IMG/VR virus record: IMGVR_UViG_3300046002_009774
Span: 1-37,758 of that record
DNA length: 37,758 nucleotides
Strand: one strand, 5' to 3'
Source of the DNA: a virus
Under the pieces are notes generated by a model. That model saw only the letters and a list, made by a program, of their open reading frames with translations, searched no databases and had not been told where the DNA came from. Shown one piece after another: positions 1 to 37,758 of this stretch; positions within the stretch are counted from its first letter, which is position 1, and each line of letters opens with the position of its first letter. Both the position numbers and the translations under genes were made by a program.

Positions 1-2
1 AA

Positions 3-641
3 GAAAAATTGAAATATGAGTTGTCAAAAATTGACAAGTCAGTAAAAGAAACTCCAGTTAAAAAGGAAGTTCCAATAGTAAAACTGAATATCAAAATAAA
101 CGGAAATCAAAAACCGACTCAACCAAACGTTGTGCAATATATTGAACAACAACAAACGCAATACACTACCAAACAAGCACTTTACTTTCACGAATTACCA
201 GCAGAGCTTCGACCTATACTTTTAGAAGCCAACACGCTATTTAAAGAAATGTGCTTCTTAAAAGTCCAACTAAACGAATTACCAGCAGAAGCCGAATCCA
301 AAGCGTTAGAACTTCAAACCGAAATAGCACAAAAGCAAAAGAAAAACGCTTTGTGTTGGGAAAAGCTAGACTATTGGAAAACGCACAAAGTTGCACCAAA
401 AGAAGCAACCGGAAAGTTTGAAACATTATCGCCTGCTAACCTGGTGAAACAAGAACAATATCTTTTTGCGAGTATTTCCAAAATGAAAAAGCGTTTGGAA
501 TTGAATCGAGAACTATTAAAAACCGCCAATGGAGTATCTGAAGTAAACAAATTGCAAAGAACCATTGCAAAACAAGAAAGCACTCTCATTGCTAAGAATG
601 AGGAATTATTAACCATCAAACGCCTAATTAATGGAAACTAA
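3..641 (+). CDS. 3' part of a split unknown coiled-coil protein (starts at 37501)
   Basis: This is the downstream part of a gene cut by the window ends. Bases 3-126 equal 37633-37756, and the reading frame continues unbroken from the ATG at 37501. Joined on the circle the gene has 257 codons (256 aa). An apparent TTG start at 9 is only an internal Leu codon. The protein is hydrophilic and Lys/Glu/Gln-rich with heptad-like stretches (roughly joined residues 110-155 and 195-250), suggesting coiled coil. It overlaps the ParB-methyltransferase gene by 11 nt and heads the terminase operon, so a packaging or structural role is plausible by position only. I do not recognise the family. Confidence 0.8.
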   Translation, partial: EKLKYELSKIDKSVKETPVKKEVPIVKLNIKINGNQKPTQPNVVQYIEQQQTQYTTKQALYFHELPAELRPILLEANTLFKEMCFLKVQLNELPAEAESKALELQTEIAQKQKKNALCWEKLDYWKTHKVAPKEATGKFETLSPANLVKQEQYLFASISKMKKRLELNRELLKTANGVSEVNKLQRTIAKQESTLIAKNEELLTIKRLINGN

Positions 642-1917
642 CATGTTAACTGCTCCACTAGAATGGAGAACCGAAAAACGAAAAGTTAAAGACCTTGTTC
701 CGTATGAGTACAATCCCAGAACTTTAACGGAAGAAAAAAAAGCACTTCTTATAAGAAGTATTGAAAAATTCAACCTTGCCGAAATTCCTGCGGTAAACAC
801 CGACAACGTGATTATTGCCGGACATCAAAGAGTAAAGGTTTTAATGGACATTGGAAGAGGAGAAGAAGAAATCGACGTTCGTGTTCCAAGTAGATCATTA
901 ACCGAATCCGAATTCAAAGAGTACAATATTACTTCCAATGTTCCTGTTGGTTTTTGGGATGTTGATGTATTGGAAGCACATTTTGGTGATGTTGATTTGG
1001 AATCGCTCGGTTTATTTTTAGAAGATATTGAGATACCAGGAGAAGCTTTAGGAGAAGAAGGCGACAATGAAGAAGAACAAGACTTTGACCCAACACCACC
1101 AAAGGAACCAATAACGCAATTGGGTGATGTGTACGAATTGAAATCGTTACAAAAAGGAATCAAGCATGTAATTGTTTGTGGCGACAGCACCAAAAATGAT
1201 GCTTATAAGAAATTAGGACCAGAAGAATTCAATTTGGTTTTGACTGATCCACCTTATAATGTAAATTATACAGGAGATAAAGATAAACCTCGTGAAAAAA
1301 TAAAAAATGATAATATGTCTTCTGATGATTTTTACACTTTTTTGTATTTATTCTATCAGGAAACTTTTTTAAAAGCATTACCAGGAGCTTCAATTTATGT
1401 GTTTCATGCTGATAGTGAAGGAATAAATTTCAGAAAAGCATTTGTAGAATCAGGATATAAGTTTTCTCAATGTTTGATTTGGAATAAAAGTCACTTAACA
1501 CTTTCACGCCAAGATTATCACTGGAAACACGAACCTTGTTTGTATGGATGGAAGGAAGGGGCTGCACATAATTGGTATTCTGATAGAAAACAATCAACAG
1601 TATTAGACTTTGATAGACCAATTAGAAGCGAAGACCACCCAACAATGAAGCCTATCGAGTTGTTTTGTTATTTGATAAAAAATAGCAGTAAGCAACGTGA
1701 TATTGTAGGCGACCCATTTGGTGGTTCTGGAACAACATTAATTTCTTGCGAGAAAACGTGGCGACAAGCACGTGTTATTGAATTAGGAGAAAACTATGCC
1801 GATGTTCAAATTAAGCGATACATCAAGTATATGAACGATAATAAATTGAAATTTGAAATCGTAAAAAATGGACAAAAGTTGTCCAATGAAAAACTAGAAC
1901 TTTATCTAAATGAATAA
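631..1917 (+). CDS. ParB-like nuclease domain fused to DNA methyltransferase
   Basis: 428 aa with two domains. Residues ~10-110 resemble the ParB/Srx N-terminal fold, with VPYEYNPRTL and the IIAGHQRVKVL signature. Residues ~175-420 form an N6-adenine/N4-cytosine DNA methyltransferase: catalytic motif IV DPPYN at 206-210 comes before the SAM-binding motif I DPFGGSGTT at 361-369. That order marks the beta class. It would methylate phage or host DNA, perhaps to evade restriction or mark DNA for packaging. It starts inside the end of the preceding gene (alternative ATG at 643) and overlaps the small-terminase gene by 8 nt, so it is translationally coupled into the packaging operon. No restriction partner is visible. 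Domain calls are firm; the biological role is inferred. Confidence 0.92.
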   Translation: METNMLTAPLEWRTEKRKVKDLVPYEYNPRTLTEEKKALLIRSIEKFNLAEIPAVNTDNVIIAGHQRVKVLMDIGRGEEEIDVRVPSRSLTESEFKEYNITSNVPVGFWDVDVLEAHFGDVDLESLGLFLEDIEIPGEALGEEGDNEEEQDFDPTPPKEPITQLGDVYELKSLQKGIKHVIVCGDSTKNDAYKKLGPEEFNLVLTDPPYNVNYTGDKDKPREKIKNDNMSSDDFYTFLYLFYQETFLKALPGASIYVFHADSEGINFRKAFVESGYKFSQCLIWNKSHLTLSRQDYHWKHEPCLYGWKEGAAHNWYSDRKQSTVLDFDRPIRSEDHPTMKPIELFCYLIKNSSKQRDIVGDPFGGSGTTLISCEKTWRQARVIELGENYADVQIKRYIKYMNDNKLKFEIVKNGQKLSNEKLELYLNE

Positions 1918-2494
1918 ACTTCCGTTTAAAATACAAAAAGGAGATACTACGCTGGAAAAGATTATGGCACACCATATTGACCCAGTGCGTTTTCCTTTGT
2001 CTCCAAAACTTGAAGAAATAAGAAAGCGTTGGTCAGAAGTGCTGACGCTTTCTTTTAACTACTACTCGCCACAGCAAATCGTAAACAAGTTAATGGAAGA
2101 TCATGGTGTTTCATTGGCACAAGCGTATTTAGATGTGAAGAATGCGCAAATTTTGTACGGAAACGTAATGGAATCCGACAAGAAAGGAAAGCAGGCTATT
2201 CTTTACGAATATGCGCACAAATACTATCAACGTGCTATTCAAGCCAAAGACTTAAAAGCACAGGCTAAAGCATTGGAGCTAATGTCTAAGTTTGGTGGAT
2301 TAGATGAAGTGGACTTGGCTGACTTCAATCCTGAAAAACTTGAAAACGTGGAAATTAAGTTCGCTATTCCGAAGGAGTTATTTAAGTATTTAAAATTATC
2401 AGACAATCAAGGTGTTGATGATTCCAATTTGTCGGCACCAATTGATATTGAATTTGAAAACGTACCGGAAGATGAAGAACAAAGCGAAGATTAA
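1910..2494 (+). CDS. putative terminase small subunit
   Basis: 194 aa. The N-terminal half has a helical, DNA-binding-like segment (about residues 40-75, including SPQQIVNKLMEDHGVSLAQAY) of the kind that opens small terminase subunits. A helical middle follows, and a very acidic C-terminus ends in EDEEQSED. Small terminases recognise the packaging site and oligomerise through central helices. The assignment rests mainly on position: its last 23 nt overlap the true ATG of the large terminase at 2472. Sequence similarity alone would not prove it. Confidence 0.65.
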   Translation: MNKLPFKIQKGDTTLEKIMAHHIDPVRFPLSPKLEEIRKRWSEVLTLSFNYYSPQQIVNKLMEDHGVSLAQAYLDVKNAQILYGNVMESDKKGKQAILYEYAHKYYQRAIQAKDLKAQAKALELMSKFGGLDEVDLADFNPEKLENVEIKFAIPKELFKYLKLSDNQGVDDSNLSAPIDIEFENVPEDEEQSED

Positions 2495-4001
2495 ATACAT
2501 CAATCTAAACATACCACAAGCAAAGGCGTTTATTAATATGCGCCAAAAGAACTACTGGGAATGGAGTCGTGGAACTGGAAAGTCTACAGGCTTAGCTTTT
2601 GGTATGCGTGAATTTGTAAGGCAAATGCCTAGAGCTTCATTCTTTTTGGTAGGTGCTACTTATTCGCAGATACTTTCCAGAACCTTACCGAGTACTATTG
2701 AAGGATTAGAAATGTTTAATTTGTTTCAGGATGTTGACTATGTTGTAGGGCGTTCCGGTAAGAAGAACGGATTCCAAATGCCATTCCAACCACCAAACCA
2801 ATGGAACAATATCATTCACTTTTCAAATGGTGCAATCTTTCAATTGGTATCATTAGACAATCCGAATACGGGTCGTGGTTTGAACTCTTACGGTGGTATT
2901 GGTGATGAAGCTGCGCTATTAGATCCTGAAAAGTTATACAACAACGTAAAGACAACCAACAGAGCAAAGAAAGAAATATTTAAAGATGCTTCAATGCTTG
3001 GAGCCGAGATATACGCGTCATCAACACCAATTACTAAGAAAGGTAAATGGTTCACAGATATGGAAGCAGAAGCACGCAAGCGACCTGATTTGTACTATTT
3101 TGGAAAGGCTAACTCATTCGCGAACGCTCACAACTTACGTAAGGGTTGGTTTGATGATATGAGAGCAGAAGCACCAAGTCAATTGATATACGATGCCGAA
3201 ATCCTAAACATAAGACCAAAGGAAATCACTGACGGATTTTATGCTAACTTAAATCCTGATAAGCATTACTACACCGACTACAGCACCTCATACCTTGAAG
3301 GTTTGGATGCTTCAAAGTTCAAGGCTGGCAGTCAGGACATCATGCGTGAGCATTTCAATTGTAACCAGGACAACGACATCAATCCAAACGAACCGCTGAT
3401 TGTATCGCTTGACTTCGGTGTGTTCAATTCATTGGTGGTATCACAAACGCATGATGATGAGTATCGTGTGTTAAAGTCTATGTGGGTGAAGTCTCCTAAG
3501 TTATTGGATGATCTATTCATCGAGCAGTTCATTCCATACTACAGACCGCACCAGGATAAAACCATCTATCTATATGGTGGACACGATGGAAACTACAGAC
3601 TGCCAAATAGTTCAAAGACTTTATTTGAACAAGTGCGCGAACTACTTACACAACATGGCTGGACTGTTATCATTCTGTCACGTGGTGCAGCGGCAACACA
3701 CTATGATAAGTATTTGTTGTTCAATGCCATGCTTAAGGAGAACTACCCGAACCTGCCTAAGATACGTATCAATGAATCAAACAATGCTGATTTGATTATC
3801 GCATTGGAACGAACTGAAGCAAAGGAATCTCCAGAAGGAGTAGAGAAGAACAAGAAGGATGAACGTAACAGTTCCTTCCCACAGCAACACGCAACACACT
3901 TACCTGATGCCTTTGACATTCCAATCGTAACCTTATACAACGATAGATTCAAAGGAACAACAAGCTTTGCCAACGAGTGGCGTATCGGGTCCTCACGATA
4001 G
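2472..4001 (+). CDS. terL: terminase large subunit (packaging ATPase-nuclease)
   Basis: 509 aa from the ATG at 2472. The reading frame is open further upstream, but that extension overlaps the small-subunit gene and looks non-coding. ATPase domain: Walker A SRGTGKST at residues 32-39 and Walker B with the D145-E146 pair in GGIGDEAA. RNase H-like nuclease domain: acidic residues in VSLDFG (D314), YGGHDGN (D372) and LPDAFD (D479/D482). It powers DNA translocation into the prohead and cuts the concatemer. A non-coding stretch of 228 nt follows before the portal unit. Confident call; whether packaging is headful or site-specific cannot be read from the sequence. Confidence 0.95.
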   Translation: MKNKAKIKYINLNIPQAKAFINMRQKNYWEWSRGTGKSTGLAFGMREFVRQMPRASFFLVGATYSQILSRTLPSTIEGLEMFNLFQDVDYVVGRSGKKNGFQMPFQPPNQWNNIIHFSNGAIFQLVSLDNPNTGRGLNSYGGIGDEAALLDPEKLYNNVKTTNRAKKEIFKDASMLGAEIYASSTPITKKGKWFTDMEAEARKRPDLYYFGKANSFANAHNLRKGWFDDMRAEAPSQLIYDAEILNIRPKEITDGFYANLNPDKHYYTDYSTSYLEGLDASKFKAGSQDIMREHFNCNQDNDINPNEPLIVSLDFGVFNSLVVSQTHDDEYRVLKSMWVKSPKLLDDLFIEQFIPYYRPHQDKTIYLYGGHDGNYRLPNSSKTLFEQVRELLTQHGWTVIILSRGAAATHYDKYLLFNAMLKENYPNLPKIRINESNNADLIIALERTEAKESPEGVEKNKKDERNSSFPQQHATHLPDAFDIPIVTLYNDRFKGTTSFANEWRIGSSR

Positions 4002-4229
4002 TAAATTCATATTTCCTAGATTTTCGCAAATGGAAAGTGAAAAAATTTTTAGGGACAGGCGTGCCAAATCGTGATAAATTAAAATAAGAAATTAATTTTT
4101 TTAAACTAAAATTTTGATTTTCAAATAGTTAAACTTTTAAAAATTAGAATATTACATCAAAATAGGCGGTTTGAACCTTTGGTTTTTGCTGTCCTATTTT
4201 TTTTTTGATGTAAAAACGAATTTTACATC
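4002..4229. promoter_or_regulatory. intergenic control region before the portal unit
   Basis: 228 nt without a convincing ORF, very AT-rich. It contains TTACATC/GATGTAA words three times. The arm 4152-4166 (TTACATCAAAATAGG) is complementary to 4193-4213 (CCTAT, T-tract, GATGTAA). A second perfect hairpin, GATGTAAAA-ACGAA-TTTTACATC at 4207-4229, abuts the ATG at 4230. The two foldings share 4207-4213 and are mutually exclusive. The late element at 4190 is embedded here. Confidence 0.6.
4190..4227 (+). promoter_or_regulatory. late-type bipartite element, copy 1
   Basis: TGTCCTA at 4190-4196 followed by a T-tract, then AATTTTAC at positions 30-37 of the element (4219-4226). It lies exactly 40 nt before the ATG at 4230. 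Its second box overlaps the hairpin ending at 4229. It is one of six same-orientation copies in the window. Confidence 0.6.
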
Positions 4230-4550
4230 ATGGATAACGGATTTATCACTTTAACAGATGCTCTTAAAATTTTCAATTTGCGTGATGCAAATATGATGTT
4301 TGTTCCTTTTGATATTGAGTACAGAACATTCAATGAGCAAACGAAACAAGGTGGTAAACTCAAACAATACTTTGGTGTTAAATACCTTCCGCAAGCAAAA
4401 GAAACCGAAGAAGAAACTTTTGTTCCTGGAACAAAAACACCAAACCATTACAAAAACAGAACACGAAACATCGAGTTGCCAAACGGAGAGATAAAAAAAA
4501 TACGTATCGACTTCATTGTTTCAATTAATAATACAAAAGTGATTTACTAA
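4230..4550 (+). CDS. unknown protein preceding the portal
   Basis: 106 aa. It opens with MDNGFITLTDALKIF and has a basic C-terminal half ending in a beta-rich KKIRIDFIVSINNTKVIY. No motif is recognised. It is the first gene downstream of a late-type element, and its stop overlaps the portal start (TAATG at 4548-4552), so the two are coupled. A head or DNA-associated role is possible from position only. Confidence 0.7.
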   Translation: MDNGFITLTDALKIFNLRDANMMFVPFDIEYRTFNEQTKQGGKLKQYFGVKYLPQAKETEEETFVPGTKTPNHYKNRTRNIELPNGEIKKIRIDFIVSINNTKVIY

Positions 4551-5914
4551 TGAGTGAAAACACAGAATTTTTCGGAACCAAAATAGCCGTTTCCAAATTA
4601 GCAAATGGACAAACTGCTGCTTTTACTTTTAAAAATACTACCGAGAATTTAGATTCTTCGGTTACAGTTGTTAAAGTAGATGTTAAAGATAAAACCGCAG
4701 AGATTGCTTCTTGGGGCAAAAACAATGATTATCCACAATTAATTCTAAAAGCAGTGCGCCCAAATGGTTCTGCATCTTCTGGTTTGCGTTTTCTTCGTAA
4801 AGCTCATTATGGTAACGGATTGGTTTTAGTTAGAGATGTTGCCAACGAGCAAGGTAAAAAGGAAGTAAAAATGGTGGATTTTTCAGAAGTTCCAGAGATT
4901 CAAACTTTCTTTTTAAACTCACAAATGAATCGGTTTTGGAAAGAAACTATTGCCGACTTGGAATATTTCTCAATCGCATTTCCAGAATACATTGTTTCTG
5001 AAAACTTCCAAACCATTAATAAAGTTAGAAGACAAAAAACTGCTTGGTGTCGTTTCTCTCTTCCAAACAAAGAAAATAATTTGGTAGAGTACGTTTATAT
5101 TTCTGAAAAGTTTGGAAAAGAAAGCGTTGCAACAACTTCAGAATATGTAGAAGAAGTGCCATTAATTGATTCTTATTGGTCAACTGATCAGGTAAAACAA
5201 TATTGTAAAGACAACAATATTAAGAAATTCATCAGACCAGTATTCTATCCACTTATTGATGAAGCTTTTTACCCAAAATCAGAGTGGCACGCAGTTGTAG
5301 AAAGCGGTTGGTTAGATGTGGCGAATTCGGTTCCTGCTTTGAAAAAGGCGCTTTTCAATAACCAAATGACAATCAAATATTTGGTTGAGATTCACGAAAT
5401 GTACTTCGAAAAGATATACATGGAAAACTGGATTAAGTTTACTCCAGATGAAAGAAAATCTATTCGAAATGCTGTAATCGATACAATAAACGAATCATTG
5501 TCAGGAAATGACAACGCAGGAAAAGCAATACAATCGATGAAGTTTTTAGTAGATGGAAAAGAAATATCTGCAATTACGATTACTGAAATCGATGACAAAT
5601 TAAAAGACGGCTCGTATCTTCCGGAAGCAGAAGCCGCTAACTCCGAAGTGCTTTTCGCTCTTGGTGTAGACCCTTCCTTGATTGGTGCAGGCATACCAGG
5701 AGGAAAGCTCGGAGCAGGTTCGGGTTCTGATAAGCGTGAAGCTTTCACAATCTTATCAGCACTATTCAAAACCAACAGAGAAACCACTCTGGAAGTGTAC
5801 GATTTCATTGCGCAATATAACGGTTGGGACACTACCATTCGTGCCGCTTTTGAAAATACAATACTTACCACTTTAGATTCAAACCCAACAGGCTCACAAT
5901 CCGTAACAGCATGA
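4550..5914 (+). CDS. portal protein
   Basis: 454 aa. Size, position immediately after the terminase block, and the late GVDPSLIGAGIPGGKLGAGSGSDKREA stretch (around residues 375-400) fit the phage portal family. In portals a Gly-rich loop followed by a long helix sits near the C-terminus. The twelve-subunit ring it forms is the DNA entry vertex and the docking point for terminase. It overlaps the following gene by 4 nt (ATGA). No canonical invariant residue can be cited, so this is a family-level call from architecture and synteny. Confidence 0.8.
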   Translation: MSENTEFFGTKIAVSKLANGQTAAFTFKNTTENLDSSVTVVKVDVKDKTAEIASWGKNNDYPQLILKAVRPNGSASSGLRFLRKAHYGNGLVLVRDVANEQGKKEVKMVDFSEVPEIQTFFLNSQMNRFWKETIADLEYFSIAFPEYIVSENFQTINKVRRQKTAWCRFSLPNKENNLVEYVYISEKFGKESVATTSEYVEEVPLIDSYWSTDQVKQYCKDNNIKKFIRPVFYPLIDEAFYPKSEWHAVVESGWLDVANSVPALKKALFNNQMTIKYLVEIHEMYFEKIYMENWIKFTPDERKSIRNAVIDTINESLSGNDNAGKAIQSMKFLVDGKEISAITITEIDDKLKDGSYLPEAEAANSEVLFALGVDPSLIGAGIPGGKLGAGSGSDKREAFTILSALFKTNRETTLEVYDFIAQYNGWDTTIRAAFENTILTTLDSNPTGSQSVTA

Positions 5915-6870
5915 TACTAGCAAACACCTCTGATTTAAAAAAATACGTTTCAATCGCTCAATCTTTCGAGTTTGAAGACTTTGAACCATACATTCAAAAA
6001 GCAGTCAACGCTTACACACATAAGTACGTTGGTAATTTGCATACTACTTTAGCCGATGAATCAACAGGAATAAACGCTACAATCAAAAATGAAGCTCGCG
6101 AACACTTGCGTTCAGCTATTGCAAACTTCGGAATGTACATTTACTTGCCATTGTTAGCGGTGCAATTAGATTCGTCTGGAATATCAGTCAACACTTCAGA
6201 AAATCGTGCGCCTGCAAATTGGGGGCAAATCAAAGACATCCGCAGAGAATTATTGCGTGCCGGTCATGAAAGTATGGATTTACTTTTAGCGGTTTTAGAT
6301 GCTAATCTTTCGGTTTTTACAGATTATGCAACAAATTACAGCCAAGTAAACAACGAATTGCTAGTCAATAATGCGGTTACTTTCTCAAAATACTACACTA
6401 TTTTCGACAGTAGACAAACCTATTTAGCATTAATGCCAATTATTCGCAAAGTAGAAGATCAGTATTTGCACACATTTCTTTGTCCTGAACTAATTACAGC
6501 ATTGAAAGGCAATCCAGTTGACAACGTAAAAGCAGTAAAAGTGGCGTTACAAAAAGCAATCGTAGCGTTTACAGTTGCAAAAGTTTCCACAAACGGACTA
6601 TTTGTTTTTGATGAACGTGGTTTGCGTATCGACTTCGAAAACATGTCAGATGGTAGAAGAGAAAACCCAAGCTACGGAAAATCAGTAGACCAATTGAAAT
6701 CTTTAGCCGAAGAAGAAATCAACAACGGAACGCAGTACTTAAAATTAGTAACTGAAATAATTGAAGCTAATCCAACAGATTTTTCACAGTGCGATTTCCC
6801 ATTGTTAAAGAATTCAAAAACATTACCAGGTTACGAACCATACAACACAAAAGGTGTTTTAGGACTTTAA
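5911..6870 (+). CDS. connector/adaptor-like protein (DUF6712-like)
   Basis: 319 aa, mostly helical. A hydrophobic IANFGMYIYLPLLAVQLDSSGISV segment near residues 70-95 resembles a Bacteroidota phage family I associate with DUF6712. It overlaps the portal stop by 4 nt, and in many siphoviruses this slot encodes the head-tail adaptor. The gene ends inside a short stem (TAGGAC 6860-6865 / GTCCTA 6875-6880). Function is inferred from position; the family name is from memory. Confidence 0.6.
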   Translation: MILANTSDLKKYVSIAQSFEFEDFEPYIQKAVNAYTHKYVGNLHTTLADESTGINATIKNEAREHLRSAIANFGMYIYLPLLAVQLDSSGISVNTSENRAPANWGQIKDIRRELLRAGHESMDLLLAVLDANLSVFTDYATNYSQVNNELLVNNAVTFSKYYTIFDSRQTYLALMPIIRKVEDQYLHTFLCPELITALKGNPVDNVKAVKVALQKAIVAFTVAKVSTNGLFVFDERGLRIDFENMSDGRRENPSYGKSVDQLKSLAEEEINNGTQYLKLVTEIIEANPTDFSQCDFPLLKNSKTLPGYEPYNTKGVLGL

Positions 6871-6912
6871 AAGTGTCCTATTTTTTCCTTTACAAATAAT
6901 AGAAATTTGACT
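6860..6912 (+). promoter_or_regulatory. late-type bipartite element, copy 2, with short stem
   Basis: TGTCCTA at 6874-6880 plus T6, then AAATTTGAC at element positions 30-38. The ATG at 6914 again lies exactly 40 nt from the element start. TAGGAC (6860-6865) pairs with GTCCTA (6875-6880) ahead of the T-tract, so the same bases could act as a weak terminator for the upstream operon. Confidence 0.6.
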
Positions 6913-6913
6913 T

Positions 6914-8692
6914 ATGAGTATTACAGGCGCAAATAATCCTTTTTCATGTACACCAGTTGTTTTTTCAGCTGCAAACCAAATTATACAATTAGGAACCATT
7001 ACTCGTTTGGGTAATGTTTTTACCTTTTCAGTAGGTTTCAAATGGAAAATAAACGGAGTAACTTATCAAAATACGGCTCCAATTGCACTTACAATTGCAG
7101 AAGCTTCTGATGGTTTCTACAGAATTGACAACGCAATCCTAAATACTTCAAATTCAATTGAATTACAACAAGGATTAGAATCTGAAACCATTGCTTTACA
7201 GCCAGTTGTTCCAGATACAAATATTTTGTTGACCTCTTGGAATATTTCAGGAAGTACAATTGGTGATACATCAGACCCAATCATCGGAAGCACCTTCAAA
7301 AAGAAAACTGAATCATTAGGTTATAGTGATCCATCGCTTTCAGGCGCAAATGCAGTAATTCAATTGCGACCTGAAGGAAATAGCCGTTATTCTTTTTCAA
7401 ATGTTGGATTAGTCTCAATTGATGGTTTTGGATTGGATTTAATTACAGGAAATCCAACAGCAGAAGCACCGTATGATGGTAAAGACTTGTTTATTGAAAA
7501 TACAGGAACTACGCCAATAACATTATTGCATGATGGACCTGGAACGGCTTCTTCTAAATTTTTCTTTACAGATGAAGAAAACCTAACAATTCCAGCAGGC
7601 GGAAAAGTGTGGTTAAAATACGGAAATCCGTATTGTCAATTATTTTTTAAGAGTTGGAATAATCAAACACCAACTTTTCAACAAGTAACTGACCAGGGAA
7701 ATGTTACTGATAATGAAATTACAGCAGAAGCCTTTAAAACTCCTAATTATGGTTCTTTTGGTAGCATTGTTTTTAATAATGGAGAACTTCAACAAATTGG
7801 GGCAATGTTTACATTGGCAGATGAACTTGCTCCTGCAGAATATGTGTTTCCTGCTATTGGTGGAGAGATGGCTACTAAAGAATGGATAGAAAGTAATGAA
7901 TTTGCTTATAATAGTCAATTATTTGAATATGTTAGAAAAGAAAATTTACGCCAATATAATTATGATTTTTCAGAACCAATTGATTCAATTAGATTAGAAT
8001 TACCTCCTACAGAATCATATCTTATAATTAATACACTAATTGAATCAATTAATGGTTTTAATGTTACTTTTAGTGATTTGTTTGAAGGTAAAGATTATTT
8101 TATTTATAATAATTCATCAGATGAAATAACCTTAAAACATAATTATGATAATGCTACTTATGATTTTAATTTTAAAGCAGGTGTTAATATTCAACTACCT
8201 AGAAGAGGTGTTATTCATTTAAAATTTATTGGTGGGAAATTTATAGACGTTAATAAATCTTGGGAATATTTTAATGAATTACAAGGTGTTAATATTAATA
8301 AGGGTACTTATACAGGTGGTATAACATGGACTGGAACAACCGCACCGAGTGGCACAACTTCACATACTTACAATTGGCAAAAGGCAGGTAATTTAGTTAC
8401 TTTAAATGTTACATTATTTTATCAAAATTCTGGAACTGCATTGACTTCTGTTGTGATGGATTTTATGAATGATTTTCCAAATCCTTTAAAACCTGATGGA
8501 TTGAGCGGAGCAAGTGAAGTTTTGTACAATGGTAGTGGTGATTTAAGACAAACACCAACATCAACAGGAATTATACCAGCATCTTCTTTATTGCGTTCAA
8601 ATGCTTCAAATGATGGTTTTCAATTAGTAATTACGCAAGGTTCAATTAGTGCTAAAATAGCAAAAATTACAATTTCATATTTTACTGAATAA
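6914..8692 (+). CDS. putative tail fibre / receptor-binding protein with duplicated domain
   Basis: 592 aa, rich in Asn, Thr, Gly and beta-prone residues. Residues ~189-248 and ~392-450 are two diverged copies of one module, sharing the pattern GKDxFIxN...ITLxH...F.F...N...P..G...LK...KSW. A linker with FQQVTDQGNVTDNEITAEAF (about 255-275) resembles fibre shaft linkers of Bacteroidota phages. The C-terminal ~120 residues start with GTYTGGITWTG and include SHTYNWQKAGNLVTLNV, typical of a tip domain. From about base 7690 to 8290 codon use is markedly more AT-rich than before, suggesting mosaic acquisition. It sits alone behind a late-type element, next to the lysis genes. Could also be a baseplate decoration protein. 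Confidence 0.65.
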   Translation: MSITGANNPFSCTPVVFSAANQIIQLGTITRLGNVFTFSVGFKWKINGVTYQNTAPIALTIAEASDGFYRIDNAILNTSNSIELQQGLESETIALQPVVPDTNILLTSWNISGSTIGDTSDPIIGSTFKKKTESLGYSDPSLSGANAVIQLRPEGNSRYSFSNVGLVSIDGFGLDLITGNPTAEAPYDGKDLFIENTGTTPITLLHDGPGTASSKFFFTDEENLTIPAGGKVWLKYGNPYCQLFFKSWNNQTPTFQQVTDQGNVTDNEITAEAFKTPNYGSFGSIVFNNGELQQIGAMFTLADELAPAEYVFPAIGGEMATKEWIESNEFAYNSQLFEYVRKENLRQYNYDFSEPIDSIRLELPPTESYLIINTLIESINGFNVTFSDLFEGKDYFIYNNSSDEITLKHNYDNATYDFNFKAGVNIQLPRRGVIHLKFIGGKFIDVNKSWEYFNELQGVNINKGTYTGGITWTGTTAPSGTTSHTYNWQKAGNLVTLNVTLFYQNSGTALTSVVMDFMNDFPNPLKPDGLSGASEVLYNGSGDLRQTPTSTGIIPASSLLRSNASNDGFQLVITQGSISAKIAKITISYFTE

Positions 8693-8853
8693 TGGAGCAC
8701 ATAATTCAAATTACAGATAATAACACTTATATAGTAGTTATTGAAAATGAAGAGCAAGCCTTAACAGATTTTCCTGATTTATTTAAAAAAGTAAATTGTG
8801 AAATTCCTGAAACCGCACAATATTTAATTTATTCGAACCAGGACATATCTTAA
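8692..8853 (+). CDS. small acidic protein after tail fibre
   Basis: 53 aa, beginning MEHIIQITDNNTYIVVIENE. Its ATG overlaps the fibre stop by one base (TAATG), and it ends 2 nt before the holin ATG, so it sits snugly in the operon. Possible roles are fibre assembly chaperone or lysis accessory; neither can be supported by motif. Confidence 0.7.
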   Translation: MEHIIQITDNNTYIVVIENEEQALTDFPDLFKKVNCEIPETAQYLIYSNQDIS

Positions 8854-8855
8854 TT

Positions 8856-9413
8856 ATGAAAACACATATAAACGAAATATTACACTTCACAGCTCCTAAA
8901 TTTTCAATGTTTATAGAGTTGTTCAACAAGCCTTTGTTTGGTTTTTTTACTCTTTCATCTACAGTAGTTGCTGTTCAAATTGTTAGCTTTTGGGGTGCCG
9001 TTGATTTATTGACAATTTTATTTATTGCCGATTTTGCTACAGGTATTTTAGCCAGTTGGCTTATTTGGAGAAAAAAAGAAGATCGAAAAGATAAGTGGTT
9101 TTTTGGCAAGGGTGAAGGTTTTTCATCTGATAAATTCAAAAAAATGTTTATCAAGCTAATGGTTTATCTAGGAACTCCAGTGGTAATAGATAAATTTCAA
9201 GATACTTTTCTAATTAAAAATTTAAAGTATTCAACCATTTCAGATGCCGAAATTGAACTCACAACATTTATAATCTTGCTTTTTTGCTTAAATGAATTCT
9301 ATTCTATTTTCAATGAAAACCTGCCAAAATGCGGTTTTAACCTTTGGGAACAAATAAAAAAAATGATTGGTTTCTATAAGAAAGTGAAAACCGAAATTAA
9401 CGAAGCTAAATAG
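8856..9413 (+). CDS. phage holin
   Basis: 185 aa. Hydrophobic segments occur at about residues 27-48 and 50-70 and near the C-terminus (TTFIILLFCLNEFYSIF, ~130-147). A charged loop contains WFFGKGEGFSSDKFKKM. This layout matches the toxin-secretion/holin family found in Bacteroidota phages. The holin permeabilises the inner membrane at a timed moment to release the endolysin. The endolysin gene begins 6 nt downstream and a spanin candidate follows. Confidence 0.82.
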   Translation: MKTHINEILHFTAPKFSMFIELFNKPLFGFFTLSSTVVAVQIVSFWGAVDLLTILFIADFATGILASWLIWRKKEDRKDKWFFGKGEGFSSDKFKKMFIKLMVYLGTPVVIDKFQDTFLIKNLKYSTISDAEIELTTFIILLFCLNEFYSIFNENLPKCGFNLWEQIKKMIGFYKKVKTEINEAK

Positions 9414-9419
9414 TAAAAT

Positions 9420-9920
9420 ATGGATCAGATATCATTTGAAAGGATTAAAACAGCTCATCCAAAAATTAAGGATGAATTAGGTGCTTTGTATATTACTGCT
9501 AATAATAAATTAGGCAAGTATGTTCGTTTAAGAATTACAAGAGTTTACTCAACTCCAAAAGAACAACACATTTTATTTTTACAAAAACCAAAAGTTACAA
9601 ATGCAGATGCCTGGGAAAGTATTCATAATTATGGATTAGCATTTGATATTGTTTTATTGATAGATAAAGATAAAAACGGAACTTTTGAAACGGCAACCTG
9701 GGACACCTTAAAAGATTTTGATTTTGATGGAACAGCCGATTGGATGGAAGTAGTAAAAGTATTCAAAGATGCTGGTTGGGAATGGGGCGGTGATTGGAAA
9801 AAATTTCCTGATGCACCACATTTTCAAAAAACATTTGGTTTTAATTGGAAAGTTTTAAAACAAAGAGTAGACAAAGGAATTACAATAACTGAAAACGGAA
9901 TTGTTTATCCAAAAATTTAA
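9420..9920 (+). CDS. endolysin, M15-family peptidase
   Basis: 166 aa. It carries the zinc-site pattern of M15 D-Ala-D-Ala carboxypeptidase / L-Ala-D-Glu peptidases: SIHNYGLAFD with H69 and D76, then WEWGGDW around residues 120-126 and PHFQ with H134. It should cleave peptidoglycan stem peptides. No signal peptide is visible, consistent with holin-dependent release. Length is normal for a single-domain M15 lysin, with about 20 extra residues after the catalytic core. Placed directly after the holin. Confidence 0.9.
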   Translation: MDQISFERIKTAHPKIKDELGALYITANNKLGKYVRLRITRVYSTPKEQHILFLQKPKVTNADAWESIHNYGLAFDIVLLIDKDKNGTFETATWDTLKDFDFDGTADWMEVVKVFKDAGWEWGGDWKKFPDAPHFQKTFGFNWKVLKQRVDKGITITENGIVYPKI

Positions 9921-9977
9921 TTTTCAGTTTTAAACTCTTTAAAAGTATTTAAGAACTATTTAAAAAGTCTTTAAATT

Positions 9978-10646
9978 ATGCAAATCAACTTACATAACTC
10001 AAAATTCAAAAAAGGAATCCTATACTTCGGTTGGATTCTGTTTTTCGCTTGTTTATTTTTTAGAGGTTGTGGTACTTCGGTTCCTGGAACAACTGTAACT
10101 ATTCCTGCAATTACAAAAACGCTTCCTGCTGACACTAATGTAAAGCACGAACCAATTGAAGTTGCAAAATGGTATAAAGACCGCACCAATGAAAAAAAGC
10201 TATCCAAAGACATTTTAGAAATGCACGATAGACTGCAAGCTTACCAGGAAGAAATCGACAACATGCAATCGGAGTTCCAATGGGGTGATTCTATTAAACA
10301 AGCAGAATTATATCGTTTGGCTACTGAATTAAAAAACTTTGAATCCAATTTCGAAGATGAAAATCTAAAACTAACTATTAACGGAATCATTGGCGGAAAT
10401 GAAGTAAAAGAAATTAGACCAACATACACCATTAAAGAAAAGAAAATCGATGTACCACAAAAGCAAGTAAAGTTTAGAATGTTAGTTGGTGGTGGATTAG
10501 GAAACTCGCTAAATTTTGATAAACCATTATTCAATGGAAGTGTAGGTTTTCAAAACGCAAAAGGAAACATTTTACGTGTCGGCTATGATTCTGAAAGCCG
10601 AATTTTTGTAGGTTATGATTTCTCAATTTTTAAAATTTCAAGATAA
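9978..10646 (+). CDS. spanin-like membrane protein
   Basis: 222 aa. An N-terminal membrane anchor (about residues 13-30, ILYFGWILFFACLFF) is followed by RGCGTS, then a periplasmic linker and an amphipathic coiled-coil stretch (residues ~60-115). The C-terminal ~55 residues (RMLVGGGLGNSLNF...RVGYDSESRIFVGYDFSIF) look like two to four amphipathic beta strands of the kind seen in outer-membrane-associated proteins. Position after holin and endolysin suggests outer-membrane disruption. It would be a one-protein spanin with an unusual beta C-terminus rather than a lipoprotein. Cys32 could alternatively be a lipobox-like cysteine. The gene overlaps the next by 1 nt. Confidence 0.55.
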   Translation: MQINLHNSKFKKGILYFGWILFFACLFFRGCGTSVPGTTVTIPAITKTLPADTNVKHEPIEVAKWYKDRTNEKKLSKDILEMHDRLQAYQEEIDNMQSEFQWGDSIKQAELYRLATELKNFESNFEDENLKLTINGIIGGNEVKEIRPTYTIKEKKIDVPQKQVKFRMLVGGGLGNSLNFDKPLFNGSVGFQNAKGNILRVGYDSESRIFVGYDFSIFKISR

Positions 10647-10828
10647 TGACTGATCAACAGCAATTAAATAGCCTACAATTAAAACGTGCCACATTACTAA
10701 GTCAGTTGGAAATGTTGTCTTCCGCATCATCAGACTTTTACGAAAAGTTAGGAAGAGTAGAAGCCGAAATTCATTTACTAAAAAATAAAATGCTTCGAGA
10801 AGTAAAAAACATCGGAAATGAAGATTAA
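10646..10828 (+). CDS. small coiled-coil protein
   Basis: 60 aa, almost entirely a predicted helix with heptad spacing (QLNSLQLKRATLLSQLEML, then EAEIHLLKNKML). Overlaps the spanin-like gene by 1 nt and the following gene by 11 nt. No family recognised. Could be a small tail-assembly or lysis-linked protein. Confidence 0.65.
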   Translation: MTDQQQLNSLQLKRATLLSQLEMLSSASSDFYEKLGRVEAEIHLLKNKMLREVKNIGNED

Positions 10829-11555
10829 CCTAAACATACCAACATCATGGAACGAACTCAATCAAAAGCAGTTCGAAAAAATTGCCTTGCTATTTTCTAC
10901 CGTAGAACCTTCACAAATTCGCGATATAAAACTGCTAAAAATTCTAGTCGGTGCAAAGTGGTGGCAACTTAAAAAGAACGCGAACCTTCGTTTGTTTTTG
11001 TTCCAGGTGCCATATTCCGAATGGAAAGGTTTTATTGAATTTTTATTAAAGGAAAACAACCGCACCAACTTTGTTCCGGTAATTAAAGTCGGTAAAAAAC
11101 AATACTTTGCACCAGCCGACAGAATTCAAAACCTTGATGCCGAAGAATTCGCAGTTGCCGATGATTTACACATTCGTTACCGAGATACAAAAAACATCGA
11201 TTACTTAAAGTATTTGTTTCACGTACTCTATTCAGAAACCGAAGAACGAAAGACTTTCGATAAAAACAAACTTGAAAAGCAAATCAATAACAAGGTTCCA
11301 ATCGAAGTTTTATTGATTACCGAAATGACATACTTTGGTTGCAAGAACTACATCGCGAACAAGTTTAAAAAAGCATTTCCAAAACCAACAAAAAAGGAAA
11401 CAGGACCACGCAAAGGATTTGGTAAAATAATTCAAGCAATGGCAAAAGGCGACCTTTCAAAACTGCCAATTATCGAGCGCACAAATATTTACAAATTCAT
11501 GCAACAATTTCAGGATGACATTGAAGAATACAACAAACAAAAAACCAAGAAATAA
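10818..11555 (+). CDS. putative tail assembly protein
   Basis: 245 aa, beginning MKINLNIPTSWNELNQKQFEK, a pattern I associate with conserved Bacteroidota phage/prophage proteins upstream of the tape measure. The body is helical and basic; the C-terminus ends in IIERTNIYKFMQQFQDDIEEY, comparable to tail assembly chaperones. It overlaps the next gene by one base (TAATG). No slippery-site frameshift is needed because both genes have their own ATG. Function is inferred from position. Confidence 0.5.
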   Translation: MKINLNIPTSWNELNQKQFEKIALLFSTVEPSQIRDIKLLKILVGAKWWQLKKNANLRLFLFQVPYSEWKGFIEFLLKENNRTNFVPVIKVGKKQYFAPADRIQNLDAEEFAVADDLHIRYRDTKNIDYLKYLFHVLYSETEERKTFDKNKLEKQINNKVPIEVLLITEMTYFGCKNYIANKFKKAFPKPTKKETGPRKGFGKIIQAMAKGDLSKLPIIERTNIYKFMQQFQDDIEEYNKQKTKK

Positions 11556-12058
11556 TGACACGAATTGCCACACATAGTAAGATAGTTCAGTTTCACAGAG
11601 AAATTGCCGAAGCGCACATTGGAATTAATGGATTTTATCGTTTCGATATTACAGAACTTACCGGACAACTTAGAAAAGGAATACAAACACCTGTGCTAAT
11701 GTTAGAAAGTCATTCCACCGATATGGCAGAAAACAGCAACAAAACAGTAACATTCGCCAACCGAAGAGTTTCTTTTTTATTATTGAATTTTGCTGGTAAA
11801 GTAGATAACTACGATTTGAGAGAATCTGTTTTGGATGATTTGGAAAACGTTGCCTTAGATATTGTAGCTTTCCTAAAAAAATGCCGAAACGATAAAACAC
11901 ACTGGCTGTATGGAATGATTGACATCGATACCGTACAAGTGGAAAAAGTAGGGCCACTATTAGACAATATGTTCGGGTGGAATGTAATCTACACTTTAAA
12001 GAACCACGAGCCAATGTGCTACGATGAAGCAAAATGGGAATGGCCATTAATATCATAA
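11555..12058 (+). CDS. putative neck/tail completion protein
   Basis: 167 aa, mixed alpha/beta, with MLESHSTDMAENSNKTVTF in the first half and a C-terminal YTLKNHEPMCYDEAKWEW. Overlaps the preceding stop by one base and is the last gene before a strong terminator at 12110-12141. Size and location between lysis genes and tape measure fit a neck or tail-terminator protein, but no motif settles it. Confidence 0.45.
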   Translation: MTRIATHSKIVQFHREIAEAHIGINGFYRFDITELTGQLRKGIQTPVLMLESHSTDMAENSNKTVTFANRRVSFLLLNFAGKVDNYDLRESVLDDLENVALDIVAFLKKCRNDKTHWLYGMIDIDTVQVEKVGPLLDNMFGWNVIYTLKNHEPMCYDEAKWEWPLIS

Positions 12059-12109
12059 AGTACTTTTTTCGCTTCCCATAAGAATAGCGTACCAGGAAAA
12101 GTCATTTGC

Positions 12110-12141
12110 AAAAACACTACCGATATCAGTAGTGTTTTTTT
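12110..12141 (+). terminator. Rho-independent terminator after gene 11555-12058
   Basis: An 11-bp stem AAAAACACTAC (12110-12120) / GTAGTGTTTTT (12129-12139) with loop CGATATCA, followed by more T. The late-type element begins two bases later. Confidence 0.85.
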
Positions 12142-12142
12142 C

Positions 12143-12182
12143 TGTCCTATTTTTTGGAAAGTGTTGGTTTTACATTTGATTT
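12143..12182 (+). promoter_or_regulatory. late-type bipartite element, copy 3
   Basis: TGTCCTA at 12143 plus T6; the second box here reads CATTTGAT at element positions 31-38. Immediately follows the terminator. The next ATG (12210) is 67 nt from the element start, so a short leader is expected. Confidence 0.5.
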
Positions 12183-12209
12183 AATTAAAAAATAACCAAA
12201 TATCATTTT

Positions 12210-12587
12210 ATGAAAAAATTTGTTTTCGGCTTAATTTTAGCGTTGTTTACGTTAAGTGCCTTGCCAGTACAAGCACACGCTCCAGATGATGGAGTAAAAA
12301 CAGAAATTGTAAAAGCAGATGCTTTTAATTTTGTTGCTACGTTGGAAGTTTCTGTAGAAGTTCCACAAATTCTTTTTGATAATTGTAGTATTCACAGGCC
12401 TGTGGAATTGTGGAACTATAGTTTTCAAAATACTCCTGCTGATTTAAACATTCAGAAAAACACAAAAAATCAGTTTTATAGTTGGCGGTTTATAGATAAT
12501 GAGAACCTCAATTTGAAAACTAATTTTGAACAACACAATAATCTCCATATTGATCCAGGTAATTTTGTTTTTTTAAAGTTTTGTTAA
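12210..12587 (+). CDS. small secreted/exported protein (moron candidate)
   Basis: 125 aa with a clear Sec signal peptide: MKKFVFG, a hydrophobic core LILALFTLSALPV and an AHA cleavage region near residue 23. The mature part has no recognised domain; it contains two Cys (residues ~63 and 125, the latter C-terminal). It is isolated as a single-gene unit between two terminators with its own late-type element, so it is an insertable accessory unit rather than part of the tail operon. Possible roles are envelope modification or superinfection effects; neither is shown. Confidence 0.75.
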   Translation: MKKFVFGLILALFTLSALPVQAHAPDDGVKTEIVKADAFNFVATLEVSVEVPQILFDNCSIHRPVELWNYSFQNTPADLNIQKNTKNQFYSWRFIDNENLNLKTNFEQHNNLHIDPGNFVFLKFC

Positions 12588-12592
12588 TCACT

Positions 12593-12621
12593 AAACCACT
12601 CTTCGGGGTGGTTTTTTGTTG
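12593..12621 (+). terminator. TTCG-loop terminator, repeat copy A
   Basis: Stem ACCACTC-TTCG-GGGTGGT followed by T6. The whole 29-nt block is repeated identically at 13289-13317. It ends the secreted-protein unit. Confidence 0.88.
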
Positions 12622-12667
12622 CTAAATGTTAAAATTTAGTGTATTTCATCGATTTTTTTATTTTTAA

Positions 12668-12700
12668 TTTGGTTTGTATATCAAATATGATATATATTTG
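12668..12700 (+). promoter_or_regulatory. host-type promoter with overlapping palindrome
   Basis: TTTG at 12668-12671, 21 nt, then TATATTTG at 12693-12700, a close match to the Bacteroidota housekeeping consensus TAnnTTTG. An inverted repeat TATATC-AAATAT-GATATA (12677-12694) sits between the boxes and is a good candidate operator for the HTH protein encoded downstream (autoregulation, inferred). Confidence 0.65.
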
Positions 12701-12756
12701 CTCTATCAAAATAACAAATAAAAAGAGGCGGCAACTCGATAATACGGCAAAACATT

Positions 12757-12972
12757 ATGAAAACTTTAAACATTATTACTGAAAAATTAAACGCTGGAAG
12801 ATTTGAAATTATCGTTATGGTAGATTTTGAAGAAACTCGAAGATTTGAAACAAATGATATGTCATTAGTAGATGATATTCAAGAATGGAAAAATGAAGGT
12901 TCTGAAATCGAACTAACAAAATTTGAATCTTTTGAAGAATTGGAAAATTATTTTTTAAACCAAATATGGTAA
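12757..12972 (+). CDS. small acidic protein of a two-gene HTH cassette
   Basis: 71 aa, acidic, beginning MKTLNIITEKLNAGRFEIIVMV and ending in FEELENYFLNQIW. No family recognised. Its stop overlaps the ATG of the HTH gene (ATG 12966, TAA 12970-12972), so the two are co-translated. The pair has its own host-type promoter and is bracketed by identical terminators, which fits a toxin-antitoxin, immunity or other lysogen-expressed module. No toxin signature is visible. Confidence 0.7.
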   Translation: MKTLNIITEKLNAGRFEIIVMVDFEETRRFETNDMSLVDDIQEWKNEGSEIELTKFESFEELENYFLNQIW

Positions 12973-13271
12973 ATAATAAAAATCAAAACGAGCAATGGAT
13001 GTTGCTCGTTTTACTTCTTAAGGAAATATCAGAACAAAAAGGAATTACTCAAAATCAAATTGCAGAACAAACTGGATTAATTCAATCCAATGTTAGTAGA
13101 TTCTTTTCTTTAAAATATAAACCTACGCTTGATACATTTTTGCAAGTCGCAAAAGCAATAAAAGTTAATTTCTTTTTTGATGATCAAGAATCAAAAACAG
13201 ATTTAAACCTAGCTTTTGAAAAAGCAATGGTAGAATTCGGAAGGCGAGTCAATAAATTGCCTAAAAATTAA
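12966..13271 (+). CDS. XRE-type helix-turn-helix protein
   Basis: 101 aa. A compact HTH spans about residues 15-60: KEISEQKGITQNQIAEQTGL then IQSNVSRFFSLKYKPTLDTFLQVAKAI, with the QNQIAEQTGL...QSNVSRF recognition pattern of XRE regulators. The C-terminal tail is short and basic. It is the second gene of the cassette and probably binds the palindrome at 12677-12694. It could be an antitoxin-type regulator; the partner is not a recognised toxin. Confidence 0.82.
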   Translation: MVNNKNQNEQWMLLVLLLKEISEQKGITQNQIAEQTGLIQSNVSRFFSLKYKPTLDTFLQVAKAIKVNFFFDDQESKTDLNLAFEKAMVEFGRRVNKLPKN

Positions 13272-13288
13272 AATCATATTTTTTATTC

Positions 13289-13317
13289 AAACCACTCTTC
13301 GGGGTGGTTTTTTGTTG
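13289..13317 (+). terminator. TTCG-loop terminator, repeat copy B
   Basis: Identical over 29 nt to 12593-12621 and separated from it by 696 bp that contain exactly the HTH cassette. The late-type element overlaps its last bases. Confidence 0.88.
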
Positions 13318-13355
13318 TCCTATTTTTTGCCATTTGCCAAAGCTAATTTTACCAT
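13316..13355 (+). promoter_or_regulatory. late-type bipartite element, copy 4
   Basis: TGTCCTA at 13316 plus T6, then AATTTTACCAT at element positions 30-40. Start codon at 13370, 54 nt from the element start. It would drive the tape-measure operon. Confidence 0.6.
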
Positions 13356-13369
13356 AAATAAGTACAAAA

Positions 13370-13786
13370 ATGGCTAGTCAATTAGATTTATTTATGTTAG
13401 AAAAACAAGCAGGAACGCAATTCGCAAACCGAATCAAACGCAACTTGCTTTCTTCTATTCGTAGCAAAACCAAAAAAGGGGAAGGTTTGGCTTTGAAATC
13501 TACTGTCAAGCCATTTTATAAAAACAATCTTTTAGAGCGCATCACCATTTTTACGCCTTACTACATCTATCCAATTCTTCACGTTGGTTTTGAAGGCACA
13601 AAATCAAACGGAATCAACGCACGATTAAAAGCACGTGATTTTATTATTGATGCCGTAGAACGTGGAAAAGCAGTAGAAGAACTAGCCGACATCATCGGAA
13701 ACCAAAGAGCAGAAGTAATTGTAAACCGAATCAACTTCGGTTTTGATAAAAATATAAAATCATCCAACACGTTAGGCAATGAGTAA
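13370..13786 (+). CDS. putative tail protein upstream of tape measure
   Basis: 138 aa, basic and helical, with LERITIFTPYYIYPILHVGFEG in the middle and a C-terminal helix. First gene of the tape-measure operon, overlapping the tape-measure start by 8 nt. This slot often encodes a tail completion or minor tail protein; no specific motif supports a narrower name. Confidence 0.55.
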   Translation: MASQLDLFMLEKQAGTQFANRIKRNLLSSIRSKTKKGEGLALKSTVKPFYKNNLLERITIFTPYYIYPILHVGFEGTKSNGINARLKARDFIIDAVERGKAVEELADIIGNQRAEVIVNRINFGFDKNIKSSNTLGNE

Positions 13787-16700
13787 AGACAACGTTACCA
13801 GAAGAATATCCATTTTCGTAAATGGAAAAGAAGTCGAAAATTCCTTAAAAGGAGTAGAAGGCGCAATGGCACAAGTGCGTAACAGAATGCGTTTACTAAA
13901 CTCTGATTCTGAAACCTACGAAAAAGACTCTAAAGAATTGGCGCAAACAATGGATCAATTGCGCCAACGACAATCTGCTTATCGTGAAGAACTTGGTTTG
14001 ACAAATAAAACCATGCAAGAAGCCAACGAAATATCAGGCGGTTTGCGTGGCACACTTACAGGAATTTGGGATTCATTGGTTTCAGGCGATTTGCAAGGTG
14101 CTAGAGATGGAATTAATTCGCTTACTTCGGGTATTGGTGGTTTAATAAAATCTTCTTTAACTTTTGCTGCTACTCCTTTAGGGATGCTTTTAGTAGGTGG
14201 TGCTGCTTTTATTGCAGGAACAAAAGCATTATTTGATTTTAATAAAGAATTAAATGATATGAACTCAGAGCTTCGTGCTCTTGGTGTAAACGCTTCCGAA
14301 ATTTCAAAGGTTCGTGATGAAATTTCCGCTACTGCAGAAACATTTGACAAAGACTTCAAAGAAATTGCCGAAAAAGCAAATTCACTTTCCAAAACCTACG
14401 GAATTTCAATGTCCGAAGCCAATCAAATTATTGCGGAAGGATTAGCTTCGGGTGGTGCGCAAAATGCAGAGTTTTTAGATTCACTTGGTGAGTACGATGA
14501 GTTTTTTGCAAAGGCTGGTTATTCCGCACAAGAATTTGCAAACGTAATCAACACTGGTTACGATTTAGGAATATACCAGGACAAACTTCCAGATGCTTTA
14601 AAAGAAGCAGATTTGGCATTAAAAGAAAATACCAAATCTACTCGTGATGCTTTAGTAAACGCTTTCGGTGCTTCTTTTTCAGATGAAGTATTGAACAAGG
14701 TTAAAACAGGAGAACTAACCACAAAACAAGCTTTAGAAGAAATTGCAAAAAAAGCAAAAGAGTCAAATCTTTCTACCCAACAATACGCACAATTGACCGC
14801 AGATGTTTTCAAAGGTGCTGGAGAAGATGCTGGTGGTGCTCAAAAAATATTTGAAGCTTTAGGACAATCGGCAAAAAGAGAGTTAGATGCAACTGCAAAA
14901 GCTTCACTTCAATTGGTTGATGCAAACGAACGATTAAACAAAGCACAATCCGAGTTATTTGAAATCAAAGATTTTGGAGACATCTGGACAAAAATTAAAG
15001 CGGTTTCTGTAGATGCTTTCGCTTCAATGTTGGAATATATTTCGGAAGTAAAACAAGATATTCAACCACTAATTGATTTTGTTGGAGTTGTATTCTCAAA
15101 TGCTTGGGAATCAACAAAAGCAACTTTTATGGTTTTCTTTGAGTTGATTAAAACCAACTTTAAACTTATTGGAACAGTAATTTCCACTTTTGTAGAATTC
15201 TTTAAAAAGATTTTTCAAGGCGATTTTTCAGGTGCTTTAGATGCTTTAAATAATGGATTTTTAAAAGTTGTAAATACCATTGGAAATGCTTTTGGTAAAT
15301 TAAAAAACATTGTACTTGATGCTTTAATAGCAATTATATCAAATATTGCTCCGGTGCTTGATGCATTAGGAATTGATGTAGAAAAACTTCAAAAAACAAT
15401 TGAAGGATTTAAGTCTAAAGAAGTAAAAATAAAAGCCGAAGTAAGCACAAACGCAGTTTCAAATAATAAAGTAAATACCACTTTTGGTGCAGGTGGTGGT
15501 GGTGCTACTGCAGATGAATTAAAAGCACAAGCCAAAGCACGTGCCGATGCAGCAGCAAAACAAAAAGCCGAAGAAGACAAAGCGGCAAAAGAACAATATG
15601 ACAAAGCCAAAGCTTTAGCCGATGCAAAAGCCAATTTAGCAAAAGCACAATTAGATAAATATATTTTTGATTTACGCTCTACGCTTGACAAAGAAAAAGC
15701 CTTAACGCCTGAAAGTATAGCAGTAGAAACAGAACGTTTACAAAAAATTAAAGATGCTCAAATAAAATTCAATAATGATGAATTAGCTCGAAAAACTGCT
15801 GACTTAGAAGCAAAAGCAGTTTTAGAAAAAACATCCGTTGAAGTACTTAATGCAGAAAAAGAAGCATTGAATTTAGAATACCAAATGAAAAACCAAGAGT
15901 TAGAACTTGGTTTCCAACAATCTACTGATGCTTTAAAATTACAATACGAGCAGGAACAAAAAATACTTAAAGCAGAGCAATTGGCTATCGACAATGAATT
16001 AGCATTAGTAGAAGCCGACACAAAAGCAGAAGCAGACAAAATAAAACAAGAACAAGACTATCAATCAGAGTTACAGCGATACGCTAAACTTTACGCTGAT
16101 AAAAAAATAACAGATGAAGAATACACACGTTTCAAAGATGCGGCTAAAAAGAAGCAAGATGAAATAGACAGAGTTCGCGAGCTTCAACAATTACAACAAT
16201 CGCTTGGTGCCTTAAATCAGGTTGCAGGAGCTATTGGCGAAATGTTCGGTCAGTCAAAAGAATTGGCAATTGTTCAGGCTGGTATAAATGGAGCTATGGC
16301 TGTTACTTCAATTTTGGCACAATATCCAAAGTTTGATGGTGGATTTGCAATGTGGGCTTCCATTGCTGCTGCAGGAATAACAACCGTTGCACAAATTGGA
16401 AAAATAGCAAGTGCTAAACCTCCGAAATCTCCAAAGTTCTTTTATGGTGGTTCTACCGGAACAAACGCGGCTTTAGGTTACGATGAATATGGACCCGTAA
16501 CAGGATATGTTCACAAAAACGAATACGTTATTCCAGAAGTAATGACACAAGACCCACGTTTTGCAAATACAATTGGATGGTTAGAAGCTAATCGCCAAAG
16601 TAAAATGCGTGGTTATGTTGATGGTGGTGGAACTTCTCCTGGTGTAGTAGGTCAGAACCCAGTAGAAACTTCATCAAATGAAACTGCAATGTTAGTAAAT

Positions 16701-16835
16701 GCTGTAAATAATTTGAATGCAACACTCTCAAACGGAATAATGGCAAAATTAATGTTAGGTTATAAAGACATTGAAGAAATGGAAGATATGAAGTCCGAAA
16801 TAAATTCTTCAAGTGCAAATGGTACAATCGGTTAA
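13779..16835 (+). CDS. tail tape measure protein
   Basis: 1018 aa, the second longest protein here. Order: N-terminal coiled coil (to ~75); Gly-rich and hydrophobic segments at ~105-150 (TPLGMLLVGGAAFIAGT); a helical region with AEGLASGGAQNAEF; a hydrophobic block at ~420-530; a long Ala/Lys/Glu coiled coil at ~575-810; hydrophobic helices at ~825-870; and a Gly-rich C-terminus with a FYGGSTG...YDEYGPVTGYVHKNEYVIP motif common near tape-measure ends. It sets tail length and passes through the tail tube during DNA ejection. The length indicates a long non-contractile tail, since no sheath gene is seen. Confidence 0.92.
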   Translation: MSKDNVTRRISIFVNGKEVENSLKGVEGAMAQVRNRMRLLNSDSETYEKDSKELAQTMDQLRQRQSAYREELGLTNKTMQEANEISGGLRGTLTGIWDSLVSGDLQGARDGINSLTSGIGGLIKSSLTFAATPLGMLLVGGAAFIAGTKALFDFNKELNDMNSELRALGVNASEISKVRDEISATAETFDKDFKEIAEKANSLSKTYGISMSEANQIIAEGLASGGAQNAEFLDSLGEYDEFFAKAGYSAQEFANVINTGYDLGIYQDKLPDALKEADLALKENTKSTRDALVNAFGASFSDEVLNKVKTGELTTKQALEEIAKKAKESNLSTQQYAQLTADVFKGAGEDAGGAQKIFEALGQSAKRELDATAKASLQLVDANERLNKAQSELFEIKDFGDIWTKIKAVSVDAFASMLEYISEVKQDIQPLIDFVGVVFSNAWESTKATFMVFFELIKTNFKLIGTVISTFVEFFKKIFQGDFSGALDALNNGFLKVVNTIGNAFGKLKNIVLDALIAIISNIAPVLDALGIDVEKLQKTIEGFKSKEVKIKAEVSTNAVSNNKVNTTFGAGGGGATADELKAQAKARADAAAKQKAEEDKAAKEQYDKAKALADAKANLAKAQLDKYIFDLRSTLDKEKALTPESIAVETERLQKIKDAQIKFNNDELARKTADLEAKAVLEKTSVEVLNAEKEALNLEYQMKNQELELGFQQSTDALKLQYEQEQKILKAEQLAIDNELALVEADTKAEADKIKQEQDYQSELQRYAKLYADKKITDEEYTRFKDAAKKKQDEIDRVRELQQLQQSLGALNQVAGAIGEMFGQSKELAIVQAGINGAMAVTSILAQYPKFDGGFAMWASIAAAGITTVAQIGKIASAKPPKSPKFFYGGSTGTNAALGYDEYGPVTGYVHKNEYVIPEVMTQDPRFANTIGWLEANRQSKMRGYVDGGGTSPGVVGQNPVETSSNETAMLVNAVNNLNATLSNGIMAKLMLGYKDIEEMEDMKSEINSSSANGTIG

Positions 16836-16845
16836 ATAAAAAACA

Positions 16846-18234
16846 ATGATACAAGTAATCAATTTCCCACAAGAAAACCGCTATTTATTAGACGGAAACA
16901 ATACAGTCATTACCGTTACATCTGATAATGCTGACGGCTATTTTAGAGCAAAAATATACATTGATGATGCGCTTTTTGATGAGCAAGGTTGGAGCCGTAA
17001 AGATGATTTTACAGCAACTAAAGATTTGTTGTATTTATACAATGCCTATTTCAAACCTTACTTTTTAGGAACTTTCACAACTGGATTGTTAGAACAAACC
17101 AATTTTAAAAAGAAAGTTTCCATTGTTATCGAAGAACTAGACATTGATACCGATGTGCTTTTGGGAACAGTAACACTTCCTGATTTCTATTTATTGTACA
17201 ATGTGAAATCGGCAATCTTTAACGATATCAACAAATTATTCGTTTTTGGCTTAAATGCGCCAAGAATGAACATGAAAAAAGACGGAACAATTGTAATTCC
17301 ATTTTATGTAAATGCAGAAGATGAAGATGTAAAAGTGACTATTAAAGACGATATTGGAAACACACTGCACACACAAACCATTTCAGGAGTTACCGGAAAG
17401 AAAGTTTACATTTATACACTTAACCTTTCCGAAGTAACTGTTATTTCGGCAGCTTTATTTTTGCGTGCTACTATTGAAGTAGGAACCACCACCACAGAAA
17501 AAATATACAAAGTGTTGCGTTTGCCAAACTATGAAGTAAAAGAAGTTGTTTTTCAAAACAACTTTGGTTACTACATTCCTGCTTATTTTGATGGCGATTT
17601 TGAAAACACTAGCGGTTACAAAGTGCAATCCTACGAGCGTTACGATACATCAACCGCAGTTTATGCTGTAGAAGAAGACGGAACCTATGTTATTAATACA
17701 GGCGGACTTTCTATTTTAGAAAAAGACATTGTAAAAGAAATTGCCAATTCAATCGAATGCTTCTTTAGAAATGGAACAGAATACAAACGAGTGAACACCG
17801 CTACTAAAAAAAGCACCAATTCAAAATCGAGATTAAATATTTATTCAGAAGATTTAACCTTTACATTCTCGGCTGGTTTGCCTTTCTCAAACTTAAATGT
17901 AGATGGCTATGCAACAGAAGATCCTGAAGCACCAATTGTTTTAGAATTAGTAGCAACCGATTTGGAGTTTTTAGGTTCTTTTGGTGGTATAGATCCAATT
18001 CCAAGAACGCATGAATTTTCGATTTCTTTTACTACTACTTTTTCAATTTTTCAGTTGTTTTATCAAACTCGGTTAAATTCTTCTTTTGCTTGGTCATTTC
18101 CTAGTTTATTTGAAGGAGTAACATCTCCACAAGAATATCAAATTGAAAAAGCCGATGAGTTTCACGATGTAAGGATTTTTGCTTATTACAATGGACAAAT
18201 AATTTATTCTAACGTTTTAACCTATACAGAATAA
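16846..18234 (+). CDS. putative distal tail protein
   Basis: 462 aa, beta-rich, directly after the tape measure and sharing one base with the next gene (TAATG). Position and size match a distal tail/baseplate hub component that joins the tail tube to the tip. I see no diagnostic motif, so the assignment is by synteny. Confidence 0.6.
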   Translation: MIQVINFPQENRYLLDGNNTVITVTSDNADGYFRAKIYIDDALFDEQGWSRKDDFTATKDLLYLYNAYFKPYFLGTFTTGLLEQTNFKKKVSIVIEELDIDTDVLLGTVTLPDFYLLYNVKSAIFNDINKLFVFGLNAPRMNMKKDGTIVIPFYVNAEDEDVKVTIKDDIGNTLHTQTISGVTGKKVYIYTLNLSEVTVISAALFLRATIEVGTTTTEKIYKVLRLPNYEVKEVVFQNNFGYYIPAYFDGDFENTSGYKVQSYERYDTSTAVYAVEEDGTYVINTGGLSILEKDIVKEIANSIECFFRNGTEYKRVNTATKKSTNSKSRLNIYSEDLTFTFSAGLPFSNLNVDGYATEDPEAPIVLELVATDLEFLGSFGGIDPIPRTHEFSISFTTTFSIFQLFYQTRLNSSFAWSFPSLFEGVTSPQEYQIEKADEFHDVRIFAYYNGQIIYSNVLTYTE

Positions 18235-20162
18235 TGGCTTTAATTAAAATATTTTCTACAGCAGGAATCGAAATTGAGTATAAGAAAGATTCACTTACTT
18301 TAAAAAAAGAAAACAATTCGTTGTCTTCAGATTTTAAAGTACCACATTCTTCCTTTCCGTTTTTGGTAATTGAAAATGATATTACAAAAAACATACTGGG
18401 TTCTTCTGATATTACTTCTATTAGAAAGAATAAAATAGTTCCGGTTGTTATTTTAGAAAACGGAGTTCGTTATTATGGTGAGCTTCAACAATTAACGGTG
18501 CTTCCAAAATTCAGAAAATGCAATCTAAAATATGGCTCCGATATTATTCCAATAGTAAATAAAAAGATTGCCGAATTTTTACCAAGCGTTTCTGTGATAC
18601 CAGGAGAAACTTCTCCAATTCCATTTACAGAAGAAAGCACCGAAGTAATTACAGGAAATGAATATTGGGAAACCTTTCCAGTTGCAATGATCGGTCAAAT
18701 ATATCCTGATGTAAAATTTAATTTCCCAACAATGTATTGGTTAAATAAATATGGTGTAGGATTAGAAAGCACAGATCCTTGGTATGCTTATCAAAACCAT
18801 ATTAATAATTTTGGAACCAATGCATTAGATGAAACTATATTTTTATTAAATACAGGGGAAGTAGTTGGCTCAACAGTTACGGTTATCAATAAAAATGTGG
18901 CCGTTCCGCATTTATTCATTTTAACACCACTGCATTATATTTTCACTTCATTAGGTTGGAAAATTTCAGGCGATTTTACTACCCATGAATTGATTAAAAG
19001 ATTAATGATGGTTCCAAAAAAGGACAATGTTTCTAAAACTATGTTAGCTCCTGCACCTGAAAGTGTTACTTTTCCAACTTCACCAACTTGGACTTATATT
19101 GATCCTCCAGGAACGGGCATTAATTATTATAGAACAATAATTACAAAATATATTTCCATAGCAGGAAGATATAAGTTAATTTATAACTTTGAAATTGCCC
19201 CTGTTATTATTTCATCAGAATATCCACGTGCTAGATTTTACGCAAATCCTGCTGGTGATGAAAATAGTTTTTTTGCTTTTAGTGAATGGGTTCAAAGAGC
19301 ATCTGGTTCGCCAAACATTATTCTTTCTGGAGAAGTAGAATTCGATTCAGAAGTTGGTAATTGTTTGTTTTTTTATGATTTTCCTTATGTTGAATTACCT
19401 GTAAATTATTCAATTAATTTAACTTACTTAGGTGATGAAAAAGAATTCAGTCAAATGCATCCCACAATTGAATTAGGTAGATATGCGCCTGATTGGTCAG
19501 TTGGAAACTATTTGAATTACATTAAAAATCAATTCAATTTAGATATTACGTTGGATGATTTTAAAAAAGAAATTACTTTGAATTTGAATGAAGAAATAGT
19601 ATTAAATGAAACGCCTGCTATTATTTCGCAATCCCTAACAATGAAATCCTACGATATTGCAGCCAACTCTTCATTTGTTTTAAAATATGAAAATGAAGAA
19701 GATATAGCCTTGTTTATAAGTCAGGATGAAATCGTTACTTATACAAATCAAGATGATGATTTCACTAAAAAAATAGAATCTAAGTTTAAAATATTACCTC
19801 GCAATGGATATACTTCTATTTTATCAGAAGATATTAATGACAAAGAAGGAGTGGGTTTAGTAATTTATGATGAATCTACCGCACCATTTACTGCAGAATC
19901 AACAGAAAACGGATTCAATTTAAATATACCAGGAACAAAAGGAATTTATGAAACCTTTTTCCGTAGATGGATTAAGTTTTTACTGAATGCATCTAATTGT
20001 GAAGTGGTTGGTTATTTTACAGAAACCGAAATTTCCAAAATAAATAAAGCGAAGGCAGTTTACATAAACAACCAACGCTTTAGAATTATTGATGTTGAAA
20101 CAACAGAAGCTTCAAACAACTATCAAGAAGTAAAAATGAAATTATTAAGTGTTAATTATTAA
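18234..20162 (+). CDS. putative tail tip / baseplate protein
   Basis: 642 aa, the last rightward tail gene. Beta-rich, with YGELQQLTVLPKFRKCNLKYG early and a C-terminal region (VYINNQRFRIIDVETTEASNNYQEVKMKL) reminiscent of hub or tip proteins. Its 3' end overlaps the 3' end of the convergent integrase gene by 18 nt, so there is no room for a separate terminator between them. Confidence 0.6.
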   Translation: MALIKIFSTAGIEIEYKKDSLTLKKENNSLSSDFKVPHSSFPFLVIENDITKNILGSSDITSIRKNKIVPVVILENGVRYYGELQQLTVLPKFRKCNLKYGSDIIPIVNKKIAEFLPSVSVIPGETSPIPFTEESTEVITGNEYWETFPVAMIGQIYPDVKFNFPTMYWLNKYGVGLESTDPWYAYQNHINNFGTNALDETIFLLNTGEVVGSTVTVINKNVAVPHLFILTPLHYIFTSLGWKISGDFTTHELIKRLMMVPKKDNVSKTMLAPAPESVTFPTSPTWTYIDPPGTGINYYRTIITKYISIAGRYKLIYNFEIAPVIISSEYPRARFYANPAGDENSFFAFSEWVQRASGSPNIILSGEVEFDSEVGNCLFFYDFPYVELPVNYSINLTYLGDEKEFSQMHPTIELGRYAPDWSVGNYLNYIKNQFNLDITLDDFKKEITLNLNEEIVLNETPAIISQSLTMKSYDIAANSSFVLKYENEEDIALFISQDEIVTYTNQDDDFTKKIESKFKILPRNGYTSILSEDINDKEGVGLVIYDESTAPFTAESTENGFNLNIPGTKGIYETFFRRWIKFLLNASNCEVVGYFTETEISKINKAKAVYINNQRFRIIDVETTEASNNYQEVKMKLLSVNY

Positions 20163-21347
20163 GATGCTATCCATGTTCAAAATTTGCACATCAGTAACTG
20201 ATTCGGCAATGTGAACGTAAATCATAGTATCTTCAATTTTAGAGTGGCCAAGTAATTTTTGAAGTACCGTTACATTTCCACCCGAAATAAGAAAATTAGT
20301 TGCAAACGTGTGTCGTGCTACATGGTACGACACATGTTTTTTTATTCCAGCCACTTTACAAATATCTTTTAATGTTCGGTTTATGTGTTCTGCTGAGTGT
20401 TTTCCTTCAAACAAAACTTTATTTCCAATGAATTGTTGCGCTGATTTGTTTAATTGAATACGTTGCAGCTTATTTGTTTTTTGCGCCACAAAAACTAAAT
20501 AATCGCCAATTACGTTTTCAGTACTTAATTCCTGAATATCTGAAATTCGCAATCCGGTAAAGCAAGAAAAAAGAAAACGAGACAAAACGCTTTTGTGTAT
20601 ATCATTAATAAACTTACTATTCCAATATTCAAACAAAGTATTAATTTCATCAGGCATCAAGAACGTGCGATGCGATTTAAAGTTGGTTCTTTTTATTTCT
20701 CCGCTTTGTAGTGGCACTTTAATTCCTCTTTCGGTAGCAATGTTCAAATACTTTTTAAAGTTCTTGAAAAACGTTCCAATGGTGTTTTCTCCGTTTTTCT
20801 TTTTCACTTTTAAAAATCGAGTAATATTTTCAACTTCCTGTTTGTTTATTTCGTAGAAGTAAAGCGTTTCTTTGTATTCTTTCAATTTTCCTAAAGCCGA
20901 TTTTTGTTGGCGATACGTTCCAGTCTTTAAAGTATCTTTTTGTCTATCCAGTTCTTCGCCCCAAAACTTAACAAAGCAAATCCATGAGCTTGGGTTTAAA
21001 ATCTCGTTTGTTAGTTTATCAATATCTAAAACCACATTAGAAAGTCTGTAGTTGATTTCAATGGTATTAATATCAGCCAAGAACTTTTCAATTATTAAGT
21101 TATAGTCTTTGTGATGTTCAAATTTCACAGAAACACGTTGTTTCGAATTATCAAACATTTTCAAAGGAACCGATAAGTTTATAGGAAATAATTTTTTCTT
21201 ATTATTCAAAAATACTTGAACATAAATAGCACTGGTTCCATCGTTTCTGATATAATCCTGTTTAATCTTTACTTTGTATGATAACTTCCCATTCATTTTT
21301 TGTGAGTACTTTATTGGATAGTTTATAGTGTTATTTTGAAGAATCAT
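20145..21347 (-). CDS. int: tyrosine site-specific integrase
   Basis: 400 aa from the ATG at 21347 (an alternative ATG at 21296 would remove 17 residues). The N-terminal ~100 residues resemble the arm-binding domain of Bacteroidota integrases; a core-binding SAM-like domain follows (~105-215). Catalytic residues are all present: R267 in FTGLRISD, H342 and R345 in YHVARHTF, H368 in LLGHSKIED, and nucleophile Y377 in TMIYVH. It inserts and excises the phage at attP/attB, which makes the phage temperate. Transcribed opposite to all late and early genes. Confidence 0.95.
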   Translation of the reverse strand: MILQNNTINYPIKYSQKMNGKLSYKVKIKQDYIRNDGTSAIYVQVFLNNKKKLFPINLSVPLKMFDNSKQRVSVKFEHHKDYNLIIEKFLADINTIEINYRLSNVVLDIDKLTNEILNPSSWICFVKFWGEELDRQKDTLKTGTYRQQKSALGKLKEYKETLYFYEINKQEVENITRFLKVKKKNGENTIGTFFKNFKKYLNIATERGIKVPLQSGEIKRTNFKSHRTFLMPDEINTLFEYWNSKFINDIHKSVLSRFLFSCFTGLRISDIQELSTENVIGDYLVFVAQKTNKLQRIQLNKSAQQFIGNKVLFEGKHSAEHINRTLKDICKVAGIKKHVSYHVARHTFATNFLISGGNVTVLQKLLGHSKIEDTMIYVHIAESVTDVQILNMDSILIINT

Positions 21348-21384
21348 TAGAATAAAGTGTTTTTAAAAAATTTGCTAAATGACT

Positions 21385-21428
21385 AAAGGCGAACAACTTA
21401 TCATAAAAATGATAAATTATTCGCCTTT
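21385..21428. repeat. two-tier hairpin between integrase and repressor operon
   Basis: Outer stem AAAGGCGAA (21385-21393) / TTCGCCTTT (21420-21428). Inner perfect stem TTATCAT (21398-21404) / ATGATAA (21409-21415) with an AAAA loop. Likely a terminator for the leftward repressor operon (A/T flanks on both sides). An attachment-site role next to the integrase is possible but unsupported by a known core. Confidence 0.6.
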
Positions 21429-21433
21429 TAATT

Positions 21434-21493
21434 TTAATCGAAGTGACCTCGACTGTAATCAGCAAAACACTCTCTTAGCTTGATATACTTCAT
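21434..21493 (-). CDS. tiny ORF, 19 aa, in repressor operon
   Basis: Encodes MKYIKLRECFADYSRGHFD. Its ATG lies two bases after the stop of the upstream small ORF, in tight operon spacing, and the hairpin terminator follows. It may be translated, or may be chance; no family known. Confidence 0.3.
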   Translation of the reverse strand: MKYIKLRECFADYSRGHFD

Positions 21494-21495
21494 TT

Positions 21496-21633
21496 TTATT
21501 TTTCAGTGGGTAGTTTGTGAGTAGCAACTATCCTTTTCAATTTCTTAATTAACTCACTATTTGATTTGCTTATACTAATCTCTAGTATTAATTCCTTTTC
21601 TTTTTCAGGAACTTTTTTGTTGGATGATTTCAT
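21496..21633 (-). CDS. small basic protein, 45 aa, in repressor operon
   Basis: Starts MKSSNKKVPEKEKELILEIS and ends KLKRIVATHKLPTEK. Its ATG lies within the last codons of the repressor gene (29-nt overlap), the arrangement of a translationally coupled partner. Lysine-rich and helical. Unknown function; a repressor accessory or excisionase-like peptide is conceivable only from context. Confidence 0.5.
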   Translation of the reverse strand: MKSSNKKVPEKEKELILEISISKSNSELIKKLKRIVATHKLPTEK

Positions 21634-21964
21634 ATATTTTGTTTTTAATTTTTGGATTATCCATGTACTTCAAAAGCATATATTCAAACGCATCATTATT
21701 GGTAACATACATTTCTGCAGGTTCGTTTAAAATATTAGATTGCTTTTCATCTAGTTCTTCTGGTCCTTCTCCATATAATAACCAATGAACATTCAATTTT
21801 GGTAGTGCAAAATGTATTTGGTCTAATACATTTCCACCAATTGGTCTTGATTCTGCTAAAATTTGCACGAAACTATTATATGTAAATGAAAATTTTTCAC
21901 AAAAACTTTTCTTTGTAAAGCCTTGTTTTTCAATGTAATAAGTCAATCTTTTTCCAGCACCCAT
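21605..21964 (-). CDS. CI-like phage repressor, HTH
   Basis: 119 aa. N-terminal HTH of the lambda-repressor/C2 type (residues ~5-65: RLTYYIEKQGFTKKSFCEKFSFTYNSFVQIL), ending in the typical LNVHWLLYGEGPEE phrase. The C-terminal ~50 residues are short, without the LexA-type Ser/Lys autoprotease region, so induction may not follow RecA-stimulated self-cleavage. It is transcribed leftward, divergent from the Cro-like gene across a 132-nt control region, and should maintain lysogeny. Confidence 0.85.
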   Translation of the reverse strand: MGAGKRLTYYIEKQGFTKKSFCEKFSFTYNSFVQILAESRPIGGNVLDQIHFALPKLNVHWLLYGEGPEELDEKQSNILNEPAEMYVTNNDAFEYMLLKYMDNPKIKNKIYEIIQQKSS

Positions 21965-22096
21965 AATTTTGTTTTAAAAAAACTCACGAAAACGTTTGTT
22001 GGTAACAAAAAAGTTAGTTAGTTTTGTGTTGTAATCGTTGAGTAATTAATAAATAAAGTTAAAACTAATATTCACTAAAAAAAATAGCAGAATTCT
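21965..22096. promoter_or_regulatory. divergent lysis-lysogeny control region
   Basis: 132 nt between repressor and Cro-like genes. Rightward promoter: TTTG 21995-21998, 20 nt, TAGTTTTG 22019-22026 (Bacteroidota consensus). Inverted repeat TTGTT-GGT-AACAA (21997-22009) overlaps the upstream box. The 19-nt word AAAAACTCACGAAAACGTT (21978-21996) recurs with one change at 22305-22323 inside the Cro-like gene. These are candidate repressor operators. The leftward repressor promoter is not obvious. Confidence 0.65.
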
Positions 22097-22369
22097 ATGA
22101 TTAATAAAGGAGAAAAAACAAAGTTGTCTAAGTATTTAAAAAATGTATTTATTGCTGATGTACTTAGAGTATTAGAGGATTGGGGTATTAAAAACTCTGA
22201 TGGAGAAACTTTTTCAAAGAGTTATATATCACATGTTTATAATGGTAGAGAAGAACATGAACATGTTGAAAAAGCTCTTTTTGTTGTTTATCAACAAAGA
22301 AAAGAAAAACTCACAAAAACGTTATCTTTTAGAAAAAAAATTCTAAAAGAAGAAGAATTAGAACAATAA
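22097..22369 (+). CDS. Cro-like regulator, HTH
   Basis: 90 aa. A helix-turn-helix-like segment (residues ~15-55) includes DWGIKNSDGETFSKSYISHVYNGREEHEHV, matching the YISxVxNGRxxxxxV ending of small XRE-type proteins; the tail is Lys/Glu-rich. First rightward gene after the switch region, so it probably antagonises the repressor or opens the early operon. Followed 2 nt later by a strong terminator hairpin, implying that antitermination or a second promoter serves the rest of the operon. Confidence 0.65.
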   Translation: MINKGEKTKLSKYLKNVFIADVLRVLEDWGIKNSDGETFSKSYISHVYNGREEHEHVEKALFVVYQQRKEKLTKTLSFRKKILKEEELEQ

Positions 22370-22371
22370 AA

Positions 22372-22397
22372 AAACCCGAAGCGGTCACTTCGGGTTT
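22372..22397 (+). terminator. terminator after Cro-like gene
   Basis: A perfect 10-bp stem AAACCCGAAG (22372-22381) / CTTCGGGTTT (22388-22397), loop CGGTCA. The motif AAAATTCATTCATTA begins at 22398, directly after it. Confidence 0.85.
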
Positions 22398-22412
22398 AAA
22401 ATTCATTCATTA
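22398..22412 (+). promoter_or_regulatory. post-terminator motif AAAATTCATTCATTA, copy 1
   Basis: Sits flush behind a terminator and 27 nt before the ATG at 22439. The same 15-mer recurs at 27843 and 36081, each time behind a hairpin and ahead of a gene. Confidence 0.45.
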
Positions 22413-22438
22413 ACCTTTTAACAGATTAACAAAATCTC

Positions 22439-23020
22439 ATGGACAAATTTACAACAAATTCACTTATTCACCAAATACCAGCAGGACTGATGATTGGTGA
22501 TACTTCTACCGAACTTTTCGGATGCAGAGAAACAAAAAGAGTTTATGCCTTATCAAATGGTAAAACCATAAAATTTGAAGACTTAAACCCTGTAAAACGT
22601 GCGCTAATTTTTGAAAAATTACTTTCAGATAATGTAGCTATCCAAGATTTAAAACACTTGTCACAAGCCGAAGCAATAGAGCGTTTTGCTTTTTGCATTT
22701 ATGGTGCAGCAGATCATGAACCTGATTTTGATGCCAACGGAAATTTAAAAGAAGCCGATAACTTTATCTGCTCAAATAACTGCCAATGTCTTAAATGGGA
22801 ATCTAAAAACATAAGCATTGACGGCAACAAATTAACTCCACGTGAATTTGAAATTGTTACGCTTTTAGCTTCTGACAAACCAGATAAACTAATTGCTGAT
22901 GAATTAGGAATTACAGAATCTACTTTGAACACGCACAAAAAACACTTATTCGATAAGTTTCATGTGTTTTCAAAGTCGGGATTAATAACAAAAGCAATTT
23001 CTAATAAAATCATTCAATAA
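22439..23020 (+). CDS. LuxR-type HTH transcriptional regulator
   Basis: 193 aa. The C-terminal ~60 residues (about 132-190) are a GerE/LuxR HTH: LTPREFEIVTLLASDKPDKL, then IADELGITESTLNTHKKHLFDKF. The N-terminal ~125 residues contain several Cys, including a CSNNCQC cluster near 110-116, that could bind metal. No autoinducer domain is recognisable. It is the first gene of the early/replication operon and a good candidate for the phage's own activator of later units. Confidence 0.85.
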   Translation: MDKFTTNSLIHQIPAGLMIGDTSTELFGCRETKRVYALSNGKTIKFEDLNPVKRALIFEKLLSDNVAIQDLKHLSQAEAIERFAFCIYGAADHEPDFDANGNLKEADNFICSNNCQCLKWESKNISIDGNKLTPREFEIVTLLASDKPDKLIADELGITESTLNTHKKHLFDKFHVFSKSGLITKAISNKIIQ

Positions 23021-23022
23021 TC

Positions 23023-23517
23023 ATGGGAACAATTAAACTACAATATACCGGAACAGAAGCAGTAGAAATATTAAAAAACTACTATCCAACAGACTACAAA
23101 CAACGCATTGAAAATAAAAAACAAAAATTAATAAAGCTTTCTAGTTTACACAAAGTTTCTATTGAAAAAGCTTATAGAAAATTCATTCTACCAAGAGCAG
23201 AACAGGAAGAATCCATTGTGTTTTTTGCAGCTCTTTCAGAATTAATAAAAATGAATAAAATGCAACCCAAAGAAAAAAGCGAAAGAGTTTTAGAATTAGA
23301 AGCCAAAAGAGAGCAAGTCATTGAACAAATAATTGCTTTAGAAAGCATTTCAAATACGATAAGTTATGAAGATAAAAAAATGCTTCGTGGGTATTATACA
23401 CGACTTCAACAAGAAGCAACCGCAGAAATTAACCAACTCATTAAATCCTTCGAAGTTATTGAACCCCAACTTATCATCCATCAACCAGGATTGTTTGACG
23501 CAGGAATTAACAATTAA
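23023..23517 (+). CDS. unknown coiled-coil protein in replication operon
   Basis: 164 aa, highly charged. Helical segments run over residues ~25-60 and ~80-145 (KSERVLELEAKREQVIEQII). It follows the regulator by 2 nt and precedes the primase by 33 nt. A replication accessory role fits the neighbourhood, but no family is recognised. Confidence 0.7.
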   Translation: MGTIKLQYTGTEAVEILKNYYPTDYKQRIENKKQKLIKLSSLHKVSIEKAYRKFILPRAEQEESIVFFAALSELIKMNKMQPKEKSERVLELEAKREQVIEQIIALESISNTISYEDKKMLRGYYTRLQQEATAEINQLIKSFEVIEPQLIIHQPGLFDAGINN

Positions 23518-23550
23518 AGAATATCATGAAAAATTTATAGCAACTAATGT

Positions 23551-26500
23551 ATGTATAAACAAACCTCAATAGACCAAGTAAGAGAAGCCGACATCATCAG
23601 CATTATTTCAAGATATGCCGAATTAAAACGTGCTGGTTCTCTTTACGAATGTCATTCTCCTTTCAATCCAAACGAAAAGTCGCCAAGCTTTAAGGTTAAT
23701 CCAGCAAAAAACAATTTTGTTTGTTACAGCACGCAAAAGAAAGGTGACGGAATTAAATTCGTAATGGAATACGAGAACTGCTCTTTTTATGAAGCCATTC
23801 AAAAGATTGCTGATATCTGTGGGATAGCATTGGAACGCGAAGAAGAAACCGAAGAAGTAAAACAAAAACGCTCTGAAAAAGAAGAGTTGTTTCGTTTGAT
23901 GGATTGGGCTTCTAAAAAATACCAAAAAGCTTTCCAAAGTTTACCAGCAGATCATTGGATTAAAAAAATGATTGCGGACCGACAAATCAACGAAGAAACG
24001 CTTTTGACTTTCGGTATTGGTTTTGCGCCTGATGATTGGAAATTCTTAACGAATCCAATTATTGAAACTGCCAAATTTGAAGCAGGAAAAACCGCAGGAT
24101 TGGTAAACGTGAAAGACGGCAATTCGTTTGACTTCTTCAAGAATCGATTAATATTTCCAATTGAAGATGTAAACGGAAACGTGATTGGTTTTGGTGGCCG
24201 ATGCTCTGATGATGACCCAGCAAAAGAAAACGGAAGAAAGTACATCAACTCGAAAGAATCGATTGTTTACTCAAAATCTCGCTCGCTTTACGGAATTTAC
24301 CAAGCTAAAAAAAGTATTACAAGAACTAAAACTGCGGTTTTATGTGAAGGTTATACAGATGTAACTGCTTTGCACCAATACGGATGCGATATGGCTGTGG
24401 CTTCGGGTGGAACGGCTTTGTCAGATGACCAATGCAAACTACTAAAACGTTTTGCAGCTCACGTGATTATTTGCCGAGATAATGACGGATTTGATGCACA
24501 AGGAAATCCAAAAGCAGGAACAAAAGCCGCACTGGAAGACATCAACAAATTATTGGCGAATGGTTTCAAAGTTTCGGTGGTGATTTTTCCTGAAGGAGAA
24601 GATCCTGATAGTTTTAGTAGAAAAATAAAAAACGATAACGTTCAATTTGGTACTAAAAACGGATTGCCAGTAACATATGAAAACATTAGCGATTATATTT
24701 TCAACAACGCACAAGATGCTGTACTTTGGAAAACCACCTTTTTAAAGAATCAAGCGGCAAACGACCCTGATAAACTTTCGGAAGCCGTTACATCGGTAGC
24801 TGAAATGTTGTATCAAATTAAAGATGACATCAAGCACAACACGTATGTAAAGGATTGTAACAAGATTTTAAAAACACAATTAGCTTCTTTGAAACAAAGA
24901 ATTAACGACTTCGCATCAAAAGCAATTGAGAAAATCGAAAAAGGAAATCCAGATGAAGCAACTGCGATTGATTTAGGTTTGCCACCAGGAGCGGATTTTG
25001 AAGAATTTAAAAAATACAGATTTTGCACCATTGGAAACTCGTGTTGGTTTCAAGGTAGAAGTGGTAGTTTTTTTAAAGGAACAAATTACAGAATCACGCC
25101 ACTTTTCCACGTTTACGGAAAGAATGACAACAAACGTTTGTGTGAAGTAGTAAACGAAAACGGCTCAAAGAAACTAATCGATTTTGATTCTTCGGATTTC
25201 GTTTCGGCTAATAAATTTGATGAAGCTTTAATTAATGAAGGTTATTTCGTGAAAACGGAAAACTTTAGCGCAGCACATTTTACGCTGATGCGAAACAAAA
25301 TCCTTTCGCAATTCATCATGGCGTTTGAATTGAAAACATTAGGCTGGCAACGTGAAGGTTTCTTTGCTTTTGCAAACTGTATATTTTTCAATAATCTAAT
25401 CAAAAATGTAAACGAATACGGAATTGTGCAAGTTGAAACAGAAGCGGCTGACAAATCAGAATATTTTGAAGAAGTGAAACACTTTTGGTCTCCTGCTTTT
25501 TCTGAAATCTACAAACACACACGTGATGATGATGATCCTTACGAAAATGACAGATATTTTGTTTACAAAACGGCTCCAATTACAATGAATACTTGGATGA
25601 AGCAAATGGAATTGGTTTACAAAGACAAAGCTGTTATTGGAATCGCTTCGGTTTTCTTCTCATTATTCAGAGATTTATTTGTGAAAACGCACGCAGTATC
25701 ACCGCTTTTGTTTTTATCGGGTGAGAAAGGTTCCGGTAAATCAAAGTATGCCGAATCATTGGCTTCGCTTTTTACTTACAAGCAACCAGCATTCGATTTG
25801 AACGGTTCTACTTTGGTGGCATTTTCACGAAGAATAGGAAGAACCCGAAACGCTCTAACCATTTTGGAAGAGTTTCACGATAACATCGACATGAAAATCT
25901 TGCAATCGATAAAAGGATCATACGATAATCGTGGGCGAGAACTTGGAATGGCAACTGGAGACAACCGAACCAAAGTAGCAAAAGTGAATTGTTTTTTAGT
26001 AATGCTTTCGCAGTATTTATCCACTTGGGATGATAACGCTATCACATCACGTTCGGTAATTCAGCACTTTATTAAGCCACAAGAGAATTTCACACAACAA
26101 GAAATCAACGATTATAACTTATTGAAGTCTTGGGAAGAAGAAGGATTGACATCGCTAGTATTAGACATCGTTCAGCACCGAAAAGAAGTGGAAACGCAAT
26201 ACATAAAAATGTACGCTGATTTAATCAACAAGTTAAAAAAGGATTTAAAAGGACACGATTACCAGGAACGTATGTTGCAGAATTATGTGGTAATGCTTAC
26301 GCCAATTTCAATTCTTTGGGAGCATTTTAATTTTCCATTTGAATATGAAGAAATGTATCAATTGGCTAAAAATGCAGTAATCGATTCTTCGGACTTAATT
26401 ATCGAATCAGAAGGATTGGCAGAGTTCTGGAAAACATTGGAGTATTTATTGGACAGACAACCTTATCCGCTTTTAGTTAAAGACACACATTTCATTATCG

Positions 26501-26862
26501 ACAAGCCTGCAAGTTTGAAGCTTCAAGGCAGAAAAGGAGAAAAGGAAATCGAGTGGACAAACGACAGCCGAAAACGAGTTTTGTATTTGCGTTTGAATGC
26601 GGTGCATCAATTGTATCACAAAGAAGTTTCCACACGTGAAGGCGTGGATGTAATTGGTGAAAACACACTTCGTAATTACTTCAAATCAAAAAAATACTTC
26701 ATCGGAGCCGTAAGAAGTCACCGATTTAATGACACCGCTACATCGGCTTATATTTTTGATTACGACATGATGGAGCACGCAGGTGTACTGAATTTGATAC
26801 GTGAGAAAGTGGATGCTTTTAATCCTGCTCTCGAAGAAAAACAAGATGATTTACCTTATTAG
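23551..26862 (+). CDS. DNA primase-helicase with TOPRIM and P-loop ATPase
   Basis: 1103 aa. N-terminus: a CHC2-like primase zinc region (residues ~30-70, NEKSPSFKVNPAKNNFVCY) in which only C34 and C58, with H35 nearby, remain of the expected four ligands. Then the DnaG-type core with KNRLIFPIEDVNGNVIGFGGR, and a TOPRIM domain with catalytic E266 (CEGYTD) and the D310/D312 pair (CRDNDG). C-terminal half: P-loop GEKGSGKS at 724-731 followed by ILEEFHDNID and TGDNRTKVAKVN, an SF3/DnaB-like ATPase core presumably unwinding DNA. The fusion provides primer synthesis and unwinding for phage replication. Confidence 0.9.
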   Translation: MYKQTSIDQVREADIISIISRYAELKRAGSLYECHSPFNPNEKSPSFKVNPAKNNFVCYSTQKKGDGIKFVMEYENCSFYEAIQKIADICGIALEREEETEEVKQKRSEKEELFRLMDWASKKYQKAFQSLPADHWIKKMIADRQINEETLLTFGIGFAPDDWKFLTNPIIETAKFEAGKTAGLVNVKDGNSFDFFKNRLIFPIEDVNGNVIGFGGRCSDDDPAKENGRKYINSKESIVYSKSRSLYGIYQAKKSITRTKTAVLCEGYTDVTALHQYGCDMAVASGGTALSDDQCKLLKRFAAHVIICRDNDGFDAQGNPKAGTKAALEDINKLLANGFKVSVVIFPEGEDPDSFSRKIKNDNVQFGTKNGLPVTYENISDYIFNNAQDAVLWKTTFLKNQAANDPDKLSEAVTSVAEMLYQIKDDIKHNTYVKDCNKILKTQLASLKQRINDFASKAIEKIEKGNPDEATAIDLGLPPGADFEEFKKYRFCTIGNSCWFQGRSGSFFKGTNYRITPLFHVYGKNDNKRLCEVVNENGSKKLIDFDSSDFVSANKFDEALINEGYFVKTENFSAAHFTLMRNKILSQFIMAFELKTLGWQREGFFAFANCIFFNNLIKNVNEYGIVQVETEAADKSEYFEEVKHFWSPAFSEIYKHTRDDDDPYENDRYFVYKTAPITMNTWMKQMELVYKDKAVIGIASVFFSLFRDLFVKTHAVSPLLFLSGEKGSGKSKYAESLASLFTYKQPAFDLNGSTLVAFSRRIGRTRNALTILEEFHDNIDMKILQSIKGSYDNRGRELGMATGDNRTKVAKVNCFLVMLSQYLSTWDDNAITSRSVIQHFIKPQENFTQQEINDYNLLKSWEEEGLTSLVLDIVQHRKEVETQYIKMYADLINKLKKDLKGHDYQERMLQNYVVMLTPISILWEHFNFPFEYEEMYQLAKNAVIDSSDLIIESEGLAEFWKTLEYLLDRQPYPLLVKDTHFIIDKPASLKLQGRKGEKEIEWTNDSRKRVLYLRLNAVHQLYHKEVSTREGVDVIGENTLRNYFKSKKYFIGAVRSHRFNDTATSAYIFDYDMMEHAGVLNLIREKVDAFNPALEEKQDDLPY

Positions 26863-26864
26863 TC

Positions 26865-27143
26865 ATGAAACCAGAAGAAATTCATTTTAAGTGGTGTACT
26901 GAAAATGGAATAAGAATATATCCGGTTCCAGTTTCAAATAATTACACAGGAAACTACAATATCGTTGTAGAAACAAATGGAACAGCAAGTAAAGGAAATA
27001 TGATTTTTAATGAAAAACCAACTTTTAAAACAATAGAAGAGCAGAAAGGAAATAAAATAGTAAAAAAAACAATTATAATTCCTTCCGTATTTCAACAGAT
27101 TAGAACATTATACCAATTAATTTACGAAAAAGATTCATGCTAA
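26865..27143 (+). CDS. unknown small protein
   Basis: 92 aa, beta-rich, with GIRIYPVPVSNNYTGNYNIV and a helical C-terminal FQQIRTLYQLIYEKDSC. Begins 2 nt after the primase stop and overlaps the next gene by 7 nt. No family recognised. Confidence 0.7.
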   Translation: MKPEEIHFKWCTENGIRIYPVPVSNNYTGNYNIVVETNGTASKGNMIFNEKPTFKTIEEQKGNKIVKKTIIIPSVFQQIRTLYQLIYEKDSC

Positions 27144-27466
27144 CAAAACACGAAAAACACCAATTATTAATGCAGCATAAAAACCACTATTTGTGGAATG
27201 TGCCTTACAACAAATGGACTGCAGAAGATGAGCAAAATATATTAAAAGGAATTAATAGAAATGGTTTTGAAAAACAACCAGGTAATAGAGTAGGAACACA
27301 ACCAGTAAAAGTGATTGATGAAAACGGAAACGAAATAGTTTACAAATCAGTTGCAGAATGTTCCAGAAAAACAGGAATAACAGAAGCCACCATTTTTGCC
27401 AGCATCAACGGAAGACGCAGATTGAAAAAAGTAAAATATCCATTATTCGAAAAAGTAACTAATTAA
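27137..27466 (+). CDS. stand-alone NUMOD1-like DNA-binding protein
   Basis: 109 aa. Residues ~55-105 match the NUMOD1 module of homing endonucleases: PVKVIDENGNEIVYKSVAEC, then SRKTGITEATIFASINGRRRL. The module is normally fused to a GIY-YIG or HNH nuclease, but no nuclease motif exists here. The first 50 residues are helical and Trp-rich (YLWNVPYNKWTAEDEQ). Probably a small sequence-specific DNA binder in the replication operon, or the remnant of a homing nuclease. Confidence 0.7.
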   Translation: MLTKHEKHQLLMQHKNHYLWNVPYNKWTAEDEQNILKGINRNGFEKQPGNRVGTQPVKVIDENGNEIVYKSVAECSRKTGITEATIFASINGRRRLKKVKYPLFEKVTN

Positions 27467-27475
27467 ATTTTAAAT

Positions 27476-27748
27476 ATGACACAGAAAGTCGAAAAACCAG
27501 CCAAAGCAAAGAAGATTCAAGTATTTGTTGGCACAGAATTAAAAGCGGAAAGCAACATTCATGAAGAAGTTGATCCAACAATTCACAAGTTGCAAGATGA
27601 AAATGTTCCAGAAATTACAGTCGTTAATCACTATCACAAAGTAACGCACGTTTTCTTAAAAGGTAGATATGATAAAAACTACAAAATTAAAGGAATCGAG
27701 TATGTAGCACCTTCTAAAGCCGTAAGCGAAGAAACTGCTGCAGAGTAA
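27476..27748 (+). CDS. unknown small protein
   Basis: 90 aa with a Lys/Ala-rich N-terminus, a central VNHYHKVTHVFLKGRYDKNYKIKG and an acidic end. Last gene before a hairpin at 27810-27836. No family recognised. Confidence 0.65.
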   Translation: MTQKVEKPAKAKKIQVFVGTELKAESNIHEEVDPTIHKLQDENVPEITVVNHYHKVTHVFLKGRYDKNYKIKGIEYVAPSKAVSEETAAE

Positions 27749-27809
27749 AATCTCAAAAGAAAAAACTCTAACGTTCTTACAAAGACTTAACGCCTTAGTC
27801 AAAACTTTA

Positions 27810-27840
27810 AAATCAGGTTGAGAGAGTTCCTGATTTATTT
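27810..27840 (+). terminator. hairpin, possible terminator
   Basis: An 8-bp stem AAATCAGG (27810-27817) / CCTGATTT (27829-27836) with an 11-nt loop, followed by an AT-rich tail. Lies within a 127-nt gap without genes. Confidence 0.55.
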
Positions 27841-27842
27841 TA

Positions 27843-27857
27843 AAAATTCATTCATTA
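27843..27857 (+). promoter_or_regulatory. post-terminator motif AAAATTCATTCATTA, copy 2
   Basis: Follows the hairpin at 27810-27836 and lies 18 nt before the ATG at 27876. Confidence 0.45.
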
Positions 27858-27875
27858 TCAAATAAATTATCACAT

Positions 27876-28184
27876 ATGAAACAAATCATTTCCGTTTTAT
27901 CAAATACACACTATACACAAGATGAGAAAGACAAAGAGTTTGTTTTAAAACCAATGATGGAATTAATTATTGTTTATGCCGATGGCAAAGAACACAAGCT
28001 AACTCCAAAAGGTTTAAAGCAAGAAGTAAAATGTTCCGAAGTTAGACTTATTGTAAATCCATTTATGTTAAATCATTTAATCACAGAACTACAGCTTCAC
28101 AAAAAGAAACTTGAAGGAATCGTATCCAATGCAGATAAATTGACTGCTTTGGTAAAACATATTGAAACAGAAAATAAACAATAA
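27876..28184 (+). CDS. unknown small protein
   Basis: 102 aa. N-terminal beta segment (MELIIVYADGKEHKLTPKGL), C-terminal amphipathic helix (NHLITELQLHKKKLEGIVSNADKL). First gene of a run of small ORFs behind the second AAAATTCATTCATTA copy. No family recognised. Confidence 0.65.
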   Translation: MKQIISVLSNTHYTQDEKDKEFVLKPMMELIIVYADGKEHKLTPKGLKQEVKCSEVRLIVNPFMLNHLITELQLHKKKLEGIVSNADKLTALVKHIETENKQ

Positions 28185-28188
28185 CATC

Positions 28189-28410
28189 ATGGGAAAAGCA
28201 CAAAAGCAACGCGCTAACAGAATCGCAAAGCAAATCAAACAAAAACAAGAAGATGAAGACTTTCAAAGAATGATTGCATCAATGAAAGATGATATAACTT
28301 ATCAAATTAGAAAAGGCAATGGCTACTTATACAATGGAGCTAATTTTTATGGATCGCGATGGAAAGAAATATTTTTAAAACCTAAAACGCAAGCAGATGA
28401 AGGCGAGTGA
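28189..28410 (+). CDS. small basic protein
   Basis: 73 aa from the ATG at 28189; the open frame extends upstream but would overlap the previous gene. Starts MGKAQKQRANRIAKQIKQKQ, a Lys/Gln-rich helix, so nucleic-acid contact is plausible. Overlaps the next gene by 14 nt. Confidence 0.6.
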   Translation: MGKAQKQRANRIAKQIKQKQEDEDFQRMIASMKDDITYQIRKGNGYLYNGANFYGSRWKEIFLKPKTQADEGE

Positions 28411-28768
28411 TTTTAGAATTGGAAATTTAATCAACTATAAAATAGTTGATAATCTAGACTCAAGAAAGGAATGGTTTGAAGTTTCTGAAATAGATCATGA
28501 TGATTTAAGAGTTTTAGTAATAAAACATAAAATGAATCAGGATTATCAATCAATAATTTTAACTGAAGAATGGTTATTAAAGTTTGGCTTTAAAGAAACT
28601 AAAGAAGATAAAAAAATAAAGTGGTTTGTAAAAAATAGATTAGAAATAGTTATTGGGGAAGTTAATTTTATTGTTTATGATCATTTAGTTTTAAAACACA
28701 TTAAATACATTCATCAGCTTCAAAATTTACATTTCGCTTTAACTGGAAAGGAATTAAAAATTAAGTAA
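28397..28768 (+). CDS. conserved Bacteroidota phage protein of unknown function
   Basis: 123 aa. It begins KASDFRIGNLINY and ends HIKYIHQLQNLHFALTGKEL, both signatures of a family I know to be widespread in Bacteroidota phages and prophages; LTEEWLLKFGFKET lies in the middle. Function unknown in the family. Starts inside the end of the preceding gene. Confidence 0.8.
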   Translation: MKASDFRIGNLINYKIVDNLDSRKEWFEVSEIDHDDLRVLVIKHKMNQDYQSIILTEEWLLKFGFKETKEDKKIKWFVKNRLEIVIGEVNFIVYDHLVLKHIKYIHQLQNLHFALTGKELKIK

Positions 28769-28776
28769 AAAAAGAC

Positions 28777-28938
28777 ATGGACAAGAACAAAATTAAAAAC
28801 ACCATTGGACAACTAGAAAAAAGTATTTATGATGCTGCTTCTATAATGAACGAAAGCGAATTTTCAGAGTATTGCGATAAAGCTTACTTTTTAATTGCTA
28901 AATGGAGAATAGCACTATGGACAAATTTTGGAGAGTAG
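28777..28938 (+). CDS. small unknown protein, 53 aa
   Basis: MDKNKIKNTIGQLEKSIYDA at the start, ending WRIALWTNFGE. A clean ATG follows the previous stop by 8 nt, and the next gene starts one base after its stop. Helical and acidic. No family recognised; reading frame and spacing support a real gene. Confidence 0.6.
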   Translation: MDKNKIKNTIGQLEKSIYDAASIMNESEFSEYCDKAYFLIAKWRIALWTNFGE

Positions 28939-28939
28939 T

Positions 28940-29467
28940 ATGGCAACAATAGGCAAATATGGGAAAGTTATTTTTTCAGAAAACGACATCCAATTTATAA
29001 AAGACAATTTTCAATCCATGACTAACCAAAAGATTGCAGATGCTTTAGGTTTAAAAATAACATTGGTAAGAATGAAAGCTTACGAATTAGGATTGCAAAA
29101 AATAGAATTAGAATATTGGCCAGAACCAGCAGTTCAATTTTTAAAAGAAAATTATCACAGAATTGGTGATTGTGAATTGGCTCGAATGTTTAACGAGAAG
29201 TTTCCAAAAAATAAAAATTGGACCGCAAAGCACATTCAAAAAAAAATGGCTTACTTAAAATTAAAAAGGAGCAAACTGAATTGGTTTTTCATTAAAGAAA
29301 GAAATAGAGACAATGGTAGTTATGGTAAAAAAAACATCAAAAACAAACCCGAACCACCCAAAGCTTATTTCTATATCAATTCAAAAACAAGAGTAGAAAT
29401 TAAACCAGGACAAAGTGTTGAACAATTAAAAGAAAAATACCATGCAATTATCAGTAACAATCGTTAG
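28940..29467 (+). CDS. DNA-binding-like protein with two HTH/Myb-like repeats
   Basis: 175 aa from the ATG at 28940. Two similar helical units: residues ~13-52 (IQFIKDNFQSMTNQKIADAL, then GLKITLVRMKAYELGLQK) and ~61-110 (VQFLKENYHRIGDCELARMF, then KHIQKKMAYLKLKRSK). Both follow the pattern of an HTH whose last helix ends in a basic LGLQK/LKLKR segment, suggesting an internal duplication. The C-terminus is basic and Pro-rich, then YINSKTRVEIKPGQSVEQLK. A regulatory or replication DNA binder by inference. Overlaps the DUF3127 gene by 26 nt. Confidence 0.65.
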   Translation: MATIGKYGKVIFSENDIQFIKDNFQSMTNQKIADALGLKITLVRMKAYELGLQKIELEYWPEPAVQFLKENYHRIGDCELARMFNEKFPKNKNWTAKHIQKKMAYLKLKRSKLNWFFIKERNRDNGSYGKKNIKNKPEPPKAYFYINSKTRVEIKPGQSVEQLKEKYHAIISNNR

Positions 29468-29717
29468 AATTTTAGAAACAAAAGAAATCGGAGAAAAGCA
29501 ATTCAAAGTAAGAGAGCTTCATGTGGACACAGACGAACAATACACACAGCGTTTAGCAGTTCAGTTTACGCAAGATAAATGTGCGCTCCTGGATAACTTT
29601 AAACCAGGTGAAAAAGTAAAAATAGACATCAACCTAAAAGGAAGAGAAGCCAACAACAAAGAAGGAGAACCAGTAGTGTATAATACCATTCAAGGTTGGA
29701 GGATTGAGAAGGTGTAA
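29442..29717 (+). CDS. DUF3127-like putative ssDNA-binding protein
   Basis: 91 aa. Matches the short Bacteroidota DUF3127 pattern: LAVQFTQDKCALLDNF, then KPGEKVKIDINLKGREANNK and a closing YNTIQGWRIEKV. The fold is thought to be OB-like, so single-strand DNA binding in replication is likely. Last conventional gene of the replication operon; the repeat array begins right after its stop. Confidence 0.75.
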   Translation: MQLSVTIVRILETKEIGEKQFKVRELHVDTDEQYTQRLAVQFTQDKCALLDNFKPGEKVKIDINLKGREANNKEGEPVVYNTIQGWRIEKV

Positions 29718-29725
29718 TTGCTGGA

Positions 29726-29845
29726 TAACGGTTCCTTTGCTTGTAGCAGTAGCGAAGAAATCGGCAGATTTCGGATCGAACATAACAAGTACAAAACAAA
29801 ATTTAAATTAATTACTAACTAAGCTATTGCTACAAGCAAATGTTA
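29726..29845. repeat. array spacer 1: long hairpin between TAAC and GTTA
   Basis: TAAC at 29726-29729. Stem TTTGCTTGTAGCAGTAGC (29736-29753) pairs with GCTATTGCTACAAGCAAA (29823-29840) over 18 positions with one G-T pair. GTTA at 29842-29845. The loop holds ACAAGTACAAAACAAAATTT, which recurs almost unchanged in spacer 2. Confidence 0.85.
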
Positions 29846-29856
29846 ATAGCAGGCTT
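29842..29856. repeat. cassette 1 left terminus
   Basis: GTTAATAGCAGGCTT is the reverse complement, with one change in 15, of AAGCTTGCTATTAAC at 30135-30149, which directly follows the cassette's stop codon. Confidence 0.85.
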
Positions 29857-29872
29857 TAAAAACATAAAGATT

Positions 29873-30136
29873 ATGGAAATTATAACATTAGACAATCAAA
29901 AGATAAAATTAACAGATAGTTTCTTTTCAGTTATTAGTAAAATAAATAACTTTTTAAAAATAGAAGCGATATTATTGGAAAATGAACCTGAAATTGTAAA
30001 ATCAGCACCTGTTTTTAGATTTAAAAAATACGCAAAAATTTATAGCAAGGCATATAATTCCGCATTTGATAATGGAAAATCATTAGATGATTGTGAAAAA
30101 ATAGCTTTACAAAAAATTAAAAGCATTTTTGGTTAA
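29873..30136 (+). CDS. cassette 1 protein, unknown
   Basis: 87 aa from the ATG at 29873; an in-frame ATG at 29840 lies in the stem and the left terminus. Starts MEIITLDNQKIKLTDSFFSV and ends DCEKIALQKIKSIFG; helical and basic, no family recognised. Its TAA overlaps the right complementary terminus. No promoter is seen; it is probably transcribed from the replication operon. Confidence 0.65.
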   Translation: MEIITLDNQKIKLTDSFFSVISKINNFLKIEAILLENEPEIVKSAPVFRFKKYAKIYSKAYNSAFDNGKSLDDCEKIALQKIKSIFG

Positions 30137-30149
30137 GCTTGCTATTAAC
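30135..30149. repeat. cassette 1 right terminus
   Basis: AAGCTTGCTATTAAC, complementary in 14 of 15 positions to 29842-29856. It begins within the stop codon of the cassette 1 gene. Confidence 0.85.
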
Positions 30150-30153
30150 GTAT

Positions 30154-30272
30154 GGTGCTTTGCGAGGTTTTTCGGAACGAGAAACGCAAGCCTTTCAGAA
30201 CAAAACAAAAGATTACAAGTACAAAAACAAAATTAATATTAACCTAAAGCCGAAAATCATCGCAAAACACTT
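30154..30272. repeat. array spacer 2: long hairpin
   Basis: GGTGCTTTGCGAGGTTTTTC and two further bases (30154-30175) pair with 30250-30271 (ending CGCAAAACACT): 18 Watson-Crick pairs, one wobble and three mismatches over 22 positions. The loop contains ACAAGTACAAAAACAAAATT, nearly identical to spacer 1. Confidence 0.8.
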
Positions 30273-30288
30273 GTTAGCAAATCGGCTT
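30273..30288. repeat. cassette 2 left terminus
   Basis: GTTAGCAAATCGGCTT is complementary to AAGCTGTTTGCTAAC at 30561-30575 (GTTAGCAAA and GCTT pair, with a small internal difference). Confidence 0.8.
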
Positions 30289-30304
30289 TTTAAAACACAA
30301 AAAT

Positions 30305-30562
30305 ATGTCAAATAAAAAAACACAATTCGGTCAATCATTAAAAGGAGATTTTGAAAAAAACACTTGGACTTTTGAAATGTTAGAAGATTTTAAATTAACA
30401 GCAGGAGATTTTGCTATTCTTCCAAAGATAGATTTTGAAGTATTAACAACTCTTATAGGAAGATTAAAATTAGCAATTTCACAAGATGAAAAAGCAAAAA
30501 TGAATAGTGAAATTACTTTATGCGTTTTCAAATTAAACGAATGTTTTGAAGATTTAGTTTAA
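30305..30562 (+). CDS. cassette 2 protein, unknown
   Basis: 85 aa, MSNKKTQFGQSLKGDFEKNT at the start. Mostly helical and acidic at the C-terminus. The leader TTAAAACACAAAAATATG resembles that of cassette 3, and the TAA again merges into the right terminus. No family recognised. Confidence 0.65.
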   Translation: MSNKKTQFGQSLKGDFEKNTWTFEMLEDFKLTAGDFAILPKIDFEVLTTLIGRLKLAISQDEKAKMNSEITLCVFKLNECFEDLV

Positions 30563-30575
30563 GCTGTTTGCTAAC
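30561..30575. repeat. cassette 2 right terminus
   Basis: AAGCTGTTTGCTAAC, complementary to the left terminus at 30273-30288. It shares the stop-codon-plus-GCT layout of the other two cassettes. Confidence 0.8.
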
Positions 30576-30580
30576 GTTTC

Positions 30581-30638
30581 GGTGCTTGTAGATGCCAGCC
30601 TACACGCATTTTATTTTCGGCTGGTATTTACAAACACC
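30581..30638. repeat. array spacer 3: long hairpin
   Basis: GGTGCTTGTAGATGCCAGCC (30581-30600) pairs with GGCTGGTATTTACAAACACC (30619-30638): 17 Watson-Crick pairs, two G-T pairs and one mismatch over 20, with an 18-nt loop. The changes are wobble-compatible when the top strand (or its RNA) folds. Confidence 0.88.
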
Positions 30639-30639
30639 T

Positions 30640-30654
30640 GTTATAAGAAGTAGC
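30640..30654. repeat. cassette 3 left terminus
   Basis: GTTATAAGAAGTAGC is complementary in 14 of 15 positions to GCTATTTCTTATAAC at 30857-30871. Confidence 0.85.
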
Positions 30655-30677
30655 GGGTATAAACACAAAAAGTAATT

Positions 30678-30857
30678 ATGGAATGGATTGAATTTTTAGA
30701 AGAAAAACCAAAAGAAAGCGATTTTTATTTTGTTAAAGGTAAAAAAGGGTCAAAGGCTTGTTTATATTATTATGCAGAATCAGAAGAATGGGAAATTGGT
30801 AGTTTAGCACATAATCATTTTGCTGATAGTCAAATATGTTGGTTAAAAGAATCGTAG
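30678..30857 (+). CDS. cassette 3 protein, DUF551-like
   Basis: 59 aa, MEWIEFLEEKPKESDFYFVK at the start and CWLKES at the end. The Trp-Ile start, YYYAESEEWEIGS middle and closing W-L resemble the small DUF551-type phage family of unknown function. The TAG stop overlaps the right terminus. Confidence 0.6.
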   Translation: MEWIEFLEEKPKESDFYFVKGKKGSKACLYYYAESEEWEIGSLAHNHFADSQICWLKES

Positions 30858-30871
30858 CTATTTCTTATAAC
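30857..30871. repeat. cassette 3 right terminus
   Basis: GCTATTTCTTATAAC, complementary in 14 of 15 positions to 30640-30654. It starts at the last base of the stop codon. Confidence 0.85.
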
Positions 30872-30875
30872 AGTC

Positions 30876-30946
30876 TGATTGGCGCTCGTTTTAATGGCGC
30901 CAATCATTTGTTAAAACTTTCGGCACTATTACTTGCACGTTAAAAC
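30876..30946. repeat. array spacer 4: hairpin and duplicated GTTAAAAC
   Basis: Perfect 10-bp stem TGATTGGCGC (30876-30885) / GCGCCAATCA (30897-30906). Then GTTAAAAC at 30910-30917 and again at 30939-30946. The second copy continues as ACTTGTAGCG. The spacer looks partly degenerate or rearranged, and no matching right terminus was found for a fourth cassette. Confidence 0.7.
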
Positions 30947-30987
30947 ACTTGTAGCGTACTTAGACATACAATTAAAAAGCAAAAATT

Positions 30988-31116
30988 ATGATACGAGTTA
31001 TGAAATGCAAGCGCACTAATAAAGTTACCTTCTACAAAAACGGAAACCAAGTATTCCCAACAAGCATAAAAGGAAACATCGCAACCTTTAGCACCGGAGA
31101 ATTAATACTAATCTAA
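30988..31116 (+). CDS. small protein at array end, 42 aa
   Basis: MIRVMKCKRTNKVTFYKNGN at the start, then beta-prone QVFPTSIKGNIATFSTGELILI. Ends 21 nt before a strong terminator. Base use (more C) differs from the three cassette genes. No family recognised. Confidence 0.55.
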   Translation: MIRVMKCKRTNKVTFYKNGNQVFPTSIKGNIATFSTGELILI

Positions 31117-31137
31117 ACCAAAACCCACAACCAACAC

Positions 31138-31164
31138 AAACCGCCACACAAGGCGGTTTTTTTT
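31138..31164 (+). terminator. terminator closing the early region
   Basis: Stem AAACCGCC-ACACAA-GGCGGTTT (31138-31159) followed by a run of T. It separates the rightward early genes from the iteron region. Confidence 0.9.
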
Positions 31165-31348
31165 ATTCTAACACGATGGACTAATGGAACTATCAAATTC
31201 AAAATACAAGGGCGCAAATCAAACGAAAAGCAGTAATTCCCAACATAACCAACACACCACCCACACAACGCCACTCAAACTCCCCCGAACCCCCTAAAAT
31301 TAAAAATTTTTTCCAAAAATTTTTTTTTCAAAAAATATAGAGGTTTTC

Positions 31349-31595
31349 AGTTCCAAAAGTTCCACAATCCCACAAAGAACTTATTACTATAGATATAATC
31401 TATACTATATATTTAATAATCAATATATTAAGTCTAAATAAGTACTGTGGAACTTTCTTAAAATTCTGTGGGATTTTTGTGGGATTTGTGGAACTATTTT
31501 TTTGAGTTCCAACAAAAAACACCTAGTTCCCACAATTTCCTACTACTTGTGGAACTTTAAAACGTTGATTTTCAATGTTGTGGAATTGTGGAACT
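31349..31595. repeat. iteron cluster TGTGGAACT
   Basis: Forward TGTGGRAYT-like copies start at 31446, 31467, 31478, 31487, 31548, 31579 and 31587. Reverse AGTTCC(C)ACA-like copies start at 31349, 31358, 31505 and 31525. Four forward copies read exactly TGTGGAACT (31446, 31487, 31548, 31587), two read TGTGGGATT (31467, 31478) and one TGTGGAATT (31579). A further partial copy lies at 31185. Confidence 0.85.
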
Positions 31596-31630
31596 CTTTT
31601 TTTGAAAATAAGCTAACATATTTATAAATT

Positions 31631-31676
31631 TTACAAACTTTTTTGTTTGTAATTATCCTTAAAAATCGTATTTTTA
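31631..31676 (+). promoter_or_regulatory. host-like promoter with palindromic operator
   Basis: Inverted repeat TTACAAAC-TTTTTT-GTTTGTAA (31631-31652) overlaps a TTTG box (31646-31649). After 19 nt, TATTTTTA (31669-31676) is close to TAnnTTTG. The next ATG is at 31696. Confidence 0.5.
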
Positions 31677-31695
31677 CTATTAAACCTTTGAAAAT

Positions 31696-32157
31696 ATGAT
31701 AGTTATCTCTATTCCTGTAAAGCTACACGTAAAAAAATACCTGATCCATCGTTATGGAGTAGTGCATCAGGTAAGTAAAAAGACATTTATTGGTTTGTTT
31801 TTACTGCAACTGCTCGAAAAGAAAATCGAAAAGCCAGAAAAAGAAGCAGGAAAAGGAAGCTTCTATGAAATTGAGGTTCCGGAATTCTATTTTAATGCCA
31901 AAGGTTATAGCATTGACCGCAATAAATTGAAGTTTTTATCTGTATGCCTAGAGCGTTTGTTCTTTGAAGACTTCTATTCGTTTGTGGATAATGAGTTGTG
32001 TAAAGGCGATTTGAATGCAAAAAAAGCAATTCGTTTGTTTTTTAGTATTTATGATATTTCCGAAAATGAACTCAATCAGGATTCTATGTACCGAAATTAC
32101 CAGCGTTATTGCGGTGAAAAAATTAAGCATAAAAAACAAAATAAAGTAAACGTATAG
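31696..32157 (+). CDS. unknown protein next to iterons (initiator or regulator candidate)
   Basis: 153 aa, basic, with an N-terminal VISIPVKLHVKKYLIHRYG, a helical middle (SIDRNKLKFLSVCLERLFFEDFY) and a strongly basic end (CGEKIKHKKQNKVNV). Its promoter carries a palindrome, and eleven iterons lie just upstream, so it may bind them as replication initiator or late regulator. No initiator motif is recognised. The 73 nt that follow hold no gene. Confidence 0.65.
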   Translation: MIVISIPVKLHVKKYLIHRYGVVHQVSKKTFIGLFLLQLLEKKIEKPEKEAGKGSFYEIEVPEFYFNAKGYSIDRNKLKFLSVCLERLFFEDFYSFVDNELCKGDLNAKKAIRLFFSIYDISENELNQDSMYRNYQRYCGEKIKHKKQNKVNV

Positions 32158-32230
32158 TAAAAAAACAGCCTTAAACCTTATAAATAAAGGTGGCAAAAAG
32201 CGACAGTTCTATAAAAATAAATTTTAAAAT

Positions 32231-32698
32231 ATGACATTTTCTTGTGATGAGCAACTTTCCGGAGTTGCCGAATTAGATTTTTTCCTTTTAGAGGAAGTTA
32301 GCAATTGGCCTGAAATACTTTCCGATAGTAATTCGGCACAATTGGAGTTCAATCCATCGGTTCATTCCGTTGAAGCGGTTATCAAACCAGATAGTATTTC
32401 GGTTCCAAACAACAAAACCAATAAGAATTTTGGTATTGCGCACGCTATTTCCATAAAAATGGAATTCTTAACGCGTTCTGAAGCATTGGAACAACTCTTG
32501 GAACAGTACGAAAAGAAACCCGGAATTGCACGCGCGAAATTCAATAACGGATTCCAAAAAATTTATGGTTCCAATACCGAACCTTTGTATCTGATCTATG
32601 AAGATGTTCCAGGAACAAAGATTGATGGAGAAGGAGCAACTGTAATTGAAATTAAAGGAGAAACCGCCAATAGACCAGTGTTTTATACGGTTTTATAA
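32231..32698 (+). CDS. unknown protein upstream of head genes
   Basis: 155 aa, acidic. FSCDEQLSGVAELDFFLLEE at the start, then a helical LTRSEALEQLLEQYEKKPG and a beta-rich C-terminus. Lies directly before the capsid unit but is separated from it by a late-type element and a 13-bp hairpin. A structural role is possible; no family recognised. Confidence 0.65.
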   Translation: MTFSCDEQLSGVAELDFFLLEEVSNWPEILSDSNSAQLEFNPSVHSVEAVIKPDSISVPNNKTNKNFGIAHAISIKMEFLTRSEALEQLLEQYEKKPGIARAKFNNGFQKIYGSNTEPLYLIYEDVPGTKIDGEGATVIEIKGETANRPVFYTVL

Positions 32699-32700
32699 GG

Positions 32701-32740
32701 TGTCCTATTTTAAGAACACGTATTAAAATAATATTGTATT
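32701..32740 (+). promoter_or_regulatory. late-type bipartite element, copy 5 (diverged)
   Basis: TGTCCTATTTT at 32701-32711. The second box is weaker (AATATTG at element positions 30-36) and lies in the left arm of the hairpin 32730-32767. It precedes the protease-capsid-tail tube unit. Confidence 0.45.
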
Positions 32741-32773
32741 GTGAAATAGTAGTAACAATACAATATTTTTTTT
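32730..32773 (+). terminator. 13-bp hairpin with T-tract flush to the protease start
   Basis: Perfect inverted repeat AATATTGTATTGT (32730-32742) / ACAATACAATATT (32755-32767), loop of 12 nt, then T to 32773; the GTG start is the very next base. It should stop read-through from upstream. Transcripts starting at the late-type element would begin near the loop and avoid the stem. Confidence 0.7.
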
Positions 32774-34111
32774 GTGAAAAAGAACACGTACAGTCTTTTA
32801 AGTTCCAAATGGATGTTTTCTGGTGATACAGGGAACGACCTTATTCCGTTTTTGATGAGTACTATTACTGGTCAGGAAATTAAAGAGACTTTAAATACTA
32901 CTGGATTTTATTTGTCAGGTACTAAAATGGCATTTGATCCTTTCAATCCGAATGAGCCAACTGCTTCTGCATCTAAAGAAGAGAAGGTTGGAATCATTCA
33001 AGTACATCATCCTATTTTTAAATATGACCAAATGTGTGGACCAAAAGGAACACAGACTATTATGTCAATTTTAGAAGATTGGAAAAACGATGATTCAGTT
33101 ATTGGTGTAGTAATAGATTACAATTCCGGTGGCGGACAAGTTTCTGGAACACGTGAAATTGCACAATACATTTTCAATTACGAAAAACCAATTGTTTCTT
33201 ATTCAAATGATATTGTTGGTTCTGCCGCTTTTTACATGTTTGCAGCTGGAAAACATAGAATCGTAAATCAATATGCAGATTTCTTAGGTTGTATTGGTAC
33301 AATGTGGTATTCTATTGATGTTACAGGTGCAATTGAAAAAGCAGGTGGAAAAGTAAACGAAATTTACTCAGACCTTTCTCCAGAGAAGAATATTCATAGT
33401 AGAGAATTGAAAAATGGTAATACTAGACCAATTATCGAAAAAATATTAAATCCTGATGCATTAACTTTTCATGAAGACATGAAAATGTTTTTACCAAACA
33501 TTTCTGAAAAAGCATTGAAAGGAGATATTTTTTTTCCAAAAGAAGCAATAGAAGAAGGATTAGCTGATACTATTGGAACCATGCAAGATGCCATTGACAA
33601 AGTTTTCGAACTATCAAAAGCAAAAAAATCAAGTAATCAAAAACCAAATACAAATATGAACACAAAATCGCTACCAAAGTTGGAAGCTGTTTTAGGTTTA
33701 GAAGCTTCGTTAGCTTTAACGGATGATGGAAGCTATTTAAACGAAGGACAGTTAGAAGCTATCGAAGCTAGTTTGAATTCAGCATCTGAAACAAGTGCAA
33801 CTCTTCAAACACAATTGGATGATGCAAACGCAAATCATCAAACGGCACTAGAAGCCGTAAACGGACAATTAACAGAAGCACAAACCAATGCCACTGCAAT
33901 GGAAACTTCTGTAAATGCAATTATGGAAAACTTAGGTTTACAAGTTGCAGGAACTTTAACCGAAAAATTAACTGCTATTAATGCAAAAAGTATTGAAGTA
34001 GGTAAACAAGACGGTGCATCAACAACTACTCCTAAAATTGGAGCAGAAGGAAATTCAGGAGAAAATAATGTTGTGGGTGGAGTAGATGTCTCTGCAGCAA
34101 TGAATAACTAA
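32774..34111 (+). CDS. S49 head maturation protease fused to scaffold
   Basis: 445 aa from the GTG at 32774 (alternative ATG at 32813). Residues ~70-285 are an S49/SppA-type protease: VIGVVIDYNSGGGQVSG, the nucleophile S150 in NDIVGSAAFYMFA, and the probable general base K205 in SPEKNIHSRE. The Ser-Lys spacing of 55 is close to that in SppA. Residues 295-445 are an Ala/Thr/Gln-rich helical scaffold-like domain. An in-frame ATG at 33656 (residue 295) could make the scaffold separately, as lambda C/Nu3 does. The protein directs prohead assembly and then cleaves scaffold and capsid. Confidence 0.85.
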   Translation: MKKNTYSLLSSKWMFSGDTGNDLIPFLMSTITGQEIKETLNTTGFYLSGTKMAFDPFNPNEPTASASKEEKVGIIQVHHPIFKYDQMCGPKGTQTIMSILEDWKNDDSVIGVVIDYNSGGGQVSGTREIAQYIFNYEKPIVSYSNDIVGSAAFYMFAAGKHRIVNQYADFLGCIGTMWYSIDVTGAIEKAGGKVNEIYSDLSPEKNIHSRELKNGNTRPIIEKILNPDALTFHEDMKMFLPNISEKALKGDIFFPKEAIEEGLADTIGTMQDAIDKVFELSKAKKSSNQKPNTNMNTKSLPKLEAVLGLEASLALTDDGSYLNEGQLEAIEASLNSASETSATLQTQLDDANANHQTALEAVNGQLTEAQTNATAMETSVNAIMENLGLQVAGTLTEKLTAINAKSIEVGKQDGASTTTPKIGAEGNSGENNVVGGVDVSAAMNN

Positions 34112-34131
34112 TTTTTAAAATCTAAAAAAGT

Positions 34132-35094
34132 ATGTCTATCGTTAAAACAGATTTAGTAACCTCTTTTGGAGCTTACTATTTAGAAGAAGGGCAAAACATG
34201 GAAAGATTAAAGCAAGCTATTCGTCAGCCTGCGGTTACTCCATCATTTGCAAAACCTTTAATTACTGAATCAGACGTTCATCGTTCTGCTAACAGTAATT
34301 TAGGAGAAATTGTTCAAGGTTTCCAAAAAGCATTTACTGCCAAAGGAGATGTTACGTTTAAACCAAACGAAATCCGTTTGAGAAACGTGAAAATTGACAT
34401 GTCATTGTATCCAGATGATGTAAAAGCGTCTTGGTTAGGATTCTTATCTTCTTTGACAGATCAAGAAAGAGCACAGTGGCCAATTGTTCGTTATGTTCTT
34501 GAGAAACATGTGGCAACACAAATTCCTCACGATTTAGAAATGAAAGCTTATTGGGGTGGTTCTTATGTTGCTCCAACTGCTGGAACAGCTACAACTGCAG
34601 CTCAAACATTAGACGGTTTAAAAAAATTAATTGATGCAGGTTTAACTGCTACAACAATTAATGCAATTACTTTATCTGATGTTCCAGATGCAGCAAACAT
34701 GTTTGATATGGTTGAGGAATTTGCTGATGCTATTTATGCAGCAAATAATGCTACATCTTCTGTTAAGATGAGAATTTACATGGAACCAACAATGGTTAGA
34801 AACTATTTCAGAGACAAGAGAAATACTCATGGAGCTGATACTAACTATTCAGTTAACGGAATTAATGTAATTGATTTTTCTCCAAACTTAGAGATTGTGG
34901 CTTTACCATCAATGGCTGGTTCTGGTTACATTTGGTCTACAACAATTGATAACTTTGTTCACTTAAGAAAAGTGAATGGAATGAGTACTCCTAGAGTAGA
35001 GGAAAGCAAACGTGAAGTTTCGTTGATGTTAGACTGGTATGAAGGTATTGGTTTTGAATACAACGAATTAGTATTCGCTTACAAACCAGCTTAA
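34132..35094 (+). CDS. major capsid protein
   Basis: 320 aa, 21 nt after the protease-scaffold gene. Composition and layout fit an HK97-fold capsid: N-terminal helical segment, central AYWGGSYVAPTAGTATTAAQ, and a C-terminal NFVHLRKVNGMSTPRVEESK. The coding sequence is relatively rich in preferred A/T-ending codons, as expected for an abundant product. Identification is from synteny (protease, then capsid) plus size. Confidence 0.82.
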   Translation: MSIVKTDLVTSFGAYYLEEGQNMERLKQAIRQPAVTPSFAKPLITESDVHRSANSNLGEIVQGFQKAFTAKGDVTFKPNEIRLRNVKIDMSLYPDDVKASWLGFLSSLTDQERAQWPIVRYVLEKHVATQIPHDLEMKAYWGGSYVAPTAGTATTAAQTLDGLKKLIDAGLTATTINAITLSDVPDAANMFDMVEEFADAIYAANNATSSVKMRIYMEPTMVRNYFRDKRNTHGADTNYSVNGINVIDFSPNLEIVALPSMAGSGYIWSTTIDNFVHLRKVNGMSTPRVEESKREVSLMLDWYEGIGFEYNELVFAYKPA

Positions 35095-35106
35095 TTTATT
35101 TAAGAT

Positions 35107-35436
35107 ATGGGAAAAGATAGTAAAGCTCCTGCTACGGCAGGAGCTACTTCAAAAGAAGTAGTAGAAACTCCAGTATTTGCTCCTGAAGTTGTACAGGAAC
35201 CATTAGTAGTAGTGGAAACCGCTACAGAAGAAGTAACTCCAGTAGTTGAAGAAACTCCAGTAGTTGAAGACAGTGAAAAAATTGTTTTTGTTGATGGTAA
35301 AATTAAATATGAATTGACCGTTAGTGAATTCACTTTTAAAGGTAAAAAATATGCTTCTGAAAAAGCAGTAGAAGAAAATACTGATGTTTTGAAAGCATTA
35401 GTAAAATTAAATTCATTCATTTTGAAAAAAGTATAA
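35107..35436 (+). CDS. small acidic head protein
   Basis: 109 aa. Residues ~10-60 are low-complexity Val/Glu/Pro/Thr with repeated PVVEETPVVED units. The C-terminal 50 residues form a compact domain (VDGKIKYELTVSEFTFKGKK). Located between capsid and tail tube genes, where decoration or head-completion proteins occur. Unknown family. Confidence 0.65.
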   Translation: MGKDSKAPATAGATSKEVVETPVFAPEVVQEPLVVVETATEEVTPVVEETPVVEDSEKIVFVDGKIKYELTVSEFTFKGKKYASEKAVEENTDVLKALVKLNSFILKKV

Positions 35437-35439
35437 GCT

Positions 35440-36000
35440 ATGGCTATCACATTAGAAGATATCGGGCAAGAAGTTTGCGAACCAGTAGCTGGTTTATCGC
35501 AAGTATTTTATTCATTACATGGTGAGTACACTAGTATTGAAGATCCAGCAGACATTTGTGGAACTGTTACGGCAGACACATTTGCAGAGTTAGTTGAAAT
35601 TCCTGCTTCACCAGGACACGTTATGGCAGTTGGTAAAAAAATCCATGAATTAAAATTCGTTACAGAAACAGGAACTATCAAATCTACTATGGTAGGTGAA
35701 AAAGGTAGAAGATTGTTTGAAAACGAATTAGTTGTGGAAGTGGCTGGTTCTGATGCTGATTTATTAGGTTTCCTTCGTTGGATTAAAAACCAAAAGTTAG
35801 TATTCAATGTAGTTGAGTTTGGTACAGGAAATGTTCGTCAGTTAGGTTCAAGCAGAATGCCTGCATGGGTTGAAGGTATTGAGCACGCAATTGAAGCAGT
35901 TATCGAAGGTAAAAACTCGGTAACACTTACATTGAAAGACAAACAAAAATGGCCAGCATCTGTTTACAAAGGTGCGTTACAATTAGTAGCAGCAACATAA
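35440..36000 (+). CDS. putative major tail tube protein
   Basis: 186 aa, beta-rich. SPGHVMAVGKKIHELKFVTE and a central ENELVVEVAGSDADLLGFLR, closing with VTLTLKDKQKWPASVYKGAL, are consistent with a tail-tube beta sandwich. Last gene of the capsid unit and followed by a strong terminator, typical for a highly expressed structural gene. Could instead be a head decoration protein. Confidence 0.6.
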   Translation: MAITLEDIGQEVCEPVAGLSQVFYSLHGEYTSIEDPADICGTVTADTFAELVEIPASPGHVMAVGKKIHELKFVTETGTIKSTMVGEKGRRLFENELVVEVAGSDADLLGFLRWIKNQKLVFNVVEFGTGNVRQLGSSRMPAWVEGIEHAIEAVIEGKNSVTLTLKDKQKWPASVYKGALQLVAAT

Positions 36001-36025
36001 TAAATAGTTTGGGTTTGTTAAGTTT

Positions 36026-36058
36026 GAAAAAGCGTTCTATAATGGAACGCTTTTTTTT
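36026..36058 (+). terminator. terminator of the capsid-tail tube operon
   Basis: Stem AGCGTTC (36031-36037) / GAACGCT (36045-36051), flanked by A-run and T8. Confidence 0.9.
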
Positions 36059-36080
36059 GTAGGTTTGTAGTATTAATATT

Positions 36081-36095
36081 AAAATTCATTCATTA
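36081..36095 (+). promoter_or_regulatory. post-terminator motif AAAATTCATTCATTA, copy 3
   Basis: Follows the capsid-operon terminator; its last A is the first base of the ATG at 36095. A TAGGTTTG box lies upstream at 36060-36067, which may supply transcription. Confidence 0.45.
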
Positions 36096-36556
36096 TGCAA
36101 AACCCAAATTCATGGTACAACAAAACAGTTGTCGTAGTTCTTCTATTACTTTTTATTTTCCCAGTTGGTCTTTATGCTCTTTGGAAAAATGAAAAAGCAC
36201 CAAAAGGTTTAAAAATTGCTATTACCGTTTTAATTGGTTTTGTTTTGATTATGTCAATAAACACAGAAATTACTCCACCTGAATTAGATGTTCAAAAAGA
36301 AAAAGAAAGTCAATTAGTAAGCATTGCTTTTCGTGCTGAACAAAATATAATTGATAATTTAAAAGACCCTGATTCTTATGAATTGATTGAAAAGGATTAT
36401 AAATTTATGAATGATAGTCTTTACAAGGTTACAATCAGATATTCTGGAACTAATAGTTTTAATGCTAGAGTTCAAAACCAATACATTAGAACAGGTGTTT
36501 TAAAATACAATCCAGCAGATACTTCTTTTACTGATATTGTTAAATTTGAAAAATAA
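36095..36556 (+). CDS. small two-TM membrane protein (moron candidate)
   Basis: 153 aa. Two membrane segments at about residues 11-28 (VVVVLLLLFIFPVGLYAL) and 39-55 (LKIAITVLIGFVLIMSI) joined by a short positive loop (KNEKAPKG), then a ~95-residue soluble domain (IDNLKDPDSYELIEKDYKFM...). Single-gene unit between structural operons with its own control signals, the pattern of a lysogenic conversion or superinfection exclusion gene. Function not demonstrable. Confidence 0.75.
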   Translation: MQNPNSWYNKTVVVVLLLLFIFPVGLYALWKNEKAPKGLKIAITVLIGFVLIMSINTEITPPELDVQKEKESQLVSIAFRAEQNIIDNLKDPDSYELIEKDYKFMNDSLYKVTIRYSGTNSFNARVQNQYIRTGVLKYNPADTSFTDIVKFEK

Positions 36557-36575
36557 TTTTTTTTTATTATATTTG
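36545..36575 (+). promoter_or_regulatory. host-type promoter
   Basis: TTTG at 36545-36548, 19 nt, TATATTTG at 36568-36575: a close match to the Bacteroidota housekeeping promoter. It lies after the stop of the membrane-protein gene and would make the downstream gene expressible in a lysogen. Confidence 0.6.
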
Positions 36576-36614
36576 AAGTCTCAAAAGAAAACATCATTTA
36601 CTACTGGTTTAAAT

Positions 36615-36688
36615 CAGCAGGAGTTCGGTAGCGGTAACGCCCGACAGCCTAACTACATTTATGATGTTTTCTGCTGGAGAGCTCCTGC
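36615..36688 (+). promoter_or_regulatory. structured leader with alternative pairings
   Basis: GCAGGAG (36617-36623) can pair with CTCCTGC (36682-36688), and CAGCAG (36615-36620) with CTGCTG (36671-36676). The two pairings are exclusive. Between them a small hairpin GCG-GTAA-CGC (36632-36641) has a GNRA loop. The fold spans the annotated ATG at 36661. Confidence 0.5.
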
Positions 36689-37035
36689 AACGATATAAAC
36701 ACAGTATGTACGATTACGTTTCTCAAATATCAGAATTCATTAAGCAAAACTTTGTTCCTGCTGAAAATGCGGAGCAATGCAATACTCGTTTTTCAACTGA
36801 TCAGTTGATGGAGTTTTTGTTTCAAACCTTTCCAGAAGGTTGTATTTCTGATTATGAACTAAACGATATTATGTTGAAGCTTCAATACAAAAGAGAAACC
36901 TACACCATTGCAACTGCGGTTCCAAGAAGCAAAAAACAAATAGAAGAAAATGTGCCAGAAAAATTCAATTACGAACTTTGTACCGGTTGGTGTATGAATT
37001 CAATTGCACTTCAAAATAAAGTTTTGACTAATTAG
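36661..37035 (+). CDS. unknown cytosolic protein (moron candidate)
   Basis: 124 aa if started at 36661. An ATG at 36706 (109 aa, MYDYVSQISEFIKQ) lies beyond the leader fold and may be the true start. FSTDQLMEFLFQTFPEGCIS suggests a small helical domain; there are four to five Cys. It has its own host-type promoter and ends just before a long-stem terminator, so it is an independent unit. No family recognised. Confidence 0.65.
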   Translation: MMFSAGELLQRYKHSMYDYVSQISEFIKQNFVPAENAEQCNTRFSTDQLMEFLFQTFPEGCISDYELNDIMLKLQYKRETYTIATAVPRSKKQIEENVPEKFNYELCTGWCMNSIALQNKVLTN

Positions 37036-37046
37036 GCGTTGGTCAC

Positions 37047-37114
37047 ACCTCGTTCTAAAATAAAACAATAGCGGTTAAATTGATTTATTTGGGGAATAGA
37101 ACGAGGTTTTTTTT
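37047..37114 (+). terminator. long-loop terminator
   Basis: An 11-bp perfect stem ACCTCGTTCTA (37047-37057) / TAGAACGAGGT (37097-37107) closed by a 39-nt AT-rich loop and followed by T8. Confidence 0.75.
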
Positions 37115-37132
37115 AACTTAAAAGTGAATTTT

Positions 37133-37417
37133 ATGCAATTAGATAAGAAAATCACAGAACAAGATATTGATACATTCTATAATGAATTATTAAGTGTTGC
37201 TAAAAATAACGGAATTTTTTTTGGATTTGAAAGAGAAAAAAATACTTTACAAAATGAATCTATAAAAATGCATTCCAATTGCTTTGAATTGTTTGCGAAA
37301 GATTTTGAAGGTAATAATTTATTTGATTCTTTTAAATTTAGAGAATATTCAAATGAAGAAACTTATCAAATGTATATGAAGCTTCAGGAAATGATTAATA
37401 AATTAATTAAAAAGTAA
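37133..37417 (+). CDS. unknown small protein
   Basis: 94 aa from the ATG at 37133 (a GTG at 37124 is the other option). MQLDKKITEQDIDTFYNELL at the start, a central MHSNCFELFAKDFEG and a helical end. Enclosed by terminators on both sides, so another single-gene accessory unit. No promoter consensus is evident. Confidence 0.6.
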   Translation: MQLDKKITEQDIDTFYNELLSVAKNNGIFFGFEREKNTLQNESIKMHSNCFELFAKDFEGNNLFDSFKFREYSNEETYQMYMKLQEMINKLIKK

Positions 37418-37436
37418 ACCTATAGGTTGATTATTG

Positions 37437-37459
37437 CCACTCTTCGGAGTGGTTTTTTT
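37437..37459 (+). terminator. TTCG-loop terminator, related to 12593 and 13289
   Basis: Stem CCACTC-TTCG-GAGTGG then T7. Same tetraloop and nearly the same stem as the two identical terminators around the HTH cassette. The late-type element follows two bases later. Confidence 0.88.
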
Positions 37460-37460
37460 A

Positions 37461-37500
37461 TGTCCTATTTTTACGCTTTCCATTTTTGCAAATTTGCTAT
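37461..37500 (+). promoter_or_regulatory. late-type bipartite element, copy 6
   Basis: TGTCCTA at 37461 plus T5, then AAATTTGCTAT at element positions 30-40, with the ATG at 37501 exactly 40 nt from the element start. It would drive the terminase operon. Confidence 0.62.
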
Positions 37501-37758
37501 ATGAACGCAATAGAACAATGGAAAGCAAACGGAACTCCTTATGATGAAGGAGTTTTGTTGTATGCTAGTTTACCATCTCACAACAAAATGTTGCTTAAAA
37601 ACTTCCAAAAAAAGCAATCGCCACAATTACTTGAAAAATTGAAATATGAGTTGTCAAAAATTGACAAGTCAGTAAAAGAAACTCCAGTTAAAAAGGAAGT
37701 TCCAATAGTAAAACTGAATATCAAAATAAACGGAAATCAAAAACCGACTCAACCAATT
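37501..37758 (+). CDS. 5' part of the split unknown protein (continues at 3)
   Basis: Starts MNAIEQWKANGTPYDEGVLL and reads through to the window end; bases 37633-37756 repeat 3-126, and the gene finishes at 641. The N-terminal ~45 residues (VLLYASLPSHNKMLLKNFQKK) form a small domain before the coiled-coil body. First gene of the packaging operon behind late-type element 6. Family not recognised. Confidence 0.8.
   Translation, partial: MNAIEQWKANGTPYDEGVLLYASLPSHNKMLLKNFQKKQSPQLLEKLKYELSKIDKSVKETPVKKEVPIVKLNIKINGNQKPTQPI
37633..37756. repeat. terminal overlap, identical to 3-126
   Basis: A 124-nt perfect direct repeat of the window start, offset 37,630. The two bases outside it at each end differ. 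It lies inside a coding sequence, as expected for the overlap of a circular or circularly permuted assembly. Confidence 0.9.

Follow-up and report, generated by a model that had tools for sequence, protein, structure and literature searches.

The locus described here poses the question of whether a run of very small phage genes, each bounded by two ends complementary to one another and each set off from the next by a hairpin, is a set of integron-type cassettes, and which enzyme could move such units in a genome without an integron integrase. The window (by which we mean the whole stretch of DNA analyzed) is a virus record of 37,758 bases carrying phage genes, including that for the terminase large subunit, and is a Flavobacterium phage. 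On the evidence of sequence alone, we estimate a probability of about 0.83 that the array is an integrase-less set of three integron-type cassettes, with the recombinase most likely being supplied in trans by the host.

Layout of the array, its hairpin sites and its paired ends

The array starts directly after a DUF3127/SSB-like gene (29442-29717) and consists of four hairpin sites and three small genes. The first cassette (29729..30148; this and the other array features lie on the plus strand) is delimited by inferred crossovers at TAA|C, its boundaries having been mapped on recurring units in other phages and hosts. Its attC-like hairpin site of the form TAAC-stem-GTTA (29726..29845) has a site score of 16, a closing TAAC/GTTA stem in the DNA fold and an E-value of 1e-13 with R1, a covariance model built from the hairpin that detects three of the sites in the window, and it moves together with the gene downstream of it. 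This gene (29873..30136) encodes 87 aa if it begins at the ATG at 29873, which is most likely the start and is favored over 29840 (98 aa). The second cassette (30149..30574), whose inferred crossovers were mapped in the same way, combines an attC-like hairpin site (30146..30276; R1 E=8e-12) with a gene for 85 aa (30305..30562), and the third (30575..30870, again between inferred crossovers) combines an attC-like site of a short-loop type (30572..30643; R1 E=8e-7) with a gene for 59 aa (30678..30857). The short-loop hairpin is common to many phages, in which it stands before the same end word, and has a homologue in phage 6H. None of the three cassette proteins matched a known family above the cut-off, and a scan of viral contigs for proteins related to that of cassette 2 gave none. 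The array has a fixed right end, in the position of an attI, formed by a further hairpin (30868..30913; DNA fold z -5.0), which is retained beside another cassette in the relative L005 and with compensatory changes in the stem in L027.

A first-pass annotation of this DNA had proposed that the spacers between TAAC and GTTA fold as hairpins, and this was borne out by a search of the window for the TAAC-stem-GTTA pattern, which returned four sites at a score of at least 10 (29726-29845, 30146-30276, 30572-30643 and 30868-30913), and by covariation in the stem. At a score of at least 13 there were three real sites versus none in six shuffles. The consensus of 36 aligned sites is TAACGTTTCGnnGCTTTnnGnAGTTGnGG ... 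CCnCAATTGnnnAAAACCnnTGTTA, and RNAalifold predicted 22 pairs in these sequences, with compensatory changes in 16 of the 22. The hairpin contains two conserved mismatches, C.A and G.T; in integron attC sites, extrahelical bases are found at comparable places. The base of the TAAC/GTTA stem is closed by the plus strand alone in three of the four window sites, the minus strand being open, and in the array-end hairpin it is closed on both strands. The cassette part of the definition of an integron, namely one-gene units lying between hairpin attC-type sites with YAAC...GTTR cores, is met, and the window fits the CALIN layout (at least two attC-like sites with no integron integrase nearby), the IntegronFinder attC model not having been applied. 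R1 found no match on integron control loci, where our own scan also gave few canonical attC sites. Likewise, the window had no Rfam match at the gathering threshold, and nothing matching the array was recovered from the plasmids searched.

The three pairs of complementary ends reported earlier, GTTAATAGCAGGCTT (29842..29856) with AAGCTTGCTATTAAC (30135..30149), GTTAGCAAATCGGCTT (30273..30288) with AAGCTGTTTGCTAAC (30561..30575) and GTTATAAGAAGTAGC (30640..30654) with GCTATTTCTTATAAC (30857..30871), were all found at the same coordinates, as were the stop codons in or at the right terminus (30136, 30562 and 30857). Their anchored complementarity is 13, 11 and 13, respectively, the second pair including one extra, bulged base. 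Chance can be discounted as the source of this pairing: for randomly paired GTTA and TAAC ends from the rest of the window, a value of at least 11 has P = 0.0018 and one of at least 13 has P = 0.00012. The observation that the end words differ between cassettes and yet match within one extends well beyond the window, with a mean own-end score of 11.0 in 106 distinct units from related loci; ends taken from different units average 5.7, and the two ends on either side of a spacer 5.1. We noted a fixed flaw at position 11 of the match, where a G on the hairpin side lies opposite a T, and the entire design, including this mismatch, is common to 104 distinct phage units and 284 units from Flavobacterium chromosomes. 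The accompanying claim that the complementarity is twice as long as that of integrons proved unsafe, in that an aadA2 cassette of a class 1 integron (L178) has 12 complementary nt between its ends by the same test. Given this value and the small number of length controls (few canonical attC sites were available around ten IntI genes and in four plasmid integrons), we do not claim the length of ~15 nt as unique. The R boxes of usual integrons are 7 nt long.

Chromosomal arrays and the adjoining recombinase

The search of Bacteroidota genomes with the covariance model, which the first-pass annotation had put forward as a check, revealed that the same sites form large chromosomal arrays in Flavobacterium. 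R1 detects 117 sites in the genome of Flavobacterium croceum and 43 in that of another Flavobacterium, the number per genome ranging from 5 to 149 in 12 finished genomes, and across the phylum at least one strong site is present in 42 of 148 sampled Bacteroidota genomes. The largest array, with at least 149 sites over ~160 kb of one genome (G075:C1:3084605-3246516; L114, L128-L134), attains the size of a superintegron. The cargo of the host arrays is integron-like and includes Cass2 ('integron-associated'), GNAT, DinB, ParE, HepT and a CBASS-type cyclase.

In all 17 loci examined the array is adjoined by a tyrosine recombinase of a single type, which always lies at the same array end and has its 3' end facing the array in 15 of them, the other two (L116, L117) having a divergent arrangement. 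At 13 host loci we detected a putative entry site with the sequence YAAC|T[TA]GTnTATATGYRTGAC or a diverged variant of this, located mostly 96-108 bp from the recombinase stop, and the core YAAC|T[TA]GTnTATATG is conserved in most of these loci. Of the elements that define an integron, both a recombinase beside the array and an attI are accordingly met in host loci; the former is absent from the phage and the latter is not evident in the window. The array-end hairpin of the window has no sequence likeness to the host attI, and the array end does not clearly serve as one. In L022 (~1050-1110) the array end resembles the host attI (TATGCGCTAC...CGCATA...ACCCAAATTAGGGCGG), unlike that of the window.

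The candidate recombinase is ~347 aa long and has an extra N-terminal domain of ~75 aa; a 585-aa version with this domain apparently repeated was also seen (L105:1225-2982). Its best profile match is XerA (NF040815) and its best solved structures are PDB 5hxy and 4a8e. With the IntI model TIGR02249 it scores 182-212 bits, below the cut-off of 265, and the 150 Flavobacterium genomes screened contain no integrase above that cut-off. The spacing between the GKG and HxxRH motifs is 68-69 residues in 18 of these recombinases and 70-72 in XerA, against 110-111 in 11 IntI proteins, the IntI-specific insertion of ~42 residues being missing from the array recombinase. In a phylogenetic tree the 11 IntI proteins are monophyletic with a support of 100 and all 18 Flavobacterium enzymes fall outside them, with the tree leaving unresolved whether the latter form one clade. 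The best phage matches to the recombinase are all below 60% identity and include no Flavobacterium phage. The earlier statement that the phage has no integron integrase holds, the phage-type tyrosine integrase of the window (20145-21347, minus strand) belonging to another family. This protein, which has SAM_5 and Arm-DNA-bind_5 domains and scores 57 bits to TIGR02249, was considered as the enzyme acting on the array and set aside.

These data bear directly on the possibility that the array is a remnant of a classical IntI-type integron (a CALIN) that is moved by a true IntI. Phage integron arrays without an integrase, including one from the Polaribacter phage P12002L, are known to be recognized and used by IntI1 (Qi et al. 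2023, PMC9892861). The layout of our array is also that of a CALIN. We nevertheless regard this explanation as unlikely, given the lack of any integrase above the TIGR02249 cut-off in the 150 genomes, the absence of the insertion from the recombinase that lies beside the arrays, and the conserved C.A and G.T mismatches in place of the bulged bases of attC. The same absence also counts against our preferred reading, that of integron-type cassettes served by a host enzyme, because the recombinase is without an insertion that published work holds to be essential: it has been called necessary or essential for integron activity (PMC8138268), and PMC2426708 states the same necessity, citing Messier and Roy 2001.

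Movement of units and the orientation of their genes

The prediction that related phages would gain or lose whole cassettes was fulfilled: gene content at the array is not fixed, and the phages differ by entire units with breakpoints at (T/C)AAC. When the window is compared with its close relative L005, the flanks are 88.8% (29425-29710) and 92.1% (30850-32700) identical, and the contents between them have all been replaced. Where nearly identical units recur in different places, similarity breaks off immediately outside the left (T/C)AAC in 92 of the 154 informative host pairs and in 13 of the 19 phage pairs; on the right side it ends just past (T/C)AAC, so that the boundaries lie at the core site as the definition of an integron requires. 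Where the same gene occurs in several phages, the upstream hairpin is constant and the downstream one variable. The end word of cassette 3, CTGTTATAAGAAGTAGCGGGTA, is found exactly in 32 viral stretches and in close forms in sequenced Flavobacterium phages, and it is paired with many different genes. More generally, the units share their 5' leader and 3' end but enclose genes that are mostly unlike each other, with 84 protein clusters among 120 units; DNA methylases account for 12 of 76 phage cassette proteins. Taken with the chromosomal arrays beside a recombinase and the presence of phage-type cassettes in a Flavobacterium genome, these swaps support the original inference of a recombining unit moving between phages or host loci.

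Phage and host units differ strikingly in the orientation of their genes. In all 104 distinct phage units the gene shares the strand of the hairpin, whereas 269 of the 284 host units have it on the other strand, such that the hosts have the usual cassette order (gene, then site) and the phages the reverse. To assign orientation we took the longest open frame of each unit, and the strand of the site was set by the detector from the flanking bases, with the covariance model agreeing on the strand wherever both readings exist. The notion of a 'mirrored' integron with a hairpin 5' of every gene was rejected, being wrong for the hosts, whose genes are antisense to the model strand. In ~31 of 120 phage units (for example L003, L004 and L008) translation starts inside the hairpin loop, making part of the site coding and giving a variable N-terminal leader. 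The flip probably persists in phages because the transcript runs toward the attI end and only genes 3' of the hairpin are read.

Among the host units that depart from this rule, some resemble those of phages. A methylase cassette of F. croceum (L101:5442-6357; G001:C29) is flipped, is 60-62% identical to phage ones, has the same end word as L004 and L038, and adjoins an ordinary host cassette, which suggests exchange between the phage and host pools. In a Flavobacterium genome bin, an array (L099; G002:C46) was observed in which all three genes are flipped and one protein is 92.6% identical to that of phage L010; this array is probably a prophage.

The orientation data help to judge a further alternative, under which there is no current site-specific recombination, moron genes are shuffled by homologous phage recombination at similar spacers, and the end pairing is an RNA structure reflecting transcript-end protection or separate gene domains. 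The spacers are alike in sequence, phages do recombine homologously, the hairpins fold as RNA too and the recombinase is missing from the phages; indeed, part of the swapping could be due to phage homologous recombination at conserved spacers, which has to be weighed against the integron-type reading. As a full account it is improbable: the breakpoints fall at (T/C)AAC and are not scattered along the homology, and in the hosts, where genes run antisense to the strand that bears the structure, the end pairing is unchanged and so is the orientation of the mismatch at position 11. The latter finding ties the signal to the DNA site rather than to the transcript. The idea that the units are minute transposon-like elements or MITEs, with terminal inverted repeats of 15 bp and an unknown transposase, the spacers being independent palindromes, is hardly tenable, for while the ends are inverted repeats and identical ends enclose different genes, the repeat word changes from unit to unit where a constant repeat would be needed, units abut via hairpins with junctions at YAAC and no target duplication seen, the hairpin travels as one piece with the unit behind it, and the arrays adjoin a tyrosine recombinase near which an entry site is conserved.

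A proposed mechanism and its relation to known systems

Returning to the reading of the array as integron-type cassettes, the sites, end pairing, boundaries, phage swaps, linkage of recombinase and entry site, and flip can all be read from the sequences, and we propose a mechanism that would account for them. Each cassette would comprise an attC-like hairpin site and one small gene, bounded at (T/C)AA|C. A host XerA/Xer-like tyrosine recombinase is inferred to excise and insert cassettes at YAA|C by recombining attC and attI sites, its substrate presumably being a folded single strand, which in the phage would be the gene-sense strand that closes better. In an excised circle the pairing of ~15 nt between the ends would extend the hairpin by a long stem, and this longer stem, compared with that of the array form, could favor insertion over excision. 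The phage, without an enzyme of its own, may borrow the host recombinase, and phages may recruit cassettes from both host and phage pools. Neither circles nor empty sites were seen, and recombination itself is an inference and not an observation. A broader hypothesis, toward which we lean with only modest confidence, is that Bacteroidota have a second kind of integron, with a Xer-like recombinase that is devoid of the IntI domain and reads paired mismatches instead of flipped-out bases, and that phages keep a pool of cassettes with reversed genes, use the host enzyme and trade with host arrays.

The system resembles IntI integrons, such as those of class 1 and the Vibrio superintegrons, in the hairpin sites between one-gene cassettes, the (Y)AAC...GTT(R) core, the R''/R' pairing within a cassette, the attI-like site beside the integrase, the chromosomal arrays of 100+ cassettes and the integron-type cargo. 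It differs from them in having a recombinase that lacks the ~42-residue insertion and lies outside the IntI clade, mismatches for extrahelical bases, end complementarity of ~15 nt, and phage genes that are flipped relative to the site. Known Xer enzymes function in chromosome dimer resolution at dif-like sites. The array recombinase has its closest profile and structure among XerA/Xer proteins (NF040815; PDB 5hxy, 4a8e) and like them has no insertion in the catalytic domain, but is unlike known Xer in its extra N-terminal domain of ~75 aa and its position beside cassette arrays. With the phage CALINs of Qi et al. 2023 (PMC9892861), one of which is from a Bacteroidota phage, the phage arrays described here share an attC-like, integrase-less layout and DNA methyltransferase cargo; the main text of that study, in which the sites were tested with IntI1, contains no Flavobacterium phage, Bacteroidota recombinase or systematic flip. 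The 'atypical' integrons of Treponema (PMC3607928) also have the 3' end of the recombinase toward the array; however, they were reported with IntI, whereas the Flavobacterium enzyme is without the insertion.

IntegronFinder 2.0 reported one complete integron in Bacteroidetes (Salinibacter), with Flavobacteria not being mentioned, and our literature search, which left most subscription papers and preprints out of reach, found no description of a Flavobacterium integron or of this system. The prevailing view is that integrons require an integrase with a special domain, and surveys relying on that domain report almost none in Bacteroidetes. If our interpretation is true, Flavobacterium, and perhaps much of Bacteroidota, holds large cassette arrays that such surveys missed, and integron recombination runs without the 'essential' domain, so that the evolution of hairpin recognition from Xer enzymes could be tested directly. 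The phage arrays would then give small genes, DNA methylases among them, a path between phages and bacteria, and the phage and host arrays together would constitute a clean natural experiment in gene orientation.

To the right of the array, we also observed a non-coding segment of the window (31320-31610, before 31696) in which GTTCCAC/GTGGAAC is repeated many times in either orientation and which looks like an operator or iteron cluster.
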